Source of the DNA: Acidobacteriaceae bacterium
GTDB lineage: Bacteria; Acidobacteriota; Terriglobia; Terriglobales; Acidobacteriaceae
DNA length: 64,000 nt
Direction: 5' to 3'
Assembly: GCA_003134655.1 (NCBI GenBank)
Contig: PLBY01000155.1
Location: 12,358-76,357, forward strand
A model generated the notes under the pieces. The model was given only the letters and a program-made list of their open reading frames with translations. It did no database searches and was not told where the DNA came from. Every line of letters begins with the position of its first letter. Position 1 is the first letter of the stretch. Positions 1 through 64,000 of the stretch are shown here, one piece after another. Made by a program: the position numbers and the translations under genes.

Positions 1-25
1 GTACTCGGTACTCAGTACTCAGTGG
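1..25. repeat. CAGTACTCAGT-type intergenic repeat (left copy)
   Basis: Low-complexity run built from the unit GTACTC(A/G)GTACTCAGT. The same text recurs just after the first gene (1588-1636), so the gene is flanked by copies of one repeat family. Similar word-like repeats (GTGCTGAATGCTGAG) lie at 34351-34382. Function unknown. Confidence 0.7.
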
Positions 26-138
26 CAGTTCTTTTGGGGTTGGGAATATGTTTTTTGGTTCCGGATGCGGGGGTGAGGTTTCTTCGGTAGAATCCTGCTC
101 TGCCGGATCTTGCTTGACTTGTTCTGAGGAGAAGAAGC

Positions 139-1590
139 ATGCGCAAACTGCCTGTTGTCGTCCTCTTGGTACTCGCGTACCGAATCGTTGCTGCGGCGCA
201 AACTCTTTCGCCCGCGGTGCAGGCTTTCGTCAAAGTGAATGCTTCGGTAGTCGCGCTGACTCACGTTCTGGTGATTGATGGGACGGGGGCGGCGGCGCGC
301 GAGGATCAGACTGTGGTCCTCAGCAAGGGGAAGATTGAGTCGGTGGGAGACGCGTCGGCGGCCAAGGTTCCAGCGGACGCGCAGGTGCTGGACCTGCATG
401 GGTACAGCGTAATCCCGGGGCTGGTGGGGATGCACGACCACATGTTTTATCCGATGGGGAATGGTGTGTTCGGAGAGATGGCCTACAGCTTCCCGCGACT
501 GTATCTGGCCGGCGGTGTGACGACGATTCGAACCACCGGCGCGCTCGAACCTTATACGGATCTCGAACTCAAGAAGTCCATCGATGCGGGACAAACTCCC
601 GGGCCGAAGATGCACGTAACGGGGCCGTATCTCGAGGGCAAGGGGTCGTGGGCGATTCAGATGCACCAACTCACCGGACCGGAGGATGCGGCGCGGACGG
701 TGAATTTCTGGCTCGACCAGGGCGTCGATAATTTCAAGGCTTACATGTTCATCACGCGCGCGGAGTTGGGCGCAGCGATTGCGGCCGCACACAAGCGCGG
801 AGCGAAGGTGACCGGACATCTTTGCGCCGTAAATTTCCGCGAGGCCGCGGACCTGGGAATTGACGATCTGGAACATGGACTGTTCGTGGACACCGAATTT
901 ATTTCGGGGAAGAAACTTGATGAGTGTCCCGAGGACGGAGAGGACCCGGTGGGCATGGCAAAGCTGGATGCTAATGCAGGGCCGTTGCACGACACGATCC
1001 AGTATCTTGTGCAACATCATGTCGCCGTGACTTCAACTCTGCCGGTATTTGAAATGGGCAGTTTTCCCGGGCGGCCCACAATACAAAGGCGAGTTCTGGA
1101 CGCGCTATCGCCCGATGCCCGCAGCGCGGTGCTGGCGAATCGGGTTCGAGCGAGCGACGACAATCGTATTCGTCAACGTTTTGGGAGCGAGGGTTCGCCC
1201 TATGCGGCAGCGTTCAAGAAGGAAGAGGAATTTGAGTATGCCTTTTCGAAGGCTGGAGGGCTGTTACTGGCCGGACTCGACCCGACAGGCATGGGCGGGG
1301 TGATTGCGGGTTTCGGCGATCAGCGGGAAGTGGAATTGCTGGTGGAGGCGGGATTCACGCCGCTGGAGGCGATCCACATTGCGACCGCGAACGGCGCGCA
1401 GTTTCTGGGAGAGTTCGATCGCATTGGAACGATTGCGCCCGGCAAGCAGGCTGACCTGGTTGTGATCAAAGGCGATCCGTCGAAGAAGATCGAGGATATT
1501 GAGAACGTGGAGACGGTTTTCAAGGACGGGGTCGGGTACGATTCGGGCAAGCTGATTGAGTCGGTGCGCGGCGTGGTGGGCAGCAGATAG
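139..1590 (+). CDS. Secreted amidohydrolase (metal-dependent hydrolase, imidazolonepropionase/prolidase-like)
   Basis: A 483-residue amidohydrolase-superfamily enzyme, probably exported: residues 1-20 form a short signal peptide ending in Ala-Ala. The metal site is visible as His-Asp-His at 99-101 after the VIPGLVG strand, Lys200 (candidate carboxylated lysine), His227, His246 and Asp381 in GLDPTG. The C-terminal block NGAQFLGE...GTIAPGKQADLVV is the signature of this superfamily. The start is supported by GAGGAGAAG just upstream of ATG 139. Related enzymes hydrolyse cyclic amides or X-Pro dipeptides, and the substrate cannot be read from sequence. It stands alone, bounded by copies of a CAGTACTCAGT repeat. 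Confidence 0.9.
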   Translation: MRKLPVVVLLVLAYRIVAAAQTLSPAVQAFVKVNASVVALTHVLVIDGTGAAAREDQTVVLSKGKIESVGDASAAKVPADAQVLDLHGYSVIPGLVGMHDHMFYPMGNGVFGEMAYSFPRLYLAGGVTTIRTTGALEPYTDLELKKSIDAGQTPGPKMHVTGPYLEGKGSWAIQMHQLTGPEDAARTVNFWLDQGVDNFKAYMFITRAELGAAIAAAHKRGAKVTGHLCAVNFREAADLGIDDLEHGLFVDTEFISGKKLDECPEDGEDPVGMAKLDANAGPLHDTIQYLVQHHVAVTSTLPVFEMGSFPGRPTIQRRVLDALSPDARSAVLANRVRASDDNRIRQRFGSEGSPYAAAFKKEEEFEYAFSKAGGLLLAGLDPTGMGGVIAGFGDQREVELLVEAGFTPLEAIHIATANGAQFLGEFDRIGTIAPGKQADLVVIKGDPSKKIEDIENVETVFKDGVGYDSGKLIESVRGVVGSR

Positions 1591-1636
1591 TATTCAGTAC
1601 TCGGCACTCAGTACTCAGCACTCAGCACCCAGTGAC
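1588..1636. repeat. CAGTACTCAGT-type intergenic repeat (right copy)
   Basis: Degenerate tandem of ACTC(A/G)G(C/T)ACTCAGT words directly after the stop codon at 1590, matching positions 1-25. A further partial word, CTCGGTACTGAGT, occurs near 1655-1668 in opposite sense, so the region can fold on itself. Confidence 0.7.
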
Positions 1637-1686
1637 TAGAGGATGGGTGACGTGCTCGGTACTGAGTCGAGCAGAATCAGAATGCC

Positions 1687-2274
1687 ATGATTGTTCTCGC
1701 TTCCGCATCGCCCCGACGCCAGGAACTGCTGCGCAGTGCGGGGATTCCGTTTACGGTTGAACCAGCCAATATTGATGAGACTCCCGGGGCAGGGGAGGCG
1801 CCGGGCGAGTGTGCGGAGCGGCTGGCGCGGGAGAAGGCGCTCGCCGTGTGGCGCACTCGACCGCAGGATTTTGTGTTGGGGGCGGATACGATTGTGGTGG
1901 TGGCTGAGGCTATCCTCGGGAAGCCGGCCAATGCGGAGGATGCCGCGAGCATGCTGCGGCTTCTATCAGGGCGAGTGCATCGTGTGATTACTGGCGTGTG
2001 TCTGGTTCGGGCTGGTGACAGCCGCGACTTGTTAAATGCGGATGAGTTGGCGCGAACTGCCTCGGAGACGACGCTGGTGACGATGAACACGTTGTCGGAG
2101 GAGGAGATTCGCGAGTACGTCACAAGCGGCGAACCTGAGGACAAGGCGGGAGCGTATGCGATTCAGGGGATGGCTTCGCGCTGGATTCCGCGGATTGAGG
2201 GCGACTACAGCAACGTGGTGGGACTGCCGGTGGCGCTGGTGTACCGCATGCTGCGAGAGCAGGGAGGAATTTGA
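1687..2274 (+). CDS. maf: Maf family nucleoside triphosphate pyrophosphatase
   Basis: A 195-residue protein of the Maf/Ham1-like fold. It shows the N-terminal ASASPRR motif (residues 5-11), the LGADTIVV strand carrying the catalytic Asp near residue 61, and the late DKAGAYAIQG motif. Family members hydrolyse non-canonical or modified nucleoside triphosphates (dTTP/UTP or m7GTP) and restrict septum formation when overexpressed. Length is normal for the family (about 190-200). ATG 1687 matches the expected N-terminus. The next gene, tatA-like, is convergent 30 bp away. Whether it is the YhdE or YceF subtype is not decided. Confidence 0.93.
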   Translation: MIVLASASPRRQELLRSAGIPFTVEPANIDETPGAGEAPGECAERLAREKALAVWRTRPQDFVLGADTIVVVAEAILGKPANAEDAASMLRLLSGRVHRVITGVCLVRAGDSRDLLNADELARTASETTLVTMNTLSEEEIREYVTSGEPEDKAGAYAIQGMASRWIPRIEGDYSNVVGLPVALVYRMLREQGGI

Positions 2275-2304
2275 AGCGCAGGCCTGTGCGTGTGCAGTTC
2301 GGGG

Positions 2305-2493
2305 TTATGACTTCTTTTGATCCTCTTCCTTCGGGGCTTCTTTCTTTTCTTCTTCAGGGCTTTTCAACGCAGCTTTAAAGTTGCGGATGCCTTCGGCCAA
2401 GCCTTTGCCGACGTCGCCCAACCTGCTGGTGCCGAAGAGCAGGAAGGCGAGGACAATTACAAGAAGCCAGTGCCAGGGCGAAAACTCACCCAT
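2305..2493 (-). CDS. tatA: Twin-arginine translocase TatA/TatE-like subunit
   Basis: A 62-residue protein with the TatA layout: one N-terminal membrane segment (WHWLLVIVLAFLLFG, about residues 8-22), a short hinge with FGTSRLGDVGKGLAEGIRNFK forming the amphipathic helix, and a charged Lys/Glu-rich tail. TatA oligomers form the variable-size channel for folded Tat substrates. The hinge reads GTSRL rather than the usual GPKKLPEL, so it is a divergent paralogue. No tatB or tatC lies in the window, which is common for TatA genes in Acidobacteria. Start ATG 2493. Confidence 0.85.
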   Translation of the reverse strand: MGEFSPWHWLLVIVLAFLLFGTSRLGDVGKGLAEGIRNFKAALKSPEEEKKEAPKEEDQKKS

Positions 2494-2679
2494 AATTTCT
2501 CCATGGGGACGGCATTCGCGAGTCCTGCGTAAGTGGCCGAAATCCCTGAGAAAAGTTTAGGCTTCCCGATCTGCGGAGTCAAAGGCGGCGGATGGGAGTG
2601 TCCGCCACACGGCCGCTTACCTGCAGTGAGGTTGGGAGTCTATCCTCGAAGGGCACACTGTTCCTGGAGGTCAGGCCGG

Positions 2680-3366
2680 ATGGTTAGGCGCTACGTGGTT
2701 GCGATTATTCTGCTCCTCTTTTTTGTTGTGCACGTCGAGACTGTCGCGGCGCAAAGTCCGGCTCCGTCAGCAGGAGCTGCGAACAGCGAACAGCGCAAGA
2801 CCAGTGAACCGTACACGGGAGATCTGTCGGTTTTCGAATCGCCGGGACGCGAGGACAGGCTTCAGATCAACCGCGTGATGGACCTTCTTGGCATCGCGGA
2901 GGGGAAGGGAGTGGCCGACATTGGCGCGGGGTCGGGATGGTTTACGGTTCGCGCGGCGCGACGGGTGGGCGCGGTCGGGCTGGTTTATGCGGTCGACATT
3001 AATCCGGAGGCGATCCGCCACGTCAACGAACGAGCGCAGAAGGAGAAGCTGCGGAATGTGAAGACGATTCTGGGGAAGTCGGACGACTCTCTTCTGCCTG
3101 CTGCTTCGGTGGATGCAGTGCTGCTGCTGAAGACGTACCACGAAGTTGCGCAGCCGGTGGCGTTGCTGCGAAATCTGCGCGGGGCGCTGCGTCCGGGGGC
3201 CAAGGTGGGAATTATTGACCGCAACGGAAATGGAGAAGATCACGGAGTGGGAAGCGACGTTGTGATTCGCGAGGCGCAGGAGGCGGGCTACCATCTGCTG
3301 GAGCAGTATGACTTTGTGAAGGGCGACAAGATGGATTACTTTCTGGTATTCACGGCAAGACCGTAA
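2680..3366 (+). CDS. Exported class I SAM-dependent methyltransferase
   Basis: A 228-residue protein with an N-terminal signal peptide (residues 1-24, cleavage after VAA) followed by a methyltransferase fold. The SAM-binding loop is DIGAGSGWF (80-88), then an acidic strand end (YAVDINPEAI) and a later DAVLLLKTYHE motif. I start it at ATG 2680 because CTGGAGG lies 10 bases upstream and a hydrophobic leader follows. The longer reading from 2533 would place 49 uncharacteristic residues before it. Periplasmic predicted methyltransferases of this sort are common in Acidobacteria and their substrates are unknown. Its 3' end overlaps the convergent EthD-like gene by 17 bp. Confidence 0.85.
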   Translation: MVRRYVVAIILLLFFVVHVETVAAQSPAPSAGAANSEQRKTSEPYTGDLSVFESPGREDRLQINRVMDLLGIAEGKGVADIGAGSGWFTVRAARRVGAVGLVYAVDINPEAIRHVNERAQKEKLRNVKTILGKSDDSLLPAASVDAVLLLKTYHEVAQPVALLRNLRGALRPGAKVGIIDRNGNGEDHGVGSDVVIREAQEAGYHLLEQYDFVKGDKMDYFLVFTARP

Positions 3367-3658
3367 CTTCGTCGACCGCGGACCACGTGGTTCGAGTCAA
3401 GTCGGCAAAGGCTGGGAGATCGGCATCGGAGGCTGCGCCTTGCGGACTCGACCACGCCGCTTCCATGCTTGCCCAGTCGTCGAAATAGAGTTCGATGATC
3501 GCATCCCACCCTGGGGTGCGCTTGGGATCGGCGACGACAAAGTTCTGGATGTACTTGCGGACGCCGGGCAACGGGCCGTGAATTTGTTGCAGGTGACGGC
3601 GGAATTCTTCCTGCGTCAGGTCGGGGCGTTTGTAGAGGACGACCATGAACTTCAGCAT
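3350..3658 (-). CDS. EthD/YciI-like dimeric alpha-beta barrel protein
   Basis: A 102-residue protein starting MLKFMVVLYKRPDL, with the EthD-type core LTQEEFRRHLQQIHGPL near the N-terminus and a C-terminal region with conserved aromatics. EthD domains form small ferredoxin-like dimers found in polyketide, ether-degradation and dehydrochlorinase-like proteins. The catalytic role here is unknown. A longer reading upstream in the same frame is the antisense of the M20 peptidase gene and of a repeat, so I start at ATG 3658. It overlaps the convergent methyltransferase gene by 17 bp. Confidence 0.82.
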   Translation of the reverse strand: MLKFMVVLYKRPDLTQEEFRRHLQQIHGPLPGVRKYIQNFVVADPKRTPGWDAIIELYFDDWASMEAAWSSPQGAASDADLPAFADLTRTTWSAVDEVTVLP

Positions 3659-3684
3659 GCGTTCTTGAGGCCGCGCAAGAATTT

Positions 3685-3716
3685 TAACCACAGAGGACAC
3701 TGAGGACACAGAGGGA
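3685..3716. repeat. AACCACAGAGGACAC-type intergenic repeat
   Basis: The text TAACCACAGAGGACACTGAG followed by GACACAGAGGGA belongs to a family seen again at 5597-5630, 32440-32511, 34302-34322 and 41100-41136 in variant forms. It sits between the EthD-like gene and the M20 peptidase gene. Confidence 0.7.
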
Positions 3717-3756
3717 GGTGACGAGATCCTCGGCATGTGTCTGTGGTGGTATCGCT

Positions 3757-4956
3757 TCAGCCGCTTTCGATCATTCCGGCTAGAAGGAGTGCGCGGCGCG
3801 GCAACTCGGAGATGATGATGTGTTCGTGGGCGGCATGTGCGCCCTGGCCGTGGCCGCCCATGCCGTCGAGCGTGGGTATGCCGATGCCCGCGGTGAAATT
3901 TCCGTCGGAGCCTCCGCCGACTGAGGCCTCTTCGAGTTTCCACTCGATCTGCTTCGCGATGGCCTGCGCCTTCGCGTAGAGTGCGGCGACGCCCGGAGTG
4001 CGTTCCATGGGCAGGCGATTGACGCCGCCTTCGATGCTGAGCTTGCAAAGCTTGTCGAAGGGCTTCAGGGCGCGGAGTTTGCGGTCGAGCGCGGCCGCCT
4101 GGTTGGCGTGCGTAATGCGCACGTCGATTTCGGCGGTGGCGTCGGCGGCGATCACGTTGGTGCGAGTTCCCCCTCGAATTACGCCGGGGTTCACGGAAAG
4201 GCCGTGCTGCAAGTCGTTCAGCTTGGAGACGGCCGTGATTTGTCGAGCGAGTTCGAGGATGGCGCTGTGTCCCTTGCCGGGGTCGAGTCCAGCGTGGGCG
4301 GCGACTCCTTTCACGTTCAGAATGTATTCACCGACTCCTTTGCGCGCAGTTTTCACGGCGCCGCGCGGGCCTGCGGGTTCGAGCACGAGTACGGCGGCGG
4401 ATTCTTTCGCCAGGCCCTCGGTGATTTTGCGGGAGGAGTAGCTGCCGACTTCTTCGTCCGAGACGAGAAGCACGGTCACCGGGCGCGGTAGAGCGCCATG
4501 CCAGGCTTGCAGTGCCGCAATCGCGTAGAGCATGAGGGCGATGCCTGATTTCATGTCGAGCACGCCGGGGCCGTGCATGCGGTCGTCGGTGACGTGACAG
4601 GGCATCGTGGCGAGAGTGCCCAGTGGATAAACAGTGTCGAAGTGGCCCAGCAGGAGAACGGGCTTCAGCTTTTCACGGCCGGGGAAATCGATCTGGACGC
4701 TGTCGGCGTAGTCTTCAGCGTGGTGGACGCGGGCGTGTCCGCCGACCGCCTCGAAGCTGCCAGCGAGGAAGGCGCCCATGCGGTCGGCGGCGGGCTTGTT
4801 GTCGCTGGGGGATTCGATTTCGACGAACTCGCGGATGGTCTGGACGATCTGTTCCTGGCGCGCTTCGAAGTAGCGCAGGCGCTCGGTCCAGATAGGGTCT
4901 GCGTGGAATGCTTCGGCTCGGCTTGCCTTGGAACGGGAGGTTCTCTTGCCCGGCAT
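3757..4956 (-). CDS. M20 family metallopeptidase (glutamate carboxypeptidase-like)
   Basis: A 399-residue di-zinc peptidase/deacylase. Metal and catalytic residues are visible: His105 and Asp107 in GHFDTVYP, Asp134 in GVLDMKSG, the general-base pair in SDEEVGS (167-169), Glu193 in LEPAG, and a C-terminal His in GAHAAHEH. The dimerisation (lid) domain lies about 210-320. It resembles carboxypeptidase G2 of the M20A type, which releases C-terminal glutamate, but some relatives are aminoacylases. No signal peptide is clear, so it is probably cytoplasmic. It is read towards the EthD gene, with a repeat between them. Confidence 0.9.
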   Translation of the reverse strand: MPGKRTSRSKASRAEAFHADPIWTERLRYFEARQEQIVQTIREFVEIESPSDNKPAADRMGAFLAGSFEAVGGHARVHHAEDYADSVQIDFPGREKLKPVLLLGHFDTVYPLGTLATMPCHVTDDRMHGPGVLDMKSGIALMLYAIAALQAWHGALPRPVTVLLVSDEEVGSYSSRKITEGLAKESAAVLVLEPAGPRGAVKTARKGVGEYILNVKGVAAHAGLDPGKGHSAILELARQITAVSKLNDLQHGLSVNPGVIRGGTRTNVIAADATAEIDVRITHANQAAALDRKLRALKPFDKLCKLSIEGGVNRLPMERTPGVAALYAKAQAIAKQIEWKLEEASVGGGSDGNFTAGIGIPTLDGMGGHGQGAHAAHEHIIISELPRRALLLAGMIESG

Positions 4957-5040
4957 GATGCGCTCGTCTCCGGCCCGGGCAGAGGACGCACCTGCGGGCC
5001 AAGTCGTACAGTATAATCTTCAAGCCGTTTTGAGACGAAC

Positions 5041-5574
5041 ATGAATGAGACCAGGCCTGTGCCGGAAACTTCGCCCGGCTTGACGAAGACCGCGCTCGAC
5101 ATCCACGACATATTGAAGATTCTGCCGCACCGCTATCCGTTCTTGCTGATTGACCGCGTGCTCGAACTGAAGCGTAAAGAGCGGATTGTCGCGATCAAGA
5201 ACGTGACCATCAATGAACCATTTTTTGTCGGGCACTTTCCCGGGCTGCCCATCATGCCGGGCGTGTTGATTGTGGAAGCTATTGCGCAGGCTGGAGGCGC
5301 GCTGCTGCTGACTGAGGTCGAGGACCGCAACGATAAGGTCATGGTGTTCACCGGGATTGAGCGGGCGAAGTTCCGCCGGCCGGTTAGTCCGGGGGACCAG
5401 TTGCGGCTGGAAGTAGAAGTGAAAGGCTGGCGCACGGTGCCCGGAATGACTGCAGCGAAAATGCAGGGTTACGCGTACGTGGGCGAGCGGCGCGTGGCTG
5501 AGGCGACAGTGTCGTGCCAGTTGATAGACAGTTCGCGGGGCCGGGGTGCGGATGATGGCGGTTCGGGAGTGTGA
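5041..5574 (+). CDS. fabZ: 3-hydroxyacyl-[acyl-carrier-protein] dehydratase FabZ
   Basis: A 177-residue hot-dog-fold dehydratase that removes water from 3-hydroxyacyl-ACP in type II fatty acid synthesis. The family signature PHRYPFLLIDRV is at 29-40. Catalytic His65 lies in GHFPGLPIMPGV and Glu79 in the following helix VEAIAQAGG. The N-terminus is about 20 residues longer than in E. coli FabZ. The gene sits 78 bp before lpxA, the classical fabZ-lpxA pairing, which balances fatty acid and lipid A synthesis. Its start at 5041 is divergent from the M20 peptidase gene. Confidence 0.96.
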   Translation: MNETRPVPETSPGLTKTALDIHDILKILPHRYPFLLIDRVLELKRKERIVAIKNVTINEPFFVGHFPGLPIMPGVLIVEAIAQAGGALLLTEVEDRNDKVMVFTGIERAKFRRPVSPGDQLRLEVEVKGWRTVPGMTAAKMQGYAYVGERRVAEATVSCQLIDSSRGRGADDGGSGV

Positions 5575-5596
5575 TGCCGCAGCTGTTTGAAGAGCT

Positions 5597-5630
5597 TTAA
5601 CCACTAAGGACACTAAGGTTCACGAAGGAA
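5597..5630. repeat. AACCACTAAGGACAC-type intergenic repeat
   Basis: TTAACCACTAAGGACACTAA followed by GGTTCACGAAGG lies between fabZ and lpxA. A near-identical unit forms both arms of the inverted repeat at 32440-32511. Confidence 0.7.
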
Positions 5631-5652
5631 AGCCACTACACGCTCCTCGTCC

Positions 5653-6444
5653 ATGAATTCTTCCTCCATGAACGTTCACCCTACGGCCCTGATCGATGCG
5701 CGCGCGAAGGTTCCTGCGTCGTGCAAGATCGGGCCGTATTGCGTGATCGGCGCGGATGTCGAAATGGGAGATAGGTGCCACCTCGTGTCGCATGTGGCGA
5801 TCGAGGGGCCGACGAAAATCGGCGCCGACAACGGCTTCTTTCCTTTTTGCGCCATCGGGATGGCGCCGCAGGATGTCACCTACAAAGGCGAGCCGACGCG
5901 GCTCGAGATCGGCGACCACAATGAGATCCGAGAGTTTGTGACCATCAATCGCGGCACGGTGAAGGGCGGGGGGCTGACCAAAGTTGGCAGTCACCTGCTC
6001 ATCATGGCGTATACGCATATCGGGCACGATTGCGTGATTGAGGATCACGCCATGCTGGTGAACGGCGCGACTCTGGGCGGGCATGTGACGGTGGAAGAAT
6101 GGGCGGTGGTCGGAGCGATGTGCCCGGTTCACCAGTTTGTGCGCATTGGGGCGCATTCGTACATCGGAGGCGGGACTACGATCACGCAGAATGTTCTGCC
6201 GTACTCCATGACGTCGGCGGCGCGCGATACGCACGCGTATGGGATGAATAAAGTTGGGCTCGAACGGCGCGGGTTTTCGAAAGAGCGCATTGCGAAGATT
6301 CATCACGCGTACAAGATTCTGCTGGCCTCGAAGATGAACACGTCCCAGGCGCTGGAAAAGTTGAAGTCCGAACCCGATCACGGTGAGGATGTGGATATGC
6401 TGATTCGGTTCGTCGAGGGGTCGGAGCGGGGGATTATCAAGTGA
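5653..6444 (+). CDS. lpxA: UDP-N-acetylglucosamine O-acyltransferase LpxA
   Basis: A 263-residue left-handed beta-helix acyltransferase, the first enzyme of lipid A synthesis. Hexapeptide repeats run from residue 9 to about 190 (HPTALIDARAKVPASCKIGP at the start). The catalytic His is in THIGHDC (His125, the same number as in E. coli), and the C-terminal helical domain with AYKILL and LEKLKSE follows. Length is typical. ATG 5653 and ATG 5668 are both possible starts and neither has a good ribosome site. In related genomes lpxI follows directly, but here it lies about 10 kb away at 16354. The acyl donor length and the sugar preference (GlcNAc or GlcNAc3N) cannot be read. Confidence 0.95.
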   Translation: MNSSSMNVHPTALIDARAKVPASCKIGPYCVIGADVEMGDRCHLVSHVAIEGPTKIGADNGFFPFCAIGMAPQDVTYKGEPTRLEIGDHNEIREFVTINRGTVKGGGLTKVGSHLLIMAYTHIGHDCVIEDHAMLVNGATLGGHVTVEEWAVVGAMCPVHQFVRIGAHSYIGGGTTITQNVLPYSMTSAARDTHAYGMNKVGLERRGFSKERIAKIHHAYKILLASKMNTSQALEKLKSEPDHGEDVDMLIRFVEGSERGIIK

Positions 6445-6655
6445 CCGTCGCTCGATCAGGGTCGATGCGCGTAATGCGGGTTTATCGCCAACTGACACGA
6501 ATCGCCTCTCGGGCGGCGGGTCGGATAACTTCCGGTTGGCCGACAAACTGGGACTTGTATCGATGGCTCGAATTGGGTCGCGAACCACCGCTTCCGTGGG
6601 TGACCTTCACGGTTCGGGTATTAATTCTGTGAGCTGACTCTGTTGAAACCGACCG

Positions 6656-8128
6656 TCATGCTCCAACGGAAGAAGTACCTGTCCTGCGTCCTGCAACAGC
6701 TGCAATCTCATTGAGCATGCCGCCGAAAATCCAGCGATGCACTGGATAAAGCATGTACCAATAGAGAAGCCCCGCCAATCCGGCAGGATCAAAAATAGCG
6801 GTCTGCCGAATGACGGAGCCTCGGCTATCTGCTTCCACCTCGAACTGCAACCACGCGCGGCCCGGCACTTTCATTTCAGCGACCAGACCGAGTTCGTGAT
6901 CCGGCACAAAGGTTTCCACTCGCCAGAAATCCAGAGCGTCGCCTGCGGAAAGTGCGTGAGGATCGCGTCGGCCCCGGCGCAGTCCCACGCCCCCTACAAC
7001 GAGATCTAAGAGGCCCCGAAACCACCAGAGAACATTGGCAAAGTACCAGCCATTCAAACCTCCGATGCGCTGAATCGGAGCAAAAGCTGCCGCTGGCGGA
7101 ACCAATACTTGCACGGTCCGAGAATCGACGAGCCTGGTGCCAAACTTTACTCCGCCCCAAGACTGCGGCTTCCCCGCCGAGGAAAGAGCGTCGCACCAAC
7201 TAGTCTGGGCGAATTCCTGGTCTTCATGGTGAAGAGCTCTCTGCATCGCTTCTCGCAAACTTTTCGGCCTGATGTCAAAGGCGGTCAAAGCGGAGGTGTC
7301 GTGCACCAGAGTTGGGTTGCGCATACTATCGATGAGCTTTCGGCCAATGCGGGCATAAACAGGTGTGATTAAGCCCAACCACAAACTTGAGAGGTGAGGC
7401 GTCAAGATCGGAACCGGGATCATCCATCGGTGGAGGCCGCATTGCCGGGCATACTCCTGCATGATCTGGCCGTAGCTGACTTGGTCGGTGCCCCCGATTT
7501 CGAAAACTCCGCACTGTTCCACCGGCAACATCAGCGCGGCCATGAGATACGCCACCACATCTTCGACCGCAATCGGCTGGGCTTTGACGGCAACCCAGCG
7601 CGGGCAGATCATCACCGGCAACCGCTGTACCAGCGCGCGAATCATTTCAAATGAAAGACTGCCGGAACCGATCACGATGGATGCGCGAAATTCGATGGTG
7701 GGGATCTCTGAGCTTCGCAGGATGTCTGCAACCTCGTGACGACTGCGCAAATGAGCGGAGAGCGCTTGGTCCTGGTTCCCCAAGCCACCCAGATAGACAA
7801 TGCGTCGTACTCCAGAATCGCGCGCTACATCGGCGAAATTTTGGGCGGCTTCGCGGTCTTCCTGTTCGAACTTACCCGAAGACCCCATGGAGTGGACGAG
7901 GTAATACGCCGTCTGCACTCCTGCCATCGCCGGCACTAGTGAACTGCGATCCAGGCAATCTGCTTTAATGACTTCCGTGGAAGCGGCAACTTTTGATCTG
8001 AGAAAATCAGGTCGCCGAGCCAGGCAGCGAACCGGCCTGCCCGCTTTCTCCAACTCCTTGAGTAGGCGCCCCCCGATGTAGCCTGACGCTCCGGTTAACA
8101 GGACGAGCGGGCGATGATTTGCGCCCAT
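6656..8128 (-). CDS. SDR-type NAD(P)-binding epimerase/reductase with C-terminal DUF2867 domain
   Basis: A 490-residue two-part protein. Residues 7-220 form an atypical short-chain dehydrogenase with the glycine motif TGASGYIGGRLL (12-23) and later IEFRASIVIGSGS. The C-terminal part (about 330-480) has the DUF2867 pattern, including GWYFANVLWWFRGLLDLVVG and a hydrophobic stretch LAGLLYWYMLYPVHRWIFG near the end. This architecture matches YbjT-like NAD(P)H-binding proteins whose substrate is unknown. Start ATG 8128 is preceded by GAGGATCTA. It is isolated between lpxA and a gene-poor gap. Confidence 0.88.
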   Translation of the reverse strand: MGANHRPLVLLTGASGYIGGRLLKELEKAGRPVRCLARRPDFLRSKVAASTEVIKADCLDRSSLVPAMAGVQTAYYLVHSMGSSGKFEQEDREAAQNFADVARDSGVRRIVYLGGLGNQDQALSAHLRSRHEVADILRSSEIPTIEFRASIVIGSGSLSFEMIRALVQRLPVMICPRWVAVKAQPIAVEDVVAYLMAALMLPVEQCGVFEIGGTDQVSYGQIMQEYARQCGLHRWMIPVPILTPHLSSLWLGLITPVYARIGRKLIDSMRNPTLVHDTSALTAFDIRPKSLREAMQRALHHEDQEFAQTSWCDALSSAGKPQSWGGVKFGTRLVDSRTVQVLVPPAAAFAPIQRIGGLNGWYFANVLWWFRGLLDLVVGGVGLRRGRRDPHALSAGDALDFWRVETFVPDHELGLVAEMKVPGRAWLQFEVEADSRGSVIRQTAIFDPAGLAGLLYWYMLYPVHRWIFGGMLNEIAAVAGRRTGTSSVGA

Positions 8129-8890
8129 TAGATCCTCCTCATTCGGCCCACTGAGTTAGGCTGGCGTGATCGTAGCATTTCCCGGAATACTTGTTTTTCA
8201 CGAAGGGTCAATGGCCGAACACTTGAGTTTGTGCAATCAGGGCGATTTAACTCATTTAGCAGTCAAAGCCCGATCACTCGTAGTTTTTCTTGTAGTCGGC
8301 GAGCGACATACGTGCCCGGAGTGCGGTCGCCACGTCTCGGAACTCTTGAATGTAATGGCGATGGGGGGCAGCCGTATTCAACTGGCCAAAAGAGCCCCTC
8401 GAAGTAATTCTTTTCGGGACTTGCGTCCGGTCAGGAAATGGGTTAAAGTGACAATGTCGATGGACATAGTCGACATTAGGATTAACTTTATGCCTGCGAA
8501 CATCCAGCCCGTCCGAACCGATCGTCATACCTGCTCAGACTGCCAGACGGAGGAGGCACAAGGCCGAGACAGCTTCGGCTACCCTATGCCGTGCGTCCGC
8601 TGTGCGTTGGTACGTCTGGTGAGGGCCTCTCAAGCTGACATGGCAGACCACCCTCACGGATTCCCGATGCGAGGCCAGAGACGACGACCTCATTCCATGA
8701 AACAAACGGCACAACTCTGAGAGCCCGATTTAACGGCAACCACGAGCGCCCAAATCGCGACACTTCCCGTAACGCTGTTTCTGGATATTTCCGTCTGGCC
8801 GACCGGTCGCCGAGGGACGGCCGGGTTGTCAGAGATATTGGGATGTTTCAACAGTATTGCGACGGTCATGGAAGGCCCAGGCCGTAGCTG
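8129..8890. other. Gene-poor gap of about 760 bp
   Basis: I find no convincing gene. A plus-strand frame at 8166-8720 has a few CxxC pairs and a minus-strand frame at 8274-8528 ends in a plausible helix, but neither has a ribosome site, a recognisable family or stable codon use. The only clear signal is the dyad at 8453-8477. The stretch may be the remains of a lost gene. Confidence 0.5.
8453..8477. promoter_or_regulatory. Operator-like dyad AATGTCGA-N9-TCGACATT
   Basis: Perfect 8-bp inverted repeat (AATGTCGA at 8453-8460, TCGACATT at 8470-8477) with the outer ATGT...ACAT spacing typical of PadR-family operators. It is followed 11 bases later by an ATG (8489) that opens only a short unconvincing frame. 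Assignment to PadR is an inference from the dyad shape, and no padR gene is in the window. Confidence 0.4.
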
Positions 8891-11530
8891 CTAGCGGATG
8901 TTCAGGTCAGCGTAGTGGGCGAAGCTGGAGACCGCTACCTGGTCGTTGCCGGGTATGTAGAAGCCGAATTTGCCCAAGCCGAGATTGGCGCCGGGCTGCG
9001 TCCAGCGATCCAGGACGGTCCATTTGTCACCCTGCCTGATCTGGTTGACAACCTCGGTGGGGCTAACGCGAATTTGAAGCGTGCGGAAGCTTTTCTTGTC
9101 GCCTTTATGGGGAACTATGATCTCGTCCGTTTTCTCGCCGTTGCGAATGACACTGCGGTAGAAGTTGTTGTCGTCCATTTGGAAGAGGACGTAGTTCTTG
9201 GGGTCGATGTAGTTGAGCACCCATTGCAAGAGGTGACCCTTGGAGAGCATCGCGGAAAAAGCAAATGTGCCCGAGGCAGGAACGGCTCCGTATAGGACGA
9301 AATCCCCTCCCTTACGAATGAAAGAATCTCCCTCCTGCTTCCAGGCGCCTGGGTTATCCCACTTCGACATACCGCTCGGGCCGAGAGACAAATCCAAAGT
9401 CCTGGATTGACCGGCTATGACTTCGAGCGTGGACGAACGCGTGAACCTTTCTGCGGTTCGCGCAGTAAGAGTGTAGGTCCCGGGGGCAAGATTGAGCGGG
9501 ACACCACTGCTTACCATTTTCAGGAGATCACCTTTCACGACTGCAACGGTGGCGTCGGCGGGCGCGAAGGTAATTTTCAATTCGCCGGGAGCGGCTTCCA
9601 GCGCGGCATCCGCAGCAGCGAGAGATATGGCCCCGCCTGCAACGAAGTGTTTCCTGAACTGCCGGGGCTTGAATCGCTCCTTGCGCAGTTCGACGATATG
9701 GTCTCCGGGATTGACGGTGGAGACGGAGAGCGTGCCATCGGGCTGAATGGAGCCGACGGGAGTTTGATCGACGAGAACCGTGGTTCCGGGAGCGCCGCCC
9801 TGGATGGTCAGCGAAGCCAGGCGAGGCTGCGGTTGGAGGTTGAAGACAAGCGTGGCCTGGTCGACCTTGCGGATGCGGATTACTTGCTGGGGAGGATCCT
9901 GGAAGCCGCTCTTAGAGACTTGTACAACGTAGTCCTTGAGCTCGAGATTCGGCAGGCGCAACTGGCCGGCTTGCGTGAGTTGCCGTTGAAGTTTTCCGTT
10001 GAGAAAGACTGATGCGTTGTCTTGACCGGCAACGACAAGGATCGTGCCCAGGTTGCGACTGGACTCGGCGGGCTGCTGATCATCGACCGTAAGTTTTCCG
10101 GCGGTGTCAGAAGCAGACGAAGATGCTTCGGGAGTTGTCGGTGCGAGCGCGGACACGGCAGGAGCGGAGACTGTGGGATCTGAGATGGCCGGGGCAGAGA
10201 CGGTGGGCGCTGAAACAGTAGGCGCGGGTGCGGGTGCCTTCGCTGTTGGCGGAGCCTGATGTTTTCGCGCGAAGAAGAAGATCGCTGCGAACAGGATTAT
10301 CGCGGCGGTGGAGACGAGGATCAGCGTTGTGGAGAGCGAACTCGAGGGCTGTTTTGGACGGACTGATTTAGATGTGACTTTAGCCACTGGTACGGAAAGC
10401 TCGGCCGCGGGAACGGTGGAGGCTAGTGGCGGCGGGAGTGGCTCTGGAGGCTTGGTCGGGACTTTGACCGGCGGTACAAGGCGGGACGGAACTCCGCTGG
10501 GCGGAACAGTGGCGGTCGGAACAGTGAGGGTCGGAACAATGGGGGTCGGAACGTTTCCCGGTGGAGCCGGGCTTGGTGGAACCGAGCTCGGCAAAACCGG
10601 GCTTGGCGGAGCCTGGATAGACGTGGCGCTAGAAGCCTCCGGAGCGCTGGGGCGCGGGACGTGAAGAATTACGGTCGCGCCTTTGCTGCGCGGCGCCGCG
10701 CTGGAACTCTCCTGGGGAATCAATCCCAAGCGGAGGAGCAGGGCATTGGCGATGGACAAGATTTCGCCATCCGTCCAATACTTGGCGGCCACCGCTTGGA
10801 TGCGCTCGGCTAACGCTTGTTTTGCAGCAACGTCCGCGGCCCCAGCGATTTCGTTCTGCAGGCGCCGCAGGTTTTCCAAGTCGCCGCGGCGAGCCTGGCG
10901 GCGGCGAACGCCCTGGTCGCGCTGGATTGCATCGTGAATCTGGAGCAACTTAGGATCGTCGGGATGAACGGCCAATCCCTCTGCAACCCAAGCCAAGGCA
11001 GCGAATAGATCGCCGGAGGATTGCAGCTTGCGCGCTTTCTCAACCCAATCCTCCACAGAGCTTGTTTTTTTTTGGTCCACGATCAGTGCGTGGATGGTTT
11101 TGGCCGTGGGATGCGCAGGGTTCAGCGCGAGCGCCTGATTGGTCAGCGTCTCGGCTTCCAGCCAATCGGTTTCTACAACGGAGTGCGCGTGCTCGACCAG
11201 GGCATTGGCCAGGATGGAGCGGGCGAGAGAATTGTTTTTGTCGAGCTCGTAGGCCTTGCGCAATAACTGAATGGCTTCGGCGGACTTCCGCTGTGCGAAC
11301 AGTTCCTGGCTTTCGGTGATAAGGCGGTTGGCTTCGGCATTGCGCTTTACGCCATCGTGGGCGCGCTTTTCCAGTTCGGACAGCTCCGCATCGTTGGGGA
11401 ATTCGATGTCCGTATCTCGCAGCAAATCCTGGGCGCGAGCGTAGTCGCCCGAACGCAGACAGACGTTGACCTGCTCAACGAGCCGCGTTTTGGATTCGCT
11501 GCGGGTTTGCTGGTCGCGTGTTATCTCCAA
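8891..11530 (-). CDS. PEGA-repeat membrane protein with TPR-like N-terminus (kinase-tail architecture without kinase)
   Basis: An 879-residue protein. In order: alpha-helical TPR-like repeats (about 1-260); a Pro-rich linker rich in VP(T/P) units (279-400); one membrane helix (TTLILVSTAAIILFAAIFFF, 401-420); an Ala/Pro/Ser linker with TVSAP repeats (427-475); about three PEGA-type beta domains (495-717); and a lectin-like C-terminal domain (720-879) with LLQWVLNYIDPKNYVLFQMD. In Acidobacteria this order usually follows a cytoplasmic Ser/Thr kinase domain, which is absent here. The first codon is TTG 11530 with an in-frame TGA seven codons upstream. The helical part should be cytoplasmic and the PEGA part periplasmic. 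Function is unknown; possibly envelope sensing or scaffolding. Confidence 0.8.
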   Translation of the reverse strand: MEITRDQQTRSESKTRLVEQVNVCLRSGDYARAQDLLRDTDIEFPNDAELSELEKRAHDGVKRNAEANRLITESQELFAQRKSAEAIQLLRKAYELDKNNSLARSILANALVEHAHSVVETDWLEAETLTNQALALNPAHPTAKTIHALIVDQKKTSSVEDWVEKARKLQSSGDLFAALAWVAEGLAVHPDDPKLLQIHDAIQRDQGVRRRQARRGDLENLRRLQNEIAGAADVAAKQALAERIQAVAAKYWTDGEILSIANALLLRLGLIPQESSSAAPRSKGATVILHVPRPSAPEASSATSIQAPPSPVLPSSVPPSPAPPGNVPTPIVPTLTVPTATVPPSGVPSRLVPPVKVPTKPPEPLPPPLASTVPAAELSVPVAKVTSKSVRPKQPSSSLSTTLILVSTAAIILFAAIFFFARKHQAPPTAKAPAPAPTVSAPTVSAPAISDPTVSAPAVSALAPTTPEASSSASDTAGKLTVDDQQPAESSRNLGTILVVAGQDNASVFLNGKLQRQLTQAGQLRLPNLELKDYVVQVSKSGFQDPPQQVIRIRKVDQATLVFNLQPQPRLASLTIQGGAPGTTVLVDQTPVGSIQPDGTLSVSTVNPGDHIVELRKERFKPRQFRKHFVAGGAISLAAADAALEAAPGELKITFAPADATVAVVKGDLLKMVSSGVPLNLAPGTYTLTARTAERFTRSSTLEVIAGQSRTLDLSLGPSGMSKWDNPGAWKQEGDSFIRKGGDFVLYGAVPASGTFAFSAMLSKGHLLQWVLNYIDPKNYVLFQMDDNNFYRSVIRNGEKTDEIIVPHKGDKKSFRTLQIRVSPTEVVNQIRQGDKWTVLDRWTQPGANLGLGKFGFYIPGNDQVAVSSFAHYADLNIR

Positions 11531-12104
11531 GCGCTCTAACCTCGAAGGTCAATTCTGAATATCGATTGTGATGGTGCGCAGGATCTCCCAGTCCTTCGGC
11601 GCATCGTTCATACGATCCTTGAACAACTGGCCAAATGAAACGGTAATGTGCCTTCTTCCGTGTCTTGGTCGTCGACTGCCTGCGGTGGATCTCGCCCTGG
11701 GGCCCGCAAACTCTCGCCCCGCTTACCCACATTGCCCAATTATCTGTGAGCATCGACTCCGATAGCAGATGACCGACGTAATCAGTTGCGGGCAAGATCT
11801 TGAAAACACTAGGTTTCAAGGTCCAAAGTTTCAAGGCGTCCAAAGGTACTTTGGGGTTCGGACCGACGGTCCGGATGATTTTGCTGGCTTATGCTGCCGA
11901 GTCTGTAGGAATGAGTTTTCTCGGTCGAGGTTGGATGAACATTGGGAAGCCGCCGAAAACGCGAGACAACCTAGCCGATGGGGCCAACAGGTGGCGTATC
12001 GATCCTGCCTGGTGGCGCACGATCTTCCGCACAATCCTGTCATAGTGCGCGGGTCCGGTCATTGTTGTAGTCCGCTTTGAGCCGGCTTGGGTCAGCCGTC
12101 AACA
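11531..12104. other. Intergenic region without recognised gene (574 bp)
   Basis: Lies upstream of both the PEGA gene and the end of the DUF1080 gene. I searched all frames for a kinase domain or its remnants (glycine loop, HRD, DFG) and saw none. Short frames on both strands show no family resemblance. Confidence 0.5.
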
Positions 12105-13106
12105 TCACCTCGCGGGCGTGATCGTGATATTCCGAAAAGCGACGTGTCCGGCCTCACTACCCTGCAGATAGATTGGTCCCGGTAGCCCTTCGGCGCTATC
12201 CAACGCTCCGCCGGTGATGCCCGGAATTTCCTGCTGATTGATAATCGTGTGACCATTTTGCACAACGGTGACAACTCTTCCGACGAGCGTCATGTCGTAG
12301 GTCTGCCATTCTCCCGGTTTGCGCGGCTGTTCGGAGGAGGGGGCTAAGAAGCCGTATACGCCTCCAGTGCGCATAGTCGGGCCTTCCGGCTCCGGATCGT
12401 CTTCGATCTGGAGTTCGTACCGGCCGCGCAGGTAGATGCCGCTATTTGATCCGGGGGCGCAATTGAATTCGACGTGTAGTTTGAAATCTTCAAACTTGGC
12501 ATCCGAGATCAGTTCAGGATCATGTCCGGGACTTACCAGCGTTCCGTTTTCGACCTTCCACGTCGCGGTTGCTTTCGGATCGCTCATCGTCCAGCCACTC
12601 AGGTCCTTGCCGTTGAACAGCTGTGTCGGAGTTCCCCACTTCGGAGCGCTTGTTCTCTTCAGCGATGGCGCTCGCACGCCCGTCCATTGCCAGGGAGTCC
12701 CGTCGGGTCCGGTTGTGGTCCCCGACAATGTCTTCCCAGACAGCTTGCCTACGAAGACCATGTCGTCTTTTCTCTCTTCCTCTTCCTTGGGAGAAACGAA
12801 CGTGATCTGGTCATTGGCGATCTCAACTTTCGGGAGTGGGCGGGCGTGTCCCCAACGGCTCACCATTCGGGCGCTTAGCTTCCCATTTTCCTGGGTGATC
12901 TCCAACCACGACGGCGAGTCGTGGCCTGGAGTCTTCAGGGTCAGGTCCCAGCGTCCCAGAAAAGGTTGAACTGAAGAAGCTGTGTCGGCAGAGTTCTTTG
13001 GCTGGGAATATACCTGCAAAGAGAAGGTCAGGATCAGCGTGGTGAACGCGAATATTTTCCGGCGAAGAATTGCGTTTCGATGACTGCTGTTCACATTTGT
13101 TGCCAT
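12105..13106 (-). CDS. Secreted DUF1080 (3-keto-disaccharide hydrolase-like) protein
   Basis: A 333-residue exported protein. After a signal peptide (about 1-34) there is an N-terminal beta domain starting FLGRWDLTL, typical of small lipocalin-like modules. A DUF1080 concanavalin-like jelly roll follows from about residue 155 (PTQLFNGKDLSGWTM, then NSGIYLRGRYELQIED and GEWQTYDMTLVG). DUF1080 proteins act on glucans or 3-ketoglycosides in some Bacteroidetes and Acidobacteria. The combination with the N-terminal module is frequent in Acidobacteria. Start ATG 13106, though ATG 13079 or thereabouts is also possible. Activity on a given sugar is not shown by the sequence. Confidence 0.87.
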   Translation of the reverse strand: MATNVNSSHRNAILRRKIFAFTTLILTFSLQVYSQPKNSADTASSVQPFLGRWDLTLKTPGHDSPSWLEITQENGKLSARMVSRWGHARPLPKVEIANDQITFVSPKEEEERKDDMVFVGKLSGKTLSGTTTGPDGTPWQWTGVRAPSLKRTSAPKWGTPTQLFNGKDLSGWTMSDPKATATWKVENGTLVSPGHDPELISDAKFEDFKLHVEFNCAPGSNSGIYLRGRYELQIEDDPEPEGPTMRTGGVYGFLAPSSEQPRKPGEWQTYDMTLVGRVVTVVQNGHTIINQQEIPGITGGALDSAEGLPGPIYLQGSEAGHVAFRNITITPAR

Positions 13107-13185
13107 GATGTGCTCGCCTCTAGGAAGGGATTGTAGTTCATCGGGAGTCTTGCTAAAGGAAAGTCCTCACTATCCGCAGCACGAA

Positions 13186-13218
13186 TGCCCACCTTTCGAA
13201 ATCGCGAAAGGTGGGGCA
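13186..13218. repeat. Hairpin repeat TGCCCACCTTTCG...CGAAAGGTGGGGCA
   Basis: Imperfect palindrome with arms CCACCTTTCG and CGAAAGGTGG, in the upstream region of the esterase gene. It resembles the small palindromic elements listed elsewhere in the window. Confidence 0.65.
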
Positions 13219-13285
13219 GCCGGTCGGTGGTGGTGCCCGCCAACCTTGCATTGGCCAACCTCAAGAAATGGCGGAAAATGGCGGG

Positions 13286-14425
13286 ATGACTCTTTCCTCG
13301 CAGTGTCTGAACGTCTGTTTGTTGGCTGGTTTTATCACGGGTGGTTATGTGGCGTCCGGGCAGACTGCGCCGCCGGCGCAGACTGCGGCACGCCCGGCGC
13401 CGCCGACGCGGGACCCGCACACTGCCGGCTATGTTGAGGCGAAGAAGTTGCCCGACGGCGCGAATCCACCGGCAAATGCGGATGGGAATTTTATTATCGA
13501 GCCGACCTACGCGGCACCGGCCGAAATGGCTGCCCAGCCGAAGGGCATCGTGATTGAGTTCACGATGAACTCCTCGGACAGCAAGATATATCCGGGGATT
13601 GCGCGGGATGCGGGAGCGCTCGGGACGCCGGATCCTGCGGACCCGGCGGAGCTTGTGGTGACGACGAGCCATCCCGCTCCATACACGCGGAAGGTGGACG
13701 TCTATGTGCCCAAGCAGTACGTTGCGGGGAGCGTCGCTCCGTTCATTGTGGGGGCGGATGGGCCTGACGGCTTGCTCTTTTCAACTTTGGATGTCTTGAT
13801 CGCTCAACACAAGGTTCCGGTGATGATTGCCATTTCGATCGGCAACGGGAGCGGGGACGCGCAGGGGAGCGAACGCGGGCTGGAGTACGACACGATGTCG
13901 GGAGTTTATGCGGAGTTTGTGGAGAAGGAAGTGTTGCCGCTGGTGGAAGCGCAGGCGCACGTGAAGCTCACGAAGGATCCCGAGGGGAGAGCGACGATGG
14001 GCGGCAGTTCGGGAGGTTCTTGCGCCTTGATCATGGCGTGGTATCACCCTGAGCTTTATCACCGTGTGCTGACTTACTCGGGAACATTTGTGAACCAGCA
14101 GTGGCCTTCGAATCCGCAGACGCCGCATGGGGCGTGGGAGTTTCATGAGCATCTCATCCCGGGAAGTCCGGCGAAGCCGATACGAATCTGGATGGAAGTG
14201 GGGGACCGGGATTTATTCAATCCGAATGTGATGCGCGACAACATGCATGATTGGGTTCTGGCCAACGAGCTGATGGCGAAGGTGCTCGCGGCGAAGGGGT
14301 ATCACTACCAGTTCGTATTTGCCCGCAACGCCGGGCACGTGGACCGGGCGGTGAAACAGCAGACGCTTCCCGAGGCGCTTCAATATGTGTGGCAGGGGTA
14401 TCCGGCTTCAGAGGTCAAGAAGTGA
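13286..14425 (+). CDS. Secreted enterochelin-esterase-like alpha/beta hydrolase
   Basis: A 379-residue esterase of the Fes/D family. The N-terminal leader (MTLSSQCLNVCLLAGFITGG) precedes a Pro-rich linker and a small lead-in domain (IVIEFTMNSSDSKIYPG). The core has VDVYVPKQY, the nucleophile elbow GGSSGGS, an Asp in VGDRD and a catalytic His in NAGHVDRA. Family members hydrolyse siderophores, feruloyl esters or acyl sugars; the substrate here is unknown. I prefer ATG 13286 because sequence just upstream (to 13211) is a palindromic repeat and low-information sequence. No ribosome site is strong for any candidate start. Confidence 0.85.
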   Translation: MTLSSQCLNVCLLAGFITGGYVASGQTAPPAQTAARPAPPTRDPHTAGYVEAKKLPDGANPPANADGNFIIEPTYAAPAEMAAQPKGIVIEFTMNSSDSKIYPGIARDAGALGTPDPADPAELVVTTSHPAPYTRKVDVYVPKQYVAGSVAPFIVGADGPDGLLFSTLDVLIAQHKVPVMIAISIGNGSGDAQGSERGLEYDTMSGVYAEFVEKEVLPLVEAQAHVKLTKDPEGRATMGGSSGGSCALIMAWYHPELYHRVLTYSGTFVNQQWPSNPQTPHGAWEFHEHLIPGSPAKPIRIWMEVGDRDLFNPNVMRDNMHDWVLANELMAKVLAAKGYHYQFVFARNAGHVDRAVKQQTLPEALQYVWQGYPASEVKK

Positions 14426-14495
14426 GGCGCAGCTTCCGGGGAATCGGATGCGGCAGCTTCCAGAGTATTGTCAATCCTGCCGCATCCCATTCACA

Positions 14496-16145
14496 CTACA
14501 GTCCCCCGCCCGGCCCTCCCGCGGTCTGTTGTTTCGCCTGTGTCTCGGCTTGGTCAGCTGCTGCCTGTTGATCGGTCAAATCCTTGGCCGCGTTCGTATC
14601 CGGCGGCGGAGGCGGCACATCGGAAGTTGTCGTGGCCGTATCCGGAGCTTTTGGCAACCCTCCCGTGCCCTGCTTTTCTGCCAGAGCCTTCATGCCGTTG
14701 TTGAGTTGTTCCTCGAAATGGTTGTGCATCTCCTGCAAATCTTCCACGGAAACTGTGACTTGCTTGCCCGCGCCGCAGTCCGTTCTCTTGCTGGCCGAGA
14801 CACTCGCGGTAACGTTTTGATCGGCATCTGGAGTATCGGTGAGCCGCGTGATGACGTCCCCTCCCGTGAGCTCGCATTCCTGGCCATCGGATACCACCGT
14901 GATGCTGTCGTCCACGACAAAAGTGCGCCGCGCGGGATCCAGTGCCGGCGGAACCTCGCCGTTGGCGGGAGCCGGAGCCTGTGCCTGTCCGCCAGAAGAC
15001 TGTTGTTGATCGGCCGCGAGTTGCGCCTTCACTTCTTCTGCGATGGCCTGCTTCACTTCTGGAGTCAGCGTCACCGGAGCGGAGTTTGCTGCCTGTCCTC
15101 CTCCGTCCCCGTAGTTTGATGGGCCCTGATCGTAACCCGCCCCGGGATCAGAATTGGCGGCGGACTGGGACGCGTAGGCGTTTTGCAGATTCGCTGCGAT
15201 CACATAATCCGTAAGCCAGAATGCCGGCGACGCATATACCGGATAGGGTGAGAAATATCCTCCGTAGAAGCCGTACCACGGCGATCCACCCCAACCCCAG
15301 CCACCCATCCCAATACCCCAAGACACCGGCGAGCCCCAAGGCTGGTACGCCCAGCCATAGAAGCCAGGGTGGTACCAGGAGCCGGGATAATAACCGTAGT
15401 ATTGATGGCCGCCATAGTTGTAGCCGCGATAGATTCCGACCCGATAGGCACCGTGATCATAATAAGTGCGCGAATAATAGGAACGCCCGCCACGCGTGAC
15501 GTAGGCATGCTGAACATAGCCGTTGCCTCGGCCCGCTGTCACGATGCGCGCCCCGTTGTGCTCGCTCACAACCGTGCGCCCGCCGCGGAGATTGTGTTGA
15601 ATCTGCATCCCACCCCGGTTGACCGAGCGGATCTGTCCGTTGGCTCGAAAGCTCGCTGCCCCGCCGCCCTTCAGAGGAACCGTGTGCCCCGGAACCGCGC
15701 GGCTGACGCTGCCTCCGCGACTGCTCGCGCTGTTTCCGGCACGATTGGGGCTGGAATGTTGCGGTTGTTGCTGGGCATGCTGTTGCTTGTTTTGGTTTTG
15801 CGGTTGATGCTGAGCATGCTGGGGTTGCTGCTGAGTGTGCTGCGGTTGCTGAGTGTGCGGCTGTTGCTGGGCATGCTGCGGTTGTTGCTGAGAGTGCTGT
15901 GGTTGTTGCTGAGTGTGCTGCGGTTGCTGAGCATGCTGTGGCTGTTGCTGATGCTGAGGTTGTTGCTGAGCATGCTGCGGCTGCTGCTGAGTGTGCTGCG
16001 GTTGTTGTTGAGCATGCTGCGGTTCAGGTCTGGCGTGCTCTTCGTGCTGGGTCTGCTTTTCGCTTTGCGGCGCGTAGCCAAAAGCAACTGCTCCGAGAAG
16101 CACGAACAGGAGAAATGCTGCGTTGGCACTTCCCAATCGTTTCAT
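14496..16145 (-). CDS. Secreted Gln/His/Pro-repeat protein with Tyr/Gly-rich region
   Basis: A 549-residue exported protein. It has a signal peptide (about 1-24), then about 95 residues of imperfect QQPQHAQ repeats, a basic stretch with RGGSVSRAVPGHTVPLKGG, a repeat-like RGG...YYSRTYYDHG region, a Gly/Tyr/Trp-rich segment (about 245-305), and a folded-looking C-terminal region with FVVDDSITVVSDGQECELTG and TDCGAGKQVTVSVEDLQEM. The His-rich repeats could bind metal and the Tyr/Gly part resembles surface-exposed proteins. I do not recognise a family with known function. The DNA of the repeats (about 15750-16030) is a real tandem array coding in this frame, while the plus-strand frame there is its shadow. 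Confidence 0.8.
   Translation of the reverse strand: MKRLGSANAAFLLFVLLGAVAFGYAPQSEKQTQHEEHARPEPQHAQQQPQHTQQQPQHAQQQPQHQQQPQHAQQPQHTQQQPQHSQQQPQHAQQQPHTQQPQHTQQQPQHAQHQPQNQNKQQHAQQQPQHSSPNRAGNSASSRGGSVSRAVPGHTVPLKGGGAASFRANGQIRSVNRGGMQIQHNLRGGRTVVSEHNGARIVTAGRGNGYVQHAYVTRGGRSYYSRTYYDHGAYRVGIYRGYNYGGHQYYGYYPGSWYHPGFYGWAYQPWGSPVSWGIGMGGWGWGGSPWYGFYGGYFSPYPVYASPAFWLTDYVIAANLQNAYASQSAANSDPGAGYDQGPSNYGDGGGQAANSAPVTLTPEVKQAIAEEVKAQLAADQQQSSGGQAQAPAPANGEVPPALDPARRTFVVDDSITVVSDGQECELTGGDVITRLTDTPDADQNVTASVSASKRTDCGAGKQVTVSVEDLQEMHNHFEEQLNNGMKALAEKQGTGGLPKAPDTATTTSDVPPPPPDTNAAKDLTDQQAAADQAETQAKQQTAGGPGGGL
15750..16030 (-). repeat. Tandem repeat array encoding QQPQHAQ units
   Basis: Degenerate repeats of a 12-27 base unit such as TGCGGTTGTTGCTGAGCATG run through the 5' part of the Gln/His-rich gene. 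Unit boundaries are translated as QQPQHA/QQPQHT with occasional loss of a Gln, which suggests slippage-driven length change. Confidence 0.8.
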
Positions 16146-16353
16146 AGGCTTTGCCTCACGATTCAGAGTAGAGCGTGGCAGAGGTCGTAAACTGTCTCGT
16201 TTTGACCAGTTCAGAGACAGTGGGGTGGGATGTCAACTGTCGCAAACAGAGTGAGTTCACTCATGGGCCGCTCGTCTACTCCGGGCTGGCGGCAGCAACA
16301 TCCCTTCTACAAGGCCAAATGCTAGACTGACTTCGCGCGTTAGCGCGTTCCCC

Positions 16354-17205
16354 ATGTCCCCTCACAAGGAAAAACTCGGTCTCATCGCTGGCAACGGCAA
16401 GTTTCCTTTTCTCGTGCTCGACGCGGCGCGGGCGCAGGGATATGACGTGGTGGTGGCGGCGATTCAGGAGGAAGCGTTTCCGGAGATTGCATCGCATGGG
16501 GCGGCGGCGGTTCACTGGCTTTCGCTGGGAGAGCTGTCGAAGCTGATTGAGATGTTTCAGCGGGAGGGCGTGCGGCGCGCCATCATGGCGGGGCAGGTGA
16601 GGCACAAGCAGATTTTTTCCAGCATCCGTCCAGACTGGCGGCTGGCGAAGATGTTGCTGTCGCTCACGACGCGCAATACGGACTCGCTCCTGGGCGCGGT
16701 GGCGAAGGTGCTGGCGGATGAAGGGATCACGCTGGAGAAGTCGACCTGGCTGCTGGAGCCGCTGCTGGTGAAGTCCGGCGTGCTGACAGGGCGCGAACCG
16801 AGCGAGCAGGAGCGCAAGAATATTGAGTACGGACGTGCGGTGGCGCGACGGCTGGCCGAGCATGATATCGGGCAGACGGTGGTGATCGCGGAATCGGCGT
16901 GCGTGGCGGTCGAAGCCATGGAAGGCACTGACGCGACCATCGAGCGTGCTGGGCAGATTATGCGGTCGCTGCACGGGGATGCTTCGACTTTGAGCCGTTC
17001 CTTGACTGTGGTGAAGGTCGCGAAGCCGAATCAGGATATGCGGTTCGATGTGCCGGTGATTGGCGTGAAGACCATCGAAGTCATGCAGGCGGCGGGGGCG
17101 AGCTGTCTCGCTTTGGACGCGGGCAAGTGTCTGCTGCTGGATGGGCAGAAGGTGATCGAGGCGGGGAATGCGGCTGGAGTCGCGATTGTCGCGGAGGGAC
17201 GGTAG
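16354..17205 (+). CDS. lpxI: UDP-2,3-diacylglucosamine pyrophosphatase LpxI
   Basis: A 283-residue protein of the LpxI (former DUF1009) family, which hydrolyses UDP-2,3-diacylglucosamine to lipid X and UMP in place of LpxH. It shows the N-terminal LGLIAGNGKFPFLVLDAARA (9-28) Rossmann-like start, the middle segment RRAIMAGQVRHKQIF, and the C-terminal catalytic domain with DMRFDVPVIGVKTIEVM and the GASCLALDAGKCLLLD region. Length is normal. The next gene starts 7 bp later, so DinB may be co-transcribed. Its normal neighbour lpxA is about 10 kb upstream, separated by accessory genes. Confidence 0.93.
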   Translation: MSPHKEKLGLIAGNGKFPFLVLDAARAQGYDVVVAAIQEEAFPEIASHGAAAVHWLSLGELSKLIEMFQREGVRRAIMAGQVRHKQIFSSIRPDWRLAKMLLSLTTRNTDSLLGAVAKVLADEGITLEKSTWLLEPLLVKSGVLTGREPSEQERKNIEYGRAVARRLAEHDIGQTVVIAESACVAVEAMEGTDATIERAGQIMRSLHGDASTLSRSLTVVKVAKPNQDMRFDVPVIGVKTIEVMQAAGASCLALDAGKCLLLDGQKVIEAGNAAGVAIVAEGR

Positions 17206-17212
17206 AGAGGGC

Positions 17213-17710
17213 ATGAGAGCGAGAGAGAAGAAAGCAGCGTCCGAAGGAGCCCGCATTGCCGATCAACTTCGCCGCGCCTTTTATGGCAGCGCGTGGCACG
17301 GGCCGGCGCTGCTCGAACTGCTGGAAGATGTGGACGCCGCTACTGCTGCGGCCAAGCCGCTGCCTGAAGTTCACAACATTTGGGAATTGGTATTGCACGT
17401 GGCCGTTTGGGACGACGCGGCGCTGCGCAGGCTTGATGGGAAGAAATGGCAGCCGACGGGGCTGGCCAATTTTCCTGCGGTCACAAAGCCTTCGGAAGCG
17501 GCGTGGCGCAGGGCTGTTGCGGCTGCGAAGCGCACCCACGATCGGCTCGTCAAGACTGTCGCTGCGCTTCCTGATTCGCGGCTCGGGGATCGGGTTCCGG
17601 GAAAACGGTACGACTTTTATCACATGCTGCATGGGATTGCGCAGCATGAGTTGTACCATGCGGGGCAGATTGCGATTTTGAAGAAGGCGGGGGCTCGTCC
17701 CGGAAGATAG
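17213..17710 (+). CDS. DinB/YfiT family putative metalloprotein
   Basis: A 165-residue four-helix-bundle protein of the DinB superfamily. The expected metal ligands appear as His in LHVAVWDDAALRR and the pair in HELYHAGQI near the C-terminus. Members include thiol-dependent transferases (bacillithiol, mycothiol) and many uncharacterised stress proteins. ATG 17213 follows GAGAGG and lies 7 bp after the lpxI stop codon. The longer frame from 17168 would overlap lpxI. Activity unknown. Confidence 0.85.
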   Translation: MRAREKKAASEGARIADQLRRAFYGSAWHGPALLELLEDVDAATAAAKPLPEVHNIWELVLHVAVWDDAALRRLDGKKWQPTGLANFPAVTKPSEAAWRRAVAAAKRTHDRLVKTVAALPDSRLGDRVPGKRYDFYHMLHGIAQHELYHAGQIAILKKAGARPGR

Positions 17711-17776
17711 GGTCTATCTCCGGATCGAGAAAGCGGCCTCAGGAGCTAAAAGCCCTTATCTAAATCTCCCGTTGAC

Positions 17777-17805
17777 GGCACGGCTGGAAGCCGTGCCCTT
17801 CCACA
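17777..17805. repeat. Hairpin repeat GGCACGGCT...AGCCGTGCC + CCACA
   Basis: Perfect 9-bp stem with a 3-base loop (17777-17797) followed by CTTCCACA, the end-word of the TGTGG/CCACA element family. It sits between the convergent DinB and DUF486 genes and may also act as a termination hairpin, though no T-run follows. Confidence 0.7.
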
Positions 17806-17865
17806 AAACCCACGGGCCCTCACACCGAACCGCCTTGTCCCTCCACAAAACCAAGGATCTCTTGC

Positions 17866-18195
17866 TCACCATTTCTTGAAGATCACCGCGACCGCTGCGA
17901 CGATCAGGGCGAAGCCTGCGAGATAGTTCCAGCGCAGGGGCTGCTTCAGATAGATCACCGAGAAAGCGGCGAAAACGGTCAGAGTGATGACTTCCTGGAT
18001 GGTTTTGAGTTGTGCTGCGGTGAACTCGTAGGAGCCGATGCGGTTCGCGGGGACCTGGAAGCAGTATTCGAAGAAGGCGATCAACCAGCTCACGGCGATG
18101 ACTTTGTAAAGGGGAACCTCGCGGTATTTCAGGTGTCCGTACCAGGCGAAGGTCATGAAGATGTTGGAGATGGTCAGCAGCACGATCGTCTTCAT
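17866..18195 (-). CDS. DMT-superfamily DUF486 membrane protein
   Basis: A 109-residue protein with four predicted membrane helices: MKTIVLLTISNIFMTFAWYG, VIAVSWLIAFFEYCFQVPA, IQEVITLTVFAAFSVIYL and YLAGFALIVAAVAVIF. The pattern YGHLK...FEYCFQVPANRIGS...QLKTIQEV is the DUF486 signature. These proteins resemble half-size drug/metabolite transporters, and a transport role has not been shown. Start ATG 18195. It is convergent with the DinB gene and divergent from the Gfo/Idh gene. Confidence 0.9.
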   Translation of the reverse strand: MKTIVLLTISNIFMTFAWYGHLKYREVPLYKVIAVSWLIAFFEYCFQVPANRIGSYEFTAAQLKTIQEVITLTVFAAFSVIYLKQPLRWNYLAGFALIVAAVAVIFKKW

Positions 18196-18483
18196 GGGGC
18201 GATTCAGTCCTTTCTGTGTTCATTTTGATTGCCGCGTCGCGTGGTGAGGCGCACGCGAGGGAAGCAAGTGGTTCAGTTTTCGTTGGGGAGCGTTTCTTTC
18301 GCCCCTCCGGGCTTGGCGTTACTTCCTGCACGTCTCCCCACACCTTGCGCTGTGGGCTGCATTCTGTCGCCGCTTCGCGGCTGGCGTGGGTCTCGTCTGC
18401 CACTTCTTCTTCAGACGCGAGCGATTCATCCGATCGATACAGGCGCTAATCCAGATGCTCTTTCCCGGGATACCGTTTACAAT
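18196..18483. other. Intergenic region with degraded repeat sequence (288 bp)
   Basis: A frame open on the plus strand from TTG 18229 runs through it into the Gfo/Idh gene, but the translation is Arg/Pro/Cys-rich and unlike any family. It has repeat-like content (GCCGCTTCGCGGC, CCTCCGGGCTTGGCG). I treat it as non-coding upstream sequence. Confidence 0.5.
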
Positions 18484-19533
18484 TTGTTTCCGGCTACCGG
18501 CCATCGAGAATTTCTCCTGCCAACGCAAAGTCCGATCTCCGTCGCCGTCGTGGGCGTGGGCGTTTTCGGACGGAACCATGCCCGAGTGTACAAGGAACTG
18601 GAACAGCAAGGGGAGCCGGTGCGGCTGCTGGGAGTGGTCGATCCTGACACGAGCCGCGCGGACGAGGTAGCGCGCGAGTTCGGGTGCAAGGCCTTCGGCT
18701 CCGTGCAGCAGTTGTTGACCACGCACAGCGAGGTGCAGGCCGCCTCGGTAGCGTGTCCCACGGTGCATCACTTGAGCGTGGCCAGCGAGTTGATGAAGAC
18801 CGGAGTGGATGTGCTGATCGAGAAGCCGCTGGCGGGCACACTGGCGGAGGCTGAGGAGTTGGTTGCTCTCGCGGCTACGCACAAGCGGATCGCGCAGGTG
18901 GGGCATCTGGAGCGCTTCAATCCGGCGGTGCGCGCCACGGTTCCGCTGCTGACCCAGCCCATGTTTTTTGAAGTACACCGGCTCAGCGTGTTCACTCCGC
19001 GGTCGCTCGATGTGGATGTTGTGCTCGATCTGATGATCCACGATCTCGACATCGTTCTGGCGTTTGCCAAGTCGGAAGTGAAGGAAGTACGGGCGGTTGG
19101 GCTGCCGATTTTGTCGGGGAAGGTGGACATTGCGAACGTTCGGCTGGAGTTCGATTCCGGCTGCATCGCGAACTTTACTGCGAGCCGGGTCTCCACCGAG
19201 CGGGTGCGCAAGCTGCGATTCTTCCAGCCGCGGCAGTATGTTTCGCTCGATTACGGTCGGCAGGAAGTGCTGGTCTTTACGGTGGGGCATGACACGGCGG
19301 GAACTCCAACCGTAAATCCGCAGATCGGTGTCACCAAGGTGCCGGTTGCGTCGGAAGAGCCGCTGCATGCGGAGTTGAAGTCGTTTCTTCGGGCTGTGCG
19401 GGAGCGGTCCACGCCTGTGGTGCCGCTGGAGGATGGTCGGCGCGCGTTGGCGCTAGCGCTAGAGATTGTGGCGGCCATTCGGGAACACGGGACAAAAGTG
19501 GGACTTTCCGGCATGGCTCACGCGAAGCATTGA
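18484..19533 (+). CDS. Gfo/Idh/MocA family oxidoreductase, GnnA-like
   Basis: A 349-residue NAD(P)-dependent sugar oxidoreductase. The Rossmann start is SVAVVGVGVFGRNHARVY (about residue 20 on), followed by the catalytic EKPLAG motif and HLERFNPAVRA. The C-terminal block DVVLDLMIHDLDIVLAF, then DIANVRLEFDSG and NFTASRVS, resembles enzymes found beside lpx genes that oxidise UDP-GlcNAc at C3 (GnnA). The partner transaminase GnnB is not in the window. The best start is TTG 18484; upstream frame is not protein-like. Together with lpxI just upstream, a role in lipid A or another UDP-sugar pathway is likely but unproven. Confidence 0.85.
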   Translation: MFPATGHREFLLPTQSPISVAVVGVGVFGRNHARVYKELEQQGEPVRLLGVVDPDTSRADEVAREFGCKAFGSVQQLLTTHSEVQAASVACPTVHHLSVASELMKTGVDVLIEKPLAGTLAEAEELVALAATHKRIAQVGHLERFNPAVRATVPLLTQPMFFEVHRLSVFTPRSLDVDVVLDLMIHDLDIVLAFAKSEVKEVRAVGLPILSGKVDIANVRLEFDSGCIANFTASRVSTERVRKLRFFQPRQYVSLDYGRQEVLVFTVGHDTAGTPTVNPQIGVTKVPVASEEPLHAELKSFLRAVRERSTPVVPLEDGRRALALALEIVAAIREHGTKVGLSGMAHAKH

Positions 19534-19551
19534 AGCCTGTGCTACGCACCG

Positions 19552-19596
19552 CCGGGCTGCGCCCGGCGGACGGCCGAAGGCGGCCGTCCCCACATA
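19552..19596 (-). repeat. TGTGG/CCACA hairpin element, copy A
   Basis: Double-hairpin element read on the minus strand as ATGTGGGGACGGCCGCC... followed by a GCCGGGC-type second hairpin. It is the same as the element at 50075-50119 except for two paired substitutions in the first stem (C-G instead of T-A). It follows the Gfo/Idh gene. Confidence 0.85.
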
Positions 19597-19839
19597 ACAC
19601 CTCTCGTGTCACTTCCACTTGCATTTACATATGTTTACACACCTAAGTCGGGGGCCATTTATGAGTGAGCAGAGTGGCTCGAAAGATGCGAAAATAGGGC
19701 TAACTTGGTTGTAGAGCAGCGCGCGCTCATTGCATTTCTTCCTTGAAGGCCGGATGCAACGCCGCGAGTGTATTCGGTGTCTAACGACCAGCGGATACAG
19801 CTAGCTCTTACAGTTAAGCGGTTCAGTTCAAACCAGCGC

Positions 19840-20940
19840 ATGCCGATTACGCAGATTCCATTCCAGGACCCGGTTGCTCCCGAGAAGCCTCAACCGGAGC
19901 AACTCGGGCTGTATGACAGCCAAGACTGGGAAACCGCGTACCGTGATCTGGATGCGCATGTGCCGCACCTGCTCATCCAGTTGCAGGACGATCTGCAGAG
20001 ATCGCGCAAGCGGGAAGCCGCGTGGATCTCGATCATCGTCCACCTGATTGTGTTCATGGTCCTGGTGTACCTGCCTTGGATTCAAAAAAACGTTTGGCAC
20101 CGCGTGGTGGTTGTTCCGGTGGATTCAACGCAAAACAAAAACCTGACCTTTCTGGCCCTGCCGCCGGATTTACAGAAGCCCACGCGCCGCCCCAACACAA
20201 ACATCGCGTCGGATAAAGACCGCATTGCGATGTCGCGGCATCCTGAGCTTGATCCGAAAGAGTTGCGGAAGATTCTGGCGACGCCACCTCCGGGAGCGCC
20301 GGGGATGAACGGTCCGCGGGCGCCGCAACAGGCGCCGCAAACCATGGCGCAGAACCAGCCAACGACGCAGCAACCGCCGCAGGGACAGCAACAGACGCAG
20401 CGTCCGCAGTTCCAGAGCGATCAGACGGCGCAGTTGCAGATACCTGCCCGTCCGAATAATTCGTTCGCCAAATATGGGACGGGGATGAGTGCGGGTTCGG
20501 CAGTTCAAGAGGCCGCGGCAGCAGCAGCCGCACGGCGGGGTGGAGGCGGCGGGCAGGAAGGCGACTTTGGCCTGGGCACCGGAGCGCATGGCCGAGCGCT
20601 GGGAAATCTAGAAATTCTGAGCGACACGCAGGGCGTCGACTTCGGGCCGTACCTGCAGCGCATTTTGCAGGATGTCCGCGAGAATTGGTATCGCGCGATT
20701 CCGGAATCCGCCGAGATGAAGAAGGGCAAGCTCATGATCGAGTTTGCCATCACGAAGGATGGCAAGGTTGCGGATATGCGCCTAGTCGCCACGTCCAATG
20801 ATGTGGCTCTCGATCGCGCGGCCTGGGCCGGCATCTCGGCGTCGAATCCATTTCCGCCGCTGCCCAGCGATTTCACCGGACCTTACCTCGCGCTGCGATT
20901 CCGCTTCTTCTACAACCCCGACAAGTCTGATTTACAGTAG
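19840..20940 (+). CDS. Inner-membrane TonB C-terminal domain protein
   Basis: A 366-residue bitopic protein. A cytoplasmic head of about 60 residues precedes one membrane helix (WISIIVHLIVFMVLVYLPWI). A long Gln/Pro-rich periplasmic linker with PQQAPQTMAQNQPTTQQ follows, then Ala- and Gly-rich patches and a C-terminal TonB-like domain (VRENWYRAIPESAE...KLMIEFAITKDGKV...NPFPPLP). Such proteins couple the energised inner membrane or a cell-envelope machine to the periplasm. No ExbB/ExbD genes are here. ATG 19840 is preferred over GTG 19768, which would add 24 residues; neither has a strong ribosome site. Confidence 0.8.
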   Translation: MPITQIPFQDPVAPEKPQPEQLGLYDSQDWETAYRDLDAHVPHLLIQLQDDLQRSRKREAAWISIIVHLIVFMVLVYLPWIQKNVWHRVVVVPVDSTQNKNLTFLALPPDLQKPTRRPNTNIASDKDRIAMSRHPELDPKELRKILATPPPGAPGMNGPRAPQQAPQTMAQNQPTTQQPPQGQQQTQRPQFQSDQTAQLQIPARPNNSFAKYGTGMSAGSAVQEAAAAAAARRGGGGGQEGDFGLGTGAHGRALGNLEILSDTQGVDFGPYLQRILQDVRENWYRAIPESAEMKKGKLMIEFAITKDGKVADMRLVATSNDVALDRAAWAGISASNPFPPLPSDFTGPYLALRFRFFYNPDKSDLQ

Positions 20941-21054
20941 CGTCCGCAACGCCTACCATCGCGACGAATCCTTTTCTTTTCGTTGATAATCAAATAGTTA
21001 ACAAGAATGAGGGTGTACCGGAGCGCATGAGTTGCGGCTCTGGCCAGGAGAGCT

Positions 21055-21843
21055 GTGTTGGAGAAGATGCCGGTTTTGTTCGTCGGCCATGGATCGCCGA
21101 TGAACGCCATTGAGCACAATGCGTTTACCGAGGCACTGCAGGGTTTGAGCGCGCGGCTGCCGATGCCAAAGGCGGTGTGCGTAGTGTCGGCGCATTGGGT
21201 GACCGAGGGCGCGCATGTGATGGTGTCTGCCCATCCGAAAACCATTCACGATTTTTACGGGTTCCCGCGGCCGCTCTATGAAGTGCAGTATCCTGCGCCG
21301 GGCGCGCCTTCCGAGGCTGAGAAACTGGCGAAAAATCCTGAGATTCTGCCGGATGAACAGTGGGGACTGGATCACGGTTCGTGGAGCGTGTTGCGGCATA
21401 TGTATCCGAATGCGGACGTGCCTGCGTTCCAGTTGAGTCTCGACGAGCACCGCGGTTTCAAAGAGCATCTGGAGTTGGGGCGCGAGATTCAGGCGTTGCG
21501 CGAGCGGGGAGTTCTGGTTCTGGGCAGTGGCAACATCGTGCACAACCTGCGGCGCATCGATTGGGACAATCCCTCAGGCGCTTACGACTGGGCGGTGGAG
21601 TTCGACGCCCGGGTCAAGAAAGCGGTTGAGGCGCACGATGCGAACTCTCTGGCACAGCCGCAGAAGTGGGGCGAGGCGCTGCTGGCGACGGCGCATCCTA
21701 CTGTGGAACACTACTTGCCGCTGCTGTATTGCATGGGCAGCACGGATGAGCAGGATGCGGTGTCATATCCGTATGAAGGCTTTGACTTCGGGAGTATTTC
21801 GATGCGGATGATCTTGTTCGGCGATCCGAAGCCAGTCGAATAG
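21055..21843 (+). CDS. DODA-type extradiol dioxygenase family protein (4,5-DOPA dioxygenase-like, YgiD)
   Basis: A 262-residue LigB-superfamily enzyme. The metal ligands fit the YgiD pattern: His in FVGHGSPMNAIE, the HWV segment in VVSAHWVTEGAHV, and a later His in VLGSGNIVHNLR. DHGSWSVLRHMYP is also typical. Members cleave catechols such as DOPA with oxygen, usually with zinc or iron. AGGAG at 21046-21050 supports GTG 21055 or TTG 21058, and ATG 21067 is an alternative. It stands alone between the TonB-domain gene and the MutS-like gene. Confidence 0.9.
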   Translation: MLEKMPVLFVGHGSPMNAIEHNAFTEALQGLSARLPMPKAVCVVSAHWVTEGAHVMVSAHPKTIHDFYGFPRPLYEVQYPAPGAPSEAEKLAKNPEILPDEQWGLDHGSWSVLRHMYPNADVPAFQLSLDEHRGFKEHLELGREIQALRERGVLVLGSGNIVHNLRRIDWDNPSGAYDWAVEFDARVKKAVEAHDANSLAQPQKWGEALLATAHPTVEHYLPLLYCMGSTDEQDAVSYPYEGFDFGSISMRMILFGDPKPVE

Positions 21844-21959
21844 CGCGCGCAAGATCCTTCCCTTCGCCTGAAGAACGGCTCCGGTCAGGATGACGCCTTC
21901 CAAAGGAGCCGGAGATGGGGCGCTTCCTCGCGCTTGATCTACCTGCTACATTTTGAGGC

Positions 21960-23738
21960 GTGGTTCCCTCCGAAGAATACGTGCAGCGCCGAAACGCTCG
22001 CCAATTGCGGGTTGCACCTTACGAGAAAATTCATATTCGCCTGGGGAAGGTCCGGCTTCTTTTAGCCGCCGTAGCGGTGTTCATGGCCTGGGCATCGTTC
22101 CGGGCGCATTCTCTATTACCCTTGTGGATGGCTGCGCCGGTTGTGGCGTTCGTGGGAATTGCGTCGTATCATTCGCGGGTTTTGCGGGCTCGCGAATTGT
22201 CTGAGCGAGCCGTGTCCTTTTATGAAAGAGCACTGGCGCGAGTCGAGGATCGCTGGGCCGGATCCGGTGAGACCGGAGAGCGCTTCGACGATCCGCATCA
22301 CGTGTACGCCGGCGATCTCGACCTGTTCGGCAAAGGCAGCTTGTTCCAGCTTCTGTCGACTGCGCGGACGCGCATGGGCGAAGACACGCTGGCGCGGTGG
22401 CTGCTTTCTCCTTCAGCCGTAGAGCAGGTTTGCGAGCGGCATGCGGCCGTGGAGGAACTGCGCGATCAACTCGACCTGCGAGAGGATCTGGCGGTGCTGG
22501 GCGAAGATGTTGGAGTGGGCGTGCATCCCGATGCGCTGCTGAAGTGGGCGGAATCGCCAAACCAGATGAAGCCGTTGTGGCTTCGATGGCTGTCGCCCTT
22601 GCTCGCGGCACTGGCCATTGCTGGCGCGGTAGTCTGGGCAGTTTGGGGAATCGCGGCACCGCTGGTGCTGATTGTTGTGATCGAGGCCGTCTTTACCTAT
22701 CGCCTCAAGAAGCCTCTGGAAGAAGTGCTGCACGGAACGGAGCATGTGTTTCGCGACCTCGATCTGCTTTCCGGCGTACTCGCGCGCGTGGAGGCGCACA
22801 GGTTCCAGGCGCCGCAATTGCAGGCACTGCAGCGAGAGCTCTTGTCGAGCGGTGTGCCGGGTTCGCGAGCGATTGCGCGGCTCCGGACTTTGGTCGACTT
22901 GATCAACTCGCGGCACAACATCGCGGTGCGAATCCTCGATGCTCCGCTCATGTACTCCGTGCAAGTGGCATTCGCGGCGGAACATTGGCGCGAGGCCCAC
23001 GGCAGCGCGCTGCGGTTGTGGGTGGACACCATCGGGCAGATGGAGGCGCTGCTTTCGCTGGCGACGTACAGCTTCGAGCATCCGGCTGACCCGTTCCCAG
23101 AGTTCGCGGATGGAGCGGCGTCATTCGAGGGAGAGGAACTCGGGCATCCGCTCGTGCCGGCTGCGCTTTGTGTTCGCAACGACGTGAGCATCCGCGGGGA
23201 GACGCGGGTTCTGCTGGTCAGCGGTTCCAACATGTCGGGGAAGAGCACGCTGCTTCGAGCGGTTGGGATGAATGTTGTGCTCGCGATGGCGGGTGCGCCG
23301 GTACGAGCGCGGCGCCTGCGGCTCACTCCGCTGCGGGTGGGCGCCAGCATTCGCGTCAACGATTCGCTGCAGGAGGGCAGTTCGCGGTTCTATGCGGAGA
23401 TCACGAGGCTGCGGCAGATCTTCGATTTCGCGGGCGGCAATCCGCCGTTGCTTTTTCTACTGGATGAGCTGTTGCAAGGTACGAACTCGAATGATCGACG
23501 TATTGGCGCGGAAGGAATCGTGCGGGCGCTGGTGAATCGCGGTGCGATTGGGTTGGTGAGCACGCATGACCTGGCGCTGACCGATATCGGCGGATCGGTC
23601 GCGGGGCATTTGCGCAATATTCACTTTCAGGACGAGTTGGCGAACGGACGGATGACCTTCGACTACAAGTTGCGCGACGGTGTCGTTACGAAAAGCAACG
23701 GGCTTGAGTTGATGCGGTCGATCGGGCTCGAGGTGTAA
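21960..23738 (+). CDS. Membrane-associated MutS-family ATPase (MutS domain V only)
   Basis: A 592-residue protein lacking the mismatch-recognition domain of MutS. Two membrane helices lie near the N-terminus (VRLLLAAVAVFMAWASF and MAAPVVAFVGIASYHS), and a hydrophobic pair about 210-250 is followed by helical core segments. The ATPase domain has the Walker A motif SGSNMSGKST near residue 421, Walker B FLLDELLQGTNS near 498, and the late STHDLAL. This architecture is known from uncharacterised YshD/MutS-like membrane proteins, whose function is unknown. Start is GTG 21960. The gene sits alone, and an element of the hairpin family follows it. Confidence 0.87.
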   Translation: MVPSEEYVQRRNARQLRVAPYEKIHIRLGKVRLLLAAVAVFMAWASFRAHSLLPLWMAAPVVAFVGIASYHSRVLRARELSERAVSFYERALARVEDRWAGSGETGERFDDPHHVYAGDLDLFGKGSLFQLLSTARTRMGEDTLARWLLSPSAVEQVCERHAAVEELRDQLDLREDLAVLGEDVGVGVHPDALLKWAESPNQMKPLWLRWLSPLLAALAIAGAVVWAVWGIAAPLVLIVVIEAVFTYRLKKPLEEVLHGTEHVFRDLDLLSGVLARVEAHRFQAPQLQALQRELLSSGVPGSRAIARLRTLVDLINSRHNIAVRILDAPLMYSVQVAFAAEHWREAHGSALRLWVDTIGQMEALLSLATYSFEHPADPFPEFADGAASFEGEELGHPLVPAALCVRNDVSIRGETRVLLVSGSNMSGKSTLLRAVGMNVVLAMAGAPVRARRLRLTPLRVGASIRVNDSLQEGSSRFYAEITRLRQIFDFAGGNPPLLFLLDELLQGTNSNDRRIGAEGIVRALVNRGAIGLVSTHDLALTDIGGSVAGHLRNIHFQDELANGRMTFDYKLRDGVVTKSNGLELMRSIGLEV

Positions 23739-23752
23739 CGGTGCAGCGGCTC

Positions 23753-23796
23753 GCTTCGCATCGCGGGACAGCCGAAGGCGGCTATCCCCACGTGAG
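23753..23796. repeat. Degenerate TGTGG/CCACA hairpin element
   Basis: The segment GGGACAGCCGAAGGCGGCTA followed by TCCCCAC carries the same stem as the elements at 19552 and 50075, with one unpaired change (A for G in GGCTATCC). It lies between the convergent MutS-like and M13 genes. Confidence 0.75.
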
Positions 23797-23825
23797 TCGT
23801 TACACACATCCCAAGCGTCGCGGGC

Positions 23826-25856
23826 TCACCAGACGCGGCACTGGTTCTGATTCACCATGGGTGAGCCCGCTTTGCAATGGAACGCCTCCTGGAATTGCGG
23901 CATGTTCGAGACCACGCCGTTGGTGCGATATTTTTCCGGAGAATGCGGATCGACCGTGGCGCGCAGGCGCTTGGTCTCGTCGCGCGACTGGCCGCACCAG
24001 CTCTGACCGTAGCCAACAAAAAAGCGCTGGTCGGGAGTCAGTTCGTCGATCGGCGCGAGCGTTTGGCCCGTGGTGTCAGCCTTCCACGCCATGTAGGCCA
24101 GCAGTAAACCGCCCAGGTCAGCCACGTCTTCGCCGAGCGTCAGCTTGCCGTTGATCTTGACGTCGTCGACGATCGTGTAGCTGGAATATTGATCGGAGAT
24201 GCAACTGGCGCGCTTTTCAAATTCCTTCCCGTCGTCCTCAGTCCACCAGTCACGCAGGTTTCCCTGGGCGTCGAACTGGCGGCCTTCATCGTCGAAGCCG
24301 TGGGTGAGTTCGTGTCCGACGGTGCCGCCGGTGTCTCCGTAGTTGGGAGCGGCGTCAGACTTGGGATCGAATGCCGGAGGTTGCAGAACGCCCGCTGGAA
24401 AATTGATGTCGTTCATCTGCGGATCGTAGTAGGCATTTACGGTGGGCGGAGACATGCCCCACTCGCCGCGGTCCACAGGCTTGCCGATTTTTGCGAGCTG
24501 CCGGTCGAACTCGAATTTCCGCGCGCGCTCCACATTGCCTAGTTCGTCGCCGCGCACGATCTCAAGCTTGCTGTAGTCGCGCCACTTGTCGGGATAGCCG
24601 ATCTTGTTGGCCATGCCGTGGAGTTTGGCCAGCGCCTGCTGCTTGGTGGCGGCTGACATCCAGGGCAGGCTGTTGATGTCTTGTTCCATCGCTGTCTGAA
24701 TTTCTTTCACGATTTTCAGTGCGCGCTGCTTGGCTTCGGGACTGAAATAATTGTCGACGTAGGCTTGGCCGAGAGCCTCGCCCAGATAGCCGTCGACTGC
24801 TTCAGTGCAGCGTTTCCAACGGGCCTGCAGGACCTCCTGCCCGCGGAGAGTTTTTCCATAGAAGGCGAAATTCTCGTTCAGAAATGGCGCGGAGAGATGC
24901 GACGCATCGGAATGCACCAGATGCCAGCGCAGGTAGGTCTTCCAGTCCGCTACGCTTTCTTTTTCGAGGGTCTCGCTCATGGTCTTGAAGAATCCGGGCG
25001 AGCTGACGTTCAACGATGCGAGTGAAGGCATTCCAACCTTGGCAAAATAAACTTGCCACTGGAACGCGGGTGCAATTTTCTCGAACTCCGCGCTGGTCAT
25101 CTTGTGGTCGAGTGCTTTGGGATCGCGCCGTTCGACGCGCGTCATCGAACCCTTGGCCAGGCCAGTTTCGATATTCATCACTGTTTGTGCTTCGGCTGCG
25201 GCAGTCTCAGGCTTGTCGCCAAGAAGCTCGAACATTTTCTGTACGTGCGCGAGATACCCTGTGCGCAGTTCGACCGACTTGGGATCGTCTTTCAGGTAGT
25301 AATCGCGATCGGGGAGGCCAAGTCCGCCCTGATCGGCGTTGGCGATGACCTGATCGGCGGCGTGCGGGTCCTGAGTGGATTCGAAACGGAAGAGGACGTT
25401 GTCATCAATCATGGCTGCGGCTACGCCGGCGAGCTCGGCCTTGGAACTGATCTTCGCAATTCGTTCCAGCGAGGGCTTGAGCGGGTCCGCTGCCTTGGCG
25501 TCGATCACCTTCTCGTCGGTGCAGGAAGCGTAGTAGTCGCCAATCTTCTGGTCGACGGCATTGCGCTTGGCGTCGGCCGCGGAAGCTGTCTCTAAAATGC
25601 TGCGCAACTGGACCAGATTCTCCTCCTGCATTTTGGAATAGGTGTCCCACGAGGATTGGTCGGGAGGGATGGGATTCTTCTTGATCCATCCGCCGCAGGA
25701 GTAGGCGAAGAAGTTCACGCACGGATCGATGGTCCGGTCCATCGCGGTGACGTCGAGCGCTGGGGTGTAGTTTGTTGCGGCCGGTTGCTGGGCGGTGGCT
25801 GGGAAGAAAAATGAAGCGAGAATGATCAGGAGAAGGCCGGTGTGCTTAAGTGACAT
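23826..25856 (-). CDS. M13 family zinc metallopeptidase (neprilysin/PepO-like)
   Basis: A 676-residue exported peptidase with a signal peptide (1-22, cleavage near ATAQQ). The zinc site HELTH lies in VGHELTHGFDDEGRQFD (near residue 512) and the third ligand region is GEDVADLGGLLLAY, with Asp replacing the usual Asn of the ExxxD block. NAYYDPQMNDINFPAG and the C-terminal CRVW ending are family hallmarks. M13 enzymes cleave peptides shorter than about 40 residues. Typical length is 670-700, so it is complete. It lies downstream of the RHH gene on the same strand, 30 bp away. Confidence 0.95.
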   Translation of the reverse strand: MSLKHTGLLLIILASFFFPATAQQPAATNYTPALDVTAMDRTIDPCVNFFAYSCGGWIKKNPIPPDQSSWDTYSKMQEENLVQLRSILETASAADAKRNAVDQKIGDYYASCTDEKVIDAKAADPLKPSLERIAKISSKAELAGVAAAMIDDNVLFRFESTQDPHAADQVIANADQGGLGLPDRDYYLKDDPKSVELRTGYLAHVQKMFELLGDKPETAAAEAQTVMNIETGLAKGSMTRVERRDPKALDHKMTSAEFEKIAPAFQWQVYFAKVGMPSLASLNVSSPGFFKTMSETLEKESVADWKTYLRWHLVHSDASHLSAPFLNENFAFYGKTLRGQEVLQARWKRCTEAVDGYLGEALGQAYVDNYFSPEAKQRALKIVKEIQTAMEQDINSLPWMSAATKQQALAKLHGMANKIGYPDKWRDYSKLEIVRGDELGNVERARKFEFDRQLAKIGKPVDRGEWGMSPPTVNAYYDPQMNDINFPAGVLQPPAFDPKSDAAPNYGDTGGTVGHELTHGFDDEGRQFDAQGNLRDWWTEDDGKEFEKRASCISDQYSSYTIVDDVKINGKLTLGEDVADLGGLLLAYMAWKADTTGQTLAPIDELTPDQRFFVGYGQSWCGQSRDETKRLRATVDPHSPEKYRTNGVVSNMPQFQEAFHCKAGSPMVNQNQCRVW

Positions 25857-25886
25857 GGAATATCCTTCCGCGAAGCTTGGCGAAAC

Positions 25887-26153
25887 TCAAAACTCGCCAC
25901 GCTTGTTCTTTCGGGATGTTTCAAAGTGATGTCGATTTGTGCTGAGATCTTTCGGGGTGCTGCGCACGCAACCGATCAAGCCAGATGCCTCCGCCAGTGA
26001 ATAAGCCGAATTGTGGCTGTTTCTCCGGCTGAGGTAAGTCTCCAGTGCCGAACGCACAATCTCCGAAGATGTCTTTCCCTCGGCGCGGGAACGGTGCCGA
26101 AGGAGTGCGCCGAGGACCCCGGAGATTCGGACAGTAACGCGGTGCGAAGCCAT
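25887..26153 (-). CDS. Orphan ribbon-helix-helix (CopG-like) antitoxin
   Basis: An 88-residue protein. The N-terminal RHH DNA-binding unit is visible (VTVRISGVLGALLRHRSRAE, then KTSSEIVRSALETYLSRR). The tail GLIGCVRSTPKDLSTNRHHF matches the toxin-binding tail of antitoxins that pair with PIN-domain RNases. The toxin normally follows immediately, but here the next gene is the M13 peptidase, so the toxin has been lost. The perfect dyad TGTGCCA-N7-TGGCACA lies 3 bp before ATG 26153 and suggests autorepression. No Shine-Dalgarno sequence is evident. The frame is open far upstream, overlapping the DUF4097 gene, but that part is not this protein. Confidence 0.75.
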   Translation of the reverse strand: MASHRVTVRISGVLGALLRHRSRAEGKTSSEIVRSALETYLSRRNSHNSAYSLAEASGLIGCVRSTPKDLSTNRHHFETSRKNKRGEF

Positions 26154-26155
26154 GC

Positions 26156-26176
26156 TGTGCCAGACAGTATGGCACA
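26156..26176 (-). promoter_or_regulatory. Antitoxin operator: TGTGCCA-N7-TGGCACA
   Basis: Perfect 7-bp inverted repeat with a 7-base spacer directly before the RHH gene start, plus a nearby extra half-site (AGTGCCAGGCA at about 26177-26187). Position and symmetry fit an RHH autoregulatory operator. Binding is inferred. Confidence 0.6.
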
Positions 26177-26199
26177 AGTGCCAGGCAACGCGATTTCTG

Positions 26200-27004
26200 T
26201 CAGCCCTTCCGCAAGTGAATCGATCCATCTCCCGTGCGAATGGTGAGCGGGCTGCCACCGCCGTTGAGTTTGCCGTGCACTTCGTTCTCGCGAATCTTGC
26301 CTTCGGTGACGATGGGCATGTCGAGATCGATGTGGCCATCGCTGGTATGGAGGCTGACGTCGGCCGAGAGTTCGCTGGGGATTTCCAGGGAGACGTTGCC
26401 GTCGCCGGTTTCAAGGCGCCAGCTCGCGGCAAGCGTAGAACCCTGGGTCGCGCGCACTTCGACGTGTCCATCGCCGGTCTTGAGTTCGAGTTCGTCGAAG
26501 CGACCGTGGGCGGTGATGTGTCCGTCGCCCGTCGAGGCGTGCAGTTTGCCGTCGACGCCTTCCAGGTTCTCGGAACCGTCGCCGCTGTGCAGATCCATGT
26601 CGCCCTTGAATCCGGCGAGATCGATCTTGCCATCGCCTGTGTGCAGGGTGACGCGGCCTTCGCGCGGCATCTGGATAAGGATGTCGACCTTATGCGAGCC
26701 CCATTCGATGTTGAAGTTGTGGTGCGGGAAATGCACTTCGATCTCGACGGAGTCTCCGTTCTGGTGCTCGTCGACGCGAAGACCGCCTTCGCCAATCTTG
26801 TAGCGCGAGGTTTCGACCTTGGCCTCAATCGTGTTCTGATCCCAGGTGGTGACGCGGATGTTCGCGTCGGACGTTTCGATCCGCAGGTCGGGCTTGCCGC
26901 TGATGTTGTAGGTCTTTGACCATTCGTCGGCGTGAGGGCAGCACGGCAACAACGGTGATAGCCAGGGTGGCAAGGGACAGGCGCTTCAGAGCAGCAAGTT
27001 TCAT
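26200..27004 (-). CDS. DUF4097-like beta-repeat exported protein, frameshifted in signal peptide
   Basis: The mature part is a beta-helix-like repeat (HTGDGKIDLAGFKGDMDLHS, with repeated TGDGH and SGDG units), preceded by CPHADEWSKTYNISGKPDLR. It fits the DUF4097 family of periplasmic beta-repeat proteins, function unknown. The true start is ATG 27004, preceded by GGAGGACTTT, and gives the signal peptide MKLAALKRLSLATLAITVVA. The signal and mature frames differ by one base, with the shift between about 26935 and 26955. Either the gene is inactivated or there is a sequencing error. The alternative start TTG 26973 in the mature frame lacks a sound signal peptide. Confidence 0.75.
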
Positions 27005-27090
27005 AAAGTCCTCCGGCAGGGCACACCTTCACCCGCCTGTTAGACGTAGTTACGGGCGATGGGTGAGGTTAGTTCCGGGAAAATCGCTGG

Positions 27091-27966
27091 TTAGCGTCTG
27101 GTCCCGAGATACGCCATGCGAATCAGGGTCCGCTCAGAAAACGGCAGGTAGAGCAGCGCGGCGCTGACTGCGAAGGCCGCGCCCAGGCCGATCTGTTCTA
27201 TGAGTAGAAACGGTGCGACCGCCCAGAGTTGGTCGAGCGCGAGGATGAAAGGGAACATTTGGCGAAACTTTTCGCCCAGGCGCTGGTAGTCAAAGCCCAC
27301 CGCCGACAGCAAGTACAGGCGCAAGGGAATGCCCACTCCCGCCGTGATGAGTACAGCACCTGCGAGGACTGTCCCGCCCCATGGGTTGCGTAACGAGTCT
27401 CCGATCTCCTGGACGTAGCGCAGCAGGAAAAGAGCCGACAGGTAGAAGGCCAGATACATGACCTGAGTCAGCGCGAAGAGGCTGCGGGTGATGGCCCGGC
27501 GCGGGATGGGCACTTCGAGCTCGGGATGCAGCGCGACGGGCGAGGCGTTGGAATCTGACGGGGCAGACGTCGTGGAAGCGGCACCGTCGCTGGGTGGGAT
27601 TGCCTTGCCGAGAGACGGAACCTCTCCCGGAACTTCCGTTTGAACTGGGGCGATGAAACGGTATCCGCGGCGAGCGAGAGTTTCGACATAGCGCGGGTTG
27701 GAAGCGGAATCTCCCAGCGCTTCGCGTACCTTATTGATGGCGGTGTTCAGGCTATGGTCGAAGTCGACGAACGTGTCGGACGGCCAGAGCTTCTGTTGTA
27801 ACTCTTCGCGCGTGACGACTTCGCCGGCGCGTTCGAGCAACAGCGCCAGTACCTGGAAGGGCTGTCCCTGAAGGCGCAGCTTCACGCCGCTCTTGCGCAG
27901 TTCGCCTGCGCTGAGATCGAGCTCGAACAATCCAAACCGCGCGACTCGGCTGCTTTTTTGCGGCAC
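27091..27966 (-). CDS. OmpR/CadC-type winged-helix regulator with membrane segments
   Basis: A 291-residue protein. The winged-helix domain occupies about 9-105 (FGLFELDLSAGELRKSGVKL, then PFQVLALLLERAGEVVTREE, and YVETLARRGYRFI). Pro/Ser-rich sequence and four or five hydrophobic segments follow (AITRSLFALTQVMYLAFYLS onward). This is like CadC-type one-component regulators that sense through a membrane domain instead of a receiver. GTG 27966 is the best start because upstream residues (to 28083) encode repeat text. Target genes are unknown; it is divergent from the small gene and miaA. Confidence 0.83.
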   Translation of the reverse strand: MPQKSSRVARFGLFELDLSAGELRKSGVKLRLQGQPFQVLALLLERAGEVVTREELQQKLWPSDTFVDFDHSLNTAINKVREALGDSASNPRYVETLARRGYRFIAPVQTEVPGEVPSLGKAIPPSDGAASTTSAPSDSNASPVALHPELEVPIPRRAITRSLFALTQVMYLAFYLSALFLLRYVQEIGDSLRNPWGGTVLAGAVLITAGVGIPLRLYLLSAVGFDYQRLGEKFRQMFPFILALDQLWAVAPFLLIEQIGLGAAFAVSAALLYLPFSERTLIRMAYLGTRR

Positions 27967-27979
27967 GACGCCGTAGTGT

Positions 27980-28085
27980 AGCAGGGTGTTAGGTATTAGG
28001 TTGGGTCTTCGGTCTTCAATGCCGGCGCCGACCCTGCGGATCAATCGACCTAAGACCAAACACCTCGGACCTGAGACCAGCACCC
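27980..28085. repeat. GGTCTTAGGT-type word repeat between divergent genes
   Basis: Contains GGTGTTAGGTATTAGG, GGGTCTTCGGTCTTC, and inverted words CCTAAGACCAAACACC and GGACCTGAGACC. The related text GGTCTACGGTCTTGGGTGTT occurs at 46873-46905 and CCTAACACC at 46972. Origin unknown. Confidence 0.65.
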
Positions 28086-28102
28086 GGCGCTACAATATCC
28101 GT

Positions 28103-28252
28103 GTGCCTGAAACCTCTCCCCAGGACGAGCACAAGCACCACCGCCACGCAGTCTATGCGTCGGAGACCACCGGGTTGCTGCTGATCGCGTTTCTGCTGCT
28201 GGTTCTCACTCTGGTTCGCTACTGGCACGACATTCACTGGAGCTTGCGCTGA
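28103..28252 (+). CDS. Small single-pass membrane protein upstream of miaA
   Basis: A 49-residue protein read from GTG 28103: a charged, His-rich N-terminus (PETSPQDEHKHHRHAVYASE) and one membrane helix (TGLLLIAFLLLVLTLVRY), ending HDIHWSLR. It lies 2 bp before the miaA start, which suggests translational coupling. Family unknown. It could instead be an N-terminal open frame without function, but the hydropathy is clean and its distance to miaA is typical of an operon. Confidence 0.6.
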   Translation: MPETSPQDEHKHHRHAVYASETTGLLLIAFLLLVLTLVRYWHDIHWSLR

Positions 28253-28254
28253 AC

Positions 28255-29211
28255 GTGGGCTCAGAGCATCGCGAGACCACTGTGCTGCCGTTGCTGGTGG
28301 TAATCCTCGGGCCGACGGCGAGCGGGAAGACGGCGCTGTCTCTGGCGCTGGCGCAGAAGTTCGACGGCGAGATCGTCAACTGCGATTCGGTGGCGATGTT
28401 CCGCGAGTTTGACGTCGGCACCGCCAAGCCCAGCGCTGAAGAGCGTGATCGTACGCCGCACCATCTTTTGGATTGTGTCGATCCCGCGGAGTACATGACC
28501 GCGGGCGAATATGCACGCCAGGCGCGGCAAGTGCTGAGGGAAATCAGTGAGCGCGGCCACTTACCCATCGTGGTTGGAGGCACGGGACTGTATCTGCGTG
28601 CGCTGCTGGAAGGACTGTTCCCCGGTCCGCAACGCTCGGAAGAATTGCGAGAGCGCTTGCGCGAGAGCGCCGCGCGACGCGGTCCGGATCATTTGCATCG
28701 AGTTCTTCGGCGTCTTGACCGAGTTGCTGCTGAGAAGGTGCATGCTAACGATATCCCCAAGCTGATTCGGGCGATTGAGGTTTGCCTGGCGTCGCGGCAG
28801 AAGATATCGGAACTGTGGCAGCAGGGCCGTGATCCGCTGCAGGGATTCCGCATTCTGCGAGTTGGACTCGACCCTGACCGAGTTGCCCTCTACGAGCGCA
28901 TCAATGAACGCGCGCGTCAGATGTTCGAGGCGGGACTGGTTGAAGAGACGAAGACCTTGCTGCAGAAGTATGGTTCAACGACACGGTCGATCGAGTCCCT
29001 GGGATACAAGCAAGCTGTACAGTTCCTGCAGGGAGAACTCAACCGCGAACAGGCGATTCAATCGGCGCAGCAGGCACACCGTAACTATGCCAAGCGCCAG
29101 ATGACATGGTTCCGTCGTGAGGCGGACGTCACTTGGCTGAAGGGCTTCGGGGATGATCCGCAGATCCAGCGGGAAGCCCTGCAACGAGTGGCCGGCAAGC
29201 AAGAGAACTGA
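28255..29211 (+). CDS. miaA: tRNA dimethylallyltransferase MiaA
   Basis: A 318-residue transferase that attaches dimethylallyl to A37 of tRNAs reading UNN codons. Walker A GPTASGKT (19-26), then NCDSVAMFREFDVGTAKPSA with the catalytic Asp, HHLLDCVDP, the strand LPIVVGGTGLYLRALLEG, and the late IESLGYKQ with YAKRQMTWFR. Length is normal. Start GTG 28255 overlaps closely with the small upstream membrane gene. Confidence 0.96.
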   Translation: MGSEHRETTVLPLLVVILGPTASGKTALSLALAQKFDGEIVNCDSVAMFREFDVGTAKPSAEERDRTPHHLLDCVDPAEYMTAGEYARQARQVLREISERGHLPIVVGGTGLYLRALLEGLFPGPQRSEELRERLRESAARRGPDHLHRVLRRLDRVAAEKVHANDIPKLIRAIEVCLASRQKISELWQQGRDPLQGFRILRVGLDPDRVALYERINERARQMFEAGLVEETKTLLQKYGSTTRSIESLGYKQAVQFLQGELNREQAIQSAQQAHRNYAKRQMTWFRREADVTWLKGFGDDPQIQREALQRVAGKQEN

Positions 29212-29213
29212 CA

Positions 29214-29333
29214 ATGTGGGGACAGCCGCCCTCGGCTGTCCGTCGAGCGAAACTCGACTGGAGATGGTGGTTTCCCAGCGACAGAGCATCGGGCCTTCGG
29301 CCCGAGAACAGCCGATGGCGGCTGTCCCCACAT
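29214..29333. repeat. 120-bp MITE/REPIN-like element with 17-bp perfect inverted ends
   Basis: The left end ATGTGGGGACAGCCGCC (29214-29230) and right end GGCGGCTGTCCCCACAT (29317-29333) are perfect 17-bp inverted repeats. Internal hairpins are ACAGCCGccctCGGCTGT and GGGCCTTCGGCCC. It directly follows the miaA stop codon and has no coding capacity of its own. The end words match elements at 19552, 23753 and 50075. Confidence 0.85.
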
Positions 29334-29381
29334 AACCAGTTGCGACCCCCGAGGCCTTTCTCTTCTGCTATCGTTTCTGCT

Positions 29382-31247
29382 ATGCCGCGGATCTTTCTCG
29401 CCATATTTCTAACCCTGACTCTTTCCCTGCCTGCATTCGCGAAGAGCAAGCATCCGCACCCGGCTCCGGTCAATGCCACACTGGGCGACAAGTGGGCCGC
29501 GAAAACGCTCCGCTCGCTGAGCGTCGAAGAGAAGATTGGCCAGGTCTTTATGATCTGGTGCCGCGCCAGCTTCCTCAACGTGGAGAGCCCGGAGTACTTG
29601 CAGTGGATTGAGGCCATGCAGAAGTATCACATCGGCTCGTTCGCTATGTCGGTGCACGTCGATGGGCCATTTCTGTTGCGAACCGAGCCTTATGAAGCGG
29701 CTGAATTGCTCAACCGGCTGCAGAAAGAATCCAAGTTGCCGCTGTTGTTCGCGGCTGACTTCGAGCGCGGAGTGACTACGCGCCTGATGGGCACAACGAA
29801 TTTTCCGCACGCCATGGCGTTCGGCGCCGATGGCAGACTGGAAGATGCAGAAATGTTTGGCCGCATTACGGCGCAAGAATCCCGCGCAGTCGGCGTTCAC
29901 TGGAACTTTTTCCCCGATGCAGATGTGAACTCGAATCCTGCGAATCCCATCATCAACACGCGCTCGTTCGGAGAAGATCCCAAGCAGGTTGGCGATCTGG
30001 TTACGGCCTACATCAAGGGCGCTCGCTCGGGCGGGATGCTGACCACGGTGAAGCATTTTCCCGGTCACGGCGACACCGCGACGGACTCGCATCTCGGAGT
30101 TGCGAGCGTCAACGTCGATCGAGCGCATTTAGATACGATTGAACTTCCGCCCTTCCGCCAGGCGATCGCAGCAGGCGTCGACTCCGTGATGGTGGCGCAC
30201 GTTACGGTTCCGGCGCTCGATCCCGATCCGAATCACGTGGCCACCATCTCCACAGCAGTGGTGACCGACCTCCTCGAAAAGCAGCTTGGTTTCAAAGGCC
30301 TCATCGTGACCGACGCGCTCGACATGGCGGGCCTGACGCATCTTTTTGCCAACGATATTGGCCGGGCGGCCGTCGAGGCCTTCAAGGCAGGCAACGATCT
30401 GCTGATCATCCCAGCCGATCTGGGCGCTTCGTACGCGTCGATTTTAAAGGCGGTTCGCTCAGGCGAAATTTCACAGGTGCGCCTCGACCACTCCGTCCTC
30501 AAGATCCTGAAACTAAAGGGCGGACTCGGTCTTAACAAAACACGCACGGTGGACATTACCACCATTGCAACCGCTGTCGGCAAACCGGAGAACATCGCTT
30601 TCGGCCAGCAGGTGGCGAACTCCGCCATCACGCTGGTGCGCGACACCGGTAAAGTGCTGCCCTTGAAATCGAAGGGAACTACCAAGGCGGGCCTTCCGTA
30701 TATGACCAAAGAGGAGACCCACAACCAGGTGGTGGCTGTCCTTTTTTCGGATGACGTGCGCACGGAGTCGGGCCGCGCATTTGGCCGTGAGCTTCGCACG
30801 CGCATTCCGGACGCGCGCGTGATCTATGTGGATCCCCGCATCGCCGCGGGCATGAGCGAGGATGTTCTGAAGGCAGTCGACGAGGCGCAAACCGTGATCG
30901 CTGCGGTCTATGTGATACCGACGGCCGGCAAGGTGGGGAACTCGGTGGGGATGGCCGATGCCACCGGCACGCTGTTGCAGCAGGTGCTCGATCATGCGGC
31001 AGCGAAGACGGCGGTCGTCGCCATGGGGAATCCGTACCTGGCCAGCGATTTCCCGAAGATCGAGAATTACATGTGTACGTTTTCCAATGCGACCGTGTCG
31101 GAAGTAGCGGCGATCAGGGCGTTGTTCGGAGAGATTCCGATTCGCGGTCATTTGCCGGTCAGCATTCCGAATATTGCGCAGCGCGGTGCCGGACTCGAAC
31201 GCCCGGCGCAGGTTGCCAACGGAGGGTCTCCAAATGCGCAGCACTAA
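29382..31247 (+). CDS. Glycoside hydrolase family 3 beta-N-acetylhexosaminidase-like enzyme
   Basis: A 621-residue exported GH3 enzyme with a signal peptide (MPRIFLAIFLTLTLSLPAFA). The catalytic TIM barrel contains KHFPGHGDTATDSHLG (near 223-238) of the NagZ-like subgroup, and the nucleophile Asp of IVTDALDMAG near residue 310. An alpha/beta C-terminal domain follows (about 440-621), unlike single-domain NagZ. It probably removes terminal GlcNAc from peptidoglycan or chitin fragments. The upstream stretch from 29214 in frame is repeat sequence. Its last 14 bp overlap the following lipoprotein gene. Confidence 0.88.
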   Translation: MPRIFLAIFLTLTLSLPAFAKSKHPHPAPVNATLGDKWAAKTLRSLSVEEKIGQVFMIWCRASFLNVESPEYLQWIEAMQKYHIGSFAMSVHVDGPFLLRTEPYEAAELLNRLQKESKLPLLFAADFERGVTTRLMGTTNFPHAMAFGADGRLEDAEMFGRITAQESRAVGVHWNFFPDADVNSNPANPIINTRSFGEDPKQVGDLVTAYIKGARSGGMLTTVKHFPGHGDTATDSHLGVASVNVDRAHLDTIELPPFRQAIAAGVDSVMVAHVTVPALDPDPNHVATISTAVVTDLLEKQLGFKGLIVTDALDMAGLTHLFANDIGRAAVEAFKAGNDLLIIPADLGASYASILKAVRSGEISQVRLDHSVLKILKLKGGLGLNKTRTVDITTIATAVGKPENIAFGQQVANSAITLVRDTGKVLPLKSKGTTKAGLPYMTKEETHNQVVAVLFSDDVRTESGRAFGRELRTRIPDARVIYVDPRIAAGMSEDVLKAVDEAQTVIAAVYVIPTAGKVGNSVGMADATGTLLQQVLDHAAAKTAVVAMGNPYLASDFPKIENYMCTFSNATVSEVAAIRALFGEIPIRGHLPVSIPNIAQRGAGLERPAQVANGGSPNAQH

Positions 31248-31821
31248 ATTTCAAGCCGTGAGCATATTCGCTTTGGGCGTCGCTGCGGCGCTACTATTGC
31301 CTGCCTGCAGCATCAACGTGAAGAAAGAGCAGAACGGGCAAGACAAACAGGTCGACATCAATACGCCTGTAGGAGGCATTCACGTCAGCAAGGGCGCCGA
31401 TGTGGCGGATGTGGGACTCGCGGTGTATCCGGGCGCGCGCCTGAAACAGGATGGTTCCGATGGCAAGGACAAGAGCGCTAACGTGAACATCTCAAGCTTC
31501 GGCTTCGGGTTGAAAGTCGTCGCGCTGGAGTATCAGTCCAACGATGCACCGGACAAGCTCGTCGCTTACTACAAGGATCAACTGAAGAAGTACGGCAGAG
31601 TGCTCGAATGCCATACCAGCCATCTAGACGTGAATCCGGATATCAAGGGGTCGGATCACGGATCGCATGAACTGACCTGCGAGGGATCCAGCGGCAACAA
31701 TATCGAACTGAAAGTCGGAACCAAAGAGAACCAGCACATCGTTGCGGTCGAGCCGGATGGAAAAGGGTCGAGCTTTTCTCTGGTGTACGTCCGCACGCAC
31801 GGCAAGGACGCGGATATCTAG
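31234..31821 (+). CDS. Exported YPGA-motif lipoprotein, paralogue 1
   Basis: A 195-residue lipoprotein: ALLLPAC gives a lipobox at about residues 15-21. The mature part has VYPGARLKQD, then VVALEYQSNDAPDKLVAYYK and DQLKKYGRVLECH, and a C-terminal beta segment (NIELKVGTKENQHIVAVEPD). The next gene is a clear tandem paralogue, alike across most of the mature part. GGAGGG lies 7 bases upstream of ATG 31234, which overlaps the GH3 stop codon, so the two are translationally coupled. I recognise no named family and no function. Confidence 0.8.
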   Translation: MRSTKFQAVSIFALGVAAALLLPACSINVKKEQNGQDKQVDINTPVGGIHVSKGADVADVGLAVYPGARLKQDGSDGKDKSANVNISSFGFGLKVVALEYQSNDAPDKLVAYYKDQLKKYGRVLECHTSHLDVNPDIKGSDHGSHELTCEGSSGNNIELKVGTKENQHIVAVEPDGKGSSFSLVYVRTHGKDADI

Positions 31822-31855
31822 GCGCGCCACAAAACGCTTTAGGATGGGAGCACCT

Positions 31856-32419
31856 ATGTTTCGTTATCTGGTAACAGCGCTCGCGGTTGCGATTCTGAGT
31901 TTGCCAGCGATGGCTCAGCAATCCGGCACACAAGACAAACCCTTCGACGTTCAAAGCTCGATCGGCGACATGCACGTCGGGAAGGATGCCGACGCCAAGA
32001 AGGCCGGGCTTCCCTTGTACCCGGGTGCACGGCCGAAAGTGGAGAAGGACAATGACCCGCTCAACTTAGGCATCTTGACCGAGGCCTTCGGGCTGAAAGT
32101 GGTGGTTGCGAAATATGAATCGGACGATTCCCCGGACAAAGTTGTCGCTTACTATCGCGACAAACTGAAGAAATACGGCAAGGTTCTGGAGTGCCATTCC
32201 CAGAAGCACGGCAGCGATGTCGACGTGCACGATGATGACAAGGACTCCAAAGGCAGCAAGGCATTGAAGTGCGAGCAGAACTCAGGCCCGGTCACCGAAC
32301 TGAAAGTCGGCACAGAGGATAACCAGCACGTTGTGGCCGTTGAGCCCCCTGACACCGGCAAGGGATCGACCTTTGCGATCGTCTACGTGTATACGCACGG
32401 CAAGCGCGGAGACATCTAG
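31856..32419 (+). CDS. Exported YPGA-motif protein, paralogue 2
   Basis: A 187-residue secreted protein with signal peptide MFRYLVTALAVAILSLPAMA. It has LYPGARPKVE, KVVVAKYESDDSPDKVVAYY, DKLKKYGKVLECH and VTELKVGTEDNQHVVAVEPP, in line with its upstream neighbour. Here the N-terminus lacks the lipobox Cys. ATG 31856 is preceded by GGGAG at good spacing. It arose by tandem duplication and probably sits in the periplasm, while its neighbour is lipid-anchored. Function unknown. Confidence 0.82.
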   Translation: MFRYLVTALAVAILSLPAMAQQSGTQDKPFDVQSSIGDMHVGKDADAKKAGLPLYPGARPKVEKDNDPLNLGILTEAFGLKVVVAKYESDDSPDKVVAYYRDKLKKYGKVLECHSQKHGSDVDVHDDDKDSKGSKALKCEQNSGPVTELKVGTEDNQHVVAVEPPDTGKGSTFAIVYVYTHGKRGDI

Positions 32420-32439
32420 CTGGTCGGAACCTAACCCCT

Positions 32440-32511
32440 CTACCACTAAGGACACGAAGTATCACGAAGGCTATGCTCACAAGCCAACGTGATACTTCGT
32501 GTCTCTCGTGG
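32440..32511. repeat. Inverted repeat of CCACTAAGGACACGAAGTATCACG
   Basis: Arms include a perfect 15-mer ACACGAAGTATCACG at 32452-32466 and its reverse complement CGTGATACTTCGTGT at 32488-32502, with further imperfect pairing outward (CCACTAAGG against CTCTCGTGG). The element family also appears singly at 5597-5630. It could fold into a long hairpin in the gap before the zinc-ribbon gene. Confidence 0.85.
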
Positions 32512-32602
32512 CCCCAGCGCGTCGAGACTCGAGTCCTTCGGATGCTGCGCTCGGGAATACTTTCTGCGATACTTTCAAAGACGAGTCCTGTTTATACCCC
32601 TG

Positions 32603-33265
32603 ATGGAACAATCCTGCTACAAGTGCGGACAAACGGTGGAAGAAGGAGTTCCCTTTTGCCCGCACTGCTCAGCCCCCCAGATTCGCGTAGTGGTGGCGGA
32701 ACCCGCGGTGCCGGTTCCCGCGTTGTCTATCGCCGAAACAGGCCAGGCAGTTCTTCCGGCGTCGCAGACCGTACCGGTGCTGGCGCTCCCCATGCAGTGG
32801 TCGCAGGCGCTCAAGCCGTGCTTGCTGGCGGGCGTGGTCGCGTCGGGATTGATGTTTCTGGGGCTGCATCCGTTTGTGGCCATGGTCAGTGTCGGATTCC
32901 TGGCCGTGATTTTTTATCGGCAGCGCCGGCCGGAAATCATGATCAAGGCCGCGTCGGGAGCGGGAATCGGCAGTCTGGCGGGACTGCTCTGGTTCGCCAT
33001 GTCTTCCGTTTTCGAAGCGCTGACTGTGACCTTTTTTCACAAGGGGCCGGAACTGCGCGCTGCGATCCTGGCAAAAATCCAGGAAACGGCGTCTCAGACC
33101 AGCGACCCGAAGGTGCTTGCGATGCTCGACCGAGTCAAGACCCCGGAAGGTTTCGAGTTCCTGATGATCGCGGGGCTAATTTTCGCGTTCTTCGCTTCGA
33201 TCGTGCTCGGGGGTTTGGGCGGCGCGTTGGGCGGGGTCATCCTGGGCCGCCGTAACCGATCGTAA
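32603..33265 (+). CDS. Zinc-ribbon membrane protein
   Basis: A 220-residue protein with an N-terminal zinc ribbon (CYKCGQTVEEGVPFCPHC, residues 5-22) and four or more hydrophobic helices (CLLAGVVASGLMFLGLHPFV, FLAVIFYR, GIGSLAGLLWFAM, and IAGLIFAFFASIVLGGLGGALGG). Such zinc-ribbon plus membrane designs occur widely with unknown roles. ATG 32603 begins the ribbon directly. The in-frame upstream extension to 32489 is repeat text. It sits before pyrB in the same direction, 121 bp away. Confidence 0.85.
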   Translation: MEQSCYKCGQTVEEGVPFCPHCSAPQIRVVVAEPAVPVPALSIAETGQAVLPASQTVPVLALPMQWSQALKPCLLAGVVASGLMFLGLHPFVAMVSVGFLAVIFYRQRRPEIMIKAASGAGIGSLAGLLWFAMSSVFEALTVTFFHKGPELRAAILAKIQETASQTSDPKVLAMLDRVKTPEGFEFLMIAGLIFAFFASIVLGGLGGALGGVILGRRNRS

Positions 33266-33386
33266 CTTGTCGCTCTGGCATCTTGAGCTCGCATTACAAG
33301 GCTCAGGGTGGGCCGTCTACAGCCCGTCTACAGCCCTTGCGGTGGCCGCGCCTGCCGCGTATGATGCACGGTTTGCACTTTTCCCG

Positions 33387-34301
33387 ATGAATATACCCGC
33401 ACGCGGTTCGCTGCTCGGAATCGAACACCTCGACGCGAAGGACATCGTGGGCCTGCTCAAGCTGGCCCGCCGCATGAACCCGCAGAGAGTCCGGCCACTG
33501 CTGCGCGGGAAGCGAATCGTGCTGCTGTTTTACGAGGCGTCGACGCGCACCCGCTCGTCGTTCGAATTCGCAGCGAAATCCCTGGGCGCGATGACCACGC
33601 TGGTGCAGTCCTCGGGATCGAGCATCGAAAAAGGCGAATCCGTGCTCGATACCGGATACACACTGCGCGCTGTAGGCGCGGATTGCATTGTGATGCGTCA
33701 TCCGTCTGCGGGTGCGCCGCACCTGATGGCTCAGCATCTCGACATCCCCGTCATCAATGCGGGGGACGGCATGCACGAGCACCCGTCGCAAGCGTTGCTC
33801 GATGCCTTCACGATCCTGAAGCACAAGAAATCGTTCAAGGGCCTGCAAGCCACCATCATCGGGGACATCTTTCACAGTCGCGTGGCGCGCAGCGCTTGCC
33901 ACCTGCTGACCAAGTTTGGAGTGAAGCTGACACTCTGCGGTCCTCCTGAGTTCGTGCCCGACGTTGCCGCAACGCTTGCCCCTGGCCTGAGGATCACACG
34001 TCATATTGAAGATGCGTTGCGTGGCACGGATGTGGTCATGCTGCTGCGCGTGCAAAAGGAACGACTCGCGGGCCAGAAGATCCGCCTCCAGGACTACATT
34101 GCGCGCTACCAGATGACGACCGCACGGCTGAAGCTGGCGAAGCGAGATGCGATTGTGATGCACCCCGGGCCGATCATTCGCGGGCTTGAATTGACGGCGG
34201 AAGTTGCGGACGGCCCGCAATCCGTCATCGTAGACGAAGTCCACAACGGGGTTCCCACACGCATGGCGATTTTGGCGCGGGCGCTGGGGAAGGCGAAGTG
34301 A
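33387..34301 (+). CDS. pyrB: Aspartate carbamoyltransferase catalytic subunit
   Basis: A 304-residue transcarbamoylase that condenses carbamoyl phosphate with aspartate in pyrimidine synthesis. The carbamoyl phosphate site ASTRTRSSFE (51-60) is clear, with KGESVLDTG next to it, HPSQALLDAFTI in the middle, and IGDIFHSRVARS and VMHPGPIIRG further on. Length is normal. ATG 33387 is the only methionine fitting the family N-terminus, though no ribosome site is seen. pyrC follows after 66 bp, so the two are likely an operon. Confidence 0.95.
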   Translation: MNIPARGSLLGIEHLDAKDIVGLLKLARRMNPQRVRPLLRGKRIVLLFYEASTRTRSSFEFAAKSLGAMTTLVQSSGSSIEKGESVLDTGYTLRAVGADCIVMRHPSAGAPHLMAQHLDIPVINAGDGMHEHPSQALLDAFTILKHKKSFKGLQATIIGDIFHSRVARSACHLLTKFGVKLTLCGPPEFVPDVAATLAPGLRITRHIEDALRGTDVVMLLRVQKERLAGQKIRLQDYIARYQMTTARLKLAKRDAIVMHPGPIIRGLELTAEVADGPQSVIVDEVHNGVPTRMAILARALGKAK

Positions 34302-34322
34302 GCCACGGATCAACACGGATCG
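34302..34322. repeat. CCACGGATCAACACGGAT repeat
   Basis: Short repeat word between pyrB and pyrC, similar to CCACGGATTCACGCGGATGA at 41100-41136. This word occurs in many genomes of unrelated phyla. Confidence 0.6.
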
Positions 34323-34350
34323 TGCGTTCTCGTATCAGAAACATGCAGGC

Positions 34351-34382
34351 CGAATGCCGAGTGCTGAATGCTGAGTGCTAAG
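34351..34382. repeat. GCCGAGTGCTGAATGCTGAGTGCTAAG word repeat holding pyrC start
   Basis: Runs of TGCTGA/GTGCTGAG words similar to 1588-1636. The ATG at 34368, taken as the pyrC start, lies inside it, so repeat sequence has become the N-terminal coding sequence of an essential gene. Confidence 0.65.
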
Positions 34383-35687
34383 AGCCAGAAACGCGAAAGC
34401 CTGAGCCTGCTGATCAAGGGCGGCCACCTCATTGATCCCGTGGCGAAGATCAATGCGCCGATGGACGTATTGCTGCGCGATGGGCGGGTCGCCGAGGTCG
34501 CGCTGCCGAACAAAATCCGCGGCAGTGCTGATGAGAAGTTCGACGCTCGCGGGCTCGTCGTCGCACCCGGGTTCATTGACCTGCACGTTCACTTGCGCGA
34601 GCCTGGCCAGGGATACAAAGAGACCATTGCCAGCGGCACCGTGGCCGCTGCTGCGGGAGGCTTCACCTCGGTCTGCACCATGCCCAACACGGTGCCTGTG
34701 GTCGACACGGCGGAGTGGGTCAGTTGGCTGCGCAATCCCGACCGCGGCGCGCTGGTCAACGTGTTCCCCATCGCGGCTGCGACTCGCGGCAGCAAGGGAG
34801 GCACGCTCACCGACTTCAGCGCGCTGCAGCGCGCTGGAGCAGTCGCCGTCACCGACGACGGCAAGCCCATCCTCGACGACGACGTCATGCGCATGGCCCT
34901 TCGACTCGGAGCGGAGCTGAATTTCCCGGTGGTACAGCACGCCGAAGATACGCGACTCACGGAGAACTGCTCGATGCATGCAGGCCCCACGAGCTTTCGC
35001 CTTGGCCTGCGCGCCATGCCAGCCGCGGCCGAAGCGGCCATCGTCGATCGCGACGTCACGCTGGCACAGCAGATTCGCGAATCGCGCCTGCACGTGGCTC
35101 ATCTGTCTACCTCCGATGCGCTCAAGTCCGTGCGCCGCGGCAAGCGAGCGAAAGCCCGAGTGACCTGCGAAGTCACGCCGCATCATTTCACGCTGATTGA
35201 CGAGAACGTCGGCGAGTATGACACCAACTTCAAGATGAATCCGCCGCTGCGCTCGGCGACCGACCTCGAAGCGATTGTGGTCGCGCTCTCGGACGGCACC
35301 GTGGACGCTATCGCCACCGACCACGCGCCGCACGCCGCCCACGAAAAGCAGGTGGAATTCGAGCGCGCGTCGTTCGGCATCACCGGTCTTGAAACGGCAC
35401 TGGCGCTGGCAATCACGAAACTATACCGCGATCACAAGATTCCGCTGACGCGCATTGTCGAACTGTTCACTGCAGGCCCCGCCCGAGTCTTCGACCTCCC
35501 CGGCCGGGGATCCCTGGCTCGCGGCAGCCACGCTGACGTGACCATCTTCGATCCCAAGAAGCGCTGGACCTTCGAAGCCGCCAAGTCGCTCTCGCTGTCG
35601 CACAACACTCCGTTCGACGGCTGGCAATTCACGGGGAAAGTCGTGGCAACGATCGTCAGTGGGAAGATCGTTTACCGGATGGCATAG
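34368..35687 (+). CDS. pyrC: Dihydroorotase PyrC (class I)
   Basis: A 439-residue amidohydrolase that forms dihydroorotate from carbamoyl aspartate. The metal site DLHVHLREPGQGYKE shows His73 and His75. GFTSVCTMPNT, TDDGKPILDD, VVQHAEDTRL, LHVAHLSTSD and ATDHAPH complete the pattern of the Aquifex/Bacillus class. About ten N-terminal residues (LSAKSQKRES) derive from the repeat at 34351-34382. Its immediate upstream neighbour is pyrB, as expected for a pyrimidine operon. Confidence 0.95.
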   Translation: MLSAKSQKRESLSLLIKGGHLIDPVAKINAPMDVLLRDGRVAEVALPNKIRGSADEKFDARGLVVAPGFIDLHVHLREPGQGYKETIASGTVAAAAGGFTSVCTMPNTVPVVDTAEWVSWLRNPDRGALVNVFPIAAATRGSKGGTLTDFSALQRAGAVAVTDDGKPILDDDVMRMALRLGAELNFPVVQHAEDTRLTENCSMHAGPTSFRLGLRAMPAAAEAAIVDRDVTLAQQIRESRLHVAHLSTSDALKSVRRGKRAKARVTCEVTPHHFTLIDENVGEYDTNFKMNPPLRSATDLEAIVVALSDGTVDAIATDHAPHAAHEKQVEFERASFGITGLETALALAITKLYRDHKIPLTRIVELFTAGPARVFDLPGRGSLARGSHADVTIFDPKKRWTFEAAKSLSLSHNTPFDGWQFTGKVVATIVSGKIVYRMA

Positions 35688-35738
35688 GGCAGCTACCGTC
35701 CACAGCGGCGTATACTCCTCACGAAATCACGGGAGGGA

Positions 35739-37085
35739 ATGATGGTCCGCGCAGCCCGCTTCGTTCTTCCAATCCTTGTGCTGCTGATCACGATCTTTGC
35801 CTGCGGACAGACTGCCGTTCCGCCTGCTCCAGTTGTTTCGCCTCCGGCGAAAGTCACGCCAGCGGCACCGTCGTTCGACGTTAACGCAGCGGTCGAAGCC
35901 TATTTTGCCAAGATGCCGCCAGCCGAACGTGCCCGCTCCAATGCGTATTTCGAGGGTGGCTACTGGCTGCTTCTGTGGGATTTACTGTCGACCGTCGTCG
36001 TCATGTGGACACTCTTGCGATTCCGGTGGTCCGCCGGTATGCGCAACCTGGCCGAGCGGCTTACCCGCTTCCGGCCTCTCCAGACAGCACTTTACTGGGT
36101 CCAGTTCATTCTGGTGTTCTCTGTGCTCACCTTCCCGATGACTGTGTATGAAGGCTACTTCCGCGAGCACAAGTATGGACTTCTGAATCAGACCTTCGGT
36201 CCGTGGATGCGCGATCAGGTCGTCGGACTGGCGGTCGGTTTGGTTCTGGGAGCGATGCTCATCGTGCCGCTGTTCGGGCTGGTACGACGCTTGGGAAAAA
36301 GTTGGTGGGTGTGGGGCGCGGCCCTGATGATCGTGTTTTTCGCCTTCGTGAGCCTGATTGCTCCGGTTTACATTTCTCCGCTATTTAATGAATACAAGAC
36401 ATTAGAAGATCGGCGGATCAAGGATTCGATCCTCAGCATGGCGCGGGCGAATGGGATTCCCGCAACCAATGTCTACGAATTCGACGCGTCCCGGCAGTCC
36501 AATCGAGTGAGCGCGAACGTCAGCGGCTTCGCAAACACGCTGCGTATCTCGCTGAACGACAATCTCCTGAAGCGCTGCACTTTGCCCGAGATTGAAACCA
36601 CCATGGGACACGAGATGGGGCATTACGTCCTCAACCATGCGTACAAGGGGCTCGTCATGATTGGGGTCGTGATCGTGATCGGCTTCGCCTTTCTGCGTTG
36701 GGGAATCGACTTCGCTCTTGCGCGCTGGGGAGTGACATGGGATGTCCGCGGAATCACGGACGTCGCTGTCCTGCCCTTGGCGGTGATCGTCTTCTCGTTA
36801 TACTTTTTGCTGATGACGCCGGTCACCAATACCATCTCACGCACCATGGAGTTTGAAGCCGACATGTATGGCCTGAATGCAGCGCAACAGCCCGATGGGG
36901 AAGCGAATGTCGATCTGATGTTGGGGGAATATCGCAAACTCGATCCGAGCCCTGTCGAGGAGTTCATCTTCTTCGATCATCCCAGTGGCCGTACCCGTAT
37001 TACCGCGGCCATGCGTTGGAAGGCGGAGCACCCGGAATCCGCATCGCCGGAAGAAGTGGCGAGACCTGTCTTTAATGCTGAGTAA
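35739..37085 (+). CDS. M48 family CAAX prenyl protease 1-like membrane peptidase
   Basis: A 448-residue integral membrane zinc protease resembling Ste24. Membrane helices begin with YWLLLWDLLSTVVVMWTLL, and the zinc motif HEMGH lies in TTMGHEMGHYVLNHAYKG (near residue 291). The third ligand is in TMEFEADMYGLNAA, and the C-terminal end includes FFDHPSGRTRI. Bacterial members degrade misfolded membrane proteins or process peptides. Prenylation itself is absent in bacteria. GGGAGGG lies 1-5 bases before ATG 35739/35742. It is the last gene of the pyrB-pyrC direction. Confidence 0.92.
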   Translation: MMVRAARFVLPILVLLITIFACGQTAVPPAPVVSPPAKVTPAAPSFDVNAAVEAYFAKMPPAERARSNAYFEGGYWLLLWDLLSTVVVMWTLLRFRWSAGMRNLAERLTRFRPLQTALYWVQFILVFSVLTFPMTVYEGYFREHKYGLLNQTFGPWMRDQVVGLAVGLVLGAMLIVPLFGLVRRLGKSWWVWGAALMIVFFAFVSLIAPVYISPLFNEYKTLEDRRIKDSILSMARANGIPATNVYEFDASRQSNRVSANVSGFANTLRISLNDNLLKRCTLPEIETTMGHEMGHYVLNHAYKGLVMIGVVIVIGFAFLRWGIDFALARWGVTWDVRGITDVAVLPLAVIVFSLYFLLMTPVTNTISRTMEFEADMYGLNAAQQPDGEANVDLMLGEYRKLDPSPVEEFIFFDHPSGRTRITAAMRWKAEHPESASPEEVARPVFNAE

Positions 37086-37102
37086 TACTGCGCTCGCAAG
37101 CC

Positions 37103-37127
37103 TCTCCTCCGCACCTCGCGGAGGAGA
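37103..37127. terminator. Hairpin between convergent genes
   Basis: Perfect 10-bp stem TCTCCTCCGC/GCGGAGGAGA with a 5-base loop between the M48 gene and the convergent TPR gene. It lacks a T-run, so a bidirectional stop or a REP function remains open. Confidence 0.5.
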
Positions 37128-37150
37128 AGCCCGCCGGGACCGAATGCTCG

Positions 37151-37927
37151 CTACTTCGCAGTCGGTGGCGCTACGACTTCCTGCACTCTGGGGTTCTCCC
37201 GCATCTTGCTGAAGTCTTCGTCTTTATATACGTTCGCCATGTCGCGATAACCTTCTTCCTTGGCTTTCCTCAGGCACTGCAGGCATCCGTCCACGTCGCC
37301 CCGCTTGGCATAGATCTTGGCCAGCATGTACGAATACCGGGCGCGTTCTTCCGGACTCGCGATCTGGGCGGTGATGCCCACTCGCGATTCTTGTTTCAAA
37401 GCATTCGGATCCAATTCCACGGCCCGGGTGTATTCCGCCACAGCGCGGTCCAGCTTCTTCTGGCTGAACCACGCGGCCCCCAGATTCACGTGAAACGATG
37501 CTCGCGTCTCTTCGAGAGCAACTGCCTTCTTGAAGCGCTTTGCCGCAGTACCATAGTTCTTGTCCATGTAGTACACGGCGCCGATGTTGTTGATGGCATC
37601 CGCGTACTTGGAGTTCCACTTCACCGCGTTTTCGAAACTCACGCGAGCAGCGGCCAGTTCATTATTCTTCAGTTGCGCCAGACCCATTTTGTTGTACAGC
37701 ACGGAATTCTTGCGGTCTTTGCGCAGAGCCGCCTGAAAATACTCGACGGCCTGAGGGTAGTCCTTGTGGGCCCTCGCGAGGTCGGCGGCCTTCTCCAAGT
37801 CGGCCACGCTCATCGATTGCATGTTGACTTTGTTCTGGTCCTGCTGTGGAACCGGCGAGCTGACGCTGTACTGAGACAGTGCCATCAGCGTCGCCACCAA
37901 TACGAATCTTGCTGTGATGGTTCGCAT
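37151..37927 (-). CDS. Exported TPR protein
   Basis: A 258-residue secreted protein with a signal peptide (MRTITARFVLVATLMALSQY) and at least three TPR units: AHKDYPQAVEYFQAALRKDR, YGTAAKRFKKAVALEE, and KKLDRAVAEYTRAVELDP. The C-terminal part is YRDMANVYKDEDFSKMRENP. TPR modules bind protein partners, and here it is predicted to be periplasmic. Start ATG 37927 is preceded by GGGAGGCTGAAT. A longer N-terminal frame (to 38086) is non-coding upstream sequence of the divergent regulator. Confidence 0.85.
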   Translation of the reverse strand: MRTITARFVLVATLMALSQYSVSSPVPQQDQNKVNMQSMSVADLEKAADLARAHKDYPQAVEYFQAALRKDRKNSVLYNKMGLAQLKNNELAAARVSFENAVKWNSKYADAINNIGAVYYMDKNYGTAAKRFKKAVALEETRASFHVNLGAAWFSQKKLDRAVAEYTRAVELDPNALKQESRVGITAQIASPEERARYSYMLAKIYAKRGDVDGCLQCLRKAKEEGYRDMANVYKDEDFSKMRENPRVQEVVAPPTAK

Positions 37928-38264
37928 ATTCAGCCTCCCTTTCCGGAGTTGCCTCTGTTCCGGTCTGGGCCGTGCCCTTGCCCCGGTGATCTGCTCTCCG
38001 CGTACGCCCCAGTTATGGCTCCGATTCGGGCGGTCCACAACGCTATACCTGCTACCTGGGGGATACGCCCGCGACGTTACTTGCATCGGAAAGATATCTC
38101 TTGAGAGGACAACAGGTTGGCCGAGGGCAGGAACTGACGGCTAGCAAATTCCGTATTGGAATGTAGCCCCCGTTACAACGGGTTACGTAACCGTTTGGAA
38201 GCCGCCGGAGCGTGTCTTTCGGGTGTATAAAGGGGTTGAAGGCGCATTCTTCGGGAGGTCTGCA
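37928..38264. promoter_or_regulatory. Divergent intergenic region (337 bp)
   Basis: It holds the upstream regions of the TPR gene (leftward) and of the wHTH-malectin gene (rightward). The word CCCGTTACAACGGG at 38167-38180 forms a short dyad and could be an operator. I see no other gene. Confidence 0.4.
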
Positions 38265-39809
38265 GTGCCTTCGATCACGGCTGAGCCGGTAAGTTGGGAA
38301 GCAGAACGCGCCGAATTGCAGGCGGTGCTGCAGTCTCACCTCTTTGTTCGTTCCCCGACGCTCACCCATCTGCTTTCTTATCTGTGCGAAAAGACATTCT
38401 CCGGCGAGAGCGCCCAGATCAAGGAATATTCCGTCGGCCTCGATGTCTTTGATCGGCGTGACTCCTTCGACCAGGATACCGATTCGATCGTTCGGGTTCA
38501 GGCCAACCGCCTGCGCAAACGTCTCAGTGAGTATTACGCCTCCGAAGGCGCGGCGCATTCGATTCGCATCACCATCCCGGTAGGCCAGTACATTCCAGTT
38601 TTTCACAAGGTGGCCGATTCGGATCCAGTCCTGTCTTCGGACCGGCCGGTCACACCGCAAGCGCGAGCCCCGGATGACACACGACAGACTACCTGGCGCC
38701 CCGGTGTGCAGCAGGCCTGGGTGTTCGGCGGGATCTTGATTCTTGTCGTATTGGTTGTGGCGGCGCTTCTAACTCGCGACCGGACGAAAACACAGCCTGT
38801 AATTCGCACTTCTTCTTTTCAGCAAGCGACCGCCGAAACCGTTGTGGGCCTACCCGTTGGAGAGGAAATCCGCATCCTGGCCGGGGCCAGCCGGAAGTAT
38901 GTTGATCACGCGGGTAAGCTGTGGAGCCCCGATTCCTATTTTTCCGGCGGGACGGCGGTCCCGAGCGCAGTCCAACACATCTGGCGCACCCAGGATCCGA
39001 GCATCTACCGCAGCAGCCGCCAGGGAGATTTCACCTACAACATTCCCCTGAAGCCAGGAACGTATGAGCTGCACCTGCACTTTGCCGAGACTTTCTACGG
39101 ACCGGAAAGCGCGGCCGGGGGCGGGGAGGGCAGCCGGATCATGACGGTTCTGGCGAATGGACAGCCGTTGCTCCGCGACTTCGATGTGCTGGCCGATGCG
39201 GGCGGTGACCGCACCGCGGAAGTGAAGGTGTTTTCCGACATTTCTCCGGCCACCGACGGCCAACTGCATCTCACCTTTTCGTCGGCGAAGGGTGGGAACG
39301 GCATGCTCTCGGCGATCGAGATCCTGCCTGGAATTCACGACCGCATTCGCCCGGTGCGCATCGTGGCTCGCGATGTGCCGTATTACTCCAACGATAGTCA
39401 CTGGTGGAGTCCCGACGCTTACTTCAAAGGAGGACAAATCAGCGCCAGCCAGGAACCCGCGAACGGCACCGATGATCCGGAGTTCTACGAGACCGAACGC
39501 TGGGGCCACTTCTCCTACGCGATTCCTGTTCCCCCGGGCAGGTACACGGTGACTCTGCATTTCATCGAGCACCATGCGGCCGCCGGTGGTACAGCCCCGG
39601 CAGCGCCCGGCGATCGTGAATTCAACGTCTTCTGCAATGGCAAGACGGTTCTGGCGAATCTGAACATCCTCGAACAAGCTGGGGAGAATCGGCCGCTGGT
39701 AAGGAAGATCAGGGGGCTTGAACCGAACGCGCAGGGCAAGTTGTTGCTGGAGTTCGTTCCGGTGACACGGTATGCCACAGTGTCTGCGATCGAAGTGATC
39801 CCGGAGTGA
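38265..39809 (+). CDS. Winged-helix-like regulator with membrane helix and two malectin domains
   Basis: A 514-residue one-component-type protein. The N-terminal helical DNA-binding-like domain (about 5-110) contains LTHLLSYLCEKTFSG, KEYSVGLDVFDRRDSF and DSIVRVQANRLRKRLSEYYA. One membrane helix follows (AWVFGGILILVVLVVAALL, about 160-180), then two malectin-type carbohydrate-binding domains (HLHFAETFYGPES and TVTLHFIEHHAA). This suggests sensing of an extracytoplasmic glycan. GTG 38265 is preceded by GGGAGG with 6-base spacing. Start GTG 38223 would add 14 residues. Target genes unknown. Confidence 0.8.
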   Translation: MPSITAEPVSWEAERAELQAVLQSHLFVRSPTLTHLLSYLCEKTFSGESAQIKEYSVGLDVFDRRDSFDQDTDSIVRVQANRLRKRLSEYYASEGAAHSIRITIPVGQYIPVFHKVADSDPVLSSDRPVTPQARAPDDTRQTTWRPGVQQAWVFGGILILVVLVVAALLTRDRTKTQPVIRTSSFQQATAETVVGLPVGEEIRILAGASRKYVDHAGKLWSPDSYFSGGTAVPSAVQHIWRTQDPSIYRSSRQGDFTYNIPLKPGTYELHLHFAETFYGPESAAGGGEGSRIMTVLANGQPLLRDFDVLADAGGDRTAEVKVFSDISPATDGQLHLTFSSAKGGNGMLSAIEILPGIHDRIRPVRIVARDVPYYSNDSHWWSPDAYFKGGQISASQEPANGTDDPEFYETERWGHFSYAIPVPPGRYTVTLHFIEHHAAAGGTAPAAPGDREFNVFCNGKTVLANLNILEQAGENRPLVRKIRGLEPNAQGKLLLEFVPVTRYATVSAIEVIPE

Positions 39810-39817
39810 AGTGGTTA

Positions 39818-39846
39818 GTGTGGGACGGGCACTCTTGCCCGTCCAG
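39818..39846. repeat. Hairpin repeat GTGTGGGACGGGCA...TGCCCGTCC
   Basis: Perfect 8-bp stem GACGGGCA/TGCCCGTC with a 4-base loop, starting with GTGTGG. Another copy type is at 56495-56522. It sits between the convergent wHTH-malectin and kbl genes. Confidence 0.75.
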
Positions 39847-39862
39847 CCGAGCGAGTCGGTCG

Positions 39863-41080
39863 TCAGTTTGCCAAAATTCCCATGCGCTTTCCGACGTTCT
39901 TCAGCACGCCCAGCGCCTGCTCCAACTCTTCTTTCGTATGGGTCGCCGTCATGATGGTGCGGATGCGGGCTTTGCCTTCTGGAACTGTGGGGAATGCAAT
40001 GCCTGTGCCGAGCACGCCTTCTTTGAACAGCTCGCGAGAGAAGTCCATGGTGAGCTTGCCGTCGCCGATGATGATCGGCGTGATGGGAGTTTCGCTGGCC
40101 GGAGTGGCGCGCCCGCCGATGTCGAAGCCGAGCAGGCCGAGTTCCTTCTTCCAGAAGCGCGTGTTCTCCCAGAGCTTCTCCATGCGCTCGGGCTCGTTTT
40201 CCAGAACGTCGAAGGCCGCGATGCACGTGGCTGCCACCGACGGTGGATGCGACGTCGAGAACAGGAACGGCCGCGCGCGGTGGTAGAGGAAATCAATCAG
40301 GTCGCGCGTGCCGCACACGTATCCGCCGAGAGCGCCGATTGCCTTTGAGAGCGTTCCCACCTGAATATCGACGCGGCCATGCATGCCGAAGTGGTCGATG
40401 GTGCCTCGCCCGTTGCGGCCCAGCACGCCGGAGGCATGCGCGTCGTCGACCATCATAATGGCGCCGTATTTTTCGGCCAGATCGCAGAGCGCGGGCAGCG
40501 GGCCGATGTCGCCGTCCATAGAGAAGACGCCGTCGGTGATCAGGAGCTTTTTGCCCGGCTCACTCTTAATGCTGGTTAACTGTTCTTCCGCGTGCGCAAT
40601 ATCTTTGTGGCGGAAGACAAGAATCTTCGCCTTCGAGAGGCGAGCACCATCGATGACGGACGCGTGGTTCAGCGCGTCGGAGATGATGAAATCGTCCTTG
40701 CCCAGCACGGCCGACACCGTTCCGGCATTTGCTGCGAATCCCGACTGGAAAACGACGCAGGCTTCCACGTTCTTGAAGCGAGCGATCTTCTCCTCGAGGT
40801 CCATGTGGATCTTCATCGTCCCGGCAATTGTGCGGACTGCACCTGATCCCACGCCGAATTTGCGCGTCGCCTCCAGCGCGGCCTCGCGCAGTTTGGGATG
40901 CGTGGTTAATCCCAGATAATTGTTAGACGCGAGGTTGATGACTCTCTTTCCGTCGAACGTGCAGACGGGCGCCTGCTCGTCCTCGAGCACCCGCAGCTTG
41001 AAGTGCGTGCCCTTGGCCTTGATTTCCTTGAGCTGGTCGGTGAGATAGGAGAGCGGGTTGGTGCGGATTGCGGTGGTCAT
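39863..41080 (-). CDS. kbl: Glycine C-acetyltransferase (2-amino-3-ketobutyrate CoA ligase)
   Basis: A 405-residue alpha-oxoamine synthase that splits 2-amino-3-ketobutyrate with CoA into glycine and acetyl-CoA. PLP Lys246 is in GTLSKAIGALGGY. FQSGFAANAG, DALNHASVIDGARLS, VDDAHASGVLG and HPPSVAATCIAAFDVL are family motifs. Kbl rather than BioF is chosen because tdh lies 0.8 kb upstream in the same direction. ATG 41080 is preceded by GAGGC. One small hypothetical gene lies between them. Confidence 0.9.
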   Translation of the reverse strand: MTTAIRTNPLSYLTDQLKEIKAKGTHFKLRVLEDEQAPVCTFDGKRVINLASNNYLGLTTHPKLREAALEATRKFGVGSGAVRTIAGTMKIHMDLEEKIARFKNVEACVVFQSGFAANAGTVSAVLGKDDFIISDALNHASVIDGARLSKAKILVFRHKDIAHAEEQLTSIKSEPGKKLLITDGVFSMDGDIGPLPALCDLAEKYGAIMMVDDAHASGVLGRNGRGTIDHFGMHGRVDIQVGTLSKAIGALGGYVCGTRDLIDFLYHRARPFLFSTSHPPSVAATCIAAFDVLENEPERMEKLWENTRFWKKELGLLGFDIGGRATPASETPITPIIIGDGKLTMDFSRELFKEGVLGTGIAFPTVPEGKARIRTIMTATHTKEELEQALGVLKNVGKRMGILAN

Positions 41081-41099
41081 GGATGCCTCGAAGATTCTT

Positions 41100-41136
41100 G
41101 CCACGGATTCACGCGGATGAACGCGGATTCTAAGGA
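41100..41136. repeat. CCACGGATTCACGCGGATGAACGCGGATT repeat
   Basis: Two to three imperfect copies of a CGCGGATGA word upstream of kbl. It is similar in text to 34302-34322. Confidence 0.6.
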
Positions 41137-41154
41137 TCAGTGTAATTCGTAACG

Positions 41155-41249
41155 TTGTCATCCTGAGCGCGTTCTTTGCGCGAATGACCTATGCACTCGC
41201 TTGGCGCCGGCAACGATGCATAGGTTCTTCGCTTCGCTCAGAATGACAA
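41155..41249. repeat. Inverted element with TTGTCATcCTGAGCG ends
   Basis: Outer arms TTGTCAT (41155-41161) and ATGACAA (41243-41249), CTGAGCG against CGCTCAG, and an inner 9-bp dyad ACCTATGCA / TGCATAGGT (41187-41195, 41217-41225). The same type of element is at 52091-52202. It lies upstream of kbl. Confidence 0.8.
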
Positions 41250-41292
41250 TCAATAAACTGTGCTCCTCGTGATCCTGGTCAAGATCAGCACC

Positions 41293-41769
41293 TTAAAACA
41301 TAATCGGATTGCCCGTCGCGACGCTGGCTTCGCACAGGCGCTTCATAGTTTGGAAGAACTCTTTCTCTCCCTCGGTCAGAATGTCGCTCGACCCGAGTAC
41401 GAGATCCACTTCCCGCAACAGCGCGGGCGACTCTTTGGCGGGAAGCCAATCGCCAGTGTGCGTCCCGTCGTAGACTACCTTCTTCAGCAGAATCGGAAAC
41501 TTTGGTCCGGGATCTCCCTGTAGGCCACGAAGAAACTCGCGCACATGCTGTATCCGCGTGATGTTGCCCAAGGGCTCGGAAATCAGATAGCCCTCGTGCT
41601 CGCAGGACTCCTGCACCCAGTGATCGTGCGCCTCCCACTCGTCTTCGGTCGGATCGCCCGAGAGCGAGGGCGATCCGGACTCGTCCCACATAAATCTCTC
41701 GGGTAAGGGATGCGGCTTGGCCTTTCCATCGCGGATGCAGGTGCAACGTACGAATGCGTCGAGACTCAT
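41293..41769 (-). CDS. Hypothetical protein between kbl and tdh
   Basis: A 158-residue acidic cytoplasmic protein, MSLDAFVRCTCIRDGKAKPH at its start, with HDHWVQESCEHEGYLISEPL in the middle and a C-terminal helix EKEFFQTMKRLCEASVATGN. It has several Cys and His that could form a metal site. I recognise no family with known function. It lies between kbl and tdh on the same strand, so co-transcription with threonine degradation is possible but spacing to tdh (93 bp) leaves room for its own promoter. Confidence 0.7.
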   Translation of the reverse strand: MSLDAFVRCTCIRDGKAKPHPLPERFMWDESGSPSLSGDPTEDEWEAHDHWVQESCEHEGYLISEPLGNITRIQHVREFLRGLQGDPGPKFPILLKKVVYDGTHTGDWLPAKESPALLREVDLVLGSSDILTEGEKEFFQTMKRLCEASVATGNPIMF

Positions 41770-41823
41770 AGTTCACTTTCTGCTGCCGTTCTGGGACTCT
41801 GAGTGCATCTTTGGCTGACACAG

Positions 41824-41853
41824 CCGCGGGCGGGGGCGCCCGCGCCACATAAA
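41824..41853. repeat. Hairpin repeat GCGGGCG...CGCCCGC + CCACAT
   Basis: A 7-bp stem followed by GCGCCACATAAA, the end of the TGTGG/CCACA family. It sits between the tdh stop codon and the hypothetical gene. Confidence 0.65.
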
Positions 41854-41862
41854 CATCAACAC

Positions 41863-42915
41863 CTAGCGCACGCCGTTGGGATACACCAGAATCTTGCTGG
41901 CTTCTCCGGTTTTTAGTCGCTCCATGGCCTTGGAGAAATCTTTCATCGGGATGCGATCCGTGATCACGGGATGCAGATTGAGTTTGCCGCTCTTTAGCAG
42001 TGCCGTCATCTGATACCAGGTCTGGTACATTCGGCGGCCGTTGATGCCCTGCACGGTGATGCCTTTGAAAATAATGTCCTCGGAAAAATTCAGGGAGATC
42101 GGTTTCGAGGTCAGCCCGAGCAGCGAAATTCTTCCGCCACGCCGAACGATATCGAACGCGGTGCGGATCGAGTCCGGATGCCCCGCCATCTCCAGCACAA
42201 CGTCGACTCCCAAACCGCCGGTCTTTTCCATCACGATCGCGTTTACATCTTCTTTTGCGGGATTGAGCACGTAGTCGGCGTTCATCTCGCGCGCGATGCG
42301 GGCGCGGTGCTCGTTGACTTCAATCGCGAACACGGAAGTCGCGCCTACCGCCTTGGCCACGGCAATCGAAAATAGGCCAATCGGACCGCAGCCGGTGATG
42401 GCCACGCTCTTGGCTGCAATCTCCCCGGCCAGCACCGTGTGCACCGCGTTTCCCAGCGGATCGAGAATCGACGCATAGTCCAGCGGAATCGTGGGATCGA
42501 GCTTCCAGATGTTCGACTCGGGAATCACAACGTACTCGGCGAAGGCGCCGTCGGCGTCCACGCCAATGATCTTTACCTTCTGGCAGATGTGCGCTTCGCC
42601 GGTACGGCATTGCAGGCACTTACCGCAGGCTACGTGCATCTCGGCGGAAACGAAGTCGCCTTCCTTCACGCTGGTGACTTCATCTCCGAACGCGGCGACT
42701 TCGCCGCAGAATTCGTGCCCCGGAATCAGCGGTGGATGGATACGGTTCTGCGCCCAGCGGTCCCAGTTGTAAATGTGCAGGTCGGTGCCGCAAATCGACG
42801 CGACTTTCACTTTCACCAGCACGTCGGTGCGCCCGAAAGCTGGAATCTTTACCTCGCGAATCTCCGCGCCCGAGGCCGCTGTCGGCTTCACGACCGCCTG
42901 CATGGTTGTCGCCAT
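41863..42915 (-). CDS. tdh: L-threonine 3-dehydrogenase
   Basis: A 350-residue zinc alcohol dehydrogenase that oxidises L-threonine to 2-amino-3-ketobutyrate with NAD. Catalytic zinc ligands Cys42 (SICGTDLHIYNWD) and His67 (PGHEFCGEV), structural Cys97, 100, 103 and 111. The SICGTDLHIYNWDRW pattern and GMLGLTSKP-like late region are those of Tdh. ATG 42915 follows AGGTGG with 6-base spacing. It feeds kbl 0.8 kb downstream. Confidence 0.94.
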   Translation of the reverse strand: MATTMQAVVKPTAASGAEIREVKIPAFGRTDVLVKVKVASICGTDLHIYNWDRWAQNRIHPPLIPGHEFCGEVAAFGDEVTSVKEGDFVSAEMHVACGKCLQCRTGEAHICQKVKIIGVDADGAFAEYVVIPESNIWKLDPTIPLDYASILDPLGNAVHTVLAGEIAAKSVAITGCGPIGLFSIAVAKAVGATSVFAIEVNEHRARIAREMNADYVLNPAKEDVNAIVMEKTGGLGVDVVLEMAGHPDSIRTAFDIVRRGGRISLLGLTSKPISLNFSEDIIFKGITVQGINGRRMYQTWYQMTALLKSGKLNLHPVITDRIPMKDFSKAMERLKTGEASKILVYPNGVR

Positions 42916-43102
42916 AATTGCCACCTATGAGTCCGGTATCAAACGGAAAACTGCATAAAGCACAAAACGTATGATTCTAGCACCGTGCGAGACTTCGCCT
43001 CTGGTGCCTCACCGCTTCATCGTTGGACGCCGCAAGCGCCAACCGTAGCCTTGACAATCGCATCTAAGGCCGGGAACCTTGTTCGCTAGGGGAGTGAAGA
43101 TC

Positions 43103-43927
43103 GTGGGCGTTCGGTTGGTTACGATTCTGCTTATCTCTGCGTGCTTTCTTGGCGGCGCATCGGCACCGGCGTCGCAGGTAGCGGTGCGGCACAAGGAGGG
43201 CTCGGTTCACGGGTTTCTCGTGCTCAGCAACCTCGACGGTACTCCCCTTGCGGAAGGCGATCTCACGCAAGTCCCCGAGGGCGACCGGATCACGAACCGC
43301 CTGACATACCACTTCAAGGACGGCTCGCGACAAGAGGAGACCACCATTTTTTCGCAGCGCGGGAGCTTCCGGCTCATCAGCTATCACTTGGTGCAGAAGG
43401 GACCGGCCTTCCCGCATCCCCTAGACCTCTCGATTGCGACCTCCACGGGCCAGGCTACGGTTCTGTATACGGATGATGATGGGAAACAGAAAACGGCGGT
43501 CGAGCGCCTTAAGCTGCCGCAAGACCTTGCCAACGGTTTAGTCCTGACGCTGCTGAAGAACGTTCCGCCTGATACTCCGCCGACGGAGGTGTCGATGGTG
43601 GTGGCCACGCCCAAGCCCCGTCTGGTGAAGCTCGCGATTAGCGCCCAAGGCACCGAGCCATTCTCCCTTGCTGGATTCAGCCACGAAGCCGTGCACTATG
43701 TCGTGAAAATTGAGATCGGGGGCGTCGCCGGAGTGGTGGCACCGCTGCTAGGGAAGCAGCCGCCCGACACGCACGTATGGGTTCTGGGTGGGGAAGCCCC
43801 GGCGTTCGTCAAATTGGAGGGCGCATCCTATTTAGGGGGCCCGATCTGGCGCGTGGAGCTGGTGTCTCCCGTCTGGCCTAAAACCGCTGCTCGCGATTCG
43901 AAGAATGATAGTTCGCAGAAACACTGA
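43103..43927 (+). CDS. Exported hypothetical protein
   Basis: A 274-residue secreted protein with a signal peptide (GVRLVTILLISACFLGGASA) and a beta-rich mature part (EGSVHGFLVLSNLDGTPLAE, LTYHFKDGSRQEETTIFSQR, VHYVVKIEIGGVAGVVAPLL). I recognise no family. GTG 43103 is supported by AGGGGAG eight bases upstream. TTG 43079 is possible but lacks a ribosome site. It is followed by the DUF1287 gene in the same direction, 56 bp away. Confidence 0.7.
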   Translation: MGVRLVTILLISACFLGGASAPASQVAVRHKEGSVHGFLVLSNLDGTPLAEGDLTQVPEGDRITNRLTYHFKDGSRQEETTIFSQRGSFRLISYHLVQKGPAFPHPLDLSIATSTGQATVLYTDDDGKQKTAVERLKLPQDLANGLVLTLLKNVPPDTPPTEVSMVVATPKPRLVKLAISAQGTEPFSLAGFSHEAVHYVVKIEIGGVAGVVAPLLGKQPPDTHVWVLGGEAPAFVKLEGASYLGGPIWRVELVSPVWPKTAARDSKNDSSQKH

Positions 43928-43983
43928 TTCGCCGAAATGTTACAGCCTCAGTTTCGCTTCATTCCGTTTTACAATCGTTCGGA

Positions 43984-44619
43984 ATGCGCACCCTGTTGAA
44001 GGCAAGAGGGGGAGTGGTCGGGGTGGTCGTGCTCTCCGTATGCGCGCTGGGGAGTCTCGCCCCAACGCAGCCCGCCGCACCGGTTTCACGGCAGGAGTTC
44101 ACGCAGCGGCTGGTCGCCGCCGCCATCGAACGCACCCACCACTCCGTGCGCTATGTCTCTGCGTATGTCCATATTCCATATCCTGGCGGAGACGTACCTT
44201 CTGATACTGGAGTCTGTACCGACGAGGTGATTCGCAGTTACCGTGCCGTGGGCGTTGACTTGCAAAAGGAAGTCCATGAAGACATGCTGCAGAACTTCGC
44301 AGCGTACCCGAACAAGCGGCGCTGGCTGCTGGCGCATCCCGACGCGAATATCGATCACCGCCGCGTCCCGAATCTGATGGTGTTCTTTCAGCGCAAGGGA
44401 GAGTCGCTGCCCATCACCAGCCGCGCGGAAGACTATGCGCCGGGCGATCTGGTTACGTGGGATCTCGGCGGGAACGTGCCGCACATCGGGATCGTCGTCG
44501 ATCAGAAGGCTGCCACCGGGCGCTTCATGATCGTGCACAACATTGGCGAAGGGCCGAAGATGGAAGACGTGCTTTTTGACTGGAAGATCACGGGACACTA
44601 CCGGTACTTCGGGCCTTAA
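43984..44619 (+). CDS. DUF1287 family exported protein (NlpC/P60-like fold)
   Basis: A 211-residue exported protein. The signal segment is VVGVVVLSVCALGS. The DUF1287 core has the putative catalytic Cys in GVCTDEVIRSYRAVGVD, NIDHRRVPNLMVFFQRKG and PHIGIVVDQ with a likely catalytic His, ending MEDVLFDWKITGHYRYF. DUF1287 proteins may act as amidases on cell wall peptides. Start ATG 43984. It overlaps the convergent DinB-like gene by 4 bp at its end. Confidence 0.87.
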   Translation: MRTLLKARGGVVGVVVLSVCALGSLAPTQPAAPVSRQEFTQRLVAAAIERTHHSVRYVSAYVHIPYPGGDVPSDTGVCTDEVIRSYRAVGVDLQKEVHEDMLQNFAAYPNKRRWLLAHPDANIDHRRVPNLMVFFQRKGESLPITSRAEDYAPGDLVTWDLGGNVPHIGIVVDQKAATGRFMIVHNIGEGPKMEDVLFDWKITGHYRYFGP

Positions 44620-45161
44620 GAGCGGGAAGGTTTCGACGCCACCTTCTTGAACTCTTCCGACTTTCCCCGCGGAATGGTCAGCGTCTTCCACTCGCTCGAG
44701 CGCAGGTGCTTGGCAAGAAACACAATCTGTCCAATGTGGGCGGCATAGTGCGCGATTTGCCGGTTGATGGCCTGCAGAACGGTGTGCGGTTCGCCGCGGA
44801 TGGTTACGGTGCGCATCACATCGTCGGGCTTCAGCGCGTCGATCGCCCCCAGCACGCAAGACCAGCCTTCTTCCCACCACTTCATGACTTCAGCGCGCGT
44901 GGTGGCGGCGGTCACTTCGAACTCGCGGTCGCGAAAGCGGTCCGGCTTCTCGCCATCCGTAGTGAGGAAGTCGGTGAAGCGGGAGCGCATATTTCCCGCC
45001 AGATGCTTGACCAGAATCGCCACCGAGTTCGACTCGGGATCGAGCGTAACGAAAAGATCGGCGTCGCTGAGTTGGGCCATCGCGCCTTCACCCATGCGCT
45101 TGTGGCCGCGCATCTGGCGGCGCGCTTCGTCGAGATAGTGGGTCGCGAGATCGGTTGCCAT
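44616..45161 (-). CDS. DinB-like DUF1572 protein
   Basis: A 181-residue four-helix protein of the DinB superfamily. Key residues are LVKHLAGNMRSRFTDFLTTD in the N-terminal half, WEEGWSCVLGAIDALKPDDV, and QIAHYAAHIGQIVFLAKHL, whose His residues would bind metal. ATG 45161 is preceded by GGAGG (7 bases). It is 20 bp downstream of hydantoinase B on the same strand and may be its operon partner. Function unknown. Confidence 0.86.
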   Translation of the reverse strand: MATDLATHYLDEARRQMRGHKRMGEGAMAQLSDADLFVTLDPESNSVAILVKHLAGNMRSRFTDFLTTDGEKPDRFRDREFEVTAATTRAEVMKWWEEGWSCVLGAIDALKPDDVMRTVTIRGEPHTVLQAINRQIAHYAAHIGQIVFLAKHLRSSEWKTLTIPRGKSEEFKKVASKPSRS

Positions 45162-45180
45162 GATTCGTGCCTCCAAATGT

Positions 45181-46827
45181 CTAAGCCCGGCCCCAGCCGC
45201 CGCCACCGGGAGTTTCAATCGCAATTCGTTCTCCCTTTCGCAGACGGGTGCTGAATTTCGCCGGCATCATCTCGACCGAACCGTCTTGACGGATGATGAA
45301 CGTCTTTCCGGGCGCGCCGTCTGCTCCTCCAGACAGTCCCCAAGGCCCCCGCGACCGTCGATCGGCCAATAAAGTCACGTCGCAGTCGGTGAGCACTTCG
45401 ATCTCACGAACGATCCCGTCGCCGCCGCGAAACTTCCCCTGTCCACCGCTCCCCGCCCGCAGCGAATACTGGCGCACGCGCAGCGGATACGCATACTCCA
45501 GCGCCTCCGCGGGAGTGTTCAGAGAATTCGTCATGTGCGTGTGCACGCCGGAGACGCCCGGCTTGCCAGGGCGGGCGCCCATGCCGCCGGCAATCGTCTC
45601 GTAGTAGGCGAAAGGCTCACCGGTGCGCGGATCGATACCGCCGATGGTCAGGTTATTCATGGTCCCCGAGGCCGCAGCGGGGATGCGATCCGGAATCGCC
45701 TGCTCCAGCGCCCGCAGCAAGGTGTCGACGATGCGTTGTGACGTTTCGACGTTTCCTCCGGCCACCGCGGCGGGAGGCCTAGCGTTCACGATGGTTCCTT
45801 CTGGAGCGATGACCTGGATCGGTCGCATCAGGCCGGCTGCCGCCGGAACGTCCTCCGTCAGCAGGCACCGAAATACGTAGAAGCACGCCGAGTAGGTGAT
45901 CGCAGCGACGGCGTTCACACTGCCCTCAACCTGGGGATCGCTGCCTGTGAAATCGACTGTGATCATCGGGAGCGCAGCGCGTCTTCGACGCGCGACCGGG
46001 TCGGAGACCCGGTCCCTCACGTTCCGGCGGATGGTGACCACGATCTTTACCGGGCGGTCGCTGATGCCGTCGCCATCCAAGAAGTCCTCTGCCCGATATT
46101 CGCCCGCCGGCACGCGCTGCAAGAAAGCGCGCATCAACTCCTCTGAATAGTCGAGAAGATCCCCCGTCGCGCGGCTGGCCCGCTCCAGGCCATAGCGGGA
46201 ACACACCTCGCGCAGGCGCTCGGCCCCCGTGTGGCAAGCTGCGATCTGTGCCCCCAGGTCGCCTTCGCGCTCCTCTGGAGTACGCACGTTGTTGAGCAGC
46301 AGGGCGAGCACATCTGGGTTCATTGCGCCGCCCCGCATCAGTTTCACCGGAGGGATGCGGACGCCCTCCTGGTAGATTTCGCGGCACAGCCCCATCGATC
46401 CAGGATAGGCCCCGCCCACGTCTGCATGGTGCGCCCGCGAAGCCACATAGAAATCAGGACTTGTGTGGGCGCGGGCGACTCGCCCGCGCAGGTGGCGACT
46501 CTCCACATACACGGGCGCGACCAGCGTGATGTCGGGCAGATGTGTCCCGCCGCGAAACGGATCATTCAGCATCACCACGTCCCCCGGTTCCATCGCGCCG
46601 GCATCAATCGCCGCCCGCACCGACATCGGCATCGACCCCAGATGTACGGGCATGTGGTCGCCCATGGCGATCACCTCACCCGTGCCATCGAACACCGCGC
46701 ACGAGTAATCGCGACGCTCCTTGATATTCGGAGAAAACGCGGTGCGCCGCAGGGCCGCGCCCATCTCCTCGGCAATGGAGTGGTACAGATTCTTGAAGAT
46801 TTCCAGTTCGACGGGATCGCGCCGCAT
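45181..46827 (-). CDS. Hydantoinase B/oxoprolinase-like subunit with in-frame hairpin insertions
   Basis: A 548-residue HyuB-type protein, ATP-dependent oxoprolinase/acetophenone carboxylase family. Motifs RRDYSCAVFDGTGEVIAMGD, GSMPMSVRAAIDA, GDVVMLNDPFRGGTHLPDIT and AGGNVETSQRIVDTLLRALE are clear. The hyuA partner is not adjacent in this window. Two insertions break the normal reading: about 46463-46509 (residues RHLRGRVARAHTSPD) and 45970-46025 (RRNVRDRVSDPVARRRRAAL); both are hairpin elements kept in frame, so the protein may still fold. ATG 46827 starts the family N-terminus; 46863 is an alternative. Substrate unknown. Confidence 0.85.
   Translation of the reverse strand: MRRDPVELEIFKNLYHSIAEEMGAALRRTAFSPNIKERRDYSCAVFDGTGEVIAMGDHMPVHLGSMPMSVRAAIDAGAMEPGDVVMLNDPFRGGTHLPDITLVAPVYVESRHLRGRVARAHTSPDFYVASRAHHADVGGAYPGSMGLCREIYQEGVRIPPVKLMRGGAMNPDVLALLLNNVRTPEEREGDLGAQIAACHTGAERLREVCSRYGLERASRATGDLLDYSEELMRAFLQRVPAGEYRAEDFLDGDGISDRPVKIVVTIRRNVRDRVSDPVARRRRAALPMITVDFTGSDPQVEGSVNAVAAITYSACFYVFRCLLTEDVPAAAGLMRPIQVIAPEGTIVNARPPAAVAGGNVETSQRIVDTLLRALEQAIPDRIPAAASGTMNNLTIGGIDPRTGEPFAYYETIAGGMGARPGKPGVSGVHTHMTNSLNTPAEALEYAYPLRVRQYSLRAGSGGQGKFRGGDGIVREIEVLTDCDVTLLADRRSRGPWGLSGGADGAPGKTFIIRQDGSVEMMPAKFSTRLRKGERIAIETPGGGGWGRA
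45977..46013. repeat. Two adjacent hairpins inside hydantoinase B
   Basis: Hairpin 1 is GCGCGTC/GACGCGC with loop TTC (45977-45993), hairpin 2 is ACCGGGTC/GACCCGGT with loop GGA (45995-46013). They encode a stretch rich in Arg (RRNVRDRVSD) that has no equivalent expected before TVDFTGSDP. Confidence 0.75.
46463..46509. repeat. TGTGG/CCACA hairpin element inside hydantoinase B
   Basis: Starts TGTGTGGG and ends CTCCACATA, with a central 9-bp stem GCGCGGGCG/CGCCCGCGC and 3-base loop. Translated in frame as an Arg/His-rich insert between the family segments APVYV and FYVASRAHHADVGG. Confidence 0.8.
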
Positions 46828-46872
46828 GAGGCGCAGTGTACTGGATTTGCTGGCAGACTGCATCGGCGGGAT

Positions 46873-46905
46873 AGGTCTACGGTCTTGGGTGTTTGGTCTT
46901 AGGAA
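46873..46905. repeat. GGTCTACGGTCTTGGGTGTTTGG word repeat
   Basis: Word repeat upstream of hydantoinase B that matches the type at 27980-28085. The short words CCTAACACC at 46972 seem to be related. Confidence 0.6.
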
Positions 46906-47037
46906 AGAGATCGTCGGCTGCGAGAGGCGAGCGAGTTCGTCGCTGCATCACTGGGGCTGAGCCCCCCAGGACCTAACACCTACCCGACTTCCAACTCATC
47001 CGGCGAGCAAAAACGTTGTTACGCATGCAGAATTCTG

Positions 47038-47076
47038 TTGACACTTTATTAATACTGCCGCAATATCTTGTGATAT
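47038..47076 (+). promoter_or_regulatory. Promoter-like TTGACA and ATATC dyad
   Basis: The -35 word TTGACA is at 47038-47043. About 17-19 bases later lies AT-rich sequence (CAATATC) that could serve as -10. A perfect short dyad ATATC-TTGT-GATAT occupies 47063-47076 and overlaps the probable start-site region. This precedes the micro-ORF at 47175. Confidence 0.55.
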
Positions 47077-47174
47077 AGGACCTTCCCATACTACAAGTAG
47101 GGTTGGTCTTTCAAGTACAAGGGCCCGTAGTCAAGAAACCTTAACAAGGGAAAATCGTTCACGGAGGATCCTTC

Positions 47175-47213
47175 ATGGCAACGAAGAAGAAGGCAAAAAA
47201 GAAGAAACATTAA
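47175..47213 (+). CDS. 12-residue Lys-rich peptide (micro-ORF)
   Basis: ATG 47175 encodes MATKKKAKKKKH and stops at TAA. It is preceded by GGAGG at 47163-47167 with 7-base spacing, the best ribosome site in this part of the window, and by a TTGACA promoter-like word at 47038. A terminator-like hairpin follows at 47267-47300. Eight of 12 residues are Lys. It could be a leader peptide for attenuation of the MerR gene, a nucleic-acid-binding peptide, or a remnant. No family is known to me. Confidence 0.55.
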   Translation: MATKKKAKKKKH

Positions 47214-47266
47214 CCGTCAGCGAGGACATTCCTCGCTTACACACGATTTCTCACTGGCCTCTTAAG

Positions 47267-47300
47267 AGAAGCACCTCTTGAGGGGCTTTTCCTTTTTGTC
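47267..47300 (+). terminator. Intrinsic terminator candidate downstream of micro-ORF
   Basis: A hairpin AGCACCTCTTGAGGGGCT with a TTTTCCTTTTT tail lies 55-85 bases after the micro-ORF stop codon, and a second small hairpin CGAGGACATTCCTCG is at 47221-47235. It separates the micro-ORF from the MerR gene. Confidence 0.6.
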
Positions 47301-47382
47301 GGCCTCGAAATTCTCTTATCGCTCGGCGCACCATGTGTCACAATAGGCAGACCACGTGGCGTTTGCCGCCGTGAACGGAAAA

Positions 47383-47787
47383 ATGGCGCCCCGCAAGAAG
47401 AGTACGGCGAAGCACAAAGCGGATGAGATCCTCATCCCCGACAAACTTTATTTCCGCATCGGCGAAGTGGCCACCCTGTGCCATCTGCCGGCCTATGTGC
47501 TGCGTTTCTGGGAGTCCGAGTTCCCGCAACTGAAGCCGGTCAAGAGCAGCACCGGTCAGCGCATGTACCGCAAGCGCGACGTCGAGAGCGTGTTGCACAT
47601 CAAGCGACTGCTCTACGAGCAGGGATTCACCATCTCCGGCGCGCGCCAGCAACTGCGCAGCGAAAGCAAGACTGACAAGACGCAGACCGCCATCCCATTC
47701 CCGTCGCATTCCACGCCCGAGATTCAGCGCATCCGCCAGGGGCTGCGCGAGATTCTGAGCATGCTGTCGGCGCGCCGCACGGGATAG
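47383..47787 (+). CDS. MerR family transcriptional regulator
   Basis: A 134-residue regulator. The winged-helix MerR domain spans about 22-92: LYFRIGEVATLCHLPAYVLR, then FWESEFPQLKPVKSSTGQRM, YRKRDVESVLHIKRLLYEQG and FTISGARQQL. No effector domain follows beyond a short C-terminal helix IQRIRQGLREILSMLSARR. Such short MerR proteins in Acidobacteria and Deltaproteobacteria have unknown ligands. ATG 47383 is chosen; GTG 47356 would add 9 residues. Confidence 0.9.
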   Translation: MAPRKKSTAKHKADEILIPDKLYFRIGEVATLCHLPAYVLRFWESEFPQLKPVKSSTGQRMYRKRDVESVLHIKRLLYEQGFTISGARQQLRSESKTDKTQTAIPFPSHSTPEIQRIRQGLREILSMLSARRTG

Positions 47788-47824
47788 CATTTCATGCGCA
47801 CGGAGCGACTGCGCTCTGACTCGC

Positions 47825-49528
47825 TTAGGCTTCCACCCAGTTGGTGCGTTCCAGAATCGTGGGCGGCTCGTACGTCTTTCCCCGCGCCAGCCGTCGCTCC
47901 TCGCGCCGCGTCGTCCACAGCAGCACCGGACCGAGCAATGCCGGAAGCATCCGCGACAGAAACCCGGATTCCTGTTTGAATTCTTGCCGCAGTGCCCGGA
48001 TCTGTTCGCTCACATTGAGGTCCACTTTGCGGAACTGCCGCTCCATCGCCCACAACGCCGAGCTGTACACGCCGCTCAGCTTTCCCATCTCGCGCGTGAA
48101 GCGTTCCCGCACGCGCGCGTCGGGATAGTCTTTGTAGCGCTTGAATCCCGCCAGCAAAGTTCGCGAGATGCGGTAGAGGCTTGGCCCATTCAGTTGGAAG
48201 TCGCGCCAGAACGCCCAATCGAGAAAGCGCTTGGAATCCTCCCGCGAAATCGCCGCATGCTTGAAATTGAATTTGAACTGACCGTGCACGTCGGCATAGT
48301 CCACGTCTTTCAGTAAACGGCCCTCTTCCGACATTTGCTGGTACAGCGGAGTGCCCGGGACCGGCGTGTAGAGCATGAACTGGTGGAAGTCGGTATCGTG
48401 CGACACGGCGTGCTCAATTTCGGAGACGATATTATCCGGCGTATGGTGTTCCAGCCCGATGATGGTCGAGCCCTGCACGCGAATCCCGTGCTCGCGCAAT
48501 TCGCGCGTGAGTTCCCGCGTGTCGGAGCCCTGCAACTTGCTGTAGCCCGCTTTGGGGGATTCCAGGCCCATCCACAGCCACGAGACGCCCAGCTCCACCA
48601 ACTCCTGCATGGTGTACTTGCGAATTGCATTGGCCGAGGCAAACACAGACAACGCCCAGCTCTTGTGGTTCTCTTTCATGAGTTCGAGCAGGCGCATGGC
48701 GCGCTCGCGATGCAGCAGGAAATTTTCGTCCATCACGAAGAACGACTGCACTTTCAGTTCGTCCTCCATCCGGCTCATGACGGCAAACAGTTCGTCGCCC
48801 GTCTCAAAAAAGTTGACGAATTTTCCCTTGCCTCCGAAAAATGCCGAGGTCGTGCAGAAGTTGCATCCCATGGGGCAGCCGACGGAAGGAATAATGGTTG
48901 CCGCCGTCCCGCCCTTGCGCTCGGGCAGACGAATTCCCATGATGCGCGTGCGCATTCCCGAAACGATCGACGGATGGCGGATCGGCGCGCTCTCGTCCTC
49001 GCCTAAATAACGCCGCATCCACGAAACTCCCTCGCCCTTCACAATGTGGTCGGCATCAATCATCTTTTCGATTCCGGGGATGGCGGCCACGTGCCCGCCT
49101 ACGATAATCACCGACTGCGGCGAGAGTTCGCGCGTCATGCGGCACATCTCGCGTACCTTGGCGACGTTCACGATGATTCCCGTGATCCCGACCACGTCAT
49201 ATTGATTGTTTTTCAATTGGCGGGCGAAGTCGTCGCGTGTCGGGAAGTCGAGCACGGCGCACGGAGCCGTAATATTCGCCTGGATCATCATGATGCCCCA
49301 GGAGCGATGAAACATGCGCAGCGAGAAGCTGCCCTGGGCACGTGTGACCTGATTGTGATAAAGCTCCATCGGGTTAATGGAGCGGCTGCCGAATTCATCG
49401 TCCTGGGCGTACGGTCCGAAGACCGAGCTCAGCAGAATGCGGGCGTCGGATCCCTTGGGATGTTTCGCGAAACTGCCGGAATGGCTGCTATAAGGGCTGG
49501 GTGCAACATCGCTGGTAAGAAGTTCCAA
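47825..49528 (-). CDS. B12-binding domain radical SAM protein
   Basis: A 567-residue enzyme with a cobalamin-binding N-terminal domain (about 28-175; VIIVGGHVAAIPGIEKMIDA) and a radical SAM core. The [4Fe-4S] motif is CPMGCNFC at 218-225. The end half has NHKSWALSVFASANAIRKYT, VPGTPLYQQM and a C-terminal helical extension with hydrophobic patch LLPALLGPVLLW. Similar proteins methylate or rearrange lipids, peptides or antibiotics, and the substrate here cannot be told. Start TTG 49528. No obvious partner gene lies alongside. Confidence 0.87.
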   Translation of the reverse strand: MELLTSDVAPSPYSSHSGSFAKHPKGSDARILLSSVFGPYAQDDEFGSRSINPMELYHNQVTRAQGSFSLRMFHRSWGIMMIQANITAPCAVLDFPTRDDFARQLKNNQYDVVGITGIIVNVAKVREMCRMTRELSPQSVIIVGGHVAAIPGIEKMIDADHIVKGEGVSWMRRYLGEDESAPIRHPSIVSGMRTRIMGIRLPERKGGTAATIIPSVGCPMGCNFCTTSAFFGGKGKFVNFFETGDELFAVMSRMEDELKVQSFFVMDENFLLHRERAMRLLELMKENHKSWALSVFASANAIRKYTMQELVELGVSWLWMGLESPKAGYSKLQGSDTRELTRELREHGIRVQGSTIIGLEHHTPDNIVSEIEHAVSHDTDFHQFMLYTPVPGTPLYQQMSEEGRLLKDVDYADVHGQFKFNFKHAAISREDSKRFLDWAFWRDFQLNGPSLYRISRTLLAGFKRYKDYPDARVRERFTREMGKLSGVYSSALWAMERQFRKVDLNVSEQIRALRQEFKQESGFLSRMLPALLGPVLLWTTRREERRLARGKTYEPPTILERTNWVEA

Positions 49529-49721
49529 TTCGTTTCATCCGTTTCCCCCCACATGCCGTTACTTGCAATCGTAGTCGTGCGTGGGCGCATTGCAGCAGCG
49601 CGCACGCAGATAACACAAAAAGATTACAAAGCAAGGTCACTGGCCAAACGTAACCAGAAAAGCCTGAAAGGTGCAGGCGCACTTGAACCCGGCTTGCCAT
49701 CTAGCCTAGAATCGCTGCGCG

Positions 49722-50069
49722 ATGGCTTCGGAACCATTGGAGATCGAGCGTCTCGACCGGGGAGTGCTGAGCTTCCGCGGCCCGTTGACCATGGAGAACG
49801 TGTCTCCATTCATGAACGCGGTCCGGCGCGAAGACGCTCCGACCATGATTCTGGATTTGACCAATGTTCCTTATCTGGACTCTTCCGGGTTGGGATCGCT
49901 GGTCAGCGCATGCACTTCGTGCACGAAAGCGGGGCGGCGCATGGCGCTCACGGGCGTAAACAAACGGGTGCGGAAAGTTTTTGAGATTACAAAGGTGGAA
50001 CAGATCTTCCTGATGTTCCCCACACTCTCCGACGCCCTGGAAGCCTTCACCAACGCAGGCACGGCGTAA
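49722..50069 (+). CDS. STAS domain anti-sigma factor antagonist
   Basis: A 115-residue single STAS domain similar to SpoIIAA/RsbV. The phosphorylation region is LDSSGLGSLVSA (Ser54/55), followed by ALTGVNKRVRKVFEITKVEQ and a final helix. It would bind an anti-sigma kinase, which is absent from the window. Start ATG 49722. It may act in signalling or stress control. Confidence 0.88.
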   Translation: MASEPLEIERLDRGVLSFRGPLTMENVSPFMNAVRREDAPTMILDLTNVPYLDSSGLGSLVSACTSCTKAGRRMALTGVNKRVRKVFEITKVEQIFLMFPTLSDALEAFTNAGTA

Positions 50070-50074
50070 GGGCT

Positions 50075-50119
50075 ATGTGGGGACAGCCGCCTTCGGCTGT
50101 CCGCCGGGCGCAGCCCGGC
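50075..50119 (+). repeat. TGTGG/CCACA hairpin element, copy B
   Basis: ATGTGGGGACAGCCGCCttC followed by GGCTGTCC and the second hairpin GCCGGGC-GCA-GCCCGGC. It differs from the copy at 19552-19596 only by paired A-T/G-C changes in the first stem. It follows the STAS gene by 5 bp. Confidence 0.85.
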
Positions 50120-50154
50120 GTTAGGCGCTCCAGAGCCAAATCAGTCCGCAAGCT

Positions 50155-50352
50155 TCACGCGACGCGGGCGGAATTCAGCTTCTTCGATCCGGCATTCACC
50201 GCGTCCAGGCGGATGCGCGTGACCCGCGCGGTTTCCTGGACGAGATCGCTGGTGAACTTGGCGCCTTCCCCGGCCATCACCGAACCCGCTGCCAACGCGA
50301 AGCGCAACGCGTCTGCCTGATCCTCAAAATACAAAACCACTTGTCCCGACAT
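50155..50352 (-). CDS. Small hypothetical protein
   Basis: A 65-residue protein, MSGQVVLYFEDQADALRFAL at its start, then AAGSVMAGEGAKFTSDLVQE and a C-terminal Lys/Ser-rich end. ATG 50352 is supported by GGGGAG seven bases upstream. A longer frame starts at ATG 50451 (33 more residues) and is possible but lacks a ribosome site. No family recognised. It could be a signalling-domain fragment. Confidence 0.6.
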   Translation of the reverse strand: MSGQVVLYFEDQADALRFALAAGSVMAGEGAKFTSDLVQETARVTRIRLDAVNAGSKKLNSARVA

Positions 50353-50546
50353 AGCACTTCTCCCCGGGCCCGGAAGCCCCTCAGTCGCGAACGGCGCGAC
50401 CTGAAAATCGACTCGGCCAGAGCCTTCCTGATTCTCGGAGCGAATGGACATCAAGTCAAAGTGATTCTCTTGGTTCCACCTACTCGGTAGGGCATCCCTC
50501 GCCGCGCCGAAGCTATACTGCCCTTGTCATTCCCGTACTGATCTCG

Positions 50547-51086
50547 ATGCTCCGTGGCGTTAACGTAGGCGGCCACAACAAGATCAAAATGGACGACCTG
50601 CGCACCCTGTACAGGTCCCTCAAGCTCGAAGATCCGCGCACTTACGTACAGAGCGGCAACGTTATTTTTCGGACCAAAGAAAAGAATTGCCCGGCCCTGG
50701 CAAAGAAGATTCAGGATGCGATCGAGGGCAAGTTCGGCTTTCGCCCTGAAGTCATCGTGCGTACCACAGAAGAACTGAGAAGCGCCATCGCGGCCAGCCC
50801 GTTCGCCAGTCGCCGCAATCTGGAACCGGGCAAGATCCTGGTCACGTTCCTCGCCGGCAAACCCGGCCCAAACGCACACGCCACGCTGCTCAGTCTGAAG
50901 GCGCATCCCGAAGAATTGCACCTCAGCGGACGGGAACTCTATATCTACTTCCCAGATGGCGCCGGCAAGTCGAAGCTTCCCTGGTCGCAGGTCGAGAAAC
51001 TCTTGCAGACCACCGGCACAGCCCGCAATTGGAACAGCGTCACGAAGATGCTGGCGATGGCAGAGGAACTCGAAGCAATAGGCTGA
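50547..51086 (+). CDS. DUF1697 family protein
   Basis: A 179-residue protein of DUF1697, starting MLRGVNVGGHNKIKMDDLRT, the family motif. TYVQSGNVIFRT and the later NWNSVTKMLAMAEEL block are also typical. Two alpha/beta halves are present. Structures are known but function is not. ATG 50547 is the only in-frame Met; family proteins usually have about five residues more before LLRG. Confidence 0.9.
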   Translation: MLRGVNVGGHNKIKMDDLRTLYRSLKLEDPRTYVQSGNVIFRTKEKNCPALAKKIQDAIEGKFGFRPEVIVRTTEELRSAIAASPFASRRNLEPGKILVTFLAGKPGPNAHATLLSLKAHPEELHLSGRELYIYFPDGAGKSKLPWSQVEKLLQTTGTARNWNSVTKMLAMAEELEAIG

Positions 51087-51263
51087 TGCTCCACTGGGCC
51101 GGTCGCAGGCGTATGTGGCCAAGGAACTGACGTAGACAGTGCGTCACGCCCGGGAGGTTGACTCGGTATCGAGTCCGCTCAGAAATGAAAGCTTGCGGCT
51201 GAAGAAGATGGATTGCTCTTGGCAGAAGATCTTCGAACTCTTCTGTTTGGTATGTTGGAACGT

Positions 51264-51293
51264 GCCCTCCCATTCGAGTCGAATTGGGAGGGC
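51264..51293. terminator. Hairpin downstream of DUF1697 gene
   Basis: Strong stem GCCCTCCCATTCGA and TCGAATTGGGAGGGC with a single bulge and one-base loop. No T-run follows (CATCGTCATTTAGGG), so the terminator call is weak. It lies between the DUF1697 gene and the convergent exported hypothetical gene. Confidence 0.45.
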
Positions 51294-51327
51294 ATCGTCA
51301 TTTAGGGCAGATCCTAAACGTTAGCCG

Positions 51328-51792
51328 TTACTGCTTGTCATACGCCGAAGTGTAGGTCACCTTCTTGCCCTGAGGATCGGTTCCGCTCACGGTGACGGTG
51401 CGGCTCTTGCCGTCGGCTGCAATTACAATTCGACCGGTGATGTTTACCTTGCCGTCTTTCTTGTTGGTTAACTCGGTCGTGTGATCGTTGATCTTCTTGT
51501 ACGATCGCGTATCTGCGCTTGGATCGCCGGTAAGAGGGTAATCTTTCCCATCCATCTTTCCCGTCCACTCGTTGTGCGTCGGCTTGCCCGCACCATCGAC
51601 GCCATCGACGGTGACTTTCACGTTGTCCCCCGCGGCCTCGTAGACCACTGTGTTGTTCTTTGGGGCCCCAGAAGGAATCTTCGACTTGGCCTCGTTCAGC
51701 TTCCACGTCCCCATATTTTGGTCACTGGCCAGCACCACTGCCACAGCCGCAAAGCACAGAGTCACAGTCCACACAATAGTTCTTGTTTTCAT
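51328..51792 (-). CDS. Exported hypothetical protein
   Basis: A 154-residue secreted protein with a signal peptide (MKTRTIVWTVTLCFAAVAVV) and a mature beta-barrel-like part (MGTWKLNEAKSKIPSGAPKN, VKVTVDGVDGAGKPTHNEWT, KKVTYTSAYDKQ). Similar proteins are common in Acidobacteria. ATG 51792 is preceded by GGGAGAGACAC. The frame stays open upstream through the tRNA gene (to 52017), which is not coding. Confidence 0.8.
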   Translation of the reverse strand: MKTRTIVWTVTLCFAAVAVVLASDQNMGTWKLNEAKSKIPSGAPKNNTVVYEAAGDNVKVTVDGVDGAGKPTHNEWTGKMDGKDYPLTGDPSADTRSYKKINDHTTELTNKKDGKVNITGRIVIAADGKSRTVTVSGTDPQGKKVTYTSAYDKQ

Positions 51793-51923
51793 GTGTCTCT
51801 CCCGATTGAGAAGCAGATTCTTTGAACGGATTTGAAGCGGCAGCGATTCTAACCCGGTCCCCCATGCTCGGCAAACAAAATAGCGAGGCGTAGGGACGGA
51901 GAAGAAAGCGGTTGATCTAAGAA

Positions 51924-52000
51924 TGGTCGGGACGGGCAGATTTGAACTGCCGACCCCTCGCACCCCAAGCGAGTGCTCTACCAGGCTGAGCCACGTCCCG
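51924..52000 (-). tRNA. tRNA-Pro (anticodon GGG)
   Basis: Cloverleaf on the minus strand from 52000 to 51924. Acceptor stem CGGGACG (5') pairs with CGTCCCG (3'), discriminator A. The anticodon stem CTCGC/GCGAG encloses TTGGGGT, giving anticodon GGG. The T-arm carries GTTCAAATC. CCA is encoded at 51926-51924. It reads CCC and CCU codons. Confidence 0.95.
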
Positions 52001-52090
52001 ACGAGGAAGGATTCCACCAGTGCAACGGTCGGTAAGTAACCGTCAGCCTCCAGCGGAGGGGTTCACTCAACAATTCTACACCAGCAGCGC

Positions 52091-52202
52091 CTTGTCATCC
52101 TGAGGGAGACGCTTTTTGTCTCGCGAAGGATCTATGCAATGCGGTGGGCAGAGTTCCATAGATCCTTCGGCCCGCAAAGATCGCGGGCCTCAGGATGACA
52201 AG
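52091..52202. repeat. Inverted element with CTTGTCATCCTGAG ends
   Basis: Perfect 14-bp terminal inverted repeat (52091-52104 and 52189-52202) plus an inner 13-bp dyad CGAAGGATCTATG / CATAGATCCTTCG (52124-52136, 52157-52169). It has the same design as the element at 41155-41249. It lies between tRNA-Pro and the end of polA. Confidence 0.85.
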
Positions 52203-52216
52203 CAGACTTTAAGCGC

Positions 52217-55054
52217 CTACTCAAGATCCCGCCAATTCGCCCCAACGCCCATGTCGACCTGCAGCGGCACAACCAGCGCGTGGACTTTCTCCATGTGCTC
52301 CCGGACCAGCGACTGTATGATCTCCACTTCATTCTCGGGAACTTCGAACACCAGTTCGTCGTGAACCTGCAGCGTCATGCGCGATTTCATGCCGCGCTCG
52401 CGCAACACGGCGTCAATGCGGATCATCGCAATCTTGATCAGGTCGGCCGCCGTGCCTTGCAGGGGAGTGTTCACCGCGGTACGCTCGGCGAATCCGCGCT
52501 GGTTGGCGTTCTTGCTGTTGATGTCGGGGATTGGCCGGATGCGGCCGAACAGTGTTTTCACTTTCATGTCGCGCCGGGCTTCTTCCAGAGTCTTGTCGAT
52601 GAAGGCTCGCACGCCGCTGTATTTTTCAAAGTACGCTGCAATGAACTGCTTGGCTTCTCCCGGCTCAATGCCAAGCTGCTGCGAGAGTCCAAACGCAGAC
52701 AGTCCATAGACGATGCCAAAGTTCACGACCTTGGCCTGCCGGCGGTGATCGGGCGTGACCATCAGTGGAGGCACGCCGAACACCTGTGACGCCGTCAGCG
52801 TGTGGATGTCGTCGCCGCGGCGGTAGGCCTCCACCAGCAGCGGATCGCGCGAGAAGTGCGCCAGCAGGCGCAGTTCGATTTGCGAATAGTCGGCGGTCAG
52901 CAGCACGTAGCCGGGTTCCGCAATGAAGGCGGCGCGGATTCCGCGTCCGAGTTCGGTGCGGATCGGAATGTTCTGCAGGTTGGGATTGGCCGAGGACAGC
53001 CGCCCGGTCGCTGTTCCGGTCTGACCGAAAGTTGTATGCAGGCGACCAGTCGCCGGATTGATGAGCGCAGGCAGCGCGTCTACGTATGTTGACTTGAGCT
53101 TCGTCAGCTGGCGGTAGTCGAGCACCATGCGCGCGATAGGATGATTCTCGGCGAGTTCTTCGAGTACGTCGACCGCAGTCGAGATGGTGCGCCCCTTGCC
53201 GTATTTCACCGGCTTGGGCAGGTTCATACGGTTGAAGAGGACGTCGCCCAGTTGCTTCGGTGAGCCGACGTTGAATTCCAACCCGGCAACGTCGTAGATC
53301 TCTTTGGCCTTGGTGGCGATCTCGCGCTCCAGTGCGCTCGACATCTGCGCGAGCGCAGCCGTGTCGATCTTGACTCCGGCGTGCTCCATGCGCGCGAGTA
53401 CCGGCACCAGCGGAAGATCCATTTCTTCGTAAAGCTTGGCCAGTCCTGCCTGCTCGACCTCACGACGCAACGTGGCAGCGATCCGTCCTGTAATGTCGGC
53501 AGCTTCGGGAAGGTCGCCGCCCAGTTTCAGATTGAACCTCCGCAGGGCCACGTCCGCGAGGCGGTGCGACGACCATGTCGGATCGAGCAAGTACGAATAC
53601 AGCATCGGATCGTGCCGCACGCCTGCAAGCGAGATCCCGACTGGATCGAGCGCGTGAATCGCCGCCTTGTAATCGTGCAGCGCTTTGGGCACGCCCGCGT
53701 TTGTCAGCACTGTGCGCAGATGTTCGGCAGCGCCGCCGGAATCGAGCTTGACGATCGTTGCCGATCCCGCGGCAGCTGAGATGGCGGCGCGCCGTGCCGC
53801 GGGCTCGGGAACGGCCGGGACCACCGCTCCTCCCATGCTCCCCATGAACGACATTTGCGCGTCCTGCGGCTCTTCTTCCTTCTCTTCTTCCGGCTCGGCG
53901 GCCACCCCTTCCTGCTCGACTGCTACCGCCAGCGCGTCCTCGGCCGCAACGGTGCTAACGACGCTTTCGACATCCGCCGCTGACTTCGCCTCGGTGTAGT
54001 GCGTCTCGCCCACCTCGACTACGGGCAGCAGTTCCTTCAGCAGCGAGGTAAATTCGAGCTCAGTGAAAAGCGCGCGCAGATCGTCCGAGTTGGGCTCTCC
54101 CGCACGCATTGATTCCACATCCAGCTCGATGGGAACATTCGTATCGATGGTCGCCATGCTCTTGCTGAACATAATCGCCTCGCGATTGTTCTGCAGAGAC
54201 TCACGGTAGGTTTTCTTCTCGACCTCGGCTGCGCGCTCCAGCGCTTGCTCGACTGTCCCGAAGCGCTTGATGATCTCGACCGAGCCTTTGTCGCCGATGC
54301 CTGGCGCGCCGGGAATGTTATCGATAGCATCGCCGCGCAGCGCCATGACGTCGATGACGCGCTCGGGAGGCACACCGAGAATTTCCTCCACCTTCGCCGC
54401 GTCACAGATCAAGTTGTCTTTCGGCGGATTCAGAATCTGCACTTTGTCGTTGACCAGTTGCATCATGTCCTTGTCGCTGGAAACGACATACACCGGGTGC
54501 GAAGCCTCGGCCGCCTTGCGCGCCAGAGTGCCGATCACGTCGTCGGCCTCGAAGCGGACCACCTCCAGAATCGGAATCCGGTAAGCCTCGAGCGCCCGCC
54601 GAATGTAGGGAACCTGCTGCACCAGGTCTTCCGGCATGGCCGCGCGGTTGGCCTTGTAGCCTTTGTATTCCACTTCCGTGAAAGTTTGCGTCTTGATGTC
54701 GAACTTGCGGATTGTAGTCACGGCCTCCGCCTGCTCGTCGCGGAAGGTGGGCCCGGCAACGTCGAACACGGCGGCCAGATACTCCGGAGAGAAATCCTCG
54801 CGGAGTTTGCGCAGCATGTTTACGAAAACGTACGTCGCCGCCGTGGGGAGCCCGGTCTTGGTCGACATGGGTCGCTGCCGTGCCATGGCATGGTAGGCAC
54901 GGAAAATGAACGACATGGTGTCGATGAGATAGATACGGCCGTGGGCGGAAGCGCGCGCAGATGGTGCGCCCTTCGCGGCTTTGGGCTTCGAAATTCCAGC
55001 ATTCGACTCTGCCGCGGGCGAGGCTTGGTCCGATGATTTCTTACGCGGGGGCAA
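52217..55054 (-). CDS. polA: DNA polymerase I
   Basis: A 945-residue polymerase. The N-terminal 5' nuclease domain begins about residue 38 (GRIYLIDTMSFIFRAYHAMA). The proofreading region (about 350-560) has lost its acidic residues. The polymerase domain has motif A LLTADYSQIELR (near 720), motif B RRQAKVVNFGIVYG and motif C LQVHDELVFEVP (near 898). It fills gaps and removes RNA primers. An acidic Glu-rich linker (VEQEGVAAEPEEEKEEEPQD) lies inside the proofreading region. Start TTG 55054; N-terminal Ser/Pro/Lys-rich tail of about 37 residues is not part of the fold. Confidence 0.96.
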   Translation of the reverse strand: MPPRKKSSDQASPAAESNAGISKPKAAKGAPSARASAHGRIYLIDTMSFIFRAYHAMARQRPMSTKTGLPTAATYVFVNMLRKLREDFSPEYLAAVFDVAGPTFRDEQAEAVTTIRKFDIKTQTFTEVEYKGYKANRAAMPEDLVQQVPYIRRALEAYRIPILEVVRFEADDVIGTLARKAAEASHPVYVVSSDKDMMQLVNDKVQILNPPKDNLICDAAKVEEILGVPPERVIDVMALRGDAIDNIPGAPGIGDKGSVEIIKRFGTVEQALERAAEVEKKTYRESLQNNREAIMFSKSMATIDTNVPIELDVESMRAGEPNSDDLRALFTELEFTSLLKELLPVVEVGETHYTEAKSAADVESVVSTVAAEDALAVAVEQEGVAAEPEEEKEEEPQDAQMSFMGSMGGAVVPAVPEPAARRAAISAAAGSATIVKLDSGGAAEHLRTVLTNAGVPKALHDYKAAIHALDPVGISLAGVRHDPMLYSYLLDPTWSSHRLADVALRRFNLKLGGDLPEAADITGRIAATLRREVEQAGLAKLYEEMDLPLVPVLARMEHAGVKIDTAALAQMSSALEREIATKAKEIYDVAGLEFNVGSPKQLGDVLFNRMNLPKPVKYGKGRTISTAVDVLEELAENHPIARMVLDYRQLTKLKSTYVDALPALINPATGRLHTTFGQTGTATGRLSSANPNLQNIPIRTELGRGIRAAFIAEPGYVLLTADYSQIELRLLAHFSRDPLLVEAYRRGDDIHTLTASQVFGVPPLMVTPDHRRQAKVVNFGIVYGLSAFGLSQQLGIEPGEAKQFIAAYFEKYSGVRAFIDKTLEEARRDMKVKTLFGRIRPIPDINSKNANQRGFAERTAVNTPLQGTAADLIKIAMIRIDAVLRERGMKSRMTLQVHDELVFEVPENEVEIIQSLVREHMEKVHALVVPLQVDMGVGANWRDLE

Positions 55055-55096
55055 CCCGCTTAGTGTAGCAGCAGAAAAGTGGCCGAAGCCAAGCAG

Positions 55097-55813
55097 CTAG
55101 AAGTCGATGTGGAAGTCCGCCTGCACCATTTTCTTGCCGGCTGCGTGCGAGTTGTTGCGGAAGATCAAATAATAGTTGGCCGGCTGATCGAGCGTCGGCG
55201 GCAGGCTCGTGTTCACTTCCTGCTCGTGCGAGTCCTCGGCGGAGAATACCGCTTCGCCGGGCCGTCCGTTGAGAAGGTCGTCATATTGTTTCTGGTTCAG
55301 CACAAGAAACTCAACGTCCGCGTCCGTGCCACTGGAGAGCGTACCGCCCTGCTTCACGAACGACCGGTACGTTCCCTTCAGTTGCGGATTCGAAGCGTTC
55401 GCGGGCACCGCAAAGGCCAACTGTACGACCTTCGCTACCCCAAACATCTGGTGCAGAAGATCGCGGCTGGTTCCCACCGGCGAATCCACTACACGAGGGG
55501 GAACTCCCGTTCTATGCAGGGCTGGTGCGGCTTGAACCGGTTGCGCCGGTTGCGCCGCCTTGATGGGATCGAGCGTTTCGATGTCGGAAGGCCTCTGGCG
55601 CGCCATGTAGTTCGCCAGCGGTCCGGCGAGGGTCACGGCATGCTGCGAGTCCCGCACTTCATCATACGTCTGATCGGTTGGAGTGCCCTGCGTTACGATC
55701 GGCGCAGCTGGCACAGCCACCGCCTCCGCCATGCGCTGCCGGTGCGACCACATGTAAGAACTCACCAGTATGAGAACAAAGGCCGTCACCAGCGATCCGA
55801 ACAAACGGTTCAT
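55097..55813 (-). CDS. Hypothetical membrane-anchored or exported protein
   Basis: A 238-residue protein with an N-terminal hydrophobic segment (MNRLFGSLVTAFVLILVSSY) and a Pro/Gln-rich stretch before a C-terminal half that looks folded (VPANASNPQLKGTYRSFVKQ, then DVEFLVLNQKQYDDLLNGRP, ending KKMVQADFHIDF). ATG 55813 is preceded by GGGAGCAGTT. I recognise no family. The frame further upstream, to 55987, overlaps the end of the cysteine dioxygenase gene and is not used. Confidence 0.75.
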   Translation of the reverse strand: MNRLFGSLVTAFVLILVSSYMWSHRQRMAEAVAVPAAPIVTQGTPTDQTYDEVRDSQHAVTLAGPLANYMARQRPSDIETLDPIKAAQPAQPVQAAPALHRTGVPPRVVDSPVGTSRDLLHQMFGVAKVVQLAFAVPANASNPQLKGTYRSFVKQGGTLSSGTDADVEFLVLNQKQYDDLLNGRPGEAVFSAEDSHEQEVNTSLPPTLDQPANYYLIFRNNSHAAGKKMVQADFHIDF

Positions 55814-55880
55814 AACTGCTCCCTTCCAAAATGGTAGCGAGGAGCAGACTGAGGTGGTAGCTGTCGAAAGGTCGGAGAAG

Positions 55881-56456
55881 TTACTTCGGTTTGCCGTATT
55901 CCGTGTTGAAGTGGAGCTGAATTTCCCCGCACGTCTCGCGTTCTGGTGAGTACACCACGCAGGTGTCGAAGGGACGCGAATACACATGCAGGCTGACCGC
56001 GCGCTGGTTGAAGTCCTGGGGATTCACCACGCGATGCACCGGATCGGCAGGATCCACCGCGCAAGGATGCGCAATGTTCATCTCGATAGTGTCGGCGGGT
56101 TCCAGCCGGCAGGTTCCACCGTCCAGATCCTGGTGAACGAGGTGGAAGTTCTCCACCAGCAAGCGTCCAATGGGAACCGCCATCCAGCAGTTCTGGTCGC
56201 GATGGTTGTGCACCGAACTCGCCTGCCCGACCTCCCAGCAAATGGCCATCAACTCGTAGAGCGGTGTCCGGTCGATGAGATTCCGCGTGTAGTGTTGGCG
56301 GTCCCAGTTGAGATAGGGCGCGAGAGAATCAGTGCTGACCCGGGTGTCCTGCAGAAAGCGCCGCACCGGTTCGGTCGGACCGAAGGCAGACTCGGGCAAT
56401 TTCCGCAGCCCTTCGATGAAAACTTGGATGGAAACAGGTTTTACCGCGGTGGTCAT
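55881..56456 (-). CDS. Cysteine dioxygenase type I
   Basis: A 191-residue cupin that oxidises L-cysteine to cysteine sulfinate. Iron ligands His83 and His85 in SSVHNHRDQNC and His141 in PVHRV; Cys90 and Tyr159 (LHVYSRP) could form the thioether cofactor seen in mammalian CDO. The substrate-binding HYTRNL pattern has Tyr56 and Arg58. Length is near the family norm. ATG 56456 is preceded by GGAG at eight bases. Bacterial CDO genes of this kind are known but less common. Confidence 0.88.
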   Translation of the reverse strand: MTTAVKPVSIQVFIEGLRKLPESAFGPTEPVRRFLQDTRVSTDSLAPYLNWDRQHYTRNLIDRTPLYELMAICWEVGQASSVHNHRDQNCWMAVPIGRLLVENFHLVHQDLDGGTCRLEPADTIEMNIAHPCAVDPADPVHRVVNPQDFNQRAVSLHVYSRPFDTCVVYSPERETCGEIQLHFNTEYGKPK

Positions 56457-56494
56457 TGGTGCACTCCGGAGAAAGAGTATAGCCCAAGACAATC

Positions 56495-56522
56495 GTGTGG
56501 AGCGGACACTCCTGTCCGCTGC
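56495..56522. repeat. Hairpin repeat GTGTGGAGCGGACA...TGTCCGCTGC
   Basis: Perfect 8-bp stem AGCGGACA/TGTCCGCT with a 4-base loop, beginning with GTGTGG like 39818-39846. It lies between CDO and murJ. Confidence 0.75.
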
Positions 56523-56550
56523 TTTTGACTTCCCGGATGAAACCAGCGTC

Positions 56551-58185
56551 TTACGGCTGGGTTCCGGTCTCCGAAATTTCTTTGGTCTGCCCCTGCTCCA
56601 CCACCGGATACACCGCTCCCTTGCGTCGCCGCAAGTCTCCCGGCAACTCCGAGTGCAGCAGCCACAATCCCGCCGCTACCGCCGCCGCCCACGTAACCGA
56701 AACCAGCGCCAGTTGCGTGATATCCGCCATGCGGCTGCCGTGTCCCGTAGTCGCCAGCGGCACAATTCTCGCAACTTCAAAGCTGACCACTCCCGCGACG
56801 ACCGCGGTCAACGCGGCTTTGCCTAACTCCCGCCAGCGCAACTCACCGAGCGGGACGAGTTTCTTGTGATGCAGCAGCCAGGCCAGTGCCAGCAGATTGA
56901 TGCCGATGCCAAGATCCGATGCCCATGCCAGCCCCACTACCCCAAAGGTATGAAACAAGAATGAGTAGATCGGCAGCGACGCAGCCGTGATGACGCTGAC
57001 CGCCACCATGGGGGTGAGTGTGTCTCCCGCTGCATAAAACGCGCGCGCGTAGAGTCCCTGTGCCGACCAAAGCACCAGCGAGAGAGAAAACCAGAAAAAA
57101 TAAACGGCCGTCGGCTGCGTGTCGTCGAAAAGAAACTTCCCCCGTCGATACACCAGATCGATCAGCGGTAGCGCGGCAGCCGTCATCCACGCCGTCGCCA
57201 GCAACGATGCCGCCGAAACCCGGTAGACCGAATCATTCACCGTGACGGCGAATTCCTTCAGTTTCTTCTCATTAAACAGGCGCGCAAAGAACGGCAGCGA
57301 GGCCTGCCCCGTCGCCTGCCCCAGCACGGCAATCGGCACCTGCAACAGTCGCTTCGCGTAGTTGAGCCGCGAGATGCCGCCCACCACGCTGGAGGCATAG
57401 TGACGCAGGATCCAATCATCCGCCGTCACCAGCGACACGCCCAGCATTAATGGCACCGACAGCTTCACCCATTCGCGAAACGCTGGATTCGTCACATCAA
57501 ACGAAGGCTTGTATCTCGTCCCAATGCGCGCCGCTCCGATCACGCTGGCAAGAAACGGACCGGCAACACTGCCCACCACGGCCCCGTAGGCCAGTGAGGC
57601 AATCCCGAAATGCCGTCCACCCACTACGCCGCCCAAAATGATGAACACGTTGTAAATGAGCGGACCGAAGGCCGGGAGCAGAAACAGCCGGTGCGACAGC
57701 AACACAGCCGACACCACGCCACCGACATAAAAGAAAATCTGCGCCGGCAGCAGAATTCGGGTGAGGTGCACACAGAGTGCGATCTGATCGGGCTTGAAAT
57801 CCTTCACGAACCAGCGCACAAACTGCGGCGCGAAAATCTCCGTCAGCAGCGTTCCCACCAGCATGACCGCGGTCATTACTGTGATGATGATGGAGAACGT
57901 CTTCTGGGCATCCGCGTCGCGCTTCTCGGCCAGAAACCGGGTGTAGATCGAGATAAACGTGATGGAGGCGGCGCCTCCGGCCACAATGTAGTTGAGAAAA
58001 TCGGGGAGGGTGAAGGCCGCGACATAGGCGTCGGTCTGCGATCCGGCGCCGAAAGCGAAAGCGATGTAGGCTTCGCGCAAGTAGCCGACAACGCGCGACA
58101 GCATCACCGTCGTCATCAGCAGCAGAGTCGCCGAAAACGCCGTGTGCTGGTGCGACGGCCGGAAGAAGCGCAGAAGTTTCGTCAT
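56551..58185 (-). CDS. murJ: Lipid II flippase MurJ (MviN)
   Basis: A 544-residue integral membrane protein of the MOP superfamily with about 14 membrane helices. It starts MTKLLRFFRPSHQHTAFSAT, then TTVMLSRVVGYLREAYIAFA, the family motif for MurJ, then ITFISIYTRFLAEKRDADAQ. Length is in the family range of 500-550. It moves lipid II across the inner membrane for peptidoglycan synthesis. The C-terminal cytoplasmic tail is short. Start ATG 58185. Confidence 0.94.
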   Translation of the reverse strand: MTKLLRFFRPSHQHTAFSATLLLMTTVMLSRVVGYLREAYIAFAFGAGSQTDAYVAAFTLPDFLNYIVAGGAASITFISIYTRFLAEKRDADAQKTFSIIITVMTAVMLVGTLLTEIFAPQFVRWFVKDFKPDQIALCVHLTRILLPAQIFFYVGGVVSAVLLSHRLFLLPAFGPLIYNVFIILGGVVGGRHFGIASLAYGAVVGSVAGPFLASVIGAARIGTRYKPSFDVTNPAFREWVKLSVPLMLGVSLVTADDWILRHYASSVVGGISRLNYAKRLLQVPIAVLGQATGQASLPFFARLFNEKKLKEFAVTVNDSVYRVSAASLLATAWMTAAALPLIDLVYRRGKFLFDDTQPTAVYFFWFSLSLVLWSAQGLYARAFYAAGDTLTPMVAVSVITAASLPIYSFLFHTFGVVGLAWASDLGIGINLLALAWLLHHKKLVPLGELRWRELGKAALTAVVAGVVSFEVARIVPLATTGHGSRMADITQLALVSVTWAAAVAAGLWLLHSELPGDLRRRKGAVYPVVEQGQTKEISETGTQP

Positions 58186-58272
58186 CGAGACCCGATCAGA
58201 ATGTTCAATCTTATCGGAATCTCACCCCATCAGGCAGTTGCGCGGCGGACACTCCCGTTCAACTCACCGCCG

Positions 58273-59223
58273 TCACTTGGGCTCAGCCTGCACGTACACC
58301 CTGTCGGCCGAAACCAGATCCACGTTCGGCACTTCCGTCCTCAGTTTCACTGGTTGCAACCCAGACTTCTTCGGAGGCTTGGCCAGAAATGTCAGGAAAT
58401 ATTGATGACCGAGCCGCTGCGTAAAGTCGTCAAGATAAGGAGCAAAAGCCACCGGCGGCCCGTTGAACCCAATGTAATAAGACTCTCCCCCGGTCCGGTC
58501 CGCGACCTGCGCAAGATAAAGCTGTCCCCAGTATGTCTGCCAGTAGTCATGACCAAAATGACCAGCCCCAGGCGTATAGATCGCAGAAACGAGAATCCCC
58601 GCACGCTGGGCATTGTCGATTGCCTCGTTCACATACGGATCGTCCAGATCGCCGCTGCCGTAATAGAGATCGATTCCGTCCGAAGCCATGATCACCTCCC
58701 GCCGCCCGCTGCTTTCCGGCCAGTGTTTGATCAGGTCGCTCAGGGAGAAATAAGGACTGCCATTGGCCCCCCGGACTCCCATCGGCAGGCGGAGCGCCTT
58801 TGCCGCTTGGGCGTGATCGGTCGTCAGATCCTGCACGATTCTGGCCATACCATTCTGCATGTACGCAATCCCGACCTTCGTAGAGGCGGGCTGCGCGTTG
58901 ATGAACTTTCGGATGTCGTCCAACTGCGTGCCCAGATTGCTGTCGGAGCCGTCGTCGAGGAGAATGAATAGTTCGAGTGCCGCGCGGTCTCCCTCGGCAG
59001 GAATCCACTCGGTCGCCGTGTCTCGATCTTTTCCTTCAAAGACCATCACATCTTCGCGGTTGACGGCCGGAACCGTGGAACCGTGATGCGGCTCGACGGT
59101 GACCAGCATGTGCGCTGGAACTCCGTTCGCGGCTGGAGCCTGCTGCGCCGAAAGGGATAGAGTCCCGCATAACCAAACCACCGTGCCCAATAGTGCCTTC
59201 GCCATAAAACGATATTTGTTCAT
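58273..59223 (-). CDS. Secreted VWFA-related domain protein
   Basis: A 316-residue exported protein with a signal peptide (AKALLGTVVWLCGTLSLSAQ) and a von Willebrand A-like domain of the Acidobacterial type. It shows LELFILLDDGSDSNLGTQLD (MIDAS-like acidic and Ser residues are altered), VGIAYMQNGMARIVQDLTTD, and REVIMASDGIDLYYGSGDLD. It ends PVKLRTEVPNVDLVSADRVY. These proteins occur in many copies in Acidobacteria, function unknown. ATG 59223 start. Confidence 0.88.
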   Translation of the reverse strand: MNKYRFMAKALLGTVVWLCGTLSLSAQQAPAANGVPAHMLVTVEPHHGSTVPAVNREDVMVFEGKDRDTATEWIPAEGDRAALELFILLDDGSDSNLGTQLDDIRKFINAQPASTKVGIAYMQNGMARIVQDLTTDHAQAAKALRLPMGVRGANGSPYFSLSDLIKHWPESSGRREVIMASDGIDLYYGSGDLDDPYVNEAIDNAQRAGILVSAIYTPGAGHFGHDYWQTYWGQLYLAQVADRTGGESYYIGFNGPPVAFAPYLDDFTQRLGHQYFLTFLAKPPKKSGLQPVKLRTEVPNVDLVSADRVYVQAEPK

Positions 59224-59401
59224 AGACGCTCCTTACAGAACGGCCCTCGATCACGAACGTTGCCGTTGGGATCTGAAGTGATGCGTTCTACCTTCTTAGA
59301 TGTTCCAAAGACGCAAAAAGGTGAGACATTCGACGCACGCGCTGTGTAGCGGCCTTTGCGCTCGAAACCTGCCGAGATAATTCTAGTGCGATAATTCAGT
59401 T

Positions 59402-60775
59402 GTGGCCGACTCCACGACCATCTCAGCCCGCTCCGCCGTTCTCCGCCGATCCTTCCGCAAAGGCTTTCCCGCAGCCGTCCGCGGCGAAGGCGTCTACGTA
59501 TGGGACGCCGAAGGCAAGCGGTATCTCGACCTGGCCGGCTCCGCAGCCGTCAACTTCATCGGACACGGCGTGCCCGAAATTTCTGCTGCCATGGCCGAAC
59601 AGGCCGCGAAGCTCGAGTTCGTCCACACCAGCCAGTTCACCACCCCGGTCGCCGAAGAATACGCCGAAGAATTGCTGGCGTTCGCGGGAGAAAATTTCCG
59701 CGGCGGCGCCGTCTACTTCACCTGCGGCGGATCTGAATCGATCGAGACCGCGCTGAAACTGGCGCGCCAGTATCAAGTCGAAATCGGACAGACCTCCCGT
59801 TATCAGATTCTCAGCCGCCAGCAGAGTTATCACGGATCGACGCTTGGCGCTCTGTCGGTGTCAGGCAACAAGCGCCGCCGGGAAATGTATTTGCCCATGG
59901 TTCGCGAGTTCGCGCACGTCGGCATGCCCTACTGCTATCGTTGCGATTTCGATTGCACTGACGGCTGCCGTAACTGCGGCCAGCAATACGCCGCCGAACT
60001 CGAACGCGCCATTGAGGCGAGCAACGGCGAGGCTGCGGCCTTCATCTTCGAACCGGTCAGCGGAGCCACGCTTGGCGCGGTGGTTCCTCCGCCCGGATAT
60101 CTGCAGTCGATTGCCGGAATCTGCCGCCGTCACGGCGTGCTCCTGATCGCCGACGAAGTTATGACCGGCATGGGCCGCACCGGCCGCAACTTTTCGGTGG
60201 AACATAACAACGTCGCTCCAGATATTCTCGTTACGGCGAAGGGACTCTCCAGCGGATACGCGCCGCTCGGCGCAGTCATCGCGAGCAAGAAAGTTGTCGA
60301 CGCGATCGCTGCTGGCTCCGGCGCTTTCCTGCACGGCTTCACCTACAACGCGCATCCAATTTCGCTAGCTGCGGGGCGCGCCGTACTTCGCCACCTGCAG
60401 GCGAAAAAACTAGTCGAAGCCGCCGACTCCAGCCGCCCCGGCACAACCGCCGCCCATTTCAAGGAGGCGCTCGAGACCTTGCGCACGGAAGACACCGTAG
60501 GGGACGTTCGCGGCATTGGCCTGCTCTGGGCCGTAGAATTCGTAGCCGACAAGGCCAGCAAGCGCCCGTTCGCGCCTACCCGGAACTTCGCCGGAAGCGT
60601 TGCCGCCGCTGCCTTCAAGCGCGGCCTGCTGGTATACCCCATGCAAGGCAGTGTCGACGGAATCTCGGGCGACCACCTGCTCCTTGCGCCTCCCGCCATC
60701 ATCACCCACGAACAGATCGCCTGGTCCGTCGAGCAGTTGCGAGCGGCCGTCCTACAGGTTTTTACTTCGTTCTGA
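59402..60775 (+). CDS. Class III PLP-dependent aminotransferase
   Basis: A 457-residue fold type I aminotransferase. The PLP lysine is in ILVTAKGLSSGYAPLGA (Lys280), LIADEVMTGMGRTGRNF precedes it, and VYFTCGGSESIETALKLARQ binds the phosphate. A Cys cluster MPYCYRCDFDCTDGCRNCG about 180-200 is like that found in several aspartate aminotransferase family proteins of this class. Substrate unknown; candidates are omega-amino acids or 2,2-dialkylglycine. GTG 59402 starts the frame. It is convergent with the decayed membrane gene. Confidence 0.9.
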   Translation: MADSTTISARSAVLRRSFRKGFPAAVRGEGVYVWDAEGKRYLDLAGSAAVNFIGHGVPEISAAMAEQAAKLEFVHTSQFTTPVAEEYAEELLAFAGENFRGGAVYFTCGGSESIETALKLARQYQVEIGQTSRYQILSRQQSYHGSTLGALSVSGNKRRREMYLPMVREFAHVGMPYCYRCDFDCTDGCRNCGQQYAAELERAIEASNGEAAAFIFEPVSGATLGAVVPPPGYLQSIAGICRRHGVLLIADEVMTGMGRTGRNFSVEHNNVAPDILVTAKGLSSGYAPLGAVIASKKVVDAIAAGSGAFLHGFTYNAHPISLAAGRAVLRHLQAKKLVEAADSSRPGTTAAHFKEALETLRTEDTVGDVRGIGLLWAVEFVADKASKRPFAPTRNFAGSVAAAAFKRGLLVYPMQGSVDGISGDHLLLAPPAIITHEQIAWSVEQLRAAVLQVFTSF

Positions 60776-60820
60776 ACCTGCCCAGTAGGAACTGGACAAC
60801 TCACGCAGCAGGCTCTTTGC

Positions 60821-61906
60821 TCACTCGTACCGCATCTCGCGCCAGTACCGCAGGAGCCGTCGCAGCGCGCAGCCCCGCAGCGTTTTAGAAATCTGGATAT
60901 CCGGGCTCGACATCAACAGCGGCAACAGCGCGGCGACCCCCAACAGCGTCCACAAAAGGGGACTCTCCCCGACCGAATCGCCGAGCCGCGAGCTCCAGCG
61001 CCGGTAACCGCGCGACCCGATGAAGGTGGCCGTAACGTACACGCCGAGGATGCCGGCGAAGGCGTAGACCACGGTTCCGAGATAGGGGGTGAACTCACGC
61101 ACCCAGACCACTTCCATCCCCATGTTCCTCAGCCCGGTCAGGAAAAGCAGAGCCACGATCGCTCCTCCGCTCGTGGCATTCGACATCAATTTCGCCGGCG
61201 GTTCCACACTCTCAGCCAGAGATTGGTTTCCGGGATTCATGGATAGTCCGATCGCGCCCACTGCAATCGCAACGTTGCACGCCGCGCCCACCCACAGCGT
61301 TCCGCGAAAGCCCATCAGTTCGATCAGCAGCAGCGGCAACGCCGTGCCCAATGCAGCGCCGGCAACATTTGCCGTGTAGAGATAGCTGAATGAGCGCCCG
61401 GCTTCGCGTGGCAATGTCTGTCGAATGGCCCGCATCCCGATCGGGATCGTCGCCCCCATCAGCGCGCACCACGGGATCAGCGTACACGCGACCCATACGC
61501 CGGAAGCCGAATAGTAGGCAAGCGACGAACGCAGCTCAAGGCGTTCGAGGACGCCTCGGCCCCAACCCAACTCGTAAGGCACAACAATCCCCGACACTCC
61601 GATCAGCAGTTCGATCAGCGCATAGAGACGAAGCGCCCGGAACGAAGGGCCGCCGTCGCCGCCCTGGCGCAGTCACCTGCCGCTGGCCCACGAGCCGAAT
61701 CCGAGCCCAGTCATGAACACCGACAGTACGATCGAAACCATGGCCGTCGTCACACCGAACTGGGCCATCGATAACCGAAGCCATATCAGTTCGTAAAGGA
61801 CACTGCAATAACCCGAGAGGAAGAAAAAGAGAAAGAACCAGTTCACGAAGATCTTTTTTGAGAAGGATGGTGTTGCCAGCGGTGCCCTGACAGGGAATGA
61901 AAACAC
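60821..61906 (-). pseudogene. Decayed spermidine-synthase-like fused membrane protein
   Basis: Two pieces in one frame split by a single TGA at 61673-61675. Before it is NWFFLFFFLSGYCSVLYELI, WLRLSMAQFGVTTAMVSIVL and GLGFGSWASGR; after it RQGGDGGPSFRALRLYALIE continues, with IPWCALMGATIPIGMRAIRQ and SYLYTANVAGAALGTALPLL, the membrane half of SpeE-like proteins. The C-terminal part ends abruptly after SSPDIQISKTLRG, so the usual last helices and any synthase domain are missing. Probably CGA-to-TGA nonsense plus truncation. GTG 61906 starts it. Confidence 0.75.
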
Positions 61907-62110
61907 ATCGGTCGCATCCGGGCAAGTGCCAGGAAATTATCTGTCGATCTAAGCGTCTGTACAGGAAGGACTTTGCGGTTGATCACGGGTTGAGCTGCGA
62001 ATGAGCGCCAGTGCATTGCCGCCCGCCACCCTCCGGCGCAAGGTGGCATGCGGGGCGGTTGCAAGACCGCCGGCAAGCTGCGAACCATGAAGCGAAAAGC
62101 GGAGGCAACG

Positions 62111-62860
62111 ATGGCAACTCCCAATTCCCAAACCATGACTGAATTCTGCGAGCAGGTAAACCCGCGCGTCCTTCTGGAGATGCGCCGCACCCGTCCCTTC
62201 CCAGACATGCTGCGGGTGCAGGAAAGCTGGGTCGCCGCTGCGGAAAAACGCGCCTTGCTCTGGCTGGCCGCGCGCACTCCCGACCGCATCGGCCCCGACC
62301 ACCTGACCGTCCTGGGCCTGGCCGCGCAGATCGGTGCCGGTGTCTTCTACGCGTTGGCCGCAGTCAATCGTTACGCGCTCCTCGCCGTGATTGTCTGCCT
62401 CTCCCTCAACTGGCTCGGAGACTCGCTTGATGGCACTCTTGCTCGGGTCCGCCAGCGCCAGCGTCCGCGCTACGGTTTCTACGTCGACCACATGGTCGAC
62501 AGCTTCGGCGGGGTCGCGCTGATGGGCGGCCTTGCCCTCTCTGGATACATGCATCCGTCGATCGCGATTGGCTTGCTCATCGCCTTTCTGATGCTCTCGA
62601 TCCAGTCATATCTGGCGACGCACGCGCTGGGCGAGTTCCGCATCTCGTTCTGGCGCTTCGGCCCAACGGAGCTGCGCATCCTTCTGGCAGCAGGGAACCT
62701 TGCGCTCTTTTGGAAACCGGTAGTGCACATCTTTGGCGGGATCTATCGCCTGTTCGACGTGGGCGGAGCAATCGGCCTCGCTGGCATGGGACTGATGGTT
62801 GTCGTCTTCACGCTGCAGAACACGATCCGACTCTATCGCGAAGAAAGGATCCCGCAATGA
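62111..62860 (+). CDS. CDP-alcohol phosphatidyltransferase family protein
   Basis: A 249-residue membrane enzyme. The active-site signature reads DSLDGTLAR...YGFYVDHMVD, with Asp104, Asp107, Gly108, Ala111, Arg112, Gly122, Asp126 and Asp130. Several membrane helices surround it (VNRYALLAVIVCLSLNWLG, VALMGGLALSGYM). It transfers a phosphatidyl or similar group from CDP-diacylglycerol to an alcohol. The alcohol is unknown. ATG 62111 follows GGAGG. The GtrA-like gene starts at the last base of its stop codon (ATGA overlap), so both are one operon. Confidence 0.92.
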   Translation: MATPNSQTMTEFCEQVNPRVLLEMRRTRPFPDMLRVQESWVAAAEKRALLWLAARTPDRIGPDHLTVLGLAAQIGAGVFYALAAVNRYALLAVIVCLSLNWLGDSLDGTLARVRQRQRPRYGFYVDHMVDSFGGVALMGGLALSGYMHPSIAIGLLIAFLMLSIQSYLATHALGEFRISFWRFGPTELRILLAAGNLALFWKPVVHIFGGIYRLFDVGGAIGLAGMGLMVVVFTLQNTIRLYREERIPQ

Positions 62861-63459
62861 CGATGAGGACGATGACTGCGAATTCCAGCGGACACAACCA
62901 GCCGCCCTCTAAGTTCGTGCGCTGGTGCAAGTTCAACTTCGTCGGCGGAATTGGTATCGGTGTGCAGTTCGCCGCACTCTTCCTGGTCAAAAGCGTGCTG
63001 CACTTCAACTACCTCGCCGCCACCGCCATTGCAGTGGAAGCCGCGGTGGTCCACAATTTCGTCTGGCACGAACAGTTCACCTGGGTCGACAGAACAAGGT
63101 CGGACGGAGTGCAACCGTCGTTGCGCACGGTGCCCCCGCATTCCTCGCGGGCTGAACGGTCTACTGAGAGACGCGGTTTTGGGTGGCGCAGCGCTTTTAG
63201 CGCTGCGATCAAGCCATTCTTCTCTTTCAGGGCTTTAGCCCCCGGGGCACCTCGAAGTCGATACTTCCAGAGTTTCCGGCGGCTCCTGCGCTTCAATCTC
63301 ACCAACGGCGCCGTTTCCATCCTCGGAAACCTCGCGCTGATGAAAGTGATGGTCGGCCAGGGCCACATGAACTACCTGCTCGCCAACGCGATTGCCATCA
63401 CGCTATGCTCGCTGGCAAATTTCCTGGTGAGCGAAACCTGGGTGTTTGAACAAGAGTGA
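62857..63459 (+). CDS. GtrA-like membrane protein with inserted segment
   Basis: A 200-residue protein of the GtrA family, which flips undecaprenyl-phosphate-linked glucose in O-antigen modification and related pathways. It has four helices, first FNFVGGIGIGVQFAALFLVK and FNYLAATAIAVEAAVVHNFV, last AIAITLCSLANFLVSETWVF. Between HEQFTW and RRLLRFNLTNGAVS lies about 55 extra residues (about 80-140) that contain hairpin elements; family members have only a few residues there. ATG 62857 overlaps the previous stop codon. It may act with the CDP-alcohol transferase on a lipid-linked substrate. Confidence 0.82.
   Translation: MTMRTMTANSSGHNQPPSKFVRWCKFNFVGGIGIGVQFAALFLVKSVLHFNYLAATAIAVEAAVVHNFVWHEQFTWVDRTRSDGVQPSLRTVPPHSSRAERSTERRGFGWRSAFSAAIKPFFSFRALAPGAPRSRYFQSFRRLLRFNLTNGAVSILGNLALMKVMVGQGHMNYLLANAIAITLCSLANFLVSETWVFEQE
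63188..63241. repeat. Hairpin elements inside the GtrA-like gene
   Basis: First hairpin GCAGCGCT-TTT-AGCGCTGC (63188-63206), second GGGCT-TT-AGCCC (63230-63241). They lie within the coding frame and account for part of the extra loop of the protein. Confidence 0.75.
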
Positions 63460-63609
63460 CTCTTCGGTCCTCAACTCCACGCCGCGAAAGCCTGCCCTGA
63501 GCGAAGTCGAAGGGCGGCAAGAGAATACAGCCCACGGTGCAAACCGAGGGTGGGAGAGAAGTAGCGGAGCAACTCCATAGGGGCGAAAGAAAGCTAGGAC
63601 ACGACTCCC
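63460..63609. other. Intergenic region with CCTGAGCGAAGTCGAAGGG repeat
   Basis: Holds the widespread word CCTGAGCGAAGTCGAAGGG (about 63497-63515) next to TGCAAACCGAGGGTGGGAGA. I see no gene in it. Confidence 0.6.
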
Positions 63610-64000
63610 CTAAGCGATCTTCAGCACAACCTTCCCATAATTCTTTCCGTCCTCCAACAGCTTGTACGCTTCGACTGCCCGCTCCAGCGGGAATACCTGC
63701 CCAATCTGCGGAGTCAGCTTGCCCTGCGCGATCCACGCGGAAACCTGTTTCCATGCTGGTTCCATGATCTCGGCTTTCTGCGACAGATAAGTAAGCCACA
63801 GCCCCTGCACGCTGGCCGACTTCGCATACATCGCCCGCAAGTCGAGCTTTGGCTGCTTGCCCGTTGCGGTCCCGTACTGGATGACGCGTCCAAAGTCGCG
63901 CAGGCAGCGCAGACTCTTGGCCGTGTGCTCTCCGCCCAGCATTTCGAAGACGGCGTCGACGCCTTCGCCATGCGTCAGGTTCTTTACGACTTCTTCGTAA
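63610..64000 (-). CDS. Zinc-type alcohol dehydrogenase/quinone oxidoreductase-like protein (N-terminus beyond window)
   Basis: A partial gene; the 5' part lies outside at the right edge. The seen 129 residues contain VEAVFEMLGG-like sequence (HGEGVDAVFEMLGGEHTAKS), then FGRVIQYGTATGKQPKLDLR and the C-terminal block TPQIGQVFPLERAVEAYKLL with GKVVLKIA, typical of MDR-family quinone oxidoreductases. NAD(P)H and cofactor binding would be in the missing part. It ends at 63610 with TAA on the minus strand. Confidence 0.85.
   Translation of the reverse strand, partial: YEEVVKNLTHGEGVDAVFEMLGGEHTAKSLRCLRDFGRVIQYGTATGKQPKLDLRAMYAKSASVQGLWLTYLSQKAEIMEPAWKQVSAWIAQGKLTPQIGQVFPLERAVEAYKLLEDGKNYGKVVLKIA

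Follow-up and report, generated by a model that had tools for sequence, protein, structure and literature searches.

Introduction

Among the closest described systems are RNAs with a second, peptide product; the SgrT peptide, for example, accompanies the SgrS RNA. SgrS/SgrT and VcdRP/VcdP combine a short structured transcript, a terminator and a small ORF, with loss of the ORF in some lineages. Attenuation leader peptides likewise consist of a short ORF followed by a terminator. Proteins of the bS22 and bL37 type are very small and basic, are mixtures of lysine and arginine, and have fixed contact residues. bS22 and bL37 themselves have been placed as extra proteins in cryo-EM maps of mycobacterial ribosomes (PMC6133939, from the available part of that paper). 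Histone H1-like proteins include Hc2 of Chlamydia (PF07382) and AlgP with its KPAA tail; according to the portion of the source available, the KPAA-repeat peptides of this protein show DNA binding in vitro, and AlgP is located on polyphosphate granules (PMC9239181).

The locus described here lies in a window of 64,000 nt (the whole stretch of DNA that was analysed) from an Acidobacteriaceae bacterium (GCA_003134655.1, contig PLBY01000155.1). It is a predicted transcription unit for a 12-residue lysine-rich peptide, and units of its type, termed class A, have an unlinked sister type, termed class B. It shares the layout of SgrS/SgrT and VcdRP/VcdP, but it is without a known base-pairing target, occurs as two paralogous units per genome, and encodes a polycationic peptide that is shorter than VcdP (29 aa in the accessible part of that description). 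The likeness to attenuation leader peptides is limited, in that the downstream gene is inconstant and the peptide is selected in two unrelated contexts. With bS22 and bL37 it shares a very small size, basic character and lineage specificity; in contrast to them, its length and sequence are not fixed, lysine takes the place of the lysine/arginine mixture, and there is no evidence of ribosome binding. H1-like proteins are similar in Lys/Ala/Pro composition, in repeat-like length variation and, for the peptides counted, in the absence of acidic and aromatic residues, whereas the microprotein is a free peptide of 12–30 aa without a folded domain, is poor in arginine, has its own short transcript with a conserved leader, and scores below the Pfam cut-off. 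We interpret the locus as a single-gene unit that encodes a microprotein of 12 residues, belongs to a pair of paralogous units retained in much of the family, and would supply a polyanion-binding polycation; with binding and expression both inferred, we give this interpretation as a whole about an even chance of being correct.

Organization of the Unit

The unit (47038–47297) comprises a promoter of the form TTGACA-N17-CAATAT, a structured leader, GGAGG, a 12-codon ORF, a hairpin and an intrinsic terminator (Table 1). An earlier note on this DNA had proposed such a complete transcription unit, coding only for a 12-residue lysine-rich peptide, and the features that it named are all found where it placed them (TTGACA at 47038, ATATC at 47063, GGAGG at 47163–47167, ATG at 47175 and the merR ATG at 47383); its hairpin with a T-rich tail by 47300 corresponds to a 13-pair stem (47256–47287) and the tail TTTCCTTTTT, which ends at 47297. 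The comparison by which the proposal could be checked, namely whether the Shine-Dalgarno sequence, frame and terminator are kept in relatives, shows all of them, and the stop codon as well, to be conserved. The proposal is strongly supported in this way, on comparative grounds and without transcript or ribosome data.

Table 1. Coordinates of the class A unit in the window and of its flanking genes.
Feature	Position	Strand	Basis
−35 element TTGACA	47038..47043	+	Sequence; TTGACA in 74/79 class A units passing the promoter-like filter
−10 element CAATAT, 17-nt spacer	47061..47066	+	CAATAT in 73/79 and spacer of 17 in 74/79 class A units
5' hairpin near the inferred transcript start (~47073)	47077..47110	+	Strand folding; 26–34/34 paired per position in same-genus alignment
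Purine motif CAAGGGAAAAT upstream of the Shine-Dalgarno sequence, resembling class B AAGGGAGAATAG	47145..47155	+	AAGGGA(A/G)-type motif
Shine-Dalgarno sequence GGAGG	47163..47167	+	Sequence, alignment
ORF encoding MATKKKAKKKKH, stop TAA	47175..47213	+	Sequence, alignment, pattern search, codon changes
Post-ORF hairpin GCGAG...CTCGC	47220..47236	+	Each of the 5 base pairs formed in 30–34/34
Intrinsic terminator with T-rich tail	47256..47297	+	33–34/34 paired at each of 12 positions
merR-family gene (context, outside the unit)	47383..47787	+	Pfam MerR_1, 1.3e-18
Divergent upstream hydantoinase B/oxoprolinase gene (context)	45181..46863	−	Pfam Hydantoinase_B, 1.3e-207

The promoter counts in Table 1 come from a search pattern that demanded a −35/−10-like pair, and they describe only the 79 units that pass this filter. 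CAATAT is a poor match to the −10 consensus, but in class A it is embedded in the strongly conserved stretch GCAATATCTTG; a generic promoter scan reported no promoter at all, that of class A included. The earlier note had also drawn attention to an ATATC dyad at 47063. Both halves, ATATC and GATAT, are present in the window, but the right half is not kept in the same-genus alignment, and a regulatory dyad was rejected on this ground; the left half is better explained as part of the −10 region.

The predicted RNA (47073–47297) folds better than its shuffled versions (z −3.35; 1 of 200 shuffles was equally good). In the same-genus alignment (n = 34) the terminator stem has undergone paired changes of the kinds U-A/C-G/U-G, A-U/G-U/G-C and G-C/A-U.

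Selection on the Class A Peptide

By DNA similarity, the 301-bp region is found in 32 of 61 genomes, which are 32 of the 37 same-genus genomes (its own included) and none of the 24 from other genera. The 33 same-genus loci retrieved in this manner, for which the peptide was not used as a filter, include 32 that can be read (L044, with an N inside the ORF, was left out): 27 encode MATKKKAKKKKH and five encode MATKKKAKKKKKH, with one extra lysine, and all 32 have the form MATKKKAK(4-5)H. Parsimony on the tree of the element places 0, 0 and 34 sense-codon changes at codon positions 1, 2 and 3; by simple arithmetic, the probability that all 34 would fall on the third position if the positions were equal is about 6e-17. 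In an alignment of 30 loci, conservation is concentrated in islands, namely TTGACAC, GCAATATCTTG and CAAGGGAAAATCGTTCACGGAGG as well as the ORF, the hairpin behind it and the terminator.

A larger set of 34 ORFs gives 2, 1 and 38 changes at the three positions with stop codons counted, but these ORFs were selected by peptide, and the absence of replacements among them is partly circular. In this set, most of the upstream 25-nt bins have 2.9–4.9 substitutions per site and the bin containing the Shine-Dalgarno sequence has 0.64. A 33-nt ORF pattern occurs in all 45 same-genus genomes (45/45), and the reversed pattern, as a control, gives no match. Programmed −1 frameshifting at the in-frame A-AAA-AAG was considered and rejected, as the heptamer is absent from several same-genus copies, e.g., GCAAAGAAAAAG or GCCAAGAAAAAG.

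That the class A ORF is coding appears near certain from these comparisons, and with its own promoter, Shine-Dalgarno sequence, ORF and terminator conserved, the locus has the sequence features of a stand-alone microprotein gene, its translation in the cell being inferred. A chance ORF, or a decaying remnant within a conserved non-coding RNA, would have its very short length in its favor, together with the ease with which an A-rich purine tract gives lysine codons; this explanation is contradicted by the occurrence of the pattern in every same-genus genome and by the codon-position bias, which is also found in class B (see below), and can practically be dismissed.

A Second, Unlinked Unit

The genome of the window has its own class B copy (G000:C36:25417), which is unlinked to the class A unit and encodes a nearly identical peptide. 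In class B the promoter is TTGACTTCATTTTTCATTAACTCTATACA, the leader forms small hairpins, GGAAGGGAGAATAG is present, and the terminator is of the GGGGACGC...GCGTCCCC type; promoter, leader and terminator differ from those of class A. Copies of the MATKKKAKKKK pattern in the 45 same-genus genomes number two in 34, three in one (G029) and one in ten; G029 has two class A units (G029:C204 and G029:C240) plus the third copy of the ORF pattern.

Codon changes in class B were counted for 87 loci fetched by similarity, which gave 60 distinct loci with an ATG after the motif (six had no such ATG by the rule and the remainder were duplicates; L095 failed the position rule). The 25 independent closest pairs among them differ 30, 29 and 123 times at codon positions 1, 2 and 3, with 98 synonymous and 39 non-synonymous codons. 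Class B tolerates replacements, yet it is also read as protein to judge from these codon patterns. The class B ORF of L092 encodes MPAKKKAKKKKKH. Purifying selection on the amino acids is thus supported in both classes, and it is the third-position bias that shows selection on the peptide in each. Furthermore, the near-consensus promoter, the Shine-Dalgarno sequence and the leader hairpins of class B suggest good expression, although this is inferred in the absence of expression data.

A loose pattern gave no third copy in the genome of the window: its one further match is a 159-aa protein with a different leader and is not a member. A second AAGGGAGAATAG / TTCAAGGGAGAATAGTTCCAACGGAG stretch, similar to the class A leader, is present in the same genome (L435, ~1498–1523; G000:C140:29021), and no Lys ORF is visible after its TTCAAGGGAGAATAGTTCCAACGGAG stretch. 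Longer proteins with Lys/Ala or Lys/Ser repeats and an H1-like resemblance were also seen (L121, 132 aa; L417, 124 aa). The L121 repeat protein sits after AGGGAGAATG, as in class B, an arrangement that may be a clue to where the short peptides came from.

Distribution

Class B is found by DNA similarity in 149 of 200 genomes of the family, and a covariance model of its upstream part detects class B signals in 176 of the 200, representing 76 of 79 genera; at least 11 of these 176 genomes have a class B locus without a Lys-rich ORF. The consensus of this model (R1) pairs the promoter with the leader, which is impossible in an RNA, and it was used for searching only. The class A model (R2) matched 124 of the 200 family genomes with class B ORFs among the matches, and about 93 remain once class B positions are removed, counted by listed hits elsewhere than the class B hit. 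A Lys-rich ORF behind a Shine-Dalgarno sequence is present in all 20 of those that were fetched (E 1.2e-14 to 1.2e-6), in 19 by the first ORF rule and in one (L367) by a looser rule.

In a draw from the phylum, searched for class B with stricter filters, 35 of 297 genomes matched, 31 of which belong to family f1. Two matches from family f6 encode MKNATKKKAVAKKKAPAKKKAAAKKKK and MKYATKKKAAAKKKAAPKKKK with similar signals upstream, and the gene appears to extend to this second family of the class; the last two of the 35 are weak matches from other families. In another family (G054:C9 and G063:C15; L411 and L412), the contig with the class B-like peptide gene also has a merR match, about 2–3 kb away. 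Among named genomes, at least 118 stretches matched; the 80 listed all bear titles of Acidobacteriota-type organisms and include Edaphobacter, Granulicella and Occallatibacter isolates. In two of those listed, titled Candidatus Sulfotelmatobacter, the class B peptide is identical to the one common in the genus of the window.

Relation to merR

Neighborhoods were collected for 72 class A loci, of which 71 can be judged for merR (L030 is too short). In 58 of the 71, a same-strand merR gene follows the unit, at 95–304 nt from the stop codon of the ORF in 50 and at 467–805 nt in eight. In the remaining 13, roughly 1.5 kb of downstream sequence contains no merR; a hydantoinase gene is present at 45 of the 72. 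Neither merR nor the hydantoinase gene occurs at any of the 167 class B loci tested (0/167 for each), most of which comprise about 1.5 kb on each side and some up to 8 kb in all. A merR gene constantly downstream in the same direction is accordingly not a property of the family of units.

The earlier note had suggested that the peptide might be a leader which, together with an attenuator, controls merR. The frequent same-strand merR, mostly within the shorter range of distances and with the terminator in between, is what one would cite for this explanation. It is nevertheless disfavored, and in our estimation very improbable, considering the class A loci without merR, the eight with the longer distances, the near-identical class B peptide that is never beside merR, and a terminator stem that is maintained by paired changes; in addition, the consensus fold shows no upstream antiterminator pairing with the left arm of the terminator, although no dedicated search for one was made. 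Because the class A unit exists without merR, attenuation of merR is unlikely as a general function. The synteny between class A and merR is real all the same, and some link between them, or read-through regulation where merR is present, is not excluded. A leader responding to lysine starvation is disfavored as well, by argument only, as the downstream genes vary and the Ala/Pro/Thr spacing is unlike that of a codon-counting leader.

In some species, the interval from the terminator to merR contains the motif TGTGTCACAAT (47334–47344 in the window), which lies up to 700 nt downstream in 15 of the 72 class A loci; it is a possible operator or promoter for merR itself. In Proteobacteria, an IHF/HU gene can adjoin merR; we make no claim that the unit has taken the place of such a gene. 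When 30 merR loci were screened for small Lys-rich ORFs, class A-like ORFs were found in four loci of family f1 and a dissimilar 17-aa Lys-rich ORF in L388 (family f11), and no small Lys-rich ORF was found in the other 25, five of which are further f1 genomes. A 27-aa peptide containing leucine is encoded upstream of merR at L384 (genus g19).

Composition and Possible Function of the Peptide

Across the two classes, the peptides range from 12-mers to 30-aa KKAA/KKPA repeats and consist of lysine plus small residues with arginine rare. The 168 class B ORFs counted give 86 distinct peptides of 12–30 aa containing K (875), A (519), T (121), M (87), P (50), H (25), V (23), S (19) and G (19) and nothing else, with Arg and Asp/Glu at zero; from the 79 class A units come 27 peptides, 12–18 aa long and made of K, A, M, T, H, P and V plus three R. 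For the class B count, GGGAGAAT(A/G)G followed by ATGGC was required, duplicates and loci too near an end were excluded, and no ORF longer than 40 aa was found under the rule. Since the filters determined the initial residues, and most of these loci were fetched by searches covering the entire ORF or its first codons, the informative part is the ends of the peptides. Exceptions outside the filters are a terminal Arg in the 32-aa L173, the Leu of L384, and Asn or Tyr in the two f6 peptides.

This composition argues against a hydrophobic toxin or a sequence-specific binder and for a disordered polycation, since the peptides retain their charge and small side chains even though their length and residue order vary. 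We propose that the two units would supply a short, disordered lysine-rich polycation that may bind, independently of sequence, to polyanions (the chromosome, RNA or polyphosphate), and that would work like a detached, free-standing tail of the histone H1 type; a second function of the transcripts, at the level of the RNA, is possible in addition. Polyanion binding as the main job is inferred from composition without binding data, and we regard it as the most likely function, at about even odds. Within the genus, the 12-mer is frozen more tightly than a pure charge model needs, which counts against the polycation, as does the loss of the ORF with retention of the RNA signals at 12 or more class B loci from four genera, where a peptide from this locus is dispensable. 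The position of class A beside merR is also not explained by a bulk polycation.

A resemblance to H1-like proteins is only weakly reflected in profile searches. A 32-aa relative matches the Hc2 model with E 0.0014 and 19.2 bits against a Pfam cut-off of 40, three other relatives of 24–27 aa give no match, and the 12-mer falls below the length that the tool can handle; membership in PF07382 or the NCBIfam Hc2 family is not met. No family for the Lys-rich microprotein was found in Pfam or NCBIfam.

A lineage-specific tiny ribosomal or ribosome-associated protein, comparable to bS22 or bL37 of mycobacteria, would fit the good Shine-Dalgarno sequence and has a precedent in those ribosomes (PMC6133939, available part). 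The variation in length from 12 to 30 aa and the rarity of arginine make this explanation improbable, and a 23-aa member has no match among PDB sequences, a weak test with so short and simple a query.

A Possible Role of the RNA

Twelve class B loci, from genera g24 (seven), g22 (two), g30 (two) and g20 (one), have no Lys-rich ORF (L175–L178, L180 and L426–L432, at ~1505–1725 in the oriented locus). They retain TTGAC(A/T)-N17-TATA(C/T)(A/C), the GGGAG purine motif and a GC-rich terminator, with AGGCAA-rich stretches in most; the purine motif is GGGAGAATAG in seven, GGGAGAGTAG in three and only GGGAGCGCAG in two. A loose Lys-ORF pattern, searched in seven of the ORF-less genomes, found no other microprotein, its two matches being 509-aa proteins. 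In ORF-bearing class B, GGGAGAATAG is present in 57 of 60 distinct leader-matched loci with an ATG and is longer than a Shine-Dalgarno sequence requires; the invariance of GGGAGAAT in the class B alignment A1, by contrast, arises by construction, as the sequences were chosen with that motif. In class A, 65 of the 79 units have CAAGGGA(A/G)AA in their 5' leader, mostly 28–33 nt before the start codon; five have it only 3' of the ORF (four as CAAGGGAAAATAGTT), and nine lack it at both sites under the strict rule. It occurs in 2% of shuffled class A leaders. Loci that keep the RNA signals without the ORF are shown for class B only.

These motifs raise the prospect of a dual-function RNA, in which regulation would run through the conserved leader and purine motifs, with the peptide as an additional product, since lost from some lineages. 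Such an RNA would account for the ORF-less loci that keep promoter, motif and terminator, for a class B motif exceeding the need of a Shine-Dalgarno sequence, and for a class A motif that stands upstream of the true Shine-Dalgarno sequence or, at four loci, behind the ORF. However, the third-position bias means selection on the peptide in both classes, and the conservation of ORF-less loci is partly a matter of ascertainment, as the model that retrieved them scores the promoter and GGGAGAAT and several are near-identical relatives. An rsmE-like start lies just downstream of 11 of the 12 ORF-less loci and of only 11 of 164 ORF-bearing class B loci, and for this reason the remnants may have been co-opted, serving rsmE, or may be decaying. 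Two of the 12 also have a 30-codon basic ORF further down, and no target has been identified, no target prediction having been run. The dual-function RNA is plausible and remains a serious rival or addition to the microprotein, although we consider it rather unlikely.

Rfam offers no family for the unit: at E up to 1, the window between 42000 and 52000 gave only a tRNA and a sub-threshold hit elsewhere, and four loci searched at E up to 0.5 gave no family and one sub-threshold hit elsewhere. A more elaborate picture, which we hold to be possible but doubtful, would be a family-wide pair of dual-function transcripts that combine the purine motif CAAGGGARAAU with a lysine-rich, polyamine-like counter-ion of 12–30 residues for the nucleoid, ribosomes or polyphosphate, some lineages being RNA-only. 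Among the three alternatives of the earlier note, a real microprotein is the best supported by sequence comparison; a small RNA with a short frame is not favored over it, but survives as an addition, in that the class B signals outlast the frame in some genera.

Significance

A literature search, limited to titles and listings, found no title on such a microprotein family, and the available part of PMC5521070 contains no mention of Acidobacteria or lysine that we could find. The kind of gene is already known, as a microprotein with an H1-like composition and possibly as a dual-function RNA, and what is new, to the extent that literature titles show, is a version of only 12 residues that is encoded twice and spread through a family. 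Overall, the microprotein unit indicates that an entire bacterial family, here a large group of soil bacteria, can have such a tiny gene as a shared trait. With its 12 residues, it would be one of the shortest free-standing coding genes for which evolutionary comparison indicates that the peptide is under selection. In addition, the paralogs in most same-genus genomes, the series of peptides from 12 to 30 aa and the ORF-less lineages provide a natural comparison for separating the function of the peptide from that of the RNA.
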